In this document: piece by piece, positions 1 to 64,000 of the stretch
Layout: each line of letters starts with the position of its first letter
Position numbering within the stretch: the first letter of the stretch is position 1
Assembly: GCF_029227915.1 (NCBI RefSeq)
Contig: NC_079880.1
Coordinates: 30,621,501 to 30,685,500, forward strand
Direction: 5' to 3'
DNA length: 64,000 bases
DNA from: Hydractinia symbiolongicarpus
Lineage: Eukaryota; Cnidaria; Hydrozoa; Anthoathecata; Hydractiniidae
Translations under genes and position numbers: made by a program
Notes under the pieces: model-generated
What the model saw: only the letters and a program-made list of their open reading frames with translations
Told to the model about the DNA's origin: nothing
The model's database searches: none

Positions 1-755
1 CCTTAGAACTTGAAACTTCTAACACAACTTTGATCTATCAAGTAAAATCCTTCTGTATGTTTTCGACACGTGATTAATCTGATTTCCTGATTCTTCAGAT
101 ATTACCTGAAATTCGGATTTCCAGGCCATTTTTTGCAATTTTTTTATGTGAACTATGTAAAAACTGGAAAATATGTTTATATTTATAACTTTCATTTGGC
201 TTTCAGAAACTTCAAACAGAATTTAAAAAATTCACTCTAGAACTAAAGAATTTGAATTTTTAGCAGATGGTATTTTGAACAAATTTTAAGCATTTGATGA
301 CGTCATTAAAAAGAGCTAACATAAGCAAAAAATTTTTGATGTCATTTTGCTCCTTTTGTGTCATGTATACTATAAGTGTGCTAAGTTTTATTCAATTAGG
401 ACAAGCCTATGAAAAGTTATTAGAAAGGGGGGCGAATACACGCCCCCGCCCCCTCTCCCCATAATATGTTTAAAAAAAAACTGGACCTAATAAGGGTTAG
501 GGTTGTGGGTTCAATCCCCCATATGAAGTTGTATTTCTCGTTGTGCAAAGATTTGAAGGTTTCATAGTTCAATTGGGAGCTTAGCTTCAACGATGAGAGG
601 CTAACCATAAAATATAAATCAATATAAACTTAGCTAGAGCCTTTTCAGAGTGAGTTGAAGTCTTAGTATTAAGCGATTAAATTTGTGGATAATTTTTAGC
701 TAGCTTTTTTCTGGTAAGATCAAACAAAAAATATTTAGAAATTTATGATGTTTAC
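1..755 (-). other. Presumed METAP1 intron 1, non-coding
   Basis: No further METAP1 exon is seen. A C-rich tract lies at about 440-460. A Pol III B-box-like motif (GGGTTCAATCCCCC, 507-520) may be the remnant of a tRNA-derived SINE. Confidence 0.5.
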
Positions 756-875
756 CTGTTCACAGAAGTAACTACCACTAATATTAAGTTTAATACAAGT
801 AGGGCATTGTAGTTTAGCCAGTTTATCACAGCCTGGACTTTCACAAATCCTGTGGCCCACTTCTGTGTCTGCCAT
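756..875 (-). CDS. METAP1: Methionine aminopeptidase 1, first coding exon (partial gene)
   Basis: A 40-codon first exon reads ATG (875-873) to a CAG|GTAAAC donor at 756/755. It contains the METAP1 N-terminal zinc-finger signature: CESPGC, then [10 protein letters not shown], then GSYFC, which are closely conserved in animal type-1 methionine aminopeptidases. That protein removes the initiator Met co-translationally in the cytosol, and this N-terminal zinc finger is associated with ribosome binding. The ATG sits in an AAGATGGCAG context. Following exons would lie at lower coordinates; I found none in 1-750, so the gene leaves the window. The catalytic pita-bread domain is not visible here. The identification rests on one short but very diagnostic exon. 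Confidence 0.88.
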
Positions 876-1083
876 CTTGAATGTAAATTAAGGTAGAGAG
901 GGAAAGCCCCTACTATTCCACGCAAGATTTTTTTGCCTGTTTGAAGAAACTCACAGAATCCCACCAGAGAAACGCCATTAAAATATATTTTGGGTTTTTA
1001 CGGCAGTCAAAAAAAGGATTGTGGAGTAGTCAGGTATAGTAGCCGAGAGCTGCCATGCAAAAAAAAAATGCAATAAAAAATCA

Positions 1084-1331
1084 ATATAGAAAGTGTTGCG
1101 GAGAGGTTGCCAAGGCAAAGCACGGCAAGGAAAGGGCACAGCAAAGGCGGGCAAGGAAACAGGAAGAGGAATCAGCAAGGCAGGGGTAGGCAAGGCACAG
1201 GCAAGGGCATAGAAGCCAGGCACCAGAAAAGGCATAGGAAGGGTAGGCAAAGGCAGCCAAGGAAACAGGAAGAGGAATAAGCAAGGCAGGGTTAGGCAAG
1301 GCAAGGAAACGGCAAGGCAGGGGCAGGCACC
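1084..1331. repeat. GGCAAGG-rich minisatellite, copy 1
   Basis: It opens with the module TATAGAAAGTGTTGCGGAGA and continues as purine-rich GGCAAGGCA/GGCAGG variants. The same opening module and the same kind of tract recur at 7876. Long open frames through it are a by-product of the biased composition. Confidence 0.85.
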
Positions 1332-1715
1332 TTAATAGAGAATCCCCCTACAACTCAAAGATTCGTATACTCGATATATCTAAGATATGTATCATATTAA
1401 TCCAGGAGTATAGAAAATATTAAGATGCAAATATTTCAAATTCAGTAGCTCAAACAAAGCTCTCAAATTTATATCCGGTCAATATATATACAGTGAATCA
1501 TGTTAGCAGAACTATGTGCCAATACAAATATTTAAACAATCGGTCATAACGCCAAAAAAACTATCAATTTTTAATAAATCTGAGATTAAAAGTTAACTTG
1601 GTTCCAATGACAACAACATTAAAAAGTCAAGATATAGAAATAATTAAAGAAGTCCACGAAAAAGGCGAAACATTTACCTGGTTGTTGTAAGTGCAAGATA
1701 ATTATGTTTTTCCTA

Positions 1716-1783
1716 GCCCTGTCCAGGATTTGAACCTGGATCTCTCATTTGCATGAGTGTCATAGCCATTAGACCAACAGGGC
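1716..1783 (-). other. tRNA-like sequence (pseudo-tRNA or SINE head)
   Basis: On the minus strand it has a perfect 7-bp acceptor stem (GCCCTGT/ACAGGGC), a box-A-like TGGTCTAATGG, a 3-bp D-stem (GTC/GAC), and a perfect T-arm (CCAGG-TTCAAAT-CCTGG) that supplies box B. It is only 68 nt long. The anticodon arm is about 3-4 nt short: CTCAT/ATGAG would close a 4-nt loop instead of a 7-nt one. No T-run terminator follows. It is most likely a pseudo-tRNA or the head of a tRNA-derived retroelement, not a standard tRNA gene. Confidence 0.6.
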
Positions 1784-1879
1784 ATGATTTTATATATATG
1801 AAAAACTTTACATGTGCATCTTATATATGCTCACAGTCTTTTTACTAAAAAATATGGCACCTAGTTTGGTATATTTAGC

Positions 1880-2205
1880 ACGAGGGTGCCGATAAGCCGC
1901 ATACGCCGTAAAAAGTGCGTTTTCGGACGAGTTCGGCTTTTTGAAAAAGGTCAGGTATTTGCCCGAGAAAACCCGCATAGTCCCGAACAATGCCCGAAAA
2001 AAAAAAGATTCACCACAAATGACTCTCGAAGAATTATTTAAAAAAGTATAAAAATTAAAATAAACTATGTGATAGCGAAGTTCTTAAAAGAACTGTTTTT
2101 TATGATTTGTGATAAGATAAGGCCGACAACCGTCAATTTAATTCGAAAAGTCGCCCGAACTCGCCCATATATATGCGGGCGTTTGCGGCTTATCGGCAGC
2201 CTCTT
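1880..2205. mobile_element. hAT-type MITE
   Basis: A 326-bp element has imperfect terminal inverted repeats (both ends share TGCCGATAAGCCGCA) and an exact 8-bp direct repeat TATTTAGC outside each end (1872-1879 and 2206-2213). An 8-bp target duplication is typical of hAT elements. It contains no transposase ORF. Confidence 0.75.
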
Positions 2206-2804
2206 TATTTAGCTAGAAAATCTGAGCCACTAAATTATGTTTTATGCTTTAGTTAGGGAGCTTTTTAGAGGTGTGAATGACCTAAAAGTGAAAAATAGTG
2301 ATAGCTCTACATAACCTTCCATTTTCACTATATTTTTCAAAATAAATACTATGGACAAGGTTGCAAAAAACACATTATGGAGGTTGCATTTATTCTTTTA
2401 TTTATAAAAAAAGTCCAGGCTCTTCTGCTAAAAAGAATATATGTCTATACCAATGTTCTTTTGCTGATTTGGCTAAACTTTTGGTTCTTAGTTTTTTGTC
2501 TAAAATTGTTAGAACCAACATATTTTGTGGATAATTGTAGATATTTGATGGTACTTTCCTAATCAGAGCATAATTAACTCATTGTGCAGTATGTGTATGA
2601 CTAGAAAATATGTCTTAAGGATCATTTAAATCTAGCTACATAGCTAATTTTATGCCGATCAAGTAGCCAGTTTTATGTCAGATAAGTAGCTAGTGAGAAA
2701 AACAGTTTTGTGCTGGTTAACTACCTAGTTTATGCTGCTAGCTAGCCAATTTGGTAGTGTTATACCAGCTTATTTTGCCACATATGTTGGTAGTTATTTG
2801 CTAG

Positions 2805-2896
2805 TTAGGTGTGGGTGAGAAGAGGTTCATTACATGTAAAAAATAGTGATATACTAGCTAGCTATTTATACTTCCCTCTTTCGTTTTCTTGAAAAT
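2805..2896 (+). repeat. Dispersed repeat, copy 1
   Basis: About 92 bp that recurs, diverged, at 3927-4017. Shared landmarks are TCATTACATGTAAAAAA, GTGATATACTAGCTA and TTCGTTTTCTTGAAAAT. Both copies lie in TAGC-rich sequence. Confidence 0.7.
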
Positions 2897-3926
2897 ATCA
2901 GTTCGTCCCCATTTTCCGCTTGGCACCATCTTTAAAAAACAACAAACACTCCATCGCTTTGCTCCTTGATAAACACGTTGTCTCGCTTACTATAAACTGT
3001 ACTAAAGAATGACCACATTAAATTGCTGGATTACTGTGATTTTTTGTTTGAATTTTTATAATTCGGATGTATAGAGACGAAATCGCATAGAAATGCTATA
3101 TACTCTCCATCGTACTTCTTTTCCCTTATATTTGGCTTATATAATGAGGAAATAGGCTCCGCTACGCTCCGTGCGCTGGCGCGCACTCCGCTACTCTCCG
3201 CAACTAGTATAGAAAGTGTTGCGGAGCGTGGGACTGAGTCCCCTAGGTTCGCAAGCGAAAAATTTTAGATGCCCCTTTCGGTTGAATTGTATAACGAATC
3301 GTATAAAAAACAAAGTTCCCACGTGCTCCATGGTAATCAATCAAACTGTTTCATCTTCGCCTTGATGAAACATTTCCTGGGGTTTCCGCATTAGCAGTAC
3401 CATAGTGTGTTCCGGACGCAATATTACTTGCACCAGGGACATATTTTCTTTAGAACCTGATGTATCGAAAATGCTAAAAAAGGTTAAACGGAACAAGAAT
3501 GGTGTTCGGGTCAAGTTACAAAAACGGAAAATATTTCTTTATCGTGAAATTATTTTCTGGTTTAAAAAATTATGAGATTTCCCGAACAGGAAATTTTTTC
3601 ATTTTTCTGAAATTTGTTCTGATTGAACCCAAAAAATGAATTATATATATATATATATTTGAAGATTTTCAGTAGGCGTTGATGATTGCATGAGAACCGC
3701 TTGTCAGAATTTAAAACGCCTCAGTAATAACAAATGTATATACATGTTGAAAAAGTTTCCCCGATACATATTTATTGAAATAATTTCCGTTTCTGTAACT
3801 TGAGCCGCAATGGTGTAAGCTCGAGCTAGCTAACTCTTCTTAAAGTAGTTAGCTATCTATAGCTATATATGCTATCTAAGTTTTAATATTATCCCAGCTA
3901 AGTCGGCAGTTTTATACTAGCTAGCT

Positions 3927-4017
3927 TTAGGTGTGAGTGAGGCTAGAAAGGGGCTCATTACATGTAAAAAACAGTGATATACTAGCTAACATACCCTTTC
4001 TTCGTTTTCTTGAAAAT
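3927..4017 (+). repeat. Dispersed repeat, copy 2
   Basis: Same orientation and landmarks as 2805-2896. The Ginger-like element is inserted about 25 bp downstream. Confidence 0.7.
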
Positions 4018-4267
4018 CCCCTTCCGTCCATTACGTCCAACTGTTCCGTACGAAATTGACCCGTTGTACGAGGTTGGTCACTTTTCGCGCTTGTACGAAG
4101 ATGGGCAATTTTGTACGAAAATGGGCATTACAATTGCTGTACAAAAATTAGGCAACGAATAATTTGGTTTAGAAATGAATATCTAAACATTGTTAATTAC
4201 ATTCAGTAAACATGATAATATCTTAAATATTCTCTGAACGTTAATTTTTGACAATTATCTGATGATT

Positions 4268-4545
4268 GTACCAACTTCGTACAACTTAAATAACTGTGTA
4301 CGAGGTTGGGCCTACTTCACTTCTTCTACTTAACTTGAATTTTTTTGATCCATACCAACTTCGTACAACTTAAATAACTGTGTACGAGATTGGGCCAACG
4401 TCAGTTTTTCTACTTAAGTTGAATTTTTTTTTAACCATACCAACTTCGTACAACTTAAATAACTGTATACGAGGTTGGGCCTACTTCACTTCTTCTACTT
4501 AACTTGAATTTTTTTAACCATACCAACTTCGTACAACTTAAAACA
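4268..4545. repeat. ~84-bp subterminal tandem repeat inside the Ginger-like element
   Basis: Just over three tandem units, each with CCAACTTCGTACAACTTAAA, then TGTACGAGRTTGGGCC, then TTCTACTTAAcTTGAATTTTT. They repeat the TTGTACGA module of the TIRs and may serve as transposase-binding sites (inference). Confidence 0.8.
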
Positions 4546-4566
4546 CCAAGAAACTGATGAAGACTA

Positions 4567-4953
4567 CTATATATTATAATTTATGGTCTTTACATCGCTT
4601 TTTTTATTTACTCTATCAATAATTTCCACCAACAAAAACTGAATGCGGTTTAACGATAATCTCCCTATATCGAATTCGCACGGGTACTTCATCCGAATGT
4701 AATTGGTGATGACTCCAGTTGGCTCTGCAATGTTCGAATGACGCATCAGTTTTTGATAAAATTGAGGATGTTTTGTCGCCAGTATTTCGTTATAAAATGC
4801 TTGATACTTGCTACCAGAACGTTTAATCAGAAGTAGTGAATTTACTTCAGGCAGCTTCGATTGTTGTACCAGGTAGTCCAGGGTACCGTTTTTGTATAAT
4901 AATGGCAAAAACTCTCTCCTCCATTGCCTCTCCCTTTCTTCTTCGTCTTCCAC
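4567..4953 (-). CDS. Unrecognised 128-aa coding segment in the Ginger-like element
   Basis: An open minus-strand frame begins with a very acidic/basic stretch (MEDEEERERQWRRE) and continues with a globular-looking sequence (for example LLYKNGTLDYLVQQSKL, then RMKYPCEFDIGRLSLNRIQ). Its composition is protein-like and unlike the surrounding AT-rich DNA. It is the most 3' coding segment of the element. I do not recognise the family. It may be the C-terminal exon of the PHD-containing product upstream. Confidence 0.45.
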   Translation of the reverse strand: MEDEEERERQWRREFLPLLYKNGTLDYLVQQSKLPEVNSLLLIKRSGSKYQAFYNEILATKHPQFYQKLMRHSNIAEPTGVITNYIRMKYPCEFDIGRLSLNRIQFLLVEIIDRVNKKSDVKTINYNI

Positions 4954-5157
4954 TTCTTTCTCTATTAAAGGAAAGTAATCATTGTATAACTACCTCATTA
5001 TTATTATGAAATTGTTTGCGATCAGGCTTATAATTAATTTTTAAATGCCTGCTTCTCTTTGTTGTTGACGCTGCTGGAAATCTGGAATATAAGTTAAAAA
5101 AAGAAAACTCATAGTACATGTTAATTATACAATTTTGTGTAGCAACTCAGGGAAGCT

Positions 5158-5436
5158 TTACTGACCTTTTTTTGCAATATGTAAACATAGATCCCAAAAC
5201 CAGTCCCCTAAGGGTTTTACAGCCAATTTGGAGCATTTAAAATGACGCCAGACAAGACAGCGATCGCATGCAATTGATCTTCCTTTTCCAATTTTTCGTC
5301 TGCAATGACTGCATTTCCACAAAGGCGCATGTTTTTTCTCCTGTATCGTTGCTGCCATTTTGTTGTATGCTTTTTTGGAGCAGAAATCCCTAACTAGCGT
5401 TATATCAACCAACTCATCCACCACAGTTTCTGGCAC
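5158..5436 (-). CDS. PHD-type zinc finger exon in the Ginger-like element
   Basis: The frame encodes a Cys4-His-Cys3-type array: WKCSHCRRKIG, then IACDRCLVWRHFKCSKL, then WFWDLC. The spacing and the aromatic residue before the last cysteines fit a PHD finger, a histone-tail reader fold. A donor-like GTCAGT follows HIAKK. Several integrase-encoding transposons carry chromatin-reading domains that may steer insertion; here that role is inference. It lies between the unrecognised 128-aa segment and the 5729-6076 segment. Confidence 0.6.
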   Translation of the reverse strand: MPETVVDELVDITLVRDFCSKKAYNKMAATIQEKKHAPLWKCSHCRRKIGKGRSIACDRCLVWRHFKCSKLAVKPLGDWFWDLCLHIAKKGQ

Positions 5437-5728
5437 CTTAAAAAAGATTACGCGGTTAAAGGATATATCAATATAGGTCTCATTCTATAAATGTTCAGAA
5501 GGCCTCTTTCAAAGTTAAAAAACATCCAAACCGAACTTAAGATATTTTTTGGCCTCGATAATACCTATTTCCTTGATTTGTGGAAAACCGAATGTGTAAT
5601 TGTTCGGGAATGGTAGCCATGTCTATTGGGTCAATATCGCCTGCAACATCAACAACTAATAGTTGAGGAAGCTTTTTAAAAAATCGGGCCTTGTATATTC
5701 TGTTTCATTACAATATCTGTTCTTTATC

Positions 5729-6076
5729 CTATGGAAACAATAACATAGTTAAAAAATTAATAACTTTTACCATCGAATACGAACATATTGGCGTACTATA
5801 CCCTGTTGTTATGTTTTCGTCGACGAAAGAAAATTCGTCAGAAATGTTCTGATTTACTTTCTTTCCACAAACTGACGTTGTTGCTTCAAGAAACCACTTT
5901 TGGACATCATGGACAAAGGAACTTTTCACCGTTGCCGAAGGAAATGTGTCGAAGCAGGCTCTCGATTGTTTCATGCCACAATGCGGACTGTTGCAAGCTG
6001 ACTCCACAATATGTTCCATGAATGGCGCAACGAAGTTTTTTATCATACATTCGTATTCTGCTCCAAAAAATGACAA
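5729..6076 (-). CDS. Unrecognised Cys/His-containing segment in the Ginger-like element
   Basis: An open minus-strand frame of 115 codons (SFFGAEYECMIKNFVAPF ... CNSPHCGMKQSRACF ... KWFLEATTSVCGKK). It is in the right order to be part of the same multi-exon product as the zinc-binding exon at 6266-6418. The next minus-strand segment to the left (about 5560-5690) also reads as protein (LPQLLVVDVAGDIDPIDM). No integrase DDE signature was found. Family unknown. Confidence 0.4.
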   Translation of the reverse strand: MSFFGAEYECMIKNFVAPFMEHIVESACNSPHCGMKQSRACFDTFPSATVKSSFVHDVQKWFLEATTSVCGKKVNQNISDEFSFVDENITTGYSTPICSYSMVKVINFLTMLLFP

Positions 6077-6265
6077 GCATTGGTTGGTTGGTGTTATTCT
6101 TCGATAAATAGCAGTATGAAGTTTAGCAGCTTCATAAGCACCGTTTTGTGAAAAGCTTTATATAAGCACCAACAGCGTCTCTAGTAACGTTATCATAGGT
6201 GCGTGCTATCTAAAATTGTTAGCAATTAAAAATCAGTGACACACCCATATTCCTTGGACTCTTAC

Positions 6266-6418
6266 TTTCAAACGAGGTTTGTTCGAAGAATCTAATACCT
6301 TTTCAAACGTTTTATGAACCCCTTGGTGACCAACTTCTTGGCGGTGTACTCTATTGATAATGTCAAACATCTGTCGGTCTGTTGCTACGCGACGATATTT
6401 TCCCAGAGGAGAATCGCC
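6266..6418 (-). CDS. Integrase H2C2-like zinc-binding exon
   Basis: A 51-codon exon has a good acceptor (TATTTTAG|GGCG) and donor (GAAA|GTAAGA). It reads YRRVATDRQMFDIINRVH then EVGHQGVHKTFEKVL, the HxnH half of an integrase N-terminal zinc-binding domain as in Ginger/KRBA2 and retroviral-type integrases. The CxxC half would be on the next exon, which I could not identify with certainty. Confidence 0.55.
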
Positions 6419-6638
6419 CTAAAATACCGTAAAATTATTTGAGTTGGCAATTTTATAAACTTCTTTCTTAAGAACTTAAGCTCATAAGAACATCTAGACC
6501 GAAGCTATCCAAAAATTGAGAACACCATATGACCATGCCGAGCCTGAAACAAAATTTCTTAAAAGTAGAAATGTTTATAAAAAAAATAATTGTGACTTTA
6601 GTTTTTCCAAAATTAGATATATATAAAAATGTTCTTAC

Positions 6639-6857
6639 ATCGGGAAATGGAGAGCACAAAACATCCGATAAACCAAGTGTAGGATAACTCATCACTTGGA
6701 ATTTTTTTCTTCGCAATTTTCTTTTCATAGCACGTGGAACGTTGTCTATTCTTCCACATAGAAAATCTACCATTGTTTTATAAGTCTGTTCGGGCATTAT
6801 TACGGAATTCCGTTTAGTCCTTTCAACTTCCAACCATTCCTGAAATTTTTCTTCCAT
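6639..6857 (-). CDS. First exon of KRBA2/Ginger-like protein
   Basis: Starts at ATG 6857, runs 73 codons and ends at GAT|GTAAGA. It begins MEEKFQEWLEVERTKRN and includes a basic stretch (RAMKRKLRRKKF) followed by SYPTLGLSDVL. From memory this resembles the N-terminus of invertebrate proteins annotated 'KRAB-A domain-containing protein 2-like', which are Ginger-derived. The next exon candidate (about 6472-6541) contains an in-frame TAG after MVFSIFG, so this copy is probably broken. Confidence 0.5.
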
Positions 6858-7112
6858 GTATCACTTTTCAGTCATTGTGCTGAACATAAAAACACGCGTT
6901 AAAAGTTTCAATGTAAATTTAAAATGTGCGTTCGAAAAAGCACTCGAAAAGGATTCGAAATTTACCTACCTTTTCCTTTATCGAAATAACTTAAAAGGTT
7001 AGAAAAAATAATATTGAAATTTTTTGTGTTCTTCTCCGTTCTCACTTAATTATTAACAAAACTATGTTTACAAAAACAGTTTCGTACAAGCCACGCAAAG
7101 GCACTGGGGACA

Positions 7113-7873
7113 AGGGTGATTTACAGGTTTTTCGAACGAAAATTCAATATAGCATTAGAATTCAAAGGTCACTACCATAAAAACCATGGAAAGGTTAATA
7201 AAAGAAGTCAATAACAATATCATACCTGATATAACCTTATTTGAATCAAAGAGATCAAATTTATACTTACGAGCACTAGTACCATTTTTCAAAAACATCA
7301 TTGTTTATTCTCTGTTAATATAAAACAAAGTATAAATATATATATACATATTAGTATTTTCCAAAGAGGCATCCAATGTCTTTTTTTTGCAAAAGACTTA
7401 AAAGAAAAGAAGATATTTCAAAAAAGTTATTATTTTTCATTTTTTGACGATATTCGCCGCTGTACGAAGATGGTCAGTTTTGTACGAGGATAGTCACTCT
7501 CAGCGCTACGGCAAAAAAGCCCAACTTCGTACAATGAATGACATCGTACGGAACACAACAAGCCAATATGGCTACAACGAGCAATTTTCATTTTAAGCGC
7601 TATGTATGTGAGACAATGTCACGTGATATTAGTGAGAGTGACCGTGGCTAAGACCGTATGCCAAACTGATCTCAACTGGAAACGGCATGGTCTCGACGAA
7701 CCAGATTTTCACGGAAGAAATGACCATAAAAAATATTTGGGTAAGTGGGTCAAAAATCGGACGTTTTGAAATTTGATGTACTAGGAGAAAACGCGGAAAT
7801 TCGATACGCTCTAATATATTTATGGGAACGAGGAAAATAGCTTCGCTGCGCTCCCCTTCACTACGCTCCGCAA
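7113..7873. repeat. Segmental duplication, copy 1 (transposon right end plus flank)
   Basis: About 761 bp that recurs almost base for base at 15964-16736 in the same orientation. It spans the last 440 bp of the Ginger-like element and 318 bp of its flank. The other copy has 13 extra bases after CATCCAA. Confidence 0.92.
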
Positions 7874-7875
7874 CC

Positions 7876-8259
7876 AGTATAGAAAGTGTTGCGGAGAGGT
7901 TGCCAAGGCAAAGGCATTAAGCACGGCAAGGAAAGGGCACGGCCTAAGGCAGGCAGGGAATCGGCAAGGCAGGGGGGTAGGCAAGACATGGAAGGCACAG
8001 GCAACGGCATAGTAGGCAGGCACCAGGAAAGGCATAGGAAGGATGGCAAGGAATCAGCATGGCAGGGGTAGGCAAGGCATGGAAGGCACAGGCAAGGGCA
8101 TAGTAGGCAGGCACCAGGAAAGACATAGGAAGGACGGCAATTCAAAGACACGACAAAGGCAGGCAGGGAAACTGGAATAGGAAACAGCAAGGCAGGGGTA
8201 AGCAAGGCATGGGAGGCACAGGCAACAGCATAAGAAAAGGCATGAAAAGGGTAGGCAAT
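7876..8259. repeat. GGCAAGG-rich minisatellite, copy 2
   Basis: Same opener (AGTATAGAAAGTGTTGCGGA) and tract type as 1084-1331. There is a partly regular internal period: GGCAGGGGTAGGCAAGGCAT, then GCACAGGCAA, GCATAGTAGGCAGGCACC, AGGAAAGGCATAGGAAGGA. No gene is supported. Confidence 0.85.
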
Positions 8260-8263
8260 TAGT

Positions 8264-9020
8264 TTACCCGTCCTTTAGCTATATACTGCATTTCATGTCA
8301 TGCTACTGTGGTTACCATCTTGCGTAGAGACAGACAGAATACTGCTATTATTAAAAAGAGACTAGTCGTTAGCCCGTGGAAAAATCCACGGGGTCGCCCG
8401 TCCTTTATATATCACATTTCGTGTTTCCGTTACGGGACGCGGTCACCCTTTTGAACACACAGACAAAATACGGCTATTATAATAGAGACTAGTCGTTAAC
8501 CCGTGGAAAAATCCACGGGGTCGCCCGTCCTTTATATATCGCATTTCGTGTTTCCGTAACAGGACGCGGCTTTCGCGGACACACAGACAGACGACGGCTA
8601 TTATTAAAGAGATAGTCGGTTACTCGTGGAAGATTCCACGGAGTCGTCCGTCCTTTATGTAACTCATTTCGTGTTTCCGTAACACGACGTATTCCTCGCG
8701 GACAGACCGACAAAATACGGCTATTATTAAAGAGACTAGTCGTTAACCCGTGGAGAAATCCACGGGGTCGCCCGTCCTTTATATATCACATTTCGTGTTT
8801 CCGTAACAGGACGCGGTAACCCTTTTGAACACACAGCCAGACGACGGCTATTATTATAGAGACTAGTTGGTAGCCCTTTGAAAAAACAAGGGGTCGCCCA
8901 TCCTTTATATATCACATTTCCGTAACAAAAAGACAAACAGAGGCACGAACAGACAGACGACGCCTGCCCGTGTAAAAATCCACGGGATCGCCCGTCCTTT
9001 ACGTTTACCCGTCGCAACAA
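8264..9020 (-). repeat. ~125-bp hairpin satellite, tandem array
   Basis: A partial unit is followed by units starting near 8361, 8488, 8609, 8735, 8862 and a shorter last one near 8964. Each unit has ACTAGTCGTTA, then the hairpin CCCGTGGA-AAAA-TCCACGGG, then TCGCCCGTCCTTTATAT, CATTTCGTGTTTCCGTAAC, CACAGACAGAC and GGCTATTATTA. The same family occurs near 19912, 47677, 49235 (opposite strand) and 51712. Confidence 0.9.
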
Positions 9021-9225
9021 GGTGGATAAAAATATATCTCATTTGATATTCGTTTTGGAATAGCTTAATTTATGATGGTGTCCATCAGTTGACATTAAAA
9101 TTTTGAATCTATCAAGGGAATAAAAAAATTCTTCAATATAGAGTTAAGATAATTAACAAATTTAATAACATCTAACCCTTCGTAAAACAAGGTAGACAAA
9201 ATATTTGTTTATCTAGTTAATTTCA

Positions 9226-9308
9226 ATGGAAAAAATGTTGTTTTTTTCAAAGTATTTATTTTTTTCAATGGAAAAAATGTTGTTTTTTTCAAAGTATTTA
9301 TTTTAAAT
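9226..9308. repeat. 42-bp tandem duplication
   Basis: Two adjacent copies of CAATGGAAAAAATGTTGTTT plus TTTCAAAGTATTTATTTT. Confidence 0.85.
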
Positions 9309-9434
9309 TCAGCCTGAAAAATAGTTTAGCAATTGTTTGAATTTTGGCAATATTTAGGCCCATTTTAAATTTAGGATATTTTATTAAAAAAAAGTGCACC
9401 TCGTTTTACAAAGGGTTAGTAATAAAAATACATT

Positions 9435-10016
9435 TTAATATTGTGGCTTATACGGCCCACCACGACCGCGTCTCCCACCACGACCGCGTCTCCAACCACG
9501 ACTGCTACTTCTACCACGATCCCGTCGCCCACCACAAAACTCAACCCCGCCATTATGCACCCAACGTCCAAACACTTCTAGGTCCATTGACCCGCTATGT
9601 CTAAGTCTGTACTGTAAAAATTTTGTCCATACTTGCACTTAAAGAAAAAATAATGTAAAGGTTAATACAATAAGTAACATAGATAATACCTAAGGTATAC
9701 CAAAGTTTTAGATCCTAACAAAATTTTGAATACATGAAAAGTGATTTCTTACTCAATTCCATGTTGGGAGCTGTTTCGGTGGGGTCTTCTTCATTGGTCC
9801 ACTCGACCCCACCCTGCTTTAGCCATCGGCCAAACGACCGATAATTCATGGAGCCAGGATGTTGTATCCTGTGCTCCACGAATTTAGCATAAAGTGAAAC
9901 TATAAAAAACGGTATAATATATAATAACAGGTATAATTTTTTTATTTATTAATACCACTAATAGTAACAAAATCAATAATATACTTACCAAGTTCTAAGT
10001 TAATTTGTGCCGCCAT
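9435..10016 (-). CDS. Small three-exon gene: duplicated FGRW motif and RG-rich tail
   Basis: Exons at 10016-9989, 9899-9753 and 9637-9435 have consensus junctions (CTTG|GTAAGT; TATAG|TTT; TTGA|GTAAG; TTTAAG|TGC) and compatible phases, giving 125 aa from an ATGGCGGC start. The protein has two copies of a ~35-residue motif: YAKFVEHRIQHPGSM..FGRWLKQGGVEW in exon 2 and WTKFLQYRLRHSGSM..FGRWVHNGGVEF in exon 3. It ends in an Arg/Gly-rich tail (RGWRRGRGGRRGRGG). RG-rich tails commonly bind RNA and are arginine-methylated, so an RNA-linked role is plausible but inferred. I do not recognise the family. One motif per exon points to exon duplication. Confidence 0.75.
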
Positions 10017-10092
10017 TTTTTTCTCTATATTTGCTAAAAAACACAAATAAATCAGTTGTAAAACATCACAAATTATTTCTAGATTATCAGTA

Positions 10093-10621
10093 CAGTACAC
10101 TCCCGATAACTCGAACCTCAAGGGACCAAAAAAATAGTTCGAGTTATCGAATGTTCGACTTACCGGGGCATTCGATAACTCGAACTTTGGCCGATAAGTG
10201 AAAATAGTTCGAGTTATTAAAATTTTTTTTTCTTTTCTATTCTAACAAGAATACAGTCATAGTTATACATCACTGAAAAAAGTTCTAATGTGACTCTGTT
10301 TCACTGTAGCGGTAACGTCTCTCTCTGTCAATTAAAATACAGGAGAAAAAAGTTTTTGTCAACTTTGGAAGAACAATTTATATTATTGAAAGAAAAGTAG
10401 TCACTTTTTACCGAGATTGTTTTCATTTTTCCTCTGAAGTTCGAGTTATCGGGGGAATTTCTGTCCAGGTTCGACTTAACAAATGTTCGAGTTATCGGGG
10501 GTTCGAGTTATCGAGTGATTTTTGTGAGAAAGTATTAGTGAAGGTTCAACGGGAATTCAAAAACAGTTCAAGTTACTGGAAGTTCGAGTTATTGGGCGTT
10601 CGAGTTATCGGGAGTGTACTG
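10093..10621. mobile_element. pogo/Tigger-type MITE with perfect 24-bp TIRs
   Basis: 529 bp bounded by identical 24-bp inverted repeats (10093-10116 and 10598-10621, beginning CAGTACACTCCCGATAACTC) with TA on each side (10091-10092 and 10622-10623). The interior holds many further copies of GTTCGAGTTATCG in both orientations. CAG ends and a TA target fit the pogo/Tigger branch of Tc1/mariner. It has no transposase ORF, so it is non-autonomous. Confidence 0.9.
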
Positions 10622-10623
10622 TA

Positions 10624-13115
10624 TATATTTTCGGATGCTTAGAAAGAATCTTATTATTTATGAATGTTTAATAATAAAATTAAAGAATGGTCAAAAAATC
10701 TACAAGGTGCTACATAGTGACAAAAAAATACAGTAGTCAATTTTGTACATATTTATTTGGATATTTATTTGGATATTTATAAAAAATTTATTACGTAATA
10801 TGTGAACGGTCCCTAACTGTCTGGTGCAGACGATATAATGAAATACTTCAGAACAATTTTCTATATGTATACTAATATATATATTTATTATTAATTTTTC
10901 CCAAAAATACCAAGAAAAAAATGAATTTTCGCCAAATGGACAAAAGCTTGCTAAATTAATTCCCTTGTGGTAGCTAAAATTTACTGACTAAACTCACAAA
11001 TAATCTATGCTATGGAACAAAACAATATCAAAGGAAATATTCAGTGCCAAATGGTTTTATATAACAAGTAAATGTAGCAACATATCTCGCCTACTATATA
11101 CGGCCATACGTATCCAGAAGACGTTTAACGTAAGTAGCTTCACAGGTAATTTAAAATCTTGATTTGAATTCTACGTGACGTTACTGCTACCGTATAAAAG
11201 TAGACCTAACAAACAAGTTCAATCTGTCTATTAACTGCAATACTGGTAAACTTCTAATCATTTTTCTCACTTTGCAACCTTGTTGTCACTAGCAACTATG
11301 AGGGGTCCTATAACAGTAAGATACTATACTAATAACTGATATAAACAAGGGGAATTATTTGAGGATTATGATGATTAGAAAATTGTGTAACTCTTAAAAA
11401 TAAAGTTAGAACAATCAAATTTCCAAACACAGGCTAGAACTAAGGCTCTACCACTCCCCACCCTTAATGCTACGATTTCAGAAAAAAGCTTGTAAAGTAT
11501 ATGCTTACCAAATAAATCCTCTAGTATGTCTCATCCTCTACTTTTTTCTCATATGTGATCAATTGCCATTGTTAATGTAAAGAAATTTCCTAAATGATTT
11601 ACAACTAGAATGTTAATTTTCGTACTAAAGTAACTGCATTATGAATTAAGCAGTCAAAAAATCAAATGACATGATCATTTGGCTGTCCAAACTAACTGTG
11701 ACAGAGTAGTCATGAAAAATACTGATGTGAAAAATTAGCAAAGATTTTACTGGTGGTACAATGACATAATCATGTCAAATTTTATACAGAAGGAAATTTA
11801 AAAAGGGTGTGGTTTCAAAATTGTTAAAATAACTTAAAAATTACATTACACAATGAAAATGGTCTCGCCTTTATGTATAGTACACATTTAAATATAAAAT
11901 TAATTAATAAGAGGTACTTATCTGATTGTTTTTCATTTAAAATAACTGCCATGTTATATCTTCCAGTAGAATTTGAAAAAACTTGCTAACGTCTTCTACA
12001 AATTCCTTGAAAGTTTATTATAGTACCTGAAAACAGGAAAAAGACAAAAGAGAGCAACAAAGGAACTGAAACTGTACAGTATCATTCAAATTACAAAATA
12101 CATTAACTTTCACATATTTAGTGCAAATTCAATTCCTTTTTATAAGGTATTAATTGCCGGTCTCCTCCATCCCCTTACAACCGGACCTATCCTCACCGAT
12201 ATATCTCTTTAATGTCCTCACATAATTTTTAATTTTTTTCCTTCGTGGTTTAAAATCAAGACTGTGTGATATCTTAAGTATCATCATGGCCAGTTAAAAA
12301 TTATCATATAATAAAATCTTTTCATAATATACTCATTTTGAGGAACATTAAAGTGTCAGATTTTACATTTCAGGATTTACTGACATTGGTTTCAATAGTT
12401 ACCATACTCAATGATGGATCATACTTAATTTGTAAAAACTTTTGCAAAATAAACACAAAAAGTTCAAATCTAATTTTTGTGTTAACTTAGTAAAACTTGA
12501 AACTTAGTAAAGTCAATCACAATGTTAAATTTCATTTTATGCAAAAAAACATTTCTTTTTTGGCTTAAACGCTTTCTCTCAGTAACGTTTCCATAAATTA
12601 AGTTATATGAACCCCTGGCATAATTTTAAGTATATATACATACGCAATATATGTAACTAAATTTTTAGAATGTCATACACTGTATGCTTTTATTAACACA
12701 TAAAATTTTACAAAAAAAGGGGAGGAAACCAAGAAGTGACCCACTTTTAAATTGACTTAGCTTAATGTTAAAAACCTTTTGTTTTACATTCTTAGAAGGA
12801 AAAAAGACAAGAAGGTAAATCAACCCAAAAGTCAGGTTACAAACTTGATTATATTAGGGCCTTCAGTAACTTAAGACTTGGTATGTGTTAATGAGCATGC
12901 ATTTTAGACAAAAAGCCTTGTAAATAAAAGATTTTTCAGTGTTAAATAAGGACAATTTAAATTTGATTATCAAAACTTTAATAAACTTTGAGTGCACACA
13001 AATGCTTAGGCTTCTTACAAAAAACGAGGATTAATTTGCCTTTAAATTGAGTTTGTTGATAATAATCACACATCGTGATGCCTGATGTTAGGCAGAGTAT
13101 TTTTACTTTATTTTA
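10624..13115. other. 2.5 kb without a recognisable gene
   Basis: AT-rich sequence with no long open frame, no clear exon with paired splice sites and no evident repeat family. Nothing supportable was seen. Confidence 0.6.
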
Positions 13116-13648
13116 ACCATGATTCTTGGATACAGCTTACTATACATTGATATTAAATCAAGTATCTGACTTCGGCTTATTACATCCAATAATTACGAAT
13201 TCATGGGCAGACGGTTGTTTTGAGAAACAACTATTCTGTCTGTTGAACTAAAAATGTTTACCATGATTCTTGGATACAGCTTACTACACATTGATATTAG
13301 ATCAAGTGTTTGACTTCGGCTTATTACATCCAATAATTACGAATTCATGGGCAGACGGTTGTTTTGAGAAACAACTATTCTGTCTGTCGAACTAAAAATG
13401 TTTACCATGATTCTTGGATACAGCTTACTATACATTGATATTATAATCAAGTATTTGACTTCGGCTTATTACATCCAATAATTACGAATTCATGGGCAGA
13501 CGGTTGTTTTGAGAAACAACTATTCTGTCTGTTGAATTAAAAATGTTTACCATGATTCTTGGATACAGCTTACTATACATTGATATTAAATCAAGTATTT
13601 GACTTCGGCTTATTACATCCAATAATTACGAATTCATGGTCAGACGGT
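13116..13648. repeat. ~144-bp satellite, 3.7 units, each with a hairpin
   Basis: Units start near 13116, 13260, 13404 and 13549. Each has ACCATGATTCTTGGATACAG, then TTGACTTCGGCTTATTACAT, then AATTACGAATTCATGGGCAG. A stem-loop GTTGTTT-TGAG-AAACAAC lies inside an outer CAGAC/GTCTG pairing. The array sits about 130 bp downstream of the helicase ORF on that gene's strand. Helitron-like elements often carry such arrays and end hairpins, so it may belong to the same element (inference). Confidence 0.88.
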
Positions 13649-13778
13649 TTTTATTTTGTTTATTTTCTAAATCAAAATTTTACTTCGCATATTGATTTCA
13701 CAACAAATATATGAACATATACAATGTTTTTTAATGTATATTATCTGCAACATAGGTTAATTTCAGTTGTGATTATCA

Positions 13779-15923
13779 TTATGATTGAGATGTGCATATA
13801 ATACATGAGCAATCTGCAGATGGTGAAGGACAAACTGCATCTTCAATATCATCATCGCAAAACTCGTCAAGGTCTTTCAGCAAGTTAATATACTTTACTA
13901 TAGTGATATCAAATTTTTTGATGGTTTCATTCGATAATGCTTTCAGTCGTTGCTCTTCCTCTTGTCTGGCTTTCATACGAGGATGTGTATTAACGTACAA
14001 GAGACGTTCTTGAGTAATTGGCTCGACAAGTGCCCAATTCCTTTCTTTTTCGCATCTTGAAAATGCAGTGTAAGCTGTACCAAGGTTATTTTTTTCCATC
14101 TGAATTGATTGTTGTAACTTGATACGCATGTGGGTGGCAGTTTTACCATCTCCAATCGACATACCCTGACTTTTAGCAATTGTTATCGCATATCCTGGCA
14201 TCAATGGCAGGCCATTTCTGCTGCAACAATTAGATTCACATCGACCTTCAACAGCAGTAATTGGTATCCATGTTGGATGTTCTGGAATCCATATTGGGCC
14301 TTTATAATTTGGGAAATCGACAATGACAGCTATAGGAAATTCAGGTGGTGACATATTTGGCGAATAAAGGATTGCAATTACTTTTCCCATCGCACCATTA
14401 TTAAGACCGAGGCCCGTAAGACCTTTTTGGTTCTTAGTGAGTATTACAGTTGCACCAACTGCCATTAAAGATCTCAGCGGTATTTGACCCAGTTGCTTAT
14501 CAGTCAAAGAGTGGTGTTTACCACTGCCTCTTGATGGAATTACAGCAACAGGCACACCGAGGCTAGCTAATTTATTGTGATTTTCCTCATTAACTTCATT
14601 CCATGTTTCCATCAATGTAAGGACGCGACCATGCGAAAAGTTACATTTTTCGGTTTGTGGCAAACCATCTTCGTAACGACTATTTATATCTTGCCAGTCT
14701 TGTTGAGTGATCGATCCATTACGTATTCTAAGAAGTCGCTGCAAAAGAGCTAACTGATCTGGGCCTTGACGCATTGTTTCTGTAAGAACAATAACATCTT
14801 GAAACGAGCGATAGATTGCATAGCCAGCAAAGTTGATTGTCGAATCATCGTGTTTTGGTGGCTGATGTAGATCCAAAGCACGAATTGGTCCAAGCTGACC
14901 AAGGTCACCAAAGAAATTGACAGCTGGTACACCACCATAATAATTATCAAAGTCTCCCGTAGCCTCGCATAATCTTTGGCTGCACCAGGCCACAAGAAGC
15001 TTCGACTGCATGCTACGTTCATCAATATTAAGTTGAAATAATTTCAGCTCATTGTTTTCATGCATACCTGTATACTTTCTCAGCTTTCTTAGAGATACAT
15101 CACCCAACGGATAGTCAGAAAGCTGGACAGAATTTAAATTCTTATCTTTTTTCAGTTTGTGTGGTGGTGGAGTCATTGAATGTATAGTGCGACCATTAGG
15201 TATGAGGACTGATGCTGCACCAGTTGGGGCCAAGTTCATAACAGCAGAATTTCGCTTAAAAATACGCCGAACGATTCTGGTGAGCGCAGTAATGATGAAT
15301 GTTTTCCCAACACCAGCTGTTCCTTGTATTAATAAACGTAATGGCTGGGTACCTGTTGGCAAAGTTCCTTTTGCAACTTGCAATAAATGCTGAAGATTTA
15401 TACCAATGACTGTTCTCTGTAATTCATTAGCATTTAAGATGTTTATTTGGGGTAAGGTACAATCATCAGCCAGATGCAATTCATTTCTTTCTGCTTCTTC
15501 AGATATAGATTGTAACCATGTGTCAGCATTAATTGGCCATTGACTACCAAAACTTTGAATTGCATAATTATTCCAATCAAATGTAGGCCCTCCATTGGGA
15601 AGAACTTGTTGTACATCCGGCTCATTGATATCAGCAACGTGATGCCTTGCAATATCTCTCATTATCGCTCTGCCTATGTTCATTTGTGCAATGACTGAAT
15701 TTTGGGAACTTTGAGAACTTGCATCTGTATATTGTGATGATTGACATGAAGACTGATTATCGGTTTCATTATTGATTACACGAGTGTGACTTTGTTTTCT
15801 CTCACTCTTTTTATCGAATGATTGTTTAGCCTCCTTCAATGCATCTATTAATATAGGGGGACAGTTTTCAGTTTGAACAAAGGAAGCCAAAGCAGCAGCA
15901 AATGACTCATGTTGTCCCTTCAA
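13779..15923 (-). CDS. PIF1-like SF1B DNA helicase, 5'-truncated (probably Helitron-derived)
   Basis: An uninterrupted 714-codon frame carries the PIF1/RecD-type motifs in order: motif I GTAGVGKT (about residue 201), motif II NIDERSM (299-305), motif III FFGDLGQLGP (337-346), motif V AITIAKSQGMSIG (579-591), motif VI AYTAFSRCEKER (617-628). All core residues appear intact. The family unwinds DNA 5' to 3'; in Helitrons this domain is fused behind a Rep nuclease. The frame has no ATG at its 5' end and stays open across 15923 up to 15963, where the duplicated block begins, so the N-terminal part has been cut off. No Rep motif (HUH) was seen. The tail ends in a Cys-rich CSCIICTSQS. I favour a truncated transposon gene over a host PIF1. 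Confidence 0.88.
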   Translation of the reverse strand: MKGQHESFAAALASFVQTENCPPILIDALKEAKQSFDKKSERKQSHTRVINNETDNQSSCQSSQYTDASSQSSQNSVIAQMNIGRAIMRDIARHHVADINEPDVQQVLPNGGPTFDWNNYAIQSFGSQWPINADTWLQSISEEAERNELHLADDCTLPQINILNANELQRTVIGINLQHLLQVAKGTLPTGTQPLRLLIQGTAGVGKTFIITALTRIVRRIFKRNSAVMNLAPTGAASVLIPNGRTIHSMTPPPHKLKKDKNLNSVQLSDYPLGDVSLRKLRKYTGMHENNELKLFQLNIDERSMQSKLLVAWCSQRLCEATGDFDNYYGGVPAVNFFGDLGQLGPIRALDLHQPPKHDDSTINFAGYAIYRSFQDVIVLTETMRQGPDQLALLQRLLRIRNGSITQQDWQDINSRYEDGLPQTEKCNFSHGRVLTLMETWNEVNEENHNKLASLGVPVAVIPSRGSGKHHSLTDKQLGQIPLRSLMAVGATVILTKNQKGLTGLGLNNGAMGKVIAILYSPNMSPPEFPIAVIVDFPNYKGPIWIPEHPTWIPITAVEGRCESNCCSRNGLPLMPGYAITIAKSQGMSIGDGKTATHMRIKLQQSIQMEKNNLGTAYTAFSRCEKERNWALVEPITQERLLYVNTHPRMKARQEEEQRLKALSNETIKKFDITIVKYINLLKDLDEFCDDDIEDAVCPSPSADCSCIICTSQS

Positions 15924-15963
15924 TTCTTCAGTATTATGCCACGTTCCAACAGAAAATATATAT

Positions 15964-16736
15964 AGGGTGATTTACAGGTTTTTCGAACGAAAATTCAATA
16001 TAGCATTAGAATTCAAAGGTCACTACCATAAAAACCATGGAAAGGTTAATAAAAGAAGTCAATAACAATATCATACCTGATATAACCTTATTTGAATCAA
16101 AGAGATCAAATTTATACTTACGAGCACTAGTACCATTTTTCAAAAACATCATTGTTTATTCTCTGTTAATATAAAACAAAGTATAAATATATATATACAT
16201 ATTAGTATTTTCCAAAGAGGCATCCAAATCGTAAAACAAATGTCTTTTTTTTGCAAAAGACTTAAAAGAAAAGAAGATATTTCAAAAAAGTTATTATTTT
16301 TCATTTTTTGACGATATTCGCCGCTGTACGAAGATGGTCAGTTTTGTACGAGGATAGTCACTCTCAGCGCTACGGCAAAAAAGCCCAACTTCGTACAATG
16401 AATGACATCGTACGGAACACAACAAGCCAATATGGCTACAACGAGCAATTTTCATTTTAAGCGCTATGTATGTGAGACAATGTCACGTGATATTAGTGAG
16501 AGTGACCGTGGCTAAGACCGTATGCCAAACTGATCTCAACTGGAAACGGCATGGTCTCGACGAACCAGATTTTCACGGAAGAAATGACCATAAAAAATAT
16601 TTGGGTAAGTGGGTCAAAAATCGGACGTTTTGAAATTTGATGTACTAGGAGAAAACGCGGAAATTCGATACGCTCTAATATATTTATGGGAACGAGGAAA
16701 ATAGCTTCGCTGCGCTCCCCTTCACTACGCTCCGCA
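15964..16736. repeat. Segmental duplication, copy 2
   Basis: Near-identical to 7113-7873 in direct orientation. It includes the Ginger right TIR and the 318 bp beyond it, which shows that it was copied with flanking DNA and is not an independent insertion. Its left edge cuts the helicase reading frame. Its right edge (after CTCCGCAA) is where the minisatellite starts in copy 1. Confidence 0.92.
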
Positions 16737-16818
16737 AAAATAAATCAATTCAAAGCAAAATTAAATTAAACAAGAAAACTTGTCGGTTTGAACACACAAT
16801 TCAATCTTAGTAAATCAA

Positions 16819-17400
16819 TTAAAACATGGTTAAAATCTGCCGGTGCATGTTCAAGATCACGTCGTATTTAGCCAACCACTCACGATAGTCACCAAGATCA
16901 AACACCATAGTGAACAACGCGGAATTATCACAATATTCAGAGACGCCCTGCGAGAAGACCTTTTTAGGGGTCTTTATCAGCAATGGGGATAAGTTGGAAC
17001 TATGCTCCGCGTTGCTGTCTTGGGCAAGATATCCAATCACATATCTCTTATCCTTGCCTTTGTTTGCAGGGATAGAGTCGCTTAGGACCAGGTTTTCGCT
17101 CATTACCCCGTTCCAGCGCTCCGCTTCACAATAGCTCAAGATCCTTTTTTTCGTTCCTGAAAAGCACCAATTAATAGCTCTATCCATTCTGCGCTTTCCT
17201 CTTGCGATTGGCGACATCTTCGATCATCTTCCCGTAGAATGAGTTACCCTCCCTCCGGCTTGGACGTATAGTATTCCATTTTAAGCATTGATAGATTATA
17301 GTCATTGGTGTACATGTCAAACAATTCCTCCTCATCATATGGCCAGCTGAACCTATGATCAATCCTCATCATCCTCTTCAACATTTCAGCGCGTTGCTCA
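16819..17400 (-). pseudogene. Frameshifted coding remnant of unknown family
   Basis: Minus-strand protein-like sequence runs through three successive frames. An upstream segment (about 17400-17250, FDEQRAEMLKRMMRIDHRF ... MYTNDYNLSMLKMEY) ends in a stop after SKPEGG. A middle segment contains NSFYGKMIEDVANRKRKA. A 3' segment (17217-16819) includes DRAINWCFSGTKKRIL and ALFTMVFDLGDYREWL. The overlaps of roughly 30-60 bases between frames are what small indels in one ancestral ORF would produce. I do not recognise the family. It lies directly beside the duplicated block. Confidence 0.5.
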
Positions 17401-17629
17401 TCGAAATAGATTGCCGTGTTTGTCTCTCTTTACTTTCTCGACCTCTTGACTTTCGGATCTTTTCTGAAGTAGACAAAAAATTGAGTAGGGACTTTCCCTC
17501 TCTACTTAACTACTTGAGCATGATACTGTCGGATGTCATCGGATACGTCAGATGTCGTTGGTGTTTTGCTGATGTCAGCAGTTTTTTTCTCATTTGAGGT
17601 ATCACACGTCAAATGAGTAAAACATTTTT

Positions 17630-17786
17630 GGAGAGGTAGCCGCCCAGGTGTTCGAAAGCGAGGGTTAAATCTCAAAATCTTGTATTGAGTGACTCCATAC
17701 CACTACTAGCTAGGCTTATGTGGGGATCAAACCCACAACCACTTGGACATGAGTCGAACGCTCTACTGACTGTGCTGCTATTCCCC
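17630..17786 (-). mobile_element. tRNA-derived SINE
   Basis: Minus strand. The head at 17786-17716 has box-A-like TAGCAGCACAGTCAGTAGAG and box B GGGTTTGATCCCC, but the acceptor ends do not pair, so it is not a tRNA gene. A non-tRNA body follows, with CTAGTAGTGGTATGGAGTCA and CCCTCGCTTTCGAACACC. Confidence 0.65.
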
Positions 17787-17880
17787 ATTTATAAAATTTA
17801 TTTCTCACTATAAAATTTTGGGAAGGTGATGTTTGCACCTGTAAAATATGCATGGATATACCATACATATTTTAACTTTA

Positions 17881-17900
17881 CTTATTTATTTATTTATTTT
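17881..17900. repeat. (TTTA)n microsatellite
   Basis: About five units of TTTA. Confidence 0.8.
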
Positions 17901-18345
17901 TCTTATTTTTTATCGCTGTTTGCCTTGTTTTACGTTTTGTTGTCGATTTAAATTAGTTATTTAAATACTATTGTATCTATCGACGTTAAATAAAGAGAAA
18001 ATCAAAAAATCAAAAAAAAAATCGTCTTTTAAAAACACGGGAAATGTTTTTCAATAGTTAGGCTTGTCTCATCTTGTGACACGTTTTCTAAAATTGCAAG
18101 AGTCCTTTGTGTACAGTTGAGTTTGTCCCATTCGATGACACGGTTTTTAAAAGATTCCTTTGTCAATAGGTGACTTAAGACGAATTTGCGTACATTTGTC
18201 CAAAGTTAGGCCGGGCCCGTCAATAAAAAATTATGAACACTAACTTTTCCCCCCAGCCAGACCCTTTTTCCCGTACGCTCCCCGGGAGATGTCGGATTGG
18301 TGTATAGATGGACCATCCCGCACACCCGTCCTCCCTAAAGACGCG

Positions 18346-19275
18346 CTAGCCCCGCGTCCAAAGTTGCCCCGGTGTTCTTAGTTGGTTCAGAACAGGTCTA
18401 TTAAGGAGAAGCAGTGCCAGAAAACCATTTGGACTTGGAGCCGAGTTTGAAGACAGTTCACTTATTGCATCTTTAATGCTTTTTTCCGTGAAAGCTAGTT
18501 CTTGTATGGTTGGGGTAGGTTCAGTAACTTTATTTGTTGGGGTTTCTGGCTTTGGATTACTAAACATCAAAGAGTAATGTTCAGACAGAATTTCAGCCAT
18601 CTTATGAGGATTGTTTTCGTATTTTTTGTTTTTATCAAGAAGTGGTCCGACTTTTGTTTTCACTTTCGAAAATTTTTTCGTGTAGTTGAAGAAATATTTA
18701 GGGTTTTTCTTATGAAATTTGTGGCTAATTGTTCTTGTTTTGTTTTAGAATTTTTATATGAATTTTGATGATTTTTTTGATTTCTACAAGTTCTTTGGAG
18801 AGACGCAGGGAGGTGATTCTTAAGATCAGTTTAATGATCCGAGATCTTCGTCGCATCAATTTTTTTCTTTTTCTTGGTATTTTCCAAGGATGAAAATAAT
18901 TTTATTATTTGTCGTATGAGATTTTAAGAAAACGCTGAAATTTGTCTTCTAGGGGTATAGTAAATAAATTCTGTAGACCAATTGATTCTAGAGAAATTTT
19001 CTCCTATATTTTCCCCGTTTACAGCATCACTATGAAAGTTCAAATTATCGAAATTTGGTAGTGTTGTGCGATGAGTTGTTGGGAGTCGGTGCAGTTGATC
19101 TTGTAGATAGTGGAAACCTCAACAAAGTTATGGTGGGACGTAGAACGAACTGTAGGGATGATATTAGTGTTGTGTATAAGATTTGTATTGTTGGTAAGAA
19201 CTAGATCAAGAATGTTGCTTTGAATATGTGTTGGTTCAGTGACAATTTGGTTGAGGTTTAATTCTTCTATAACTA
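18346..19275 (-). pseudogene. Non-LTR retrotransposon fragment (endonuclease end to RT start)
   Basis: The minus strand at about 19275-19080 encodes the C-terminal part of an AP-type endonuclease: LNQIVTEPTHIQSNILDLVL, then TSHHN where the family usually has SDHN. Further along (18663-18346), FTEKSIKDAISELSSNSA and PNGFLALLLL match the start of a LINE reverse transcriptase (the SAPGPDGF region, with PN for PD). Frames change between the parts. The RT core and 3' end are absent. This is a dead fragment, probably of the CR1/jockey-like group. Confidence 0.82.
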
Positions 19276-20250
19276 TCTACGCTTTTGTTCGAAAGATCTA
19301 TTTTAAGGGGTAGCAGCAGTCCTTGCATATAGAGGGTGATGTCGCAATTAAAAAAAAAAACACTGTAAAGAACTTTTACAATAAAAAAAATATATATCAA
19401 TAATATTTTCTTTTTTTTTTCAATCAATTATTTTCAAAAACCATGAATAACAAAAGAATATACCAATAATATACAATTGACTACAGTTTATATATAATAA
19501 AAACCAAGATACAACACTGGGTAAGCGAAAAAATCAATTCCTGTAAAACCCAATAGGCAAGTCCTGTTTGTGCCATCGCCACAACATTTTACTGCGAATT
19601 TGAGTAACAAACTTGTGAATGAGGAAAAAAATATCACATATGAAAGGCTAGCTTATATAAAGTGGCAGCTTGGATGTGATTCTCAAAAAATTTTCATATA
19701 GTCCAGCTCATGACGAAATCGTTCAACCCATAAGGTACGGAAGGTTTGACCTGATGTATTAAGAGTAAGTAACTGGAAATGCAAAAAAATGTTTGTAAGC
19801 TGCATTGTGTTTAGGGTGTTTCTCTCCAGGCCTCTTGAATTATCCCAAATTGGGCATGTTTTCACCCCATCGGGTACATGCATAAAATCTTGTTAAAAAT
19901 AATCTTATACTAGCTGTTTCCCGTGGAAGAATCCACTGTATTCCATTTAATTTATGTAGCAGATATATGTCCATCAAAAAACAAACAATACAGCAGTGCG
20001 CATCTTACATCTGCATTATTATATAAATGACCAAAAAAATTAAAGGTTTTCAACAACTGCAGTATTTATGTGACATTTAAAATCTAAATCTACTAAAATT
20101 ACTTGCTTTGACCATCTGACAAATGCGAAAATTATTCGGAAAGAAGTTTCCAAAAGCATTTCAACATACATCTCACCCATAAAATTTAAATCACTTAAAA
20201 CGCCACATATATACAAAAAAGCTGATCAATGTCAAACACAAATCTCTCTC
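19276..20250. other. Non-coding, with one satellite relic
   Basis: A short diverged member of the CCCGTGGA hairpin family lies at 19912-19960 (ACTAGCTGTTTCCCGTGGAA). No gene was seen. Confidence 0.55.
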
Positions 20251-21660
20251 ATTGTATATGTTAAAATCAGTTAGTTTATTGCAAACCCTGCCAAAGGTTG
20301 ACACACAATGTGAAAAATAAACAATAAATTGTGCCTCTGACAGAATTTTTTATCTAAGGTGTAAAAAAGGGATTTGCAAGGACAAATTATAATGCAATAA
20401 AACATTATTTGATATATTGCATACAGTCCCTCCTCACCAAACTTTAGACAAAATGCCAACAAAATAACGGTGTTTAAACCTAAAATTAATAAAGTCCTTT
20501 TAGCAATTTGCATGCTGTTTTACCATCAATAAAGTAAACAAAATTTCAAATCTCACATAGTATTCTGTCACAAATTTTCATAAAATATATATATAAGTCA
20601 TAATGAGTCATGTTAAACAACAGCAATCAATCTGTATATAAGTTCATTTTATGTCAATTTTTGCACCAATTTTGCAACACAAAATACAAATTCTAAATAA
20701 TACTAAAATCTCTTAATTTGGACCTTCGCATACCGACGGTCTCCCACAAAAGTTTAATCAAAATGTAAAAAATGAGAGGTAACGACAAAATCAAAGTTTG
20801 CAAAATTTAACTATTTCAGTACATATATCTACTGCATATGCCCTCTAAAACAATATTTTAATGCAAAATGCCAAAGAAAAACAGTTTGCAACAAAAATCA
20901 GTTATTTCGATAATATTGCATACACTCTTTCCTCACAAAAGCTTCACAAAGTGTAAAAAAAAGAATGGTTGTAGGGAGTGCTTCTGATTCAACAAAAAAA
21001 GTTTTTTTGACATATTGCATCTAGCCCTTACCCATTAAATCTTACACAAAATTTCTAAAACTATATACGATTTAGAACACATCAAATTTAAATCGAGAAG
21101 GATCAGTCATTTCGATATATTGCACGGAGTCCTCCCCAGTAAGAATTTATACAAAATATAGAAAAACAAAGCTTGCAAGGTGTAAAATTGAATTCTTCTT
21201 CTGTGTATATATATATGGTCCTTCCTCGCAAAATTAACATAAAATGTCAAAAAGGTTCAGATATAACATCTAACACAACAAAAATCAGTTCTATCAGTAT
21301 ATGTCATGCCATTGTCTTCCACCAAATGTTCCCCTTAAAGTTTCACAGACACAGCCTGTAAATTAAAAATAACTAAGATCAGGTATTTTGGTCTATTTCA
21401 TACCATTCTGTTCCAAATAACTTATAAAATGTAAAAATTGAGTGGTAAAACAGAAATGTCAAAAAGAAGAAAAAAATAGCTTACAAAGAGTATAAAATTG
21501 AAATCAACAAAGTAGCTCTTTTGGTGTATTAAATATAAGCCATACGCACAAAAGTTTACACTAATTGTAAGAAAATGGTTGTGTTTAGTAATTCTAAATT
21601 AAGAAAAGTCAGTTCTTTTAGCATGCTGATTAAGGTTTTTGCCCACAATTTGAAACAAAT
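20250..21660. repeat. Old, strongly diverged tandem repeat, ~90-105 bp period
   Basis: A degenerate theme recurs: ATCAGTTATTTCGATATATTGCAT, then ACWSTCCYTCCTCAC, then a run like TTTACACAAAATGTAAAAA. Recognisable anchors fall near 20413, 20918, 21014, 21116, 21210, 21296, 21395 and 21525. Confidence 0.6.
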
Positions 21661-21911
21661 TAAATTTACATTTTAAAAATAAGTAATTTCTGAACTTTAT
21701 TTTCAGAATATTTGGAGGAAAAGAACTTCGCAAACCAAAAAAAGCCCAGGAAAATGTTTAAAATTTTCAGGGTTAATAACGTTTGATGTGTTTTGTGGGA
21801 ATATATATACTGGGAATCTTTAGTTTAAAGCTAGCATTAGCTAGCTACAGCAGCTAATAGCTAGTCACTTAAATATAAACTGGAGACTTAGCTAGGTATA
21901 AAGAACATGGC

Positions 21912-21914
<3 letters not shown>

Positions 21915-21946
<32 letters not shown>

Positions 21947-21963
21947 CTAGCTAGCTAGCTAGT
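21915..21963. repeat. (AT)n followed by (CTAG)n microsatellite
   Basis: About 29 bp of alternating AT, then CCTAGCTAGCTAGCTAG. Confidence 0.9.
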
Positions 21964-22504
21964 TGTTGGTGGTGGTTGGCTTTTTATGATGCTAGCTATA
22001 AAACATGTCTGGCAACAATAATATAATCAAAACTGAAAATAAAACATGAAAAAACCTTACAGAACCTTGCTATGATTAATTTATAAAACCATGCTCTTCT
22101 TCAAATGTTTTTTTAAAGATTTATTTTGAATGAAAGAGTAGAGAATACTCAAAAAGAACAGCCATCTTTTTCGTAAACACAATTTCCGTTTTATGCTAGG
22201 AACTTCATTTAACAGTCCGTATGCTTTGTGAATATCTAATACCGTTTCATATGTAGCGATACCTATATATATATGCTAACATAGAGTTTTTTGGCATAAG
22301 GGTATATATATTTATATCGTTATTAGCAGCGGGTTATATATTTACACCTTATGTGCGATTTCTATGAAGTACATCCCTAATCTTTTAGTTAAATTTTAGC
22401 GTACAGCCACGTCATAAGAAAGTGACCCGTGATTTCCGTGTCGTGGACTCACAGTTTTAGTCACGCAAGGGAATTAATATATAAGAAGCTAAGTATTCAA
22501 TATT

Positions 22505-22960
22505 TAGAAAAACTTACCAAATTATAAGAGGCAAAGTGTAGGTCAGACCCCCTCAAAGAGGCCTAAAAAGGCCCACAAGATTGTACAATGATGCAATGGG
22601 GAAGTCTAAAAATATAAAAACTTACCAAAAATCCGGTCTTAAAGCATAGTCAGACCCCCCACCAAGTTCTTGACTCTAAATCCCATAGAAACTGTGTAAA
22701 TGTTACCTCACCAGGTACAAGGCACAAAAACTACCCAAGATAAATTATCAAAATTTAGACTTCAAATACAATAACTTACTAAAATACTTGGTTCAAAGTA
22801 CAGTTAAGACCCCCACAAAGAATTCAAAAAAGCCTATAAAATACCTCATAAAGTACATGCACCAAAATATGTATGTAAGTACTACTTATATAAAAGAACT
22901 TGAACGAAGAAGAACTTACCAATTATTGGGGTCCTAAGTCTTGGTTAGACCCCCCATAAA
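22505..22960. repeat. Degenerate ~110-150-bp tandem repeat
   Basis: Four diverged units share AAAACTTACCAAA, then a TAAAGYAYAGTCAGACCCCC-like segment, near 22510, 22618, 22770 and 22913. Confidence 0.55.
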
Positions 22961-23021
22961 GGTGAGGAAACATTTCTCAATTTGTGATTGAAGTACATAA
23001 ATTCAAGAAAAGAGAAAAAAC

Positions 23022-23745
23022 ATAATATAACTTTGCAAACACAACAATAACTTATATAACTTTGCAAACACAACAATAACTTATATAACTTTGCAAACAC
23101 AACAATAACTTATATGACTTTGCAAACACAACAATAACTTATATAACTTTGCAAACACAACAATAACTTCTATAACTTTGCAAACAAAACAATAACTTCT
23201 ATAACTTTGCAAACTCAACAATAACTTATAAGACTTTGCAAACAGAACAATAACTTATATGACTTTGCAAACACAACAATAACTTATATAACTTTGCAAA
23301 CACAACAATAACTTATATAACTTTGCAAACACAACAATAACTTATATAACTTTGCAAACACAACAATAACTTATATAACTTTGCAAACACAACAATAACT
23401 TATATAACTTTGCAAACACAACAATAACTTATATGACTTTGCAAACACAACAATAACTTATATAACTTTGCAAACACAACAATAACTTATATAACTTTGC
23501 AAACACAACAATAACTTATATGACTTTGCAAACACAACAACAACTTATATAACTTTGCAAACACAACAACAACTTATATAACTTTGCAAACTCAACAACA
23601 ACTTATATAACTTTGCAAACTCAACAATAACTTATATAACTTTGCAAACTCAACAATAACTTAAATAACTTTGCAAACACAACAATAACTTATATAACTT
23701 TGCAAACAGAACAATAACTTATATAAGGTTGTAACACACAGCAAT
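23022..23745. repeat. 29-bp minisatellite, about 25 units
   Basis: Perfect to near-perfect units of AACTTTGCAAACACAACAAT plus AACTTATAT. Variants (TATGACT, CTATAACT, AACTCAAC, AACAACTT) mark sub-blocks. It has no spacers. Confidence 0.96.
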
Positions 23746-25143
23746 AACGTTTGCAAACACAACAATCAAAAATCGCCAACTAAAAAATAACAAAATGTAT
23801 TCAAAGTCCGAACCAGCTAATCATGTTGTCGCGAATGATGGATACTCTTTTTGTTAGAAAATTTTAAGTTGCGCTCCTAAAAACTGTTTAAGGCGGAGAA
23901 TTTTAGAGGCATTCTATATAAAGTCGTTAAGGCCTGTTCTTAACGAACAAGTTGAATAAAAAAGATTATTACTTTTCCATAACGGCGTGACGTAAAAATA
24001 TAATTTCTTATTACGACGAATGTATTTTTATTTTCTATTCTACTCATCTCATATTCAAAGTCCTTTGAGAGTTTCGGCAAAAATATTATTATATATATAG
24101 TGGCTTTATTGTATTAGCAGTATTACTTACATGAAGATGTAAAGTTTTATTTACGAAAAGCTTCGTGTATTTTATTGTAAATTTTTTATATGTTCTTTTA
24201 TATAACAGAAACATACCTAGTTCGCCGAATATCTGCTGAGTCTTTTCACTTTTTTCTAACAATTTTAATGGTTGAATCTTTCCCTTTCGACTAAAAACAG
24301 CATTATAATCACAACCGGTGAAAGCGTGATATGCAGGGAGTGACTTACATAGCATATCACCCAACTTTTTGTGCAATTGGTTGACACTGATATATCTAAG
24401 TGTATTTTTTGTGTACAAACCAACCTCTAACCATAAATTGATTTGCTGATCGAGTATAGAAAAACAACTGAGTGTAATAATTATAACATCAGTGTCAGCT
24501 GTGCGAATCAGTACATTATTTGGCGAAGATATTGATGTGACATGATAAAATTATTCGCGAATCTGCTTCTTCGTGTGAGCAGTACAACAGCGGTTCCACA
24601 GTTTTTAGCATCATATCATCGTGAACTTTGTAGGAGTAGCAAATATTACCTCCATTTGCAAACAGGGTTTTTCCTTGAAGTACAGGAGCAAGGTTGTCAT
24701 CCTCCCAGCTCTGAACAAGAAACTGCACTAGAGATTCTTTAAACTGGTCGTTTCTTAAGGCCTGGATCCAGCTTCCAGGGCGCTTCTGTCCTGGTCCTGA
24801 AATGTAAAAGAATCTCTCCCGTCCAGCATTTTTTTGTGTCTTTCACAATCTTTAATTGATGGAGATACTGTTTTATCAAAAACGGAATGTATGACTCACT
24901 TTTAACATTTTTTAAAGAGATAATGGGAGATTTCACCAAAAGTGGTAGGTAAATCAAACTGCAAGTGAAGAAAAAAAATTGCATCAATAATAGTAGTATT
25001 GACATACCTTAAGGGAAGAAATTTTCGCGGGAATTTAATTTCGCGGTTGATCAAAACGATTTTTTTCGCGGAATTTAATTTCGCGGTCGAGAAAAAAATA
25101 TAATTTTCGCGGTCGAGAAAAAATAGTCTTTCTAAATTGTTAA

Positions 25144-25323
25144 TTACTCGTTACATTCATCATCGATAATGAAGTCAAATGCGTTTCTATCAAAGTCTTC
25201 TTCGAACCCCCATTCTGCATCATCATCATTGTCGTCGTCATCTTCATCATTTTCTACGATTTCGTTTACGTATCCTTCCCGTATCTCGTCCGATACTTCG
25301 ATGAAGCTGGGCTGGTCATCACG
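25144..25323 (-). CDS. C-terminal tail of a pogo-like transposase (remnant)
   Basis: Minus-strand frame of about 60 codons: DFQTRDDQPSFIEVSDEIRE, a long Asp/Glu run, WGFEEDFDRNAFDFIIDD, stop at 25144. Acidic C-termini of this kind are usual for pogo/Tigger-type transposases. The second element (29.6-31 kb) ends its transposase frame with DFSRTAFDAFD in the same relative place, which supports common descent. No catalytic part remains here. Confidence 0.55.
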   Translation of the reverse strand, partial: RDDQPSFIEVSDEIREGYVNEIVENDEDDDDNDDDAEWGFEEDFDRNAFDFIIDDECNE

Positions 25324-25841
25324 AGTTTGGAAATCCCTTTGATCGTTTCGCGATCAAGGTTTGCGAAATAGGAGATACAAATGCAGTTGGTCATCTTCCA
25401 CGAGAGATCTCGCGTGTTACAAAATTTTTCATGGATAGAGGAGCAATCGTTAATGCCAAGCTTACAAGTGAACATTATAGACGCTCTCCCATCGTTCAAG
25501 GCGGTATGGAGATTCCATGTAAAATCACAGTGAAAATTGCTGGTATTTGTATTAACCTTCTGTTGATGGAAAAATATAAACAACTTATAGAGGAATTGTA
25601 CATTGAACCCAAGAATGAGGAAAATCTGGGATCCTTTTTACAACCTAATAATGTGACCGAGGAAAGCATCAATTTACCTTCCACTTCATCCCAATCGAAG
25701 AAGAGCAAGTCCAAAGATGAAGCGAGCAATCAGAAAGATATCCGAAGTTTTTTTAGCAAGACCATTAGCATTAAAACAACTACTAAAAGGCGAGATGGCA
25801 AGAAGAAAACGGAAAAGATTATCACGATTGACTCTGATTGA
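25308..25841 (+). CDS. HIRAN-domain protein with PIP box and SIM-like tail, 5'-truncated
   Basis: Open for 177 codons; first internal ATG at 25431. The segment HEFGNPFDRFAIKV..VGHLPREISR matches the HIRAN signature (NPxDxxAxxV ... vGhlPrelsr); HIRAN domains bind 3' DNA ends at stalled forks, as in HLTF/Rad5. It continues NAKLTSEHYRRSPIVQGG. The C-terminal third is Ser/Lys-rich and holds QKDIRSFF (25731-25754), a consensus PCNA-interacting peptide (QxxIxxFF), then a basic KRRDGKKK stretch and a terminal IITIDSD, which fits a SUMO-interacting motif. The 5' end is lost at the internal deletion (in-frame stop at 25302). This looks like a transposon-borne replication-fork adaptor. Confidence 0.7.
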   Translation, partial: WAGHHEFGNPFDRFAIKVCEIGDTNAVGHLPREISRVTKFFMDRGAIVNAKLTSEHYRRSPIVQGGMEIPCKITVKIAGICINLLLMEKYKQLIEELYIEPKNEENLGSFLQPNNVTEESINLPSTSSQSKKSKSKDEASNQKDIRSFFSKTISIKTTTKRRDGKKKTEKIITIDSD

Positions 25842-28720
25842 TTAATGAAAGTTTTATTGATTATTGTAATTCTTAGAGCATCTCTTATGTTAGAAAAGAT
25901 ACTTTTATGTATATGCCATTTCTCCATTCTCAGTTTTCACTGAATTTATAATTCCAATGCAAATAAAATCAAAAATTTTCGCGAGAATTTAATTTCGCGG
26001 TCAACAAATTTCGAAAAATTTCGCGGGAATTTAATTTCGCGGTCGGTGAATTTTTAAAATTTTCGCGGGAAGAAAATTTCGCGGTTTTTTCCAAAAACCG
26101 CGAAAACCGCGAAATTTTCTTCCCGCGAAAATTTCTTCCCTTAAGGTAGGAAGGATTAATGGTGACAACTTTAGATTCTAAGTGTTTCATGATCGAAGCT
26201 TTTGTAGTTTTTTGCATTGGTCCATCTACATGACTCAGTGATAAAGGTACTGGAGTGAGAGGAAACTTTAAAACCTCAGCCATATCAACTTTCTGTTGTA
26301 AAGATAGGTAGAGAATAGAACTAAAAATGTCTCGTACCATACTAATTGCGACTACCTTTTGATTTGGTCCTCGAATCTTTTGAATCCCAGCTTCTGTTGC
26401 AAATGTTTTTAACTATTGTCTTTTGATGCTTTCTTCAAACCGCTTTGGATTAGTTATGCATTCCCTTAAAAGTTTCTTGCACAAATCAGAACCAGATTTC
26501 ATTACATTCAGAGGAAAATCTTCAGTATCCTCTGCTGCACATTTGCTAGTACCAATGTTGTATAACTTATCTTTGTCTACATTTTCGGAGAATGGATTCA
26601 TTGTTTCTTCTATTGATGTTATGATTGCATTAAGGTTGGTGTTATTTTTCCTTATCTGATTTAGCTTTAGGTCTTGAGTGACATCTTCCTTTTTTGTCAA
26701 GTACAGATCGTCAAGAATATGAGATATAAATTCGGTTCGAACAAAATGACTGTCAGTCCAGCGTTGCCTTGCAGATATAAAGTTTGTTAACGCTCCGATT
26801 CCTGTTCGTTCACTTGCTGCATCAGCATTAATGATTTGTTCTAGAGTTAAATTAATAGGTTGTGCAGAGAATGATTTCTCAGTTCTCTGCAAGGAAAACC
26901 AACCTTTCCGGAACTCTTCGAAGACAGTTGGATGTGTTTCTTCTACTCTCAGTAAGTTATCGTGATACCTTACGAGCCATCGTGCGTAATTTCGATGGTT
27001 AAAAGCAAAGAAAATATCTCCAATTTTAGATAAACAATACGTATATAGCCCAAAAATTACCGATTTGAATGCTTCTAATAAACGCATGATAAAGATGAAA
27101 CATGTTGATATAAGTGATCCAGTATTGTGCTGTTTTCCCATGAGCACCTTCCTTGGTCTTTGCAAGGTATTGTTCATACCCTTTCAAGACAGCACCAAAT
27201 TCTGTGCAAGGTGTATATTGACTATTTAATTCATTTTGCTTTATAACATCCAATTCTGATTGAATAATACTGGTAACCTCTTCAACGTTTGACAGCTGTG
27301 CCATATACGACTTGAAATGTAGTATCTCAAAGGCTACACTGAGTAGATAATGAAGGCGTTTACATCTCTTTCTTCCCAGTTATAAAACCTTTAAGACAAC
27401 CTTTAGCCAAAATGTTGCTCTCCGTTAAGACATACGAACCTCCAGATTCTTCTATAAATTTATCAATTGCATGGAAAATGGCAATGAACAGATTATCGAA
27501 TCTGGGTGATTCTTCCACTTGAATCTGCATTGCAACTTTTGAAATTGCAAGATCGTAAGTTACAGCAATGCTGTCTTTAATTCCTTCTGCAGCTACGCGT
27601 TGCGCTTTCTTCATTGTTTCAAGAACCCGTGAACTTGATGTAGGAGATTGGTTAAGTTGACAATTATACCATATCTTTTGAACATTTTCATCATTGCAAA
27701 GATGTAATGAAGCATTCCAACCAACCCATATTGGTATGTTGTTCGTGTCATTCACAAGTAGATCAATCATCCAAAGGATATCTTTAAACCAAGATTGTTT
27801 GTACGAGTTAGGTATATACAGTCTTCTTTTATCGTTTCTTGGTAGAAATGTAGCTTTGTTCATCTTTGGTTTCTTCCTGCAAGGCAAAAATTCTTCTTCT
27901 CTTTTTCTTGATGGAAGGCATCAATTCCTTACTACTGACTGATCTTTTTCACTTGTTTCTCTATAATTTAGGACAGTAATATCATATTTTCTTTGTATTT
28001 GATAAGCAATTCATACAGTGTCATGCAATGTGCTTTTTCCACTCAAATTTCCACAAACCTGTTAAAGTTGTCAAACGCTACAACAGTACCCAAGTTCTGA
28101 TCGTCTTTCATTCTATAAGGCATAGTATTTTTTATCTTTGTTTACTTCAAGCGTGAGTTTCGTCTCCAGTTCTTCGATTGAATGATAGCTCACACAATGC
28201 AATTTAATATCTCAATTATCTTCCTACTCCCTGAAATACTTTTTATAGTAAGGCCTAGTGTAAGATGTTTTGGAGGTTTTTGTCGTCCAGAAGTAACAGC
28301 GAAGACAATATCTTGGCTGATAGCCTTAATTCTTCGTAATTTTGAAGGTGAATTTGATCCTTGGATATCTGGTCCTGCAAAAAGATATGATAGAAATTTT
28401 GAAATGGCTTCTGGAACATCAATCTCTCCTTTTCCAATGTCCTGTACTAACAAATTTGCTGGTAATCGTCCTTTTTCAGCATTAAAAACAGCCTCCCGTA
28501 ATTCAAAAGCTAATGACTTAAGATTAGTGTCAGTGTCAATTTTCTGTCAAAGCAGCAACTAACTTTTGTTTCACCACACCTGTCTTCTTTTCTCTCTTGC
28601 AACAAAATAAGCAAACATCAGGAAACACCCCTGTTGATAAGGATGGTTTTGGAGCATCAACTATGGATCGAGTGACATAAGACCTTTTGCAATACATATT
28701 CTGCAGAATAATTTTCCAAA

Positions 28721-29583
28721 ATGCACCTGATTTAGCTAGCTATAAGTTCCTTAAATGATGCAATCCAAATGTTTTAAGCTCCAAAATGATATGAAATCAA
28801 TGTAAAACCATAGTTGAAAGACTAAGATAAGGACAAAATACATACACGAAAATCCACAACAAGTAACCAGGAGCGATAAGACTTAAAATGGCAGAAAAAA
28901 TCAGCCAAACTTTTGTACGGGAAGCAAAAGAAGCGGCTTTTGCGCAAAAATAATCGCGCGCCAACAAACAACTTTTTGTTTCTGAGGTTGCATTTCAATT
29001 CAAACACTAGTGACTAGTGAATCAATTACTTGTACAGGAATATGAAATATGTTTATCTTAAGCTAAACTTGACTACATTATAATAAATACAACATTATAG
29101 AGTTCTAGATCTAAAGACATTCTTTTAAAAATCAATGTCGAACCGCTTTATAAATAAATTTTTTACCTCCTCGGCTAGTTTTCATGTAATCTCGCGTAAA
29201 AGATTCACCAATGTTTTCATTCCCGCGGATAAATAAAAATAATTGAAATCAACTTTGCTTTAGATCAAATGAAATGATTTTAAGCAAAGTTTATTTCATT
29301 TCATTTGATCCAAAACAAAGTTGATTTATTTTTTTAATTTTAGATTCTTTTTTTGCATGGCAGCTGTCGGCCACCGTAGTCATGTTTTTGGGATCATTTT
29401 TCAGAGAATGTTTCTTTTAATAAAAATTTGGAATACAAAGACTTTAAATTAATGGGGAAACCTGTGGTTAGACACAAAACTGGTCTTACATTCAGGCCAA
29501 TATTCACCTTTAAATTATATAATAAATGGCTGAATTTTACAGAGAATGTTGTTTATAATATGTGAACAAAAAATAACAACTAA
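28721..29583. other. Non-coding stretch with a foldback
   Basis: No gene seen. It includes the inverted repeat at 29246-29327. Confidence 0.5.
29246..29327. repeat. Foldback, ~30-bp arms
   Basis: AAATCAACTTTG...GATCAAATGAAATGA pairs with TCATTTCATTTGATC...CAAAGTTGATTT across a short loop. Confidence 0.8.
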
Positions 29584-29933
29584 ATTTTCGCGGGGATTTA
29601 ATTTCGCGGTTGAGCTCATCTACGAAATGTTAGTACTTCGCGGAGACTTATTTTCGCGGATGAGGGATGTTCTAATTTTTCGCGGGACTTAATTTCGCGG
29701 ATGATTTAATAATAGCAATTTTTGAAAAAGGTAAAATAAGTTGTCAAGAGGGTTCGAGGCCGAATGGCACAATCTCATCGACCTCGTTACACCGGTCATT
29801 TCTACACCAACCGAGACAAAGTGTAGTTTTGCATTTTAGTTCAAAGTTTTTTCAACAGAACTATATCGTCTGGTAAAATAAACACAAATGGATAAAAACA
29901 CCACTAGATAAAAAACGAAACGAATCTTAATTG

Positions 29934-30665
29934 TTAATCAAAAGCGTCAAACGCGGTACGAGAGAAGTCAACATCATCTTCATCTCCAGAGATCGGTTCA
30001 TATTTTGATTCTTTATCCAATTCATTCACTACTATTTCACTTCGTTTGTTGTAAGCAACTTTCAATTGTTCCTCTGTAAGGCTGGAAAAAGAACTCAAAT
30101 TCGGTTAATCATCTGCATTAGAAGCTGGAAGCAAAGGATCGATATCCTGGAAATGGTCAAGTAATTCGAGACCTTCTACACAAGCTTCAAGCGCTTCAGT
30201 GATACCTGCTGCTTTCCAGGCGTTTTTAATAACATTCTTGCCACCTTTCGTCAGATCATTGAATAAATCCACCATCCATTGATGATGATGTCTGATGTCT
30301 TGCAGCGATTTACCTTCATCTGGTTGCAGACCACTCTGAGCGGTATACCAATCGTTAAACCTTCTACGTGTATTCTTCTTTGCGTAACCGTTTACGACCA
30401 AAACCAGAGGTTGGAGTAAGTGCGTCATATTAGCAGGAACGCAGACGATTTCGATATCTTCTTTCTCATACAGATCCAATACTTCTTTCGTCATTTTTCC
30501 AGTAAAGACTAAGGTTTTTTGACCAAGTGGTAAATTTAATAATTTTTCTTGTTCTTTAATAACGTTTTCTATGTACGGTTTGAGAACTTCTTTTGAGAAC
30601 ATTTTGCAAGCTTCATCTGCGTTACTGTAGTGAGTTTTGTTGAAACTTAAAGATTCTTGGGTCAT
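29934..30665 (-). pseudogene. pogo-type (DDE_1) transposase, C-terminal half, catalytic residues lost
   Basis: Frame from 30665 to a TAA at 30105, then open in the same frame for 56 more codons to 29934 (ending DFSRTAFDAFD). It matches the DDE_1/CENP-B-type core: GKMTKEVLDLYEK, then VPANMTHLLQPL, NGYAKK, RRFNDWYTAQSG. Where the family has D in the strand before GxMT the sequence reads LVFTGKMT, and QPLD reads QPLV, so two of the three catalytic acids appear gone. The N-terminal HTH region is missing. Without the catalytic triad it cannot transpose; the long open frame is therefore notable. Confidence 0.78.
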
Positions 30666-30687
30666 TTTTAATTAAATCTTGCGATGC

Positions 30688-30782
30688 GGGTTCCCTGCCA
30701 AATGGGAAAAAAAGAAAAAGAGTAAAGATTCGTCTGCTGTTCCATCCAAGAAACCGTCGAAAAAAACAAGCATAACCAGCTG
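30688..30782 (+). pseudogene. Lys/Ser-rich ORF tail (possible HIRAN-partner remnant)
   Basis: Plus-strand frame reading WEKKKKSKDSSAVPSKKPSK...TSITS then stop. The composition and the KKSKD string resemble the tail of the HIRAN/PIP protein at 25.7 kb (KKSKSKDEA). No PIP box remains. Confidence 0.3.
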
Positions 30783-31045
30783 AAATTATATCTATTGTAC
30801 TTTATTGTACTTCAAGTAATTTTTAAACTCGCTTTATTTCTAGAATCATTAGAAAATATAACACCTGCTGAAACTAGCTACTTAAAACAAATTTCTTGTC
30901 ATTTTTGTCTTTTCATCTTCAGTAGTCGGTTGAAGAAGTAGGCCTACCAATAGAAAGGCTCAGATTTTGCTAACAAAAATAAACAAAAATTTAAAATTTC
31001 GCGGATCGAGCAATTTTTCATTCAATAAAAATTGGCGGTATTTTA

Positions 31046-31370
31046 ATGAAAGCATCTGCGGGACACCTTTTAAAAAGTAAGTACTTTTGTTTTGTGATTG
31101 TCGGCAAATTAATTTATAAAATTATAGTAAGGTAAGTGTATTAGCTGATGTATTACGTTGTTACCCTTCTATGTATGGTGTGTTTTCTGACTACGTTTCG
31201 ATGAAAGTCCATTATTTATCTGGAAATAAGCTATTTTTTTCTCTATAGATTCTGTCAACGAGCGTTTCAAAGATGCGAATGAGCAAGAAATGCGACGCAT
31301 AATTGGGACCAAGCTGCGAAACGCTCCCAGTCAGAGGATTAGAGACATAAGGGGTACATTAAATGTATAA
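31046..31370 (+). CDS. Possible two-exon small ORF, unrecognised
   Basis: Exon 31046-31076 (ATGAAAGCATCTGCGGG..., donor A|GTAAGT) and exon 31249-31370 (acceptor TTTTTTCTCTATAG) join in frame to give 50 aa rich in Arg and polar residues (NSVNERFKDANEQEMRRI, KLRNAPSQRIRDIRG), with stop at 31368. Both splice sites are good and the exon reads as protein. A weak donor G|GTACAT before the stop could extend it to further exons. I do not recognise it; it could be the start of a larger gene. Confidence 0.35.
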
Positions 31371-32353
31371 ATTTACAAAAAACAAAGGAGAAGTCCTTTC
31401 GACTTAACTCATTTATGAATGTCATTTATACATTTAATATTTTTCTCTTTGTTTTTTTAAACTGACTTCTTTATTATTTCAAATATTTATTTTGTTTATT
31501 TTGACCTTGCAAGCGTTACGACGAATTTCAACTACTAGCAATTTTCACAGAAGTTTTAAGGTGATTCTTTCCTATGGCCTAAGCTTAATATGTTTAAGAT
31601 TTTTTCGATTAGAGTTCCAATTTATGCCTTAAATGGCATGCTTTATTTAAAAACTGACGTAGAAATTAGTGGACATCTATACGCATGGATAAGTTCACAG
31701 GTAGAATTCGTAATTCGTACTTAAGTCGTGTACTGAACTGGGGACGAAGTTCTTTTTGGCTAACTTACCACACTAATAAATTTATAACCAAATATTTTTA
31801 TGTTGGGATGGAGCGGAGTGGGGACAGGATTAAAGTTTGACTGACTAAATATTGCTGGAAAATTGGTGAGATTTCTAACACATTGACATTATGCTAAACT
31901 GAACACTATTTAAAGTCCATTTCAAAAGCTGTAAAAAAAACTCCCTCCATTTCTTTCCCTTACTTGGCAGGATACAGTTTCTTTTTAAATTTCTTGTTGT
32001 TTCAAACTTATAAAACTAACTAACTAAGTATACAGGAATTCGAATTCGAAGATGATGTTTTGTAAATTTACAAAACTTGAATTCCCAAAGTAATACAATC
32101 GAACGTCTATTTTTTTCTGCTTGACTTTGTTTACATAAGAAAATTTATGTTTAGATGCAGTCAGGTAAAAAACGGATGCTAATCGGTTTTGATGTTGTAC
32201 TGCACTACAAAGCCCTCAGTCAATGACACAGACATCGTAAGCTCAGTCTATACTTCCCATCTCGGGTCACAGTACAACAACAAAAACATTGAGTACATCC
32301 GTTTAATTTTGCAAAGCGTGGAAAAAACAAGTAATTTGAAAAGCTAAAAGAAA

Positions 32354-33916
32354 ATGGAGGAACAGACTTCTTCCATGATTTTTTCAAGCGAAGTGAATGT
32401 GTTTAAGCATCTTATTTATATCTGCAATCAACTGATATGGGTAAGTTGTTATGGTGGTAAATAGGAGAAAAACACAGTAAAAATCAGGAGTTTATGCAAT
32501 ATGAAGGGATAAAGTAAAACACGTCTTAATATATGCTTTTTAGACCATAAAGACAGTTGGTTTGCGTTGCCTAATTCGAAGGTTATTAGGGAGTTTTATA
32601 AGGTGTTCAGAAGGTTTTTTATGGAGTTCTGAAATTGTTATGGAGTAGGTGGATTTCTGCCAAACTCACGAATAAAACAAGTGTCTGTTTCATAAAGTTC
32701 CCTCAACAAGAATTATATTTTTTTACAGAATTCTGCGGCAAAGAAAAAAGAGACATTTTTACACAAACCGTTTTGAACATTTAAGTGTGGAAAAAAATAC
32801 CTCCTTTCATTTCCCTCATTCTTAGGTTTGTAATAGGTATTTTCACAGCATGGATGCTGGAAGAGTTCCTTCTAAACAAATGTAGGTATATTTCAGAATG
32901 CAACGAAAAACAGATTTCTGTAAAGTAAAAACTTACGCCTTTCTTCTTAGGTCAGTGGAGTGGCACTAATCATCGTGGGATGCATACTGATAGATAATGG
33001 TGACCAGTTATCAAACAACTTATGCGTGTCTCTTATCGTTGTTGGATTCATAACACTGCTTGTCAGTTGTTTTGGATGTTATGTTGGCTTTAGAGGACAT
33101 TATTTCATGATACTTGCATTTTCTTGTCTTCTTGGTATCATGGTTATTATTGAGTTAGTTGTTGGTGCCGTAGCATTTGCACACAACATCAAGGTAAGAT
33201 TGATTGTCGTGTTGCTTTTGTAGAAAGATACCTCACTTACATCATACTTCAATACACTCCCAGATCAACAAGTCAGACAAGGTCTGTTTAATTTTTAAAA
33301 ACAATATGTTTTCTCCCATTCTTGAATGTATATTAGGTGTAAAATGAATTTTGTGCTGATGTGTTCTATAGTTCTTCTTTAAAATATTTACTAAACCACA
33401 TTCAGAATTTCGCTTTTATTTTTTTGTTTTTGCTTTACTTTTTTTGCTTTATTTGTTTTTCATTGTTACAAAAACCAGCGCTTATTTTATTTTTTTATCA
33501 GAACAACATGGCAATCGTTGGAGGAGTCGCCATTTCAGTTGCATTGCTTCAGGTAAATCTTTTAAGCTTTTTTTAAAATCAGGTATTGTATACCTCCTAA
33601 ATAAATATTCCCCTTTTTTATGAGAAACATACTGTTGGGGTTTAGACTCGGCCTTTCTTAACTTTTTAAAGAAGATTTTCGTAAGATTCATAGGCCAGAC
33701 CCCTATTTTTTGCTCTAAAAATGCAAGCAATCCTGTTAATTTAAGAATTTACCTCTGTAAAAACTAACGAGTTAGTAGTTGAAACTATCTTTTATCACAG
33801 TTTCAAAAAAATATCATGTTTGTTATAAAAAAAAATGTGTATTTTTTTAGGTTAGTGGCATCGCGTATGCGTGCTGCCTGATGAAATCTATCAAAAACGA
33901 ATACGAAATTCTTTAA
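32354..33916 (+). CDS. Tetraspanin-like four-TM protein with nearly no large loop
   Basis: Exons 32354-32440, 32951-33193, 33502-33552 and 33851-33916, all phase 0 with GT/AG junctions, give 148 aa. Tetraspanin features: short cytoplasmic N-terminus, FKHLIYICNQLIW then SGVALIIVGCIL (TM1 with the conserved Asn), TM2 ending SCFGCYVGFR (GCYG-type motif), TM3 with its conserved acidic residue (VIIELVVGAVAF), and TM4 with Gln (ISVALLQVSGIAYACCLMKS). The usual 80-120-residue large extracellular loop with CCG is absent; only about ten residues join TM3 and TM4. It is either a gene that has lost its loop exons or an unusual loop-less form. Tetraspanins organise membrane microdomains mainly through that loop. 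Confidence 0.75.
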
Positions 33917-35573
33917 GTCGATGCTGTGAAAATAGTAAAAGGTTTTTACATAACACATTTTGTAGGACGTTTTCGTGCTGATATTTGGAATACATGATGC
34001 CTTAGAGTTACCATTTTGGTTGTCATAAAATTTCTTGTTTTCATAAAGTTAAAAGCGAAGAACTTACAGTGACCCGCTCAGACGCCCACATTCGTGTTAC
34101 CCCAATTGTATTTTATTGTCATTTGTTACGACCACCTACATAACACACGACTTATCTTAAGACAAAATAATACCTGTGTAAGAAGATCATTATTTCTATT
34201 TAAAAACTGAAGACAAATGGGCCACATTTTTCTACCTTGAAACGAATACGTAGTAAAGCATTTACATTCACATTACAGTTTGCATAACTTGGAGATCACA
34301 GCGCTTGCCTAATTTCAATTAGTTTCTTGCACTCCACAAGTTTGGTGAAGACCAAAAAACGACCACTTTTTTTAAATCCCGGGAGTTACTGTACGTACAT
34401 CAAGTTTGACCGCATATGAAAATACAGACCAAATAGAAATTACCATTTTAACCACCATCTTTATCGTAATGTTTTTTTGTTTGTTGCACTAAGTATCAGG
34501 TAAACAATGCACAAGTCTTCACAAGCTGTCAAAGAAAATGATACTTAATACACCTGTATAAAACTTTTCTAATCGAGCAGGTGACACAGGACATTGTTGC
34601 GAGATCCCTATTCAGCAACGTCCACGATAGTAGGTTTTCATGCATATTACTGGAAAAAATGACGCGCTGCTCTTTGTTGCTGCAATAACACTAGGACTGG
34701 GTGGCCCACTTGCTGTGAAACCACACACTCCGCTGATGTTATAAAAAGCACTTTCCAAGTTTATACCATACAAACAATAATTCAAATGGTTGATGCATTC
34801 AAATGGTTAATGTTGTTAGATGCCTGAGGTCAGGGTTTATTGAATTAATCATTTTGCTACATTTGGACGAAGTGTTTCGTTTCTTCCCGTTAAGGTCAAT
34901 ACCACAAGCATATCATGCGAAATAATTCAAGCTATCGATGTTATTAAGGGCACTAACACTGTCAACTAAAACACAACATCTTTAACGCTGTTAAGTCGTT
35001 AACAATTTAGTGTGAACAAAGCTTATTAAACATAGCACATATTTTTGTGTTAAGTTTATTTTTACTTTTTGATTTTGGCGAAGATGTTACTTAAATTTGA
35101 AGGCTGTTTTTTTTCCGGGAGATTTCAGCATATGGGACAGTTTTTCTGCAACAATCAACAAATTTTAATTACTTTTGTCTTTATGTTGCCTTACTGATAG
35201 CTCACTGGAATGGCTCAAAACCATAGTATATATGTTTTTGGCTTTTATAAATTTCCCTAGAGCTTTGCACCTATTTCCCGCCGGATGTCAGATATAAGAC
35301 GTCATCACAATTTGCGAAAAAAAATAAAACCGTTTTCTGCATTTCTACATGTAAGTCAAAGTATTTGAAATCAAATTTGCCTAAGAAATTTAAAAAGTCA
35401 GTTCTTAGCTCGGCCAAGATTTCCTTTTTCGAATTCGTTGATAATGTAGCGGTTTTGTTTTACTATGTATGCTTTGATAAAACCCAGATATAATTATATT
35501 CCATACCACTGGATTAAAAAATGGGTTAAACAAGTGGTAGAACTTTAAATCAACATTATGCATCCTCCTCTCC
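33917..35573. other. Non-coding, probable 3' UTR then intergenic
   Basis: No open frame or exon was recognised between the tetraspanin-like stop and the satellite. Confidence 0.5.
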
Positions 35574-35576
35574 AGG

Positions 35577-36968
35577 GTCTCTTGCCGCTATCAAATTCAT
35601 GAGAAATGAACTTGCTGCCGTCAGCCACAATTATTATGTTTCAAGAGCATGTATTTGACAAAATAACTTAGAATCCGAAGTCACTACACATTGACAATTC
35701 CAAAGTGCCCGACTGCAATATAAAAACAATCAACGTGATTTCTCATAGCGGTCTCTTGCCGCTATCAAATTCATGAGAAATGAACTTGCTGCCGTCAGCC
35801 ACAATTATTATGTTTCAAGAGCATGTATTTGACAAAATAACTTAGAATCCGAAGTCACTGCACATTGACAATTCCAAAGTGCCCGACTGCAATATAAAAA
35901 CAATCAACGTGATTTCTCATAGCGGTCTCTTGCCGCTATCAAATTCATGAGAAATGAACTTGCTGCCGTCAGCCACAATTATTATGTTTCAAGAGCATGT
36001 ATTTGACAAAATAACTTAGAATCCGAAGTCACTGGACATTGACAATTCCAAAATGCGCGACTGCAATATAAAAACAATCAACGTGATTTCTCATAGCGGT
36101 CTCTTGCCGCTATCAAATTCATGAGAAATAAACTTGCTGTCGTCAACCACAATTATTATGTTTCAAGAGCATGTATTTGACAAAATAACTTAGAATCCGA
36201 AGTCACTGCACATTGACAATTCCAAAATGCGCGACTGCAATATAAAAACAATCAACGTGATTTCTCATAGCGGTCTCTTGCCGCTATCAAATTCATGAGA
36301 AATGAATTTGCTGCCGTCAGCCACAATTATTATGTTTCAAGGGCATGTATTTGACAAAATAACTTAGAATCCGAAGTCACTGCACATTGACAATTCCAAA
36401 ATGCGCGACTGCAATATAAAAACAATCAACGTGATTTCTCATAGCGGTCTCTTGCCGCTATCAAATTCATGAGAAATGAATTTGCTGCCGTCAGCCACAA
36501 TTATTATGTTTCAAGAGCATGTATTTGACAAAATAACTTAGAATCCGAAGTCACTGCACATTGACAATTCCAAAATGCGCGACTGCAATATAAAAACAAT
36601 CAACGTGATTTCTCATAGCGGTCTCTTGCCGCTATCAAATTCATGAGAAATAAACTTGCTGTCGTCAACCACAATTATTATGTTTCAAGAGCATGTATTT
36701 GACAAAATAACTTAGAATCCGAAGTCACTGCACATTGACAATTCCAAAATGCGCGACTGCAATATAAAAACAATCAACGTGATTTCTCATAGCGGTCTCT
36801 TGCCGCTATCAAATTCATGAGAAATGAATTTGCTGCCGTCAGCCACAATTATTATGTTTCAAGGGCATGTATTTGACAAAATAACTTAGAATCCGAAGTC
36901 ACTGCACATTGACAATTCCAAAATGCCCGACTGCAATATAAAAACAATCAACGTGATTTCTCATAGCG
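35577..36968. repeat. 174-bp satellite, eight units with a 3-unit higher-order pattern
   Basis: Units begin at AGCGG near 35748, 35922, 36096, 36270, 36444, 36618 and 36792, exactly 174 bp apart, plus a first unit from 35577. Each starts with a hairpin AGCGG-TCTCTTG-CCGCT. A variant (AAATAAACTTGCTGTCGTCAACC) appears at the 4th and 7th units; each time the next unit carries CAAGGGCATG, indicating a 522-bp higher-order repeat. Confidence 0.96.
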
Positions 36969-37331
36969 GCTTAATTAGCCTTGCTGTTTCATTATATATG
37001 TTCATGGTTGCAGGACTTAGATATCGTGCATTTGAAAAAAAAATTTAAACTGCTTCTTATAAAATACTAAAACTCGTCCATTTTATTTCTTTACTTTTTT
37101 TCCCCACTTAGTAACTTACAAAATAGATATTCTCAATAACCTGCGCACTCTGGTATAAATTATTTTAATAGGGCTGCAATTAAGAGAGGCAATTCTATCT
37201 GTCTCGTTTGATCCAACGGATTATGGTGCAACAATAGGCGGGTTACGTCAGACGAACATTGATTGTTTTTCTTTCTCAAACGACGTATTCCAACAATGCC
37301 ATAAATGGTTCACGTGTGCGCGAAAGAAGCA

Positions 37332-37357
37332 ACTCTACAGCCGACAGGCTGTAGAGT
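37332..37357. repeat. Perfect 11-bp-arm hairpin
   Basis: ACTCTACAGCC-GACA-GGCTGTAGAGT. Confidence 0.85.
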
Positions 37358-39607
37358 AGCGGCTATTTTAACCTTTTGTCCGTGTTTGACGAAAAGAACT
37401 GCCTTTGTTTAATTATTTCAGTCACGGATTGTGGGAATCAGCGCGAGATTAAGCTTGTTAAAAATTAGGGTTGATTCTTTTTTAAGCTAATTCACAGCAG
37501 CACTTTTATAAATTCATAATTGAAACCAGTACTAAAGTTTCAAACAATAATAGCGAATACAATGTTGAAACATTATAGTCCCTAGGACTTCTAACGTTCT
37601 TATATTTGAGACAGAACGAACTAGTAGCTATGAACCTAAGTAGTCCTGGAGACGAGGTGGGGTTTTAGACAGTATGGTAAATTGTTAGGTACACAACAAC
37701 TGATGTTAGGCTGACCATTGTATAATAGTTAGGAAAAAAAGAAAAAGAAAACAGAAATTGCCATAAACTTTTGCGTTTATTTCTTCATATTTGTCTTTCT
37801 TCTGTTAAGTTCGCGCTAATTTTTAAAGTAAGCAGTTTTTCGCCACAGTAGTTTTATCAATGAGGTTAATGCGACTGTTGGGAGGGTAACAATCATTCTT
37901 ATCAACCCCATTATTTGCACAAATTTTACTGCTGAAGCGATTTTTATAATTTGTGTATTATTTTGCTAAGCGTGAAATACTTAACTTGAACACATCCGAG
38001 CATTCTTAGAAATAAATACTGCTAACTGAAAAAGTAGAAGTGAATTAGTTTTCCTCCATTTATTAAAGATGGCTTACAAAAAATGAATTGTTATTTTCTC
38101 CGTCAGGAAAAAAATGTTTGTTCTTTGTTTTTATTTTTACTAAGTTAAGTTGGCTTCTGAAAACCTTTCATTGCTACAATACATTTCTGGAAATGTTAGG
38201 GAAACCTTTTCAATTTTTTATGCCCTATTTAATTAATACTTACGTCTCAACAAGATATCAGGGTAGTTCTCTTGTTGTATTTTTTGCACGCAGAGGTCTA
38301 TTTTTGATGTAGTTTGGAACTTGAAAGTATATTTTCTAGATGAATAAGCTAATAAAACCTTAACAAATATGCAATTTCATGACTTTTGTGTCACCTTTGA
38401 ATGTTACTGGGAGCGTATCTGATTTGAACAATTTGTCGAAATTGAAAAACATAAATACATAATCTACCGAAAAATATTATAACAAATGCACAGGTTAAGT
38501 AACACTCGGAACGCGATACAAAAAAAAATAAGAGGCGTTTTTACATACTTTTTGCGCGAACATTTCATAGAATCGACGATGATGATGATAATGTAGAAAT
38601 TACGTAAAAATTTTTTGTTTCAATTGCAAACCACCTACTCCTCTTGATATTTTACACGCTTCCCCTCCAATAAAGTCTTCTCACCCCCCGAAAATTGTAA
38701 ACATTGAGTGTCACACTAACGTTTAGAATATAAAGTGTTATTTCTGCGCAAGTAATAATTCTCAAGTAATGTATTATATCACTCATCTGTTCAGTCACTC
38801 TCGTTAAATAATATAAATATTTTCATCTCATATAAGCCAGTTTATTCTAGGCTACGTTTTGACATTTACAGGTATTATCGACGGAAAAAGATCGCAAATT
38901 ATCTTTGGCTGTTTATTAGTCAAGGTGATAATTAGAAGATCGAAATCAACCAATCACATCACAACGATTAAAGTAATTACGGACCTTAATGGAAACAATA
39001 TGTTTTCTTTTTTTTCTAAAAGTTTTTTTTCATGTTTTTTTTCTCGAACCATTTTCACTTTTTCTTAATGTTCGGTTTTCGAAGTGTTTTGAATTTGATA
39101 AGAAATGCTATTGATATGAGTATTTTTGTGTATACCATTTCTGGGTTTTTCATCTTTCTCTTAGTTCATGATATGTTTATTATCCCAGTCTATAATTATG
39201 ATCATTCTCCCAGCTGTGGTCCGCAATCTTATTTTGTCTGTATTAATGTTGCGTACGGCCTTTTGTGCTAGAACATTCGTTTTGTTTCACTAAAATCAGC
39301 AGTATGACAATCTTTACACGGGATTTTTTAGACATTTAGATAACATAACATTGATTATCTGGATGCAAAAGTATACTATGTAGCGTGTTTTTAGATTTCA
39401 GAACTAATCGAGAGAGAAAATATGAATGGAATTTTTACGGAATATTAAAAAAAAATCAAAAAACTTTTGGCGCACAATTACTGTCTTTTTGCGCTCAAAA
39501 GTACCAGATGAAAAGTACAGAAATGAGGATGCAAAAATGTATTTTATTGCTGGTACTTTTTTCCAAAACCACATCGATAACGATAATTACAAAGAGATAT
39601 ATTTCCT

Positions 39608-39608
<1 letters not shown>

Positions 39609-39647
<39 letters not shown>
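39609..39647. repeat. (AAC)n microsatellite
   Basis: About 13 uninterrupted CAA/AAC units. Confidence 0.95.
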
Positions 39648-39900
39648 AAAATAAAATAACAATAACAATAAAGACTATAACAAAAATTGCTGAAACAGTC
39701 CCTTGTAAAAGAATCTGCTTCTAGTTTCTTAATTCAATACACAATGTCTTTCTTTTTAACAGCTCACCCATCAATCCTCAAAGACTCTTCCATTATATTT
39801 TCATTATTCAAAATCCTTCGTTGGAATTTTCGTCAACTTGAATGCGCTTTCATAAAGTAATCATCCGCACCGACGCTGTTTCTAAGTGTATTACACCTGT

Positions 39901-41460
39901 TTAACATTCGAATAAGTGACGTAAATTGTCTGCCATTGATCTCTGTTGCTCTTTTTTTGATTGTTTTGTGTCATTTGTGCTGTTTTTTTCTTCTTCAATC
40001 GCTTTTCGCATACCTAATTTCAGCAACCCAGACAAAAAGTTGAATAGACTGTCCCAAGCCTCTTGTGTTTTACAATCATCCACACTTTCGTCATTTTGCA
40101 GGAACGTGAAAACTGCAAACTTCAAACTTGTAGCTAAAGTCTAAAAATCAAATAGAAGTAGAAGCTACTGCTCCATTTTCTCACATCTCGCACTCGCGAA
40201 TTTCATATTAGAAAGAAGTCATATACTTGTAGTTTCTGCAGATACTTCTCATCAAACTTTCTTCAATAATAATCCCTCTGATATTTTTCTATTTTAACAA
40301 CCTCTTTAAAAACATGATATTTATAAATCCGTTTAGAAGTAGTGATTTCAGAGACAAAAGTTACAATCTTTAAATCTATTCAATTTTGTGAAACATTTGG
40401 GACAATTGTCGACATTGGAAACATTTATGGATAAAAGTGAATAGTCTAATCTTTTTTTTTTTGGCGAATATTTTAATTTATCAAGAGGGAAGATAAGATG
40501 TGGAGAAACTCTACCTAAAACTTTGACTTGTCACATGCTTTGTGTCCACGACTGATATTCATCAGTACTGGTATGATTAAGGTTTGATTTGTTATTGTTT
40601 AGTTAAACATCGAAACTGTAAAAATACTTACAGTTGCAAATCTCTGTTGTGCACCAAACGAATGATGAAATCTGCCATGATCAATCAACGATTGGACCAG
40701 TACTTCTCCTTTATGCAAATTGTAAATGACAATTTCAATTAATTCTTCAAATTTTTTTGCATGGCGTGAAATGATTGGTGATTCCAGCAAATCGTCCAAG
40801 TTTTGTGCAGCGGTGCTGAACATGCTCCATATTTCTGGATAAGCGCTGAACCACCTTCAACAAGATAAAGAAAATTTGACAACAGTTTTTTACAGTCCAT
40901 CCTATTTTACTTTCCCAAACAAAATGGAAATTAAAAAAAACATTTAATCACGTTATGTCTTATTGAAAACAAACAGATGATTTTGCAAGGTTACAAAAGT
41001 TTTACTTTCGACTTCCCCTATCAGCCTATTCAAATAATTTCTAATTAACTTAAACATCCAAACCTATGTTCCGTTCAGCGTCCACACTCTCGGCACTGCA
41101 GTGAAGTTAGTGTTTTTTTGCATCGAAATTTGAGACCTTGCTTATAACATAAAAACTATTGATATAAAATAAAGCCTTTATTGATCCAAAATTTTGAATC
41201 ACTAAAAGAATTGAAAAACACTCCGGGGTTTTCTTAAATTTACAGTATTTTTTAATGTTAGAGGGCAACAATAACAATACAAAATAAAATGAGAAGAGAT
41301 AATAATAATCTACATCATACCTTTTAAAAGCAATTTTAATGACCTTGTTCCATTCTGGCTTGATTTTGGTCCACGATATTTTTAAACGGACAATGTCAGA
41401 TGTCTTAAAAGGTAACTCAATTTCAGGTTTTCTCTTTCCAACACAACAACGATTTCCCAT
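39901..41460 (-). CDS. Globin A, predicted membrane-anchored (globin X-like)
   Basis: Exons 41460-41321, 40854-40632 and 40140-39901 give 200 aa. Introns fall at the classic globin positions with the classic phases: after AFK-R (B12.2, phase 2) and after QQRFAT (G7.0, phase 0). Haem-pocket residues are in place: Phe CD1 (about 59, in EIWSMF), distal His E7 (about 78, SRHAKKF), proximal His F8 (about 110, GRFHH). The N-terminus MGNRCC has Gly2 for myristoylation and two cysteines for palmitoylation, as described for globin X. It binds haem/O2 and is probably at the plasma membrane (inference). The C-terminal tail is charged and longer than in haemoglobins. It is the most downstream of three tandem paralogues. 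Confidence 0.92.
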
Positions 41461-41527
41461 TTTTGTAAACGTATACGTCTTTCTAGAAATTAAAACGTTT
41501 TTAAAAAATTATTCTTTTTGCTAACCG

Positions 41528-44160
41528 TGTGACGTAATTGAGAGCGTCAGTGAGATATTTACAACAAAAGATTTTTTAAGATATTGAGCTTCCGCATAAA
41601 ACAAACACGAGCGACGCAATACTCACTTTTTACTTTACTTGTTGTTTTAAATATTAATGCTAGCTAACGTTGATGGTATTAAAAATAAAAAATAACTACC
41701 ACATATTTTGCAAATTATTGTCGGGGTCCAAGCAAATTCGTAGAATTTTGTAGCTACTGTGTTTTGTGCTGTCCTTAATTTGCGACACGATTTGAAAAAG
41801 TAACATCTATTAGTTACCCCACGTATTTCTTATTTCTATTGAAAAGCAGTTCTGTTTTTTACAAAACTACCACCAAAGGTTTTCTTTTCAAAAAATATTA
41901 ACTGCAAAACAACATGCGCAAAATAATTGCGAAATAGCGGATTACTAGTAAAGTTGCGTGAGACTTAGTATATTTCATAATATTTCTCCCTTAGACAGAA
42001 ACGTTTTTTGTAAGTCCGGTTACTTAATGCCAAAATGTCAAAATAAAAACACGCAGCCCTTAAAATACACAAAAAGTTAGTCATATAAGATGTCATTCAA
42101 ACTAGGATTGTACTAGCCGTGTTATGATCTCATGGACTGTTAAATTATTTGGTGGCAATTTGGTATCAAATATTCTTATTGTTACATTGCCTTCATAACA
42201 AAAAAACCCGGCCGAGTTCTTTAAGAAATAAAGAAATAAATTTTTTATAACAAACGTAGATAAAACAATAGAATATGAAGGATCGTATAATTGGTTCCGA
42301 TATTGGTTGGTAGATGTTTTCTATTGATTTCTTTACATCTCAACAATGGCCAAAAAGTCTTCGACGATTAAAGAAAAAAGGAAACTTGAGAAAGCAGAAG
42401 AAGAAAAAGAATGTTGAATCCTGGTAGTTTTTACTACGTGCCCAAAATCATTGCATCGTTGTTAATACTACAGCTGGTGATGGCACTACAGCTGTTGAGG
42501 AGTCCAAGTTTTGTGAACAGATTTTTACACAAAATGGATTTCAACTAACTGTGAATTGTGTTGTAATGAATTTGTAAACTGTTTGAGTAAGAAGAAAAGG
42601 TGGCAGGAAACTACACCTTGATTTTTTACTTCGTTTTTTGAGAAAATTTTCGCGGTTGTATGTATTTATAGTCAACCCCTCATATAGCAGACATCTTTTT
42701 GCTAGAAATTATTTAGAAACAGACGCTCTTCTCAGGAACGGATGAAATGATGATCAAACTCTCAATAACAAAATCTCCATGTAGAGAACACGTTTTAGGA
42801 AACACGTCTGCATAGTGAGTGTCATTTCAAGATTGCAATTTTCATCACCCTATAACTGACGTCTCTGTAGCAGAAACTCTTCAGATATCGCCATAGTGTT
42901 GGCTATAAACAGCTTCACCTTATTGTGGTTATAAAAATCGTCCAAAGTAGAATCTAGATACCTTAAAAAAAAAAAAATACTTGAGAGTTTTGTTCAAATT
43001 TGCAAATCCAAGTACGCTTTATTGAAATAAAAAGCTTTTAAATATTCTGGCTTTAATGATTTGTAAGAAATTTTTTAATTAGAAGATCACAGCAAGTGGA
43101 ATTTTTCAATATTTAAACTATCCCTAGGACGAACGCTCAATATTTACTTGCGGCTGACTACATATTCACGAGACTTTTGCAGATGCTGAAAAATCAGTAG
43201 TGAATTTAGAACACAGGAAAGTGTTTTCAAAAAATCAATAAGAAACTTGATGGCTTAGGCCTAGAAATCAAAGTGCGTAGAAACATTTTGCAGTAAAAAT
43301 TGTTGTGGATACGATGACGAATAAACTCTAATGACTTCATATTTCAATACACACCGTGGATTCTGATCATAGAATCTAATGATAAGAGCCGCCGGGATAC
43401 TATACAGAATTTGAAACGCGTTAAATGCAAGTAAAAACGTTGGGAACATACTTAAGGTCGTTAAAAATTGTTGATAAGGGTGTTGCCATGTTTCTCACAA
43501 CTGATTGTGTCGGATTACACAATGCAATAAGAAATTATCATAATCACTACTTGTATTCTAAGATAAATTTGGTGTCAGAAAACATTTAAAAGAAAATTCT
43601 TGAGATTTAACCATCTTTCTATGGGAACTACGTTCAGGTAATATTTTTTCTAAAAACTATAAAAGATATGTTCGAACGGCCGTCAGTGCAATATGGACAA
43701 TGAATACAATCCTTCTTTAACACTGTAGATCGTCCTGATAAGATCAAGGGTTTTTAAAAATTTGTTCTTTGTTCTGCTCTATAAAAGACGGACGATTTAT
43801 CATTTGCTGAAACAGTCAGATATTTCACAACAGATGAAAAGTTTTAACTATGGCTTTTATTTTGGTTCGACTGGAAAAAATCCGCCAGGTTTACTTTTTT
43901 TTCTGGAAGCAAAAAGAAAAATATATATGCAGAAGATTACAGTTGCTTTGTTCCCATAAAAATAAATGTCTAACGTTTTCATGAGGTATCAAATGCCGCG
44001 TCTTTCATAACATCACCAACGATATAAAGCATATAACGAGAACTGTGAGTTACCTATGATATATATACTTATCCTTTGAGGCATTTATAGTGTAGTTATC
44101 AGTTCTTTCTTTCGAGTTTTCACCCGAAAAAAGAATTTATGGTGACACTTGAGGATGACT
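41528..44160. other. Intergenic stretch between globins A and B
   Basis: No additional globin exon and no recognisable gene. A short basic open frame near 42345 (MAKKSSTIKEKRKLEK) ends after about two dozen codons and is not supported. Confidence 0.5.
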
Positions 44161-44166
44161 TCAGTT

Positions 44167-47100
44167 TTAAACTTTATTAGCAGCAAATTGGTGGAATATT
44201 GATTTCTGATTTTCTTTCTTTAGTTTTTCTATCCCTATGTCCATTTCGTTAGTTTTTTCTTCTTCAATCGCTTTTCTCATTCCTAATTTTACTAATCCAG
44301 ACAAAAAGCTGAATAGACTGTCCCACGCTTCTTGTGTTTTACAATCTTCCAGATTATGATCATTTTCCAAATACGAGAACACAGCAAACTTCAGACCTGT
44401 AGCTAAAGCCTGTAAAACAACATTAATAATATTGATTACGCATTTCTCATAACAAACCTGAATTAAAAACAAAGACAAAAAATCAGGTATGTATGCTGTA
44501 CATATAGAAGGAACAGAAGAATAAACGTTCATTTAAAGATTGCGGATGTCCATGTGTAATTTAATAGGAAGTAATAGATTAATATAAAAAACGAGTTGAA
44601 TGACTCGGCGTTGACCGCCAGGTTGCGCGATTAAGGACTGGTAGACCGGTCTGGGTTAATCCAGTGGATCGCTAACAGCTCCATAAAGCATTTTGGATGT
44701 TATGTCGCTAAAACACAGTCAACAACCAGCAGTAACCCTATCATAGCGAAAACAGTCACAAGTATTTTTTATTTTGCGGAATAATATCCCGTGGAGTTTA
44801 GAAATTAATTGTGAATGACATCGGGTTGTGTGCTCAGTACAGGTAAACCACATCCGTGTATTTGGTTTAGATATATAAAAACACAGTGAGCAGCCTGTCG
44901 TCACCACGTCCAGATTAAGCGATGACTTAGCAATTTTAGTTTGTGGAATAAATTTTCGTGAAATTTTAAGTTAATTGTAAATTTTTGGTTGAAATAAAAA
45001 CACAGGCTACACCCTGTCGTTACTATTTTTACCCTAGACGTCAGCCCGCAATTTTATGTTGTGGAAAAAAATTTGTTGTGAGCAGAAATAAAGCCTGAGT
45101 TGTGCGCAGAATGCCTCTAATTGCATAAATGCTTCACATAAAGTTAAAGGATGACCTACAGCAACAACAATTAGTGAACACATTTTGTGGAATAAAATCT
45201 TATGTGTAAAATCTTGGGAGTAGAAGATTTCAGTAGATTTATATGCTGATCCAAGTGGTGGATGGGGACGGGTTTTCGGAGACTCTTTAAATAACAAAAC
45301 CTGTTAAATGCTTAAAGATGAACAATTTTGGCTAGTTTAAAGTTACTCAAATCGAGGGGTAAGTTCATTTTCTGTCATTCGGCTAGTCCAACTCGCCGGA
45401 GGAAATGATGGGTCTTTTTACGTCAATAATATATAAGCCCTTCTCTTTAAATTCCCGTGTTAACTGTAAAGTAAAATTCGCTATATTACTTACTGTTGCA
45501 AATTTCTGCTGTGCGCCAATCGAGTGATGAAATCTACCATATTCAATCAACGACTCGACAAGCTTTTCTCGTTTATCCAAATTATAAATAACAATTTCAA
45601 ATAATTCTTCAAATTTCTTTGCATGGCGACAAATTGTTGGCGATTCGAGCAATTCATCCAAGTTGCTTGTCTTAATTTTGAACATTTCCCATATTTCGGG
45701 ATAAGTGCCAAACCATCTGTTTACAAAATAAATAAAATTACAGAATATTTGCAATTAAATAAAAACGAACAACGATCATTTTTATTCTGAACATCGTTGA
45801 CTAATAATACTTTTGTCTGTATTAACAACGAGGAGGTTAAAATATCGTTTCTACACAAAAATTACAAACAAAATATACACTAACAGTTACAAGTAAAAAT
45901 TGCATGCAAAATCTCATTTTTTTAAACGGTACGTAAAATAATCATCAAGTGAGTTCACGTAAAAAAGTAACAAATTCATCTTTGTGTTCAGTCTTGTTTC
46001 ATCTCTGTATAGTGTCTTTTATGCATATAGGTGTTTTTCTGACGTTGCTGTTTATGCAAGCATTTCAAACATCTGTTAAGTCTACATGTTTTTTATATAA
46101 GCAATTTAAAATTTAAAATCAGGCTTATGCGAAAGACACAACCAGGCTTAGATACGCCTACTTTTTGTTTATTGCTGAAACAAATTAAAAACTTAAACGT
46201 CGTCTTATGGGATGCAATGAACTGGTCCTCTTTCCACCTTAAAAAAAACAGCGCCAAAACTAAAACCATAATTATACAAAGCAAGTTCATACATTGATGT
46301 TAATTCAGTTTTATTGTGCGTAAAGATTTAAAAAAGTCTGTGTTTAATTCAAATACCAATAACAGAAAAAATAACACACATCAAAAGGATTCACCAAGGC
46401 CGGGCAATATGCTTGGCATATACTTTAAAAAACCCTACAAGAGCCTGAATATGCTTAAAAGCGTTATGCTCATAAAAACACTTTATTTATTATACACAAT
46501 TTCTCGTGTGTTTTTGAACTAGTACTTCAGGTCGTATATATTATTTGAACCATGTTTGTTAATGTCAAACCGTTTGACCAACACGTTTAAACACTGTTTA
46601 ATGAGGAAAGTTGTACGTTTAAACACTGTCCAATGAGGGAAGTTGTGCACTTGAACACTTATTAATGGGGTACTCTCATTGATAACAAAACAAATAAGAA
46701 TTAAATGGCTTGACAATATGTTCTCCAGGAGGTAATTGTGATTTTTGCCCAGGGTAGACTTTAAAGATGTCACTGTTGCCTTTTCAATGTAGTGTGAAGG
46801 TAATTCTGTAAAGATTTACAGCTGTTACTTAAGCCATGTGCGCAAAAAAAGCATAAAAAAGCTTCCCTTGATAACCTTGTGCTGACAACCAAAGAGAAAT
46901 GATATACTCAAAATTATCTGACAGAGTTCAGTTATAGGGATTGTTGACATGTGCCTTTTTAGTTTAGAAGCAAATATTCTGGCAAAATCCTTCCAGGCAA
47001 TAATATTAATGCAAGATTAAAGCTATCAGCTAAGCAATTTCTGATAGCAGAAAGAACATTTCGTGTAAAAACGAACCAAAGGAACACTTGAGAGAACCTC

Positions 47101-47378
47101 TTATTTTGATAACAGTATAATGCTAAGTTGTAGAAGAGTCTTGGGGAAGAAAAAATTGTCGAGAGGGCAGAAAATGAAAAAGAAAAACGATAAAAAGAAA
47201 AAAAAAACAACGAACTAAAAACAAATTTATACCTTCTAAAGGCAATTTTACTTATTTCGCTCCATTTCGGCTTGATTTTGCTCCACGATGACTTTAAACG
47301 TTCAATGTGAGATATTTTTAAAGGTATTTCAATTTCGGGTTTCGTAGGTTCAACTCTGCTAACAGAACAGTTGCCCAT
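44167..47378 (-). CDS. Globin B, predicted membrane-anchored (globin X-like)
   Basis: Exons 47378-47233, 45716-45494 and 44409-44167 give 203 aa with the same B12.2/G7.0 introns and phases as globin A. Pocket residues: Phe CD1 about 61 (EIWEMF), His E7 about 80 (CRHAKKF), His F8 about 112 (GRFHH). N-terminus MGNCSV allows Gly2 myristoylation and Cys4 palmitoylation. Exon 2 is exactly 223 bp in all three paralogues. Intron 1 is 1.5 kb and intron 2 is 1.1 kb and contains diverged repeats. The tail diverges from globin A after RKAIEEEK. It appears intact. Confidence 0.92.
44700..45075. repeat. Diverged two-unit tandem repeat in globin B intron 2
   Basis: Two ~165-bp units share GTGGAATAAT/ATTTTCGTGG-like, TTAATTGTRAAT and AAAACACAG..CCTGTCGT segments. 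Confidence 0.45.
46587..46680. repeat. ~35-bp tandem repeat, three units
   Basis: GTTTAAACACTGTTTAATGA/GGAAGTTGTRC units, lying in globin B intron 1. Confidence 0.75.
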
Positions 47379-47676
47379 AACAGAATATAATTTTGAACTC
47401 TACTAGAACTGCAAAGACATTATATGTTTGGCTTCTCGTGTGACGCTATTATTGTAGAGTAAAAAAATTTTTCATTCGTATTTTATAAAAAAAAACCTTC
47501 AAATATTGGATGCGAAATAACACAAACACACGAGCAAATGAATTTCTACATATGTTTATGAAAAAAAAGATTTATAAATATTGTGCTCGCAGATGTTGCA
47601 AAAAATAAAAATTTGTGCAATCTTAAAACTTATGTCCGTAAACCTTTTTATGGGACAGCTTATTATTATTATTACT

Positions 47677-47830
47677 AGTCGTTGCCCGTGGAAAAATCCA
47701 CGGTTTCGCCCGTCCTTTATATTAAACCGTCGCAATATATATTGCATTTGATATTCGTGTTTCCGTAACATCATTTTCTAACTCAGCGGGGGACTGCGCA
47801 GAGACAGACAGACGGAATACGACTATTATT
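47677..47830 (-). repeat. Solo unit of the CCCGTGGA hairpin family inserted in (ATT)n
   Basis: A single unit runs from ACTAGTCGTTGCCCGTGGAA to ACGACTATTATTATAGAG, flanked on both sides by ATTATTATT. It contains the same hairpin (CCGTGGA-AAAA-TCCACGG) as the 8.3-9.0 kb array. Solo and arrayed copies suggest a mobile, MITE-like unit. Confidence 0.8.
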
Positions 47831-48794
47831 ATAGAGATTATTATTATTGTCCAATTTTTCATGTAACCAGGATATTTTCAAGCTCATTCTATTGCGTTTG
47901 CGTTTTCTTATAAGAGCCTAGTTTTTAAATGCGTTGAGGCTAAAGATTTTGCCAAAACGGAACATTTACGTCTGAAAAGTATTTTTAAAAATTAAAACTA
48001 AAATTTAGACGTTAACACAACTTCTGTGTAACAAAAAGAAACATGCAAACGAAAAAAATTTATTGCGGTCTGAAATCTTAAATCAGGTAAATTATTATCA
48101 TGGGTACACAAAACGAAGCAAATGAGTTGAACGAATAAGATACATAAAGGATGAACATGGACCATCATACCAGCTTTATTTTTTTTTCTTGGTTCATTAT
48201 TTCTTTTGGTTCACTATTTTTTCTTCGTTCGCTGGTTTAATAATCTCACCTGAATCTGCCTCCAAGAACTTTTTGCTCCGCGTTCAGTCGTTGCTATTGT
48301 TGTTGTTATTGTCAAAATTTGTCTTTTTCAAGCACGTCCTGATTTTGTCGATGTAAACAGCCGTGAATAACTTGAAGAGTTGTTTCGCCAGAAAATGTTA
48401 TCTATCACTGTGACAAAATAAAAATTGAAAGATACCTCAAAAAATTATATTTTTTAAAAAATGTCTTAGGGAAGTTTATTTTTTACAGATGGAATGGGAG
48501 TAATATATAAGCAGGAACGTCTCTTGATGTTTTCCCCAAAACGAACAAATTGATACGGCGAAAATACAAACAAATATGGCTGCCGCAAGCGTTAACAAAC
48601 GTAGCAGGATTATAACTTTTTTCCGAGAAATTGCGAATTTTTTTGAAGTAATCGTGGACTAGAATTAATTGGTTCGTAATTTCTTCTAGTGTATGCTGAT
48701 TTTCACTTTCTCCATTTTTTATTTTAATATTTGAAATTTTGAAATCTTGTTTATATCTATTTTGGAAGATGGCAATTTTTAGCCATTTCTTGAA

Positions 48795-48869
48795 ATGGAG
48801 AAACAGCATCTCCAAACGAATGCTTCGCAACTGAAAGGCTGCAAAAGATCAGCTCTGGCAGATGTGCGG
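48795..48869 (+). CDS. Possible isolated first exon
   Basis: ATG to a CGG|GTGAGT donor, 25 codons, ending GCKRSALADVR. The ending loosely recalls N-terminal KRAALGDI-type motifs of cyclins, but no following exon was found and the opposite strand is also open. Weak. Confidence 0.22.
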
Positions 48870-49234
48870 GTGAGTAAGGAACATTGAAAGTGTGTGTCAA
48901 GAGGATAATTTGGGCAATAGAAGAAGAAATAAAAAAAGTTAGACTTTACCAAAAAATTTGAAATTTTTCTATGATTTAGCGCAGATATAAAGCGATGAAT
49001 ATGAGATTCTTTTTAACCTGATTTTCTATTCACTAAACATAAAATGAAGCATTATTATCAGCTTTCGTTGATATAATACGAAGCATTCATAGTGGATTCT
49101 CCAAAAATAACAATTTCACGGCCTAGGTTAAATACTATTTTTATGGATCTCGACAGTCCAAGGTCTTGTCTGTCTTAATCTATCTTCCCCAAGCCATTTT
49201 AAAGACTCCGTCTTTACCGGCGCAAATCAGAAAT

Positions 49235-49725
49235 TTAAAGGACGAGCGAACGCAACGGGCGACCCCGTGGATATTTCCACGGGTTAACGACTTCTTTATA
49301 ATAATAGCCACCGTCTGTCTGTTTCTGCGCGGACCCCCCGCTGAGTTAGAAAACCATGTTACGGGGACACGTATATCAAATGCGATATAGTTTTATCCAC
49401 TTTGTTGCGACGGGTAGATATAAAGGACGGGTGAACCCGTGAATTTTTTCACAGGCTAATCACTAGTCTCTTTAATAATAGCCGTATTTTGTCTGTCTGT
49501 CCGCGAAAACTGCGTCTTGTTACAGAAACACGAAATGCGATATATAAAGGACGGGCACCCCGTTGATTTTTCAACGGGTTAACGGCTAGTCTATGCTATA
49601 ATACCCGTATACGTCTGTCTGTCACGCAAAATGGTAGTTTAGCTGCGCAAGTAGCGAGAAGCACGCAATGCGGTATAAAAAGGATAGGCGAACCCGTGGA
49701 TTTTCCACGCGCTAACGACTAGTAT
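49235..49725 (+). repeat. CCCGTGGA hairpin family, array of four units (opposite orientation)
   Basis: Units are complements of those at 8.3-9.0 kb: GGCGACCCCGTGGATATTTC, AAAGGACGGG, TTAACGACT, TAATAGCCGT and CTGTCTGTC recur. Hairpins include CCCGTTGA-TTTT-TCAACGGG, a compensated variant in which both arms have changed together. Confidence 0.88.
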
Positions 49726-49916
49726 TAATCAAATCTTACAAGATTTTAGTTTATGAACGACGGACTAATTATACAATAGTTTTTACCCATGACGTGATCA
49801 AACTTGGACCTGGTGAAAGATAAAAGCAATCATAATATGTTGTTGTATCAAAAAACGAAAAGTATGCACAAAAAGTGTTCACAAAGCTTAACCATTATAT
49901 TTGAACAATGTTAACA

Positions 49917-50088
49917 TGTTTATCATCAGTATGGTGTAATCCTTACCTGTGGATGACTACTGTCATCCTCAGTAAGGTAAGTGTTTACACGGAGCTAAAT
50001 GATCTTATGATTATGCGCTCTGGGCCTAAAGGACTACAACACCCTTTACGACCTACGTCTAATCACCGTCTCATTGCAAATAGAAACT
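49917..50088 (+). repeat. Dispersed hairpin repeat, copy 1
   Basis: Shares GTATGGTGTAATCCTTACCT, GATGACTA.TGTCATCCTCAG, TAAGG and GCCTAAAGG.CTACA with 50937-51095. It contains a strong stem: CCTTAC..GGATGAC-TACT-GTCATCC..GTAAGG. Confidence 0.85.
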
Positions 50089-50936
50089 TGACAAGCCAAT
50101 CGTGTAAAGAAATGGGTAATAGAAGTAGGAAGGACTAGGGAGGATGGTCATCTTATAATACGACAAGTTTTAAAAAGTTCATTCAGTCAAGGTATTTTCG
50201 GTTCAAGATCTTTCAAATTGAGGATACAGATAAACTGCATAACCCCATTGACGCATCCCTACGAATGAATTTTAAGGTTCTCCTCTAACCTCTTCCCCAG
50301 GGCCCAGAACACTATGATATTCTGACTGAACAGTTAGAATTAAACACGTTAAGCATGGGTAGTCCGCAATTTATAGCCCGCAGACACTTTACCCCCTCCC
50401 TCCCTCCCTTCCCCTTTTACCGTTCGGGAAAAAAAGCCCAGGAATAATTGCTTTAAGAAATTAATCTCTTAATCACACGCAGGTAGAAAATATATACAAA
50501 GCGTATTGCTCAGTAAAAATGGAACGTTTTATTCAACAAATTTATCTAAGTGAGCTTATATCTGGAGGTTGCTGGTACTCTTTAAAAAATGACTAAAAAA
50601 AATCCCATCGTTTATATACCCCATCGTTTTCTGCTATCCATTGCAATTCCAATATTATTCGTTATTATTAGGTGATCTGATGGAGCAACTAAGTTTAACA
50701 ACAAGAATGTACCTTGTTTCATCATATTTAAAGTAGCATCTTTTGCTGCTAACTCGAACTGAAATTTGAATCTTCTATATACCTTGGTTGCAGCTAATTT
50801 TAATTATTTGGATAAAAAATGTCAACAACAAAGAATATGTAAACATGAACAACACGGTACCGTGTGTAGGCTTGCGCCACAAGTGTTTACAAAGGGAGCT
50901 AAACTGCTATATTTTAACATCTTTTCTCAGTCATCA

Positions 50937-51095
50937 TAAGTATGGTGTAATCCTTACCTGTGGATGACTAATGTCATCCTCAGTAAGGTTTGTAATGACA
51001 TGGAGCTGAATGTTCTATATGAATATACGCTCTAGGCCTAAAGGTCTACACCAACCTTTATGGTCTAAGTCTGATCACGATCGTATTATAAATAG
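50937..51095 (+). repeat. Dispersed hairpin repeat, copy 2
   Basis: Same orientation as copy 1, about 1 kb away, diverged outside the stem-loop, which is kept almost unchanged (loop TAAT). Confidence 0.85.
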
Positions 51096-51699
51096 AGAAA
51101 TCTACTTTTTTTTACAAAAATGCGCCCACAATTTTTTGCCATGTCTGTTTTAAACAAAGAATATGACGCAGGATAAACCTCTCACAGCTTGACGAGCTAC
51201 TTAACTTCCACAGGAAATAATTATATTGTGCTAAAAATTTGTGGAAATAAATGTACACCTAAACGAGACAAAAAAAGATACCAGATCATCTTTAGGCATT
51301 TTAACCGAAGTTAAAACGCTTTTAGAAGCGTTAATAAGCAGGTTCAAAAGAGACCTCCAATTTTAACACCTGTAGCCAGCATAACGACGCTGGTTAAAAC
51401 TTGCTGGTTAAAATTATTAAAAATCGGGCTTTATGGATTGAACACGAAGGCGATCACAGCTAAGTCGGTAAAAACATATCGTGTTTGTTATTTTGTCGAA
51501 ATATGAAAAATTCGCGTGTTCTGAAACAACCTTTTTCTTGCAGACAGATAAAAAAGCCGTTACCCAATAGGAAAATCTAACAATTCACACGTTGCAACAA
51601 AGTTGATAAAATATATGGCTATTTAATGCGTCCATAGTATAACTCTGGACTGGCGCAGAGACAGAAAAAATGCGATGTATATGAAGATATAGAGCATGT

Positions 51700-51930
51700 G
51701 CTACTTCAAAAAACTAGTCGTAAACCCGTGGAAAAACTTACTGGAATTCGCTTCTTGCTAATGGCAACCGCCATTGTAATACAGATTAGTAGACAGCCCA
51801 TGGAAAATCAAAATGAGTTCATCTATCGCAGCAAAGTTGATAAAAATATATCGCATTTTTTATTTGTAGGTGGAAGATTTCCTGCGCAGGAGCCGTTTTT
51901 GAGCGACACGGCTATTATACGGCTATTGTA
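51700..51930 (-). repeat. Degenerate CCCGTGGA-family copies
   Basis: ACTAGTCGTAAACCCGTGGA at 51712, then a second diverged unit with AGCCCATGGAAAATC and ATATATCGCATTTT. Confidence 0.65.
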
Positions 51931-54600
51931 ATGATATACCATATATATACCAAGATAGACCATATCGTATGGTGAGATCAAGAATGACATACATGAAGGT
52001 TGTAACGCGACCCAATGTCATAAAATATGATTGTGTAAATTTTACATCTTAAAAAAAAAACTAACCATCTTTTCTGAGCCATATAATGTGTTGTCTTTTT
52101 CACAAAGGGTGCAATGGAGACATTTCCAGTTCGCCACGAAGCTCTAAAAAAACAAAGGTGGCATGGAGACATTTTCTTCTGTTGTTGCAAGGTATAGGAT
52201 AGCAAAAATTGACTACTCACCAACGTGCATCTATTTTGTTGTTTTTTATTTGATCGGTTTTGCTGTGTCTGTCGAAAAATCTTATTCGCTCATCCCTTGT
52301 AGCTACAACGTCACTTTATACAAACATAGTCTACTTATGCATTAATGAAAGCAAAAAGCTGTTATTTTTTTGTAAAAAACCTATAATCACAGGCCTATAA
52401 CGGCCTCGCAATAACAAGAAAAACCAGCAAAAACTCTTGGATTTGCAGCATTTTTTTTAGAGGGGAGACACTAACACTGCTAAGAATCTAAGAATATTAA
52501 GGCTGCTAAGTCCCCTCTATTCGTTAAACAAAGTTCGCCGTCGTTTTTCGCTTCTGCAACTGATTACATATTTCTAATATTAGATTCGGGCAAATTGAGG
52601 TTCATTTGTCAATGTTCACAGCAGCGGACTTAGAAAAATTCAGCTATTTGGTTAATTCCATACTCTTAAAATGTGCTAATTACAGCTCACCTCGGAGCGA
52701 CCACTTTCCCCGAATTTCGGAATCTTGGTGGGCCTAAACGTGGATTATTTCGTTGTGGAGGTGCCACAATGCCACTGTCTGCACGTGCGCAAGACTAGCG
52801 ATTTTTTAGCCTGTATACTGCATTAAATTGACGATATTTGAAAAATGATGTCAATTAGTCTCCACGATTGTAGCATTCCACCTGGTTAGCTCACGGGGGT
52901 CTACCATTTTGTCTTTTTTAAATGAAAATTCCTCTGTGCATGCTGTTGTCGCGATAACACACATTTTCTGGTGAAGACATTTCCAGAAAAAATAGATTAA
53001 TCAATCTTTGCTTAGCATCTATATAATCTTACTATATTATTTTTCAAGTAACCGTACATTGCTTTAAGGAAAGAAATATTGTGAAGGCAGTGATACTTTT
53101 GGTCAAAAAAGTTTGCTTGATTTACTGAGTTATACACTAGTCGAATCTAAAAATGCGAATCTATTTAATCCTAGCCGTATTTTGTGTGTTCGAAACAGAT
53201 AAATAAGGATGTGCAAGAGACCGATTGACTGTTCCATGGCTACGGGTGATGGGCGAGTCCTCGCGGATGTTTCCACAAGCTATCGTCTTAGGTTTACTAC
53301 TAAATAAACAGTTCTCGTCATCTTATTCACATCAATACACAACGAATGCATGTCTCCTTCGCACAGCCTTCTCCACTTTCCCTGTATAGTTGGCAATCGG
53401 AGATATGCACCTCCTCCCGACAACAACTACCAGCCTATAAAATAATGCTGGCTGTCATTCTCGTCCCCAGGTTTTTTGTTTTCTTGATATGATAGATGAT
53501 GGCGAAAGGTACCCTGATCCTTGACCGGATATTGAAATATTATTGACTTTCACATTTTCGCATAATTATTACGTTTTTTCTCCTTAGCCAGCACCTTTTT
53601 TCGGTCAAGATTAAAATAGCGAACAGAGATGTGGTCGATTATATTTGTAAACCACAAACTTTATTATCAAGCTAGTCAAATTTTTAAAAAACATTTGCTT
53701 AGTTCTAACCAAACGTTGGCTAGCTAAACTTTTTCAAAATTGAATTTATATGCAAATATGAAACTGGTTTGCACCAAGCAAACATAGCACACCTTTTTTT
53801 TTACACCTTAACTTAACACTTAATGTTTTTTTGCACATGTATCTTTGTCAAAATTGATATATTGTTAAAAATCGTTTATCGGTGTTTCTAAAAAAAGGTT
53901 TAAATCAGGAACTTAAGAACTATGATAAACTATGATGTTGTGACTCAATTTTATCAAATCATCCTAAAATCATGTCATAATTTCAAATCTTTATTTCAAT
54001 TTAATTTTAGCAAAAAGTATGGTTTCGAAAGAGAAGTATATTTTATAGGACACTTTGCTGGGCACTTTTAGATTATATCCTTTTATTACACGTACTCATA
54101 CTTGTTAGAGTTAGGGTTAGGGTTAGGGTTATCCAAATCAAGGAGGTATTTTAAACAAGATGTTTAAACTTGCTAACTTTGCAAAAAAATAGTTTTTTGC
54201 AAATTATTTCCTACAAAAAGTAATTGTACTAAAGTGTCCTTCAGTAGCTCTTTTACAAGACAGAATGTTTGAAAACTTTTGAACTATCTGAAACATTCTA
54301 ATATTTTAGCTCAACAAATCTTAAAATTACAGAATATCCTTGAAGCAAGAATTCAACAATCATACCATTTAAAAAAAACTTTTGTTCTATATTACAAACT
54401 TCACATCTAATTAATTTATGACCCATAACTCCACTTTATCTTGATGACAGAGAAACACTTCAGTTCCATCCTAAATATCTAAGGCAGGCTTTTATAATCT
54501 AAAGCTGTCTACATATATCCAGAAATTATTTTTCCCTTCTCTTCACTCCCATTGGGTTCAGAACGCCACCAAAATAACTTTTCTTGTATAATTTAAGAAA
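51931..54600. other. 2.7 kb without a recognisable gene
   Basis: No exon pairs or long frames were supported. It contains a short telomere-like run (54111-54131). Confidence 0.5.
54111..54131 (+). repeat. Interstitial telomere-like repeat
   Basis: TTAGGG repeated three and a half times, preceded by the near-match GTTAGAG. Confidence 0.9.
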
Positions 54601-54606
54601 ATGTAT

Positions 54607-54716
54607 GAGAGTAAGTGCGTTTAGTACTAAACGTACTTACTCTCGTACTAAACTAAACGTACTTACTCTCGTACTAACTCTTGTACTAAACTAAACGTAC
54701 TTACTCTCATACTATT
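54607..54716. repeat. Palindrome followed by tandem ACGTACTTACTCTC units
   Basis: A 38-bp near-perfect palindrome (54607-54644; one mismatch) is followed by two more ACTAAACGTACTTACTCTC units. Confidence 0.88.
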
Positions 54717-54892
54717 GTTGGTCGCATAAATTAACGTATAACGTTTTTGCATGATCTGGCCATATTTCGGCCAAAAATCACCTAACGATACCACGGTATT
54801 CTTCGCCGTCTTCTCTCATATTAAAAAGGCAAAAAACCTTGGGGAAGAGGGTGGCTGGCTGTACGTCTTTCTGGGAGCCAAAAATGTTAGTT

Positions 54893-54990
54893 TGAGGAGT
54901 AGCGTTAGGAGTGCTAATTGCGAACGGGGGTTTTCTTTAGTCAATAACGACATTCTAATGGTACGTTATTACTTGCAGTATAAGCTCCAT
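54893..54990 (+). pseudogene. Possible hAT-transposase C-terminal fragment
   Basis: The frame contains SVRSANCERGFSLVNNDI, close to the NAxCERGFSxMN motif near the end of some hAT-derived proteins. No upstream RNase-H fold sequence accompanies it. Confidence 0.3.
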
Positions 54991-55019
54991 TCCAGGCTTT
55001 TTAAAACATTGTGATGTAA

Positions 55020-56600
55020 TTTTTTTAAAATAACTACAACTTTTTTTTATCTGTCTATTCCGTTTTCTTCTTCTTTTTTTTCTTTTTACGTAAATCATTT
55101 TACTTATTTATTTCGATGGTTTTAGCTATCTATAGGGACCAAGACCACTTTCCTTTTATGTCTTCAATTTTTTCTGACAAATACATCACATTCACAACGT
55201 TGAAACTTGACTAACGTCCTTTATTACTTATGATGTTTCACTACCGTTTTATATCTTTGTTAAAACTAAAAATAGCTAGCCGCTACAATTCCAGATATAA
55301 TATTATTGCAAAAGACCGATTTATGGGTATTTTTCGAAATCACCAAACATAATTACCTTGTCAAAGCTTTGCAGCTGCCTATGCTTTGCTTTTGCAGATG
55401 TGCAAGGAAGCAAGCAGCGTTAAAATGCACTGCTGTCAGTCTAGGCCATGTCCGCATTACGAAACAATCCACGCAACGGCCGCCTGAGGTAAAATTTAGA
55501 AGGCTGAGCATGTTGACATCAGCACAATTAATGAGAAAGAATTTGAAATTAACTAAATAGCTTAAGTCTGTTTGCCTTCACTGACGGCAATACGTATGTA
55601 TTCAATAGAAACGCTATTTATAATTGCTTGGGACGAACTCTGAAATTTTACCCTCGTTTCTAGTACACGTGGAAAATCGCTAAAGCAGACAGCGTCTAAA
55701 GTGGATAGCCTATAAGACGGACAGTGGTACTTGGGATGGATAGATATTAAACTAAAGAAATTAAGCCGCATCACCAACAATGCTTATTTAAATTTATTGC
55801 AAAATTAAGAAAATGATCCCAATGAAGTCACCACAAAACTCTTTTGCGTGGAATCTGTTTGTATTAAGCATAATTAGTTCCAGATTTATGACCCGCAGGC
55901 GCTTTATGCCCTCCTCTCTTTGTTGCTGTATTATAAAAAGCCCAGTGTTAACAGAGATAACAACTTTTTTTATTGTGTTGTTTGTTGTCAACAACGATAA
56001 GAAAGAGTTATCAATCAAAGTACTTTGTAAATCTTGAGTCTGTATTTTTTGTTATGAATTATGCCTTAACACATTGTCTCTTAGTTTAGAATGAGAATCT
56101 TCTTCGTTTAAAATTCCGCAAAAAGCAGACATCTATTTAAAGCGGACAATTTTCTTGCACCAATAATTTTCACTTTGGAGAGATGTCAATTGTATTCCGT
56201 CTGGGATTTTAGCATGTGTATAACAACAACAACAACAACAAAAACAACAACAACAAAAACAGCAACGAAAGCATCAACGTATTTTATTAACAAACAAATT
56301 TGATATGTATACATATGTACAAGTAAAATAAGTGATTTAAGCCGTCTTAAAGTGTGCTTAAGACATTGTTCATGCGCCTGCTTGTCTCCTTTAGTTAAAA
56401 AATATTTGTATGCACTAATATGTTCATTACCATCTCAAACAATGCGAAAGACACGGATTAGTGTCCATAAACTAACGAATTAATGGGCTTGTCACAGCTA
56501 CAATATTATTTTTATCTGATCTTGTACCTTACAGTTTTTATTTATACCTGAAAAAATATTCGCCGCGATGTCATTGCTTGATTTCTTTTTTAAAAAAACT
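55020..56600. other. Non-coding stretch
   Basis: No supported gene. A (CAA)n-type run lies at 56224-56258. A Cys-rich open stretch near 55390-55490, between AG and GT signals, was not recognisable. Confidence 0.45.
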
Positions 56601-56611
56601 TTCGTTTAAAT

Positions 56612-58210
56612 TCAAACAGAAAATTCTTCAAATATTGTTTTTTGACTAGTTGATTGTTTCGGATCTCTTCCATCTGCTTTCTCTTCTTCAATCGCTTTTC
56701 GCATACCTAATTTCAGCAACCCAGACAAAAAGCTGAATAGACTGTCCCACGCTTCTTGTGTTTTGCAATCATCCTGATTATGATCATTTTGCAAATACGA
56801 GAACACAGCAAACTTCAGACCTGTAGCTAAGGTCTACAAAAAAGAGACAATGAAATATGTTTAAAAAATTTTTGCGATTTAACGTTCGTCATCCGTGTTA
56901 TGCGTTAAAATAACCCTTAGAATTGCCATTGTTTAAGTAAATATAGTGGCTTTACCTAAAATTTTGTTTTGCAACAAACTGATTGATTATAGTGGTTATA
57001 AAATGGGTATCGTAACCAAGTGCAACAGTTTCTCATGATATTAGCATATATAAACGGGGATATGGAGGTGCCGAGACATTCAACTTTTAAAATCTTCAGA
57101 AACACTTGCTCAACTGTTTCTTAATTGTTTTGTTGATGACAACACGACAATTTTCAAAAACATCAAAGAAAACCCTTTAAAAGGGGAAAGTGCTCTAAGT
57201 TGTAATTTAATGATCATGAGAATGTGAAAACTTTACAGGTTGTTTTTATTTTTAACATTTTCGTTAAGTTTTAAAACACTTCAGAAACCCGTCTTCCCTA
57301 AATTTTCACAATTTTGATCCGATATACGATATGTGTCGGATTTTCAGAATGTCCCTTCCTAGTACTTATCCTTTCAGCAAAAGCGGAAACATTTGTTACA
57401 AATGGTATTTATACCACCTTGATATCACTTAGAGAGAATTAAAATAAAATGTCAACATATTGACCATAACCACTCGGCCGGAACGTTCTCCTGCGATTTG
57501 GATAGCAATGGTACTTTGTCCGATTTTAAACTGCTGATGACATCAGTAGGAAAATTATTATCCTAACTTATTTCTTTTTTTTTACACTTCAATTATGTAA
57601 GTTTTTTTAAAAGCATTATTCTATCAGAATTTATCGACAGTCGGATGTTTTTACCTTCTCCCATACTTACAAGGGCCAATAAATGCCATGTCAAATAGGG
57701 TTAACAACTGGCGCACTTGTAATCAAGCGTGATTAATTTCGATATTTTACCTAACGTGACGGCAACGCTGTGTTTAAGACTCGTGTTGACGTGAGTGCAT
57801 TTTTCACTGTAGCGCGAAAACTCACAAGCTCTTTTGTTAGCGCGTGCGCATTTTTTTATAGTACGCATGCGACAAAAATAACCTAGTGAGCTTTTTGCAC
57901 TATAGTGATAAATGCTGTCACGTGAAACCGAACCATAATTGGTGTCTTATATTTGTGACTGGTTAAGGGAGTTTCATCAATACTTACAGTAGCGAATCTT
58001 TGCTGTGCGCCAAAGGAATGGTGAAATTTACCATATTCAATCAACGATTCGACAAGTTTTTCGCGTTTATGCAAATTATAAATGACAATCTCAAATAATT
58101 CTTCAAATTTCTTCGAATGATTCATAATGGACGGCGATTCCAGCAAATCGTCCACGTTTTTTGCAGTAGTGCTAAACATACTCCATATTTCAGGATATGT
58201 TCCAAACCAT
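56612..58210 (-). CDS. Globin C, exons 2 and 3 (first exon not in view)
   Basis: Exon 2 (58210-57988, 223 bp) and exon 3 (56833-56612) match globins A and B in phase and sequence: EIWSMF (Phe CD1), MNHSKKF (His E7), GKFHH (His F8), then TLATGLKFAVFSYLQ and DCKTQEAWDSLFSFLSG. Splice sites are canonical (TTGCAG|ATGG, ACT|GTAAGT, TTTGTAG|ACC). I found no first exon (MGN...SWxKIKPxW) between 58211 and 64000; it may lie beyond the window or be lost. It is closest to globin B in exon 3 and to globin A around the CD corner. The shorter tail ends TIFEEFSV. Confidence 0.88.
57804..57908. mobile_element. Small MITE-like foldback in globin C intron 2
   Basis: TCACTGTAGCGCGAAAACTCAC on the left pairs with GTGAGCTTTTTGCACTATAGTGA on the right (imperfect) over 105 bp. 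No clear TSD. Confidence 0.5.
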
Positions 58211-58733
58211 CTGCAAGGAATAAAAAATAAAGATTATTTTCTTCGTCAAATACATTGTTACTACTATAATCCAATTCACATATTTTCAAGAAAAGTTTTA
58301 AAGACATCTTTTTAACAATACCAGTATTCTGTTTAAAATGGTTGCGCGTAGCTTGTTTCCGATTTCTCCGAATTTTGTTTTGATTTCACACAGCTTAATC
58401 TCGGAAACACGGCAAAACCCGAAAAAGGTTCACGAAGGTCATTTTAGCTTGGTGTTAGAACATCTAAGATTCATCGTTCTTGCCCTGAAGAACGATGACT
58501 CGATAAAGTTGCTTTTACCAGCCGCAGACTGTGTAACAGCGAGGCAAATCATTATTTATTCATAGTAACCAATATACTGGTTATGAAAAGCAGCCTGTAC
58601 AAGGGTGGTCTTGTTAGCTGTCAAGTAAGCGCTAGTGGCTTTGACATTAGGCAACAAACCGTGGCGACGAGGATGTAAGGTTGAGGTTTAAGGTTGAAAC
58701 AATAGGTCTATTATACTGAAAGAGAACTACTTT

Positions 58734-58846
58734 GTTCATCACTAACATACTGCCTGGCAGTTAGCGGGATTCGATCCGCGGTCCCCATAACTGGGAGCTG
58801 CATGCGAACCCTCTACACTACGTGCGGCAATATGTTAGTGATGAAC
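58734..58846 (-). mobile_element. tRNA-like foldback element, full copy
   Basis: Perfect 15-bp inverted ends GTTCATCACTAACAT / ATGTTAGTGATGAAC enclose a minus-strand tRNA-like core: box-A-like CACGTAGTGTAGAGGG, a TCCC-AGTTATG-GGGA anticodon-like arm, and box-B-like GGATCGAATCCC. Acceptor pairing is poor, so it is not a tRNA gene. The combination of TIRs and a tRNA-like core is unusual. Confidence 0.65.
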
Positions 58847-58982
58847 TCAGATAGTTTATCCGGATGGTGTGTATACATAGGTGAATATTTATCATAGCAC
58901 ATCCGTATTTCATTCTCAACAGAGAATGCTTCACCCCGATCAGACCTCTGATCATGACGGGCGAGTATAATACTTTTAAGTC

Positions 58983-59102
58983 ATACTGAAAGAGAACTAC
59001 TTTGTTCATCACTAACATACTGCCTGGCAGTGAGCGGGATTCGATCCGCGGTCCCCATAACTGGGAGCTGCATGCGAATGAACTCAGATAGTTTATCCGG
59101 AT
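58983..59102 (-). repeat. Deleted second copy of the tRNA-like foldback
   Basis: Same sequence as 58713-58866 from ACTGAAAGAGAACTAC through CTGGGAGCTGCATGCGAA, then about 33 bp (including the right inverted arm) are missing before TGAACTCAGATAGTTTATCC. Confidence 0.85.
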
Positions 59103-60002
59103 TATTGCTTAGAAAAATAAAGAAATAAGAATAATGCCTGGTTAGAATTTTAGTATTTTTATAATAAAGCGATTAAAGGTTGCAAACACGAAGTAGTGAA
59201 CAATCTCTATTAACAAAGTGCTTTTTAGTTCTCTCTCTCTTATTAATTAGGTTTTATAAAAAATATCGATTGCGTACGACAACACGATAAATAAATATAT
59301 CGCATTGATGAAAATTTGGGATCGACGAGAGAATTTGCTTTACTGGACATCTTAAGGAGTCCTTTTTTTAACGGCACCAAAATATCGAATTTGCATCGCA
59401 GAGTTTTTTTGAAATACATTCACAAAGCTTTGTCGTCTTGGTTTTTTAAAATATTTTTCAATCTCACCTCTTTTTATAAAAATAAACAAGCAAGAATTTG
59501 ATGTTATAAATAATAAATAAAACTAACAGAAAATCAAAACAAAACGTGTTTCGAAAATTATTCAGATGTGTGTTTGTTTCAACAGACAACAGGAACAAGC
59601 TTTTATAGTTAAGCGGTTATAAAGCCTACGATTACAATTTATTTGGAAATAAAACTAACCTTTGTTTGGATGGTGAGAAAGCAGCTATCCTTGCTTATAC
59701 AAGGTTAAACAACCTACTTGCATGCAAATTCGATCGCCGTCTTAATGAGAGCTTCTGCGTATCCGGCAAACATCAAAGTAATTTTGAATTCTCATTCGTC
59801 AGCAAAACGATCGAAATCTTAATAGGGGACTTGAGGGAAATTTTTCGTATATATCAACAAAGCCGGTAAAATTTGAGTTTTGACGTTTGATTTGTTGCAC
59901 CATCCGAAATTAAGTCCTTGGAAACATAAACCAGGAATTTCATTTTCATTTCATTCGATATTTCGTAAATAAATTTACAGTATCGATACTGTAAAAAAAA
60001 GA
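59103..60002. other. Non-coding stretch
   Basis: No globin C exon 1 and no other gene recognised. A 20-bp perfect palindrome (TTACAGTATCGATACTGTAA) lies at 59975-59994, just past the LINE stop codon. Confidence 0.5.
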
Positions 60003-62690
60003 TTAAAATAATTTCTTTATCATTCGTTCCCAGTCTTTTGGGTGATGCACCGCAACTTCGCGAGCGTTTTGCCAATCTATGTTTAAGATGGCTAAGTTTT
60101 GTTTGACATTAGTTGACCATGTCGTTGGGGGTTTGCCTTTTGGCCTTTTAAAAGGCATCTCTGCATACTGCATTGCTTTTCATGCAGGAGCATTAAATTT
60201 CATTTGCTGGATTTTGCCGAACCATCTTGACCGTCTTTTGCGTATTTCATCACTCCATTTTTTAACCCTTGTGTTGTTGTACAGCGTTAGGGTTCATCGC
60301 AGTCGTAGAAGTCTTCTTTGGAAAGCATCGATCTTTTCCGCATCAGATCCTGTGAGTGTCCATATGTCACAGTTATACAAAATATCGAGGAACCATTTTA
60401 GTTTTAATTGTGATATTTTTGTTGCTAAAGATGTGATGGAGGTTGTTAGCTGCTGACGTCGCAAGTTTTTTCCTTCTTTTTATGTTTTCTTTGTTGCCTA
60501 GAAATGAGCCGAGAAATCTATATTTTTCCAGTTTGTTGTGTTTCTGTTGATGACATAATTGTGAAGTAACTGTGATGTGATTTCAGCTTTGTATTTCTGG
60601 ATCGTGTTGTAGTTACTGCTAATTCTGCTGATGTCATCTGCGCACTGCATTTCTATGTCAACGTGTGTTGTCTGTGTTGTTGTTGAGTAGTTATGCTCTA
60701 ACCACTGATCAGGTATGGCATAGCTGATATTTGTTTGTGTGTATGCGTGGTCTGGATTGAAGTTGTTGATGGTAGAAGACATCGCTTTTGCAAGGTAGTA
60801 CTTAAATTCGTCAGCACTCGCACAATCTCCTTGTGGGGCTCCGGTGTCTGTTTTGAAGCTTTTCCTGACGGCGTCTCCGCACTTTACTGCAAGTTCGACA
60901 TCGAGTAGTTGCTTGAGTATATGGAGTTCATTATTTGCGATGGTGGAGGTGAGATCTTCAAAAAGTATTTTTCTGTTGACGCTGTTTTTTTATTGACTTG
61001 TTTGCAGGAAAATACGTGTTCCGTTGTCGATCTTTCTTGTCTGTATGGGGCTTGTGTAAGTGGGATTTCGTTACTTATTTTTTGTCTTGATCTTGGCCAT
61101 GATACATGCTGCAAGTATTTTTCTCAGGATCGGCAGTAAGGCTACAGGACACAGGTTTGACACTGTTCCTTTAGATTTTCCTGGTTTTTGAAGAGGTCGT
61201 AGCAGTCCGTATGTTATTTCTTTCTGACAGTTGCCAGTTTGTGCCAAATTGTTATAGATATCTGCGTTTACTTCTAATATTTTTGTTGACGCGTTCTTTA
61301 TGAGTTCTATTTAAATCCCATCGTAGCCTGCACTTTCATCTTGAATACTGCTTTCCTGATCTCTTCGCTCGTGAAGGGTATAGTCAATGCAGTCGGTTGA
61401 ATGTCTGGCATGGGATCTGAATTTTTTAAGAAGACTTTTCTGAAGAAATCAGTATCTCGGTTTGTTCTTTTTCGTCGCTTGTCAGCCCATCTGCTCCTTT
61501 TATCAGTAGTGGTTCTCGTGGTTTCATCTGCTTAGGCTTCTTAACTGCTTCGAACATTTGTTTATCACTGTTCGGAATATTCTCAAGACCTTTCAATGAG
61601 TTTCGTATTTTTTGATTTTCCTCTTGTCGCAGGACGTTGTGATTCTCAGTCAGTATTCAATTTCTGTGTATTCTCAAAATTTGTGTTAATGTTTCGTCGT
61701 TGCATTTGTGACAGTTTTTGAATATCATCTCTATCAGCTTTCTTGGTCTTGTTTTTATAGCCAATGGTTTGTTCTGCTGTGATTAGATCCTTGTATTGTT
61801 GCTTCAGTTCTTTGTCGACAAATTTTTTGATGTTTAGCTGGTTTTTTTGTTGTTGTTGTTGTTGTTGTGTCTTTTTGTGACCCATTGGATTTGTATATTT
61901 GTAATTACGGGCTTGTGATCGGAGCTGGTTATATGAGTTGTGTGTGCTCGCGAGGCGAAGGTTTCTGTAATGTTGTTGTTTTTTACAACTATATAATGTA
62001 TTTGATTTCGTATGGGGTTTTTTTTACTGTTTTTGTTTTTGCATCCATAATGTTTTTGAATGATGCAGGCGAAGTCCATGTTGTTTGGTGGATTGGTTTG
62101 TGTTTAAGGAAGGTGTTAGTGATGCGTAGATTATGTGCATTACAAAATTCAATCATCTTCTCTCCGTCTTCATTCATTTTGTTTTTTGGATATTTTCCAA
62201 CAATTTTATTTAGCTCGTCTTCTTTGGATTTCATTTTTGTTTTGGTCTGTCTTTTTGTAACTTTGTTGACCACAGATGTTAATGCGTCGTAGAATCTCTG
62301 CGTTTCATCGGGTTTTTTTTTCTAGTTATTTTAGTTGTTTGGGCATATACACTGATGGTGTTGTTATTTATGTGCGTATGACGCATATCCTGTCGGAGAT
62401 CGGTTCAAAGGTAATTTTGTTGTTATTTGGTCTCACTAAAATTCCAACGCCGGCAGAAGATTTCTTTTCGTTCCCCGAGTTATAGAGATGTAGAGTTTCG
62501 CCAGTAGAAGATTTTAGTTCGAACATGCTGGTTGTCTTTATGTGCGTTTCTTGAAGCATCATTGCGGTTAAGTTAAAATGGATGAAATCATCGGCGATAT
62601 TTATCTTTTTTACTGGATTCAGTAATCCTTGACAGTTAAATCCTTGACGTTTTTGTTGGCTTTTTTAACATTAGACGTCGGTTAGACGTC
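60003..62690 (-). pseudogene. Decayed non-LTR retrotransposon, endonuclease plus RT
   Basis: Minus strand. Endonuclease part (62660-61830): NPVKKINIADDF, MMLQETHIKT, GVGILVRP, then AHNLRITNTFLKHKPIHQTTWTSP split by frame changes, then SSDHKPVI. RT part (about 61330-60500): SNEIPLTQAPYRQERSTTEH, TDTGAPQGDCAS, EMQCADDISRI (the catalytic YADD box with Tyr changed to Cys). C-terminal part (60460-60003): WTLTGSDAEKIDAFQRRLLR, then KRPKGKPPTTW, HPKDWERM, stop at 60003. Several frameshifts and stops make it inactive. It resembles the LINEs often annotated 'craniofacial development protein 2-like'. Confidence 0.85.
61838..61868. repeat. (TTG)n microsatellite inside the LINE
   Basis: Seven to eight TTG units, encoding a poly-Gln run on the minus strand between endonuclease and RT parts. 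Confidence 0.85.
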
Positions 62691-64000
62691 CGCCATCTTT
62701 TGAAGCCATCTTATCTAACTATTGTATTCCTGAGCAATGTAATGACGTTAAAATCGGATTAAATCCGAAATAAGTTTAAAGGAAAACAACTGAATTTTAG
62801 GTTTTAACAGTACGTAATTACGAATACTTTTTTGTCCAAAACTAATATTTTATAAAAATTTGATGATTAACTTATATAGGAGTGGAAGGTGGGTTTAAAG
62901 TTGTTTCTATTTCAGCTTATTATTCTATCTGTGATAAAGTTAATTATTTTCATTTCTTACATCAAAGAGAATGATCTTTTTGACAGTCCTTGAGGTCAAT
63001 TTGAAATTTAGACAGATAGATAGATACTTACTACTTCTATCAGATAAAAAGATATACATATTAGCACAGGATTTTTTTATATTTTTTGCAAAATGTTGTC
63101 GAAACGTGACAAAAGTTTATTGTTGCTTGCACTGAGCAGCAGGTGAACTGATAATTAACATGTAACAATATATAGTTAGCCGATGCAGGATAATTAGATG
63201 CTACGCCTAGTATAATGAGCCGTTAAAAGCTTCTTTGTGTTCTTTACAGCTAACTGCGTCTTTTCCATGTTTTTTCTTGAAATCAGAATAGTTTTGTTGA
63301 TAATAATATAGACGACATATATATGTTAGCTACAGTAGCTACAGTAAAATTATATTTTTTTTTGCGAAGTCGTTTCTTGTTCTTTTCCTTGATTTTAATT
63401 GAAGCACAGCTTTATGTTGATCTATAAAAATATAGATGACTATGTGGAGATCGATAACGAAGAAAAGTGAAAATTTAAGTAAAAAGATATATATCGTATA
63501 AGTAGCTGTATAAGCGGCTAATTATACTGTACGTACCGTATATATAATTATTCTGCATAGATAAATAGAATGTCTGTATATTTTATATGGCTAGCCTTAC
63601 AAATCTTGTCTATTAATTCCAGGAAAGGCCATAGCTTAGATAGGGAGTCCTAGAGTATTTAATGCTCATTTTAAGAAAAAAAATTATTGTGTGTGTACCC
63701 TTTTATGTTTCAACTTGTAGCATTCAATTTGTCAAACAGAACAATGACCAATCAGTTTCCTCAAAATGAAAACTTGCAACTAATCCAACTCCCCGAAAGA
63801 AATTCAAATTAGAGAATTTGAATCAAAAAAGAATAATAAACAATCAGTTGAATTCAATAAATCAATTTCAACAAAATAAATCCTGTATTGTCCACAGGTT
63901 TCAAAATCATGCATCGCCTGCTTAATATGTTACTTGTTTAACAAAGATATGAAAAGGCCTGATTAAATTTATATACATATTTATATGTATAATATACCTG
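62691..64000. other. 1.3 kb without a recognisable gene
   Basis: AT-rich, with short GATA runs near 63014 and TATATA runs. No globin exon was found. Confidence 0.5.

Follow-up and report, generated by a model that had tools for sequence, protein, structure and literature searches.

A Hydractinia symbiolongicarpus cut-and-paste transposon with divergent DDE_1 transposase and HIRAN protein genes suggests a coupling of jumping to DNA replication or repair

Passer, a DD35D family of the pogo superfamily, is described as carrying one gene or ORF, that of the transposase (PMC9976928). An interaction with PCNA has been reported for pogo, and PIP boxes are placed within the transposases of Drosophila pogo, Tigger and Lemi1; the functional relevance of these boxes, and of those of Ac/Ds, is called unclear (PMC5371812). 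According to the same source, TnsE of Tn7 is a transposon-encoded accessory protein with predicted 3'-end recognition and sliding-clamp binding (PMC5371812), and to this extent it resembles the role proposed for the second protein of the element described below. TnsE is bacterial, however, and serves a different transposition system, whereas our protein has a HIRAN domain. The likeness is one of analogy and not of membership; TnsE-like targeting of replication, in which recessed 3' ends and the clamp steer insertion, may be applied to the HIRAN protein by analogy only. Among host factors, HLTF has a HIRAN domain whose substrates are single strands, ends or junctions (PMC4666394), and the C-terminus of Srs2, a reader of SUMO-PCNA, combines a PIP-like box, a linker and a SIM (PMC10127746).

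The window, that is, the entire 64,000-nt stretch analysed, with coordinates counted from its first letter, contains at 25007-26146 what is, judging by its sequence, a dead copy, with an internal deletion, of a cut-and-paste transposon that has two genes (Table 1). Its terminal inverted repeats show 93% complementarity over 42-44 nt, and a search of the window at no more than 3 mismatches finds the 20-nt tip two times, where 0.05 would be expected. A sequence-only reading of this DNA had proposed perfect inverted repeats enclosed by TA duplications; the TA is present on both sides, although the perfect stretch is 27 nt and not 28. When the element and one TA are removed, the host minus-strand frame runs continuously across the join (..KVVTINPSY followed by VNTTIIDAIFF..), and the boundaries are therefore exact. 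Tips of the form TA followed by CCTTAAGGG are also found in diverged families, and the left subterminal repeats are presumed to be transposase-binding sites.

Table 1. Features of the deleted element and of a second, older relative in the window
Feature	Position	Strand	Basis
Left TA target-site duplication	25005-25006		Sequence; host frame restored on excision in silico
Left terminal inverted repeat, CCTTAAGGGAAG...	25007-25048	+	Perfect over the first 27 nt, 93% over 42 nt
Left subterminal repeats around TTTCGCGG	25020-25112	+	Sequence repeats
C-terminal 57 residues and stop of DDE_1 transposase, acidic tail	25144-25317	-	tblastn, 98% identity to intact transposase
Deletion junction	25315-25316		2-nt GT microhomology; prefix 310 and suffix 832 matched to L014
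3' part of HIRAN-protein gene, residues 34-207 and stop	25317-25841	+	All 174 residues identical to those of the L014 HIRAN protein; PF08797
PIP-box-like motif QKDIRSFF	25731-25754	+	Shuffle test; core conserved across families
C-terminal SUMO-interaction-like motif IITIDSD	25818-25838	+	Shuffle test; [IV]x[IV]D end in other representatives
AATAAA, possible polyadenylation signal of HIRAN gene	25962-25967	+	Sequence
Right subterminal repeats	25973-26134		Perfect inverted repeat of 32 bp in innermost part, 26057-26088 / 26103-26134
Right terminal inverted repeat	26105-26146	-	Pairs with left terminal inverted repeat
Right TA target-site duplication	26147-26148		Sequence; host frame restored on excision in silico
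Internally deleted older relative	29567-31045, bounds approximate		Subterminal repeats 29582-29705 and about 30981-31045
Transposase remnant in older relative	29934-30671	-	35% identity to intact transposase

The window copy lacks about 2.2 kb (311-2517 of the reference copy, L014), with the start regions of the two genes and the central spacer among what is missing, and neither whole protein can therefore come from it. What remains are the two gene ends that the sequence-only reading had recognized: an acidic minus-strand transposase tail, corresponding to residues 494-550 of the translated frame L014:638-2290, and a plus-strand HIRAN ORF (25305-25841) ending in QKDIRSFF and IITIDSD. This ORF gives a partial match to PF08797 (HIRAN; E 6e-4, 19.9 bits, profile 34-80 of 96), which falls below the curated cut-off of 24.7 bits; the full-length protein of intact copies passes it (26.4 bits, profile 2-80). 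In shuffles of the 178-residue ORF, a PIP-type motif arose in 0.3%, a SIM-type motif in 1.6% and both together in 0 of 40,000, and either motif taken singly is thus unlikely to be there by chance. The transposase remnant of the older relative scores 21.6 bits for DDE_1, just below the 22-bit cut-off.

The intact element of the same family (family A) is 3,349 bp long, has a TA duplication and CCTTAAGG tips, and encodes, in opposite directions from a shared central spacer, a DDE_1 transposase of about 539 residues, whose gene is predicted to have one short intron and whose catalytic triad is D-D-35-D, and a HIRAN protein of 207 residues. TA adjoins both complete tips in 11 of the 14 fetched copies; the remaining 3 copies have lost 2-4 nt from the right tip, and the TA comes after the shortened end. 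Even a 577-bp copy in which neither gene is intact (L027) has kept whole ends and TA duplications, and because such gene-defective copies do so, neither protein is required in cis. Identical intact copies exist; the family has amplified recently, and by this evidence looks to have been active very recently.

The pairing extends far beyond this family. A HIRAN gene accompanies 64 of the 82 transposase matches, whose transposase identities range from 39 to 100%, and the two genes are divergent every time, as the sequence-only reading had supposed for full-length copies. Neither of the outcomes that would have told against that reading, full-length copies devoid of a HIRAN ORF or a HIRAN gene acquired by this element as a single event, was encountered. 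Capture of host genes by transposons is known in general, and the HIRAN gene might be such a gene, carried by one element as passive cargo; we give this almost no credence, being contradicted by the recurrent divergent pairing, by tips common to the families and by the constraint seen when families are compared with one another. Within families, several pairs give a dN/dS close to 1, the pattern expected of decaying copies. The layout, with a central spacer holding a 94-bp unit in 1-3 copies, would also suit a second protein that regulates the shared central promoter and does nothing more, which we consider improbable, since Pfam finds no sequence-specific DNA-binding domain in the HIRAN protein, and the substrates of the HLTF HIRAN domain, as cited above, are single strands, ends or junctions.

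The transposases match DDE_1 with 33.9 bits (family A) and 40.2 bits (family B) against a cut-off of 22, and 35 residues lie between the second and third catalytic residues in all six transposases that have all three motifs. A seventh, the L065 transposase, lacks the first catalytic motif within the piece read. DDE_1, the DD35D spacing, the TA duplicated at the target site and the short inverted repeats are shared with Passer and, as a comparison of features, fit the term pogo-like used in the sequence-only reading. Passer, however, is described with a single transposase gene in place of two intact divergent ones. Of the Brk and HTH_Tnp_Tc5 motifs looked for as Passer markers, Pfam finds neither in the family A transposase at E<1 and only a sub-threshold HTH_Tnp_Tc5 in family B (14.5 bits, cut-off 22.2).

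In the HIRAN protein, PF08797 is matched with 32.5 bits in family B and 29.9 bits in L070, and with only 16.0 bits in L069; L072 (family F) has no match to the Pfam model. The protein in the HIRAN position of family F has a Cys-rich N-terminus. The predicted structure has a HIRAN fold matching those of HLTF and Rad5, the prediction being of low confidence around the PIP and the SIM. Residues N39 and D42 of the HIRAN domain are conserved. Unlike HLTF and Rad5, this protein is transposon-encoded, and no other Pfam domain was found in its 207 residues.

The two tail motifs are conserved to different degrees. Only families A and B have the strict PIP box, Qxx[ILM]xx[FY][FY], which makes 2 of 11 representatives (and 3 of the 32 HIRAN ORFs read, two of them from one family), so the Q-first form proposed at the outset is not general; 8 of the remaining 9 representatives have a Q-less DIR-type core, and the conserved part is DIRx[FM][FL], its FF being retained by families A, B, D, G and J. 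Nine of the 11 representatives close with [IV]x[IV]D; there is no SIM in family D, and neither a PIP-like nor a SIM-like motif in family F. Across all 32 ORFs, the core is present in 24 and the C-terminal motif in 21. Most of the others are frameshifted or relics, but the diverged relics in L031 and L092 have VKILEPF(L) or similar at the core position. Because both motifs recur in diverged families, we favour function over chance.

That function need not involve PCNA or SUMO. The box and the I-x-I-D end may dock on another partner, for example, the transposase or a nuclear-import factor, in which case the protein would be a structural component of the transpososome, there to keep hold of the cleaved 3' ends; the poor conservation of the Q and the basic linker of the protein would fit. 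The Q-less PIP of RFC1 resembles DIRxFF, however, and this likeness, together with a similar box in a related transposase and the reported pogo-PCNA interaction, makes docking elsewhere distinctly unlikely.

In pogo, Tigger and Lemi1, whose PCNA link the present element would share, the PIP box is within the transposase, whereas here a clamp-type box is on a separate protein. Canonical PIP boxes are absent from the recognized transposase frames of 7 paired loci, and DIR-type boxes from those of 9, some of these frames being incomplete; a looser xxx[ILM]xx[FY][FY] occurs in 4 of 9 (WIVDYY-type, ANMTKFY-type), within the catalytic-domain region. In a transposase family without HIRAN, a PIP-like box is on the transposase itself, although a strongly diverged partner in its flanks is possible.

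We consider it somewhat probable, then, that this is a two-gene transposon whose HIRAN protein is an adaptor that positions the transposition complex on DNA undergoing replication or gap repair. The sequence-only reading had put forward a fork adaptor of this kind; its structural half is confirmed, and its functional half (3'-end and clamp binding, reading of SUMO-PCNA, recruitment of transposition to replicating DNA) keeps the standing of an inference. The HIRAN barrel would hold 3' DNA ends or fork-like junctions, the D-I-R-x-F-F box would dock on PCNA, and the extreme C-terminal SUMO-binding-like end would prefer PCNA that carries SUMO, or else some other SUMOylated repair factor, so that targets may be chosen there or the donor gap re-copied from the sister. 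Weighing against this reading are the scarcity of the strict PIP box, the motifs missing from families D and F, the dN/dS close to 1 within families, the looser box in some transposase frames, the whole ends of copies with neither gene intact and the low confidence of the model at both motifs. The tail of Srs2 has a comparable arrangement; it belongs to a helicase and its box is described without the FF kept in five of our families, and we claim no homology. The same resemblance to damage-tolerance factors, in the predicted HLTF- and Rad5-like fold and in the combination of PIP-like box and SIM that Srs2 likewise has (PMC10127746), could instead reflect counter-defence, the protein competing with host HIRAN or clamp factors (HLTF/Rad5-type, SUMO-PCNA readers) and blocking host reversal or silencing of transposition intermediates without recruiting the transposase. 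We regard this as unlikely: it leaves the PIP-like box on the HIRAN-less family's transposase unexplained, and strict pairing, while compatible with a decoy, is not predicted by one.

No HIRAN transposon is described in the titles and abstract openings of open-licence papers among the matches listed for HIRAN, though an unlabelled Repbase entry may exist. More tentatively than the adaptor role itself, one may picture an animal DNA-transposon lineage with its machinery split in two, a transposase and a protein given over to replisome docking (through HIRAN to 3' ends, through a Q-less or canonical PIP to PCNA and through a terminal SIM to SUMO-PCNA), where paired families have the clamp motif on the partner and the unpaired one has it on the transposase; such a lineage would be a convergent eukaryotic counterpart of Tn7 TnsE. 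Taken together, the observations suggest that the element couples jumping to DNA replication or repair. With the presumed clamp function on a protein of its own, it can be deleted, exchanged or mutated while the transposase stays as it is, and in a family that has identical intact copies and looks recently active. Whether eukaryotic cut-and-paste transposons are coupled to the sliding clamp, and for what reason, thus becomes directly testable. If the proposal is true, it would represent convergence with bacterial Tn7, and a transposon protein that reads SUMO-PCNA and binds 3' ends could also serve as a small tool to mark sites of replication or repair.

The transposon that the sequence-only reading had described, with perfect terminal inverted repeats and TA duplications, is real and its bounds are exact, with 27 perfect bases at each tip and TA on both sides. 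Its terminal repeats span 42-44 nt at 93%, subterminal repeats of the TTTCGCGG type lie at both ends, and a continuous host frame is restored when the flanks are joined with one TA. Both coding pieces read in it are present: a plus-strand HIRAN ORF, in which the HIRAN domain is truncated, and a minus-strand ORF that closes with the C-terminal 57 residues of the transposase. The host coding repeat that it interrupts is degenerate and in several frames, reads through on removal of the element, and matched no Pfam family above that family's own cut-off. A 32-bp perfect inverted repeat, built from the subterminal repeats, is found at the right end, and the repeat search of the window showed none like it at the left; the two ends are therefore not equivalent.

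Features of the window and related genomic places
Feature	Position	Strand	Details
Window copy of the transposon	25007-26146		Internally deleted
Right-end inverted repeat	26057-26134
Host coding repeat	24089-28546	minus
Older relative, same transposon kind	~29567-31045		Recognisable but decayed DDE_1 transposase piece; outer CCTTAAGG tips not recognisable
730-codon frame with PIF1-type helicase	13779-15971	minus	46.6 bits; possibly a Helitron
U8 snoRNA match	49923-50063		63.5 bits
U8 snoRNA match	50934-51075		51.1 bits; the two U8 matches point to a host of animal type
Tandem array	about 35570-36970		~170-bp units starting gcggtctcttgccgctatcaaattcatgag; by eye
Intact full-length family A copy	C6:30596818-30600166		46 kb from window copy, same contig
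Family F HIRAN-like protein, 256 residues	L072 2464-3231 (C5:17705600-17709600) and related places

The host genome spans 480.9 Mb in 76 contigs, with the window at C6:30621501-30685500, and at least 87 pieces in it matched the family of the window copy (family A), the best 40 of 235 candidates having been scored. Among 14 copies fetched and compared, three are identical across 3,349 bp, and L018 and L019 are identical to these too, with the right tip 2-4 nt short. Two others, otherwise nearly identical, carry three (L017) and one (L020) of a 94-bp central-spacer unit versus two in the reference copy L014 (~2625-2806); this is possibly a shared promoter or enhancer unit. The remaining seven are internally deleted, with measured lengths of 577-2,539 bp. 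TA directly abuts both complete tips in 11 of the 14; in L018, L019 and the deleted copy L026, the left tip is complete and TA follows a shortened right tip, which may hint at imprecise cleavage or joining of the right end. The simplest deletion junctions are 2-nt overlaps (GT in the window copy, GA in L024, AA in L027), and that of L025 holds a 4-nt insert; we infer that such junctions are as expected when gap repair is interrupted and end joining follows. Because two 2,105-bp copies with an identical deletion sit in different flanks about 203 kb apart on contig C3, deletion derivatives have themselves been mobilised. An intact copy, identical to the full-length ones, also lies near the window copy, and a local hop is possible.

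Searches of the same genome gave at least 150 matches to the HIRAN protein (best 150 of 774 candidates scored) and at least 82 to the transposase (best 79 of 1,037). Among these best candidates, a HIRAN match lies within 4 kb of 64 of the 82 transposase matches, and 61 of the 150 HIRAN matches are partnered by a transposase, counted as matches and not elements, some being pieces of one copy and the unpaired ones including deleted copies. Orientation is divergent in all 64 pairs, and random placement gave a mean of 0.065 pairs and a maximum of 1 in 200 trials.

Family B is 59% (transposase) and 56% (HIRAN) identical to family A and has 22 open HIRAN matches of equal score; in its identity class the spacing is a constant 607 nt (20/20 pairs), and two copies are 99.94% identical over 3,487 columns. 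Its tips read CCTTAAGGGAA after TA, with TTTTGGCGG repeats in place of TTTCGCGG; L064 is a family B copy with these tips and no transposase match within its stretch. The tip CCTTAAGGG after TA was found in L028-L033 too, and an exact 8-mer search of the incomplete stretches of the L065-L075 families did not show it. The family F protein (L072) has a Cys-rich N-terminus and a region that is HIRAN-like by similarity to family A; it gave no Pfam HIRAN match and has no PIP-like or SIM-like tail, and no transposase was found in its stretch. Five divergent pairs of the 35-41% transposase class, whose HIRAN partners match in the range of the L072 match (about 10-134), probably belong to family F, judging by this shared range with L072, the one member read.

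Motifs were counted by script in the 32 HIRAN ORFs read: a D/N-I-R/W-x-F/M-F/L core in 24, an [IV]x[IV]D ending with 0-2 further residues in 21, and a canonical Q-first PIP box in three (L014 of family A, L046 and L064 of family B). The core is absent from L068, L073, L074, L075, L095 (tail apparently in another frame), L081 (which reads DKRVIF), L092 (a relic) and L072. For the shuffle test, one row per distinct family was used (A L014, B L046, C L065, D L066, E1 L067, G L069, E L070, H L071, I L090, J L091, F L072), with near-identical copies, the relic and rows with a frameshift set aside. Ten of the 11 representatives carry the core (chance at most 0.00035 each), nine the terminal motif (0.0026-0.009 each) and two a canonical PIP; since the core and terminal patterns were defined after the tails were seen, the single-family chances are too favourable, and the case rests on recurrence across families. 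In an 11-row alignment (A1, with L075 replacing F), every row keeps the I of DIR and nearly every row its D, and the tail hardly aligns outside DIR. Between families (five pairs compared), pN is 0.24-0.40 against a saturated pS of 0.73-0.88, so the HIRAN protein has long been constrained; within families there are few differences and no clear constraint in several pairs, as expected of recent, decaying copies.

Seven paired transposase frames hold neither a canonical PIP nor a DI[RW]x[FM][FL] box. Since DI[RW]x[FM][FL] is narrower than the box met in an unpaired family, the pattern D/N-[ILM]-R-x-[FM]-[FLY] was sought as well: at nine paired loci, no transposase frame that was recognised holds it, some frames being incomplete and most families' first exons not located. 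The far looser xxx[ILM]xx[FY][FY] is found at four of the nine, around the catalytic domain. The unpaired family comprises three transposase matches at 35-37% identity (L096, L097, L098) that lack a HIRAN match within 4 kb; all three, read as one whole frame and two N-termini, start MAKVRDLRDFY. From its residues, this start is a putative PIP-like box of the DIR kind, at the N-terminus of the HIRAN-less transposase itself in this one family; a DIR-type box fell within the first 25 residues in 2 of 20,000 shuffles. DIRxFF resembles the Q-less PIP of RFC1.

Compared by description, Passer is the closest described family: in the part of its account used here it is DD35D, with TA and short repeats, and has the transposase gene alone (PMC9976928), whereas here a second, divergent HIRAN gene is added. 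The pogo superfamily is described, in the portion of the source drawn on, as having one or two transposase-encoding ORFs (PMC7386202). The word HIRAN is absent from the main texts of PMC9976928, PMC7386202 and PMC7325037, and, among the papers listed by searches of an open-licence library, titles and abstract openings describe no HIRAN transposon. On this literature, pogo-type transposons that carry a HIRAN-PIP-SIM protein in a second, divergent gene would thus be new; unlabelled Repbase entries may already hold such a pair.

Three precedents, each taken from part of its source, suggest a role for this protein. The HIRAN domain of HLTF is reported to bind ssDNA with a preference for fork-like junctions, and its 3'-end binding is reported by others (PMC4666394); Srs2 recognises SUMO-PCNA through a PIP-like box plus a SIM (PMC10127746); and TnsE of Tn7 steers insertion by recessed 3'-end binding and clamp binding (PMC5371812). 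By analogy with these, we lean slightly towards the HIRAN protein being an adaptor, which would dock the transposition complex onto replicating or gap-repair DNA. The internal deletions of family A copies fit failed gap repair, and docking would serve either target choice or repair of the donor gap.
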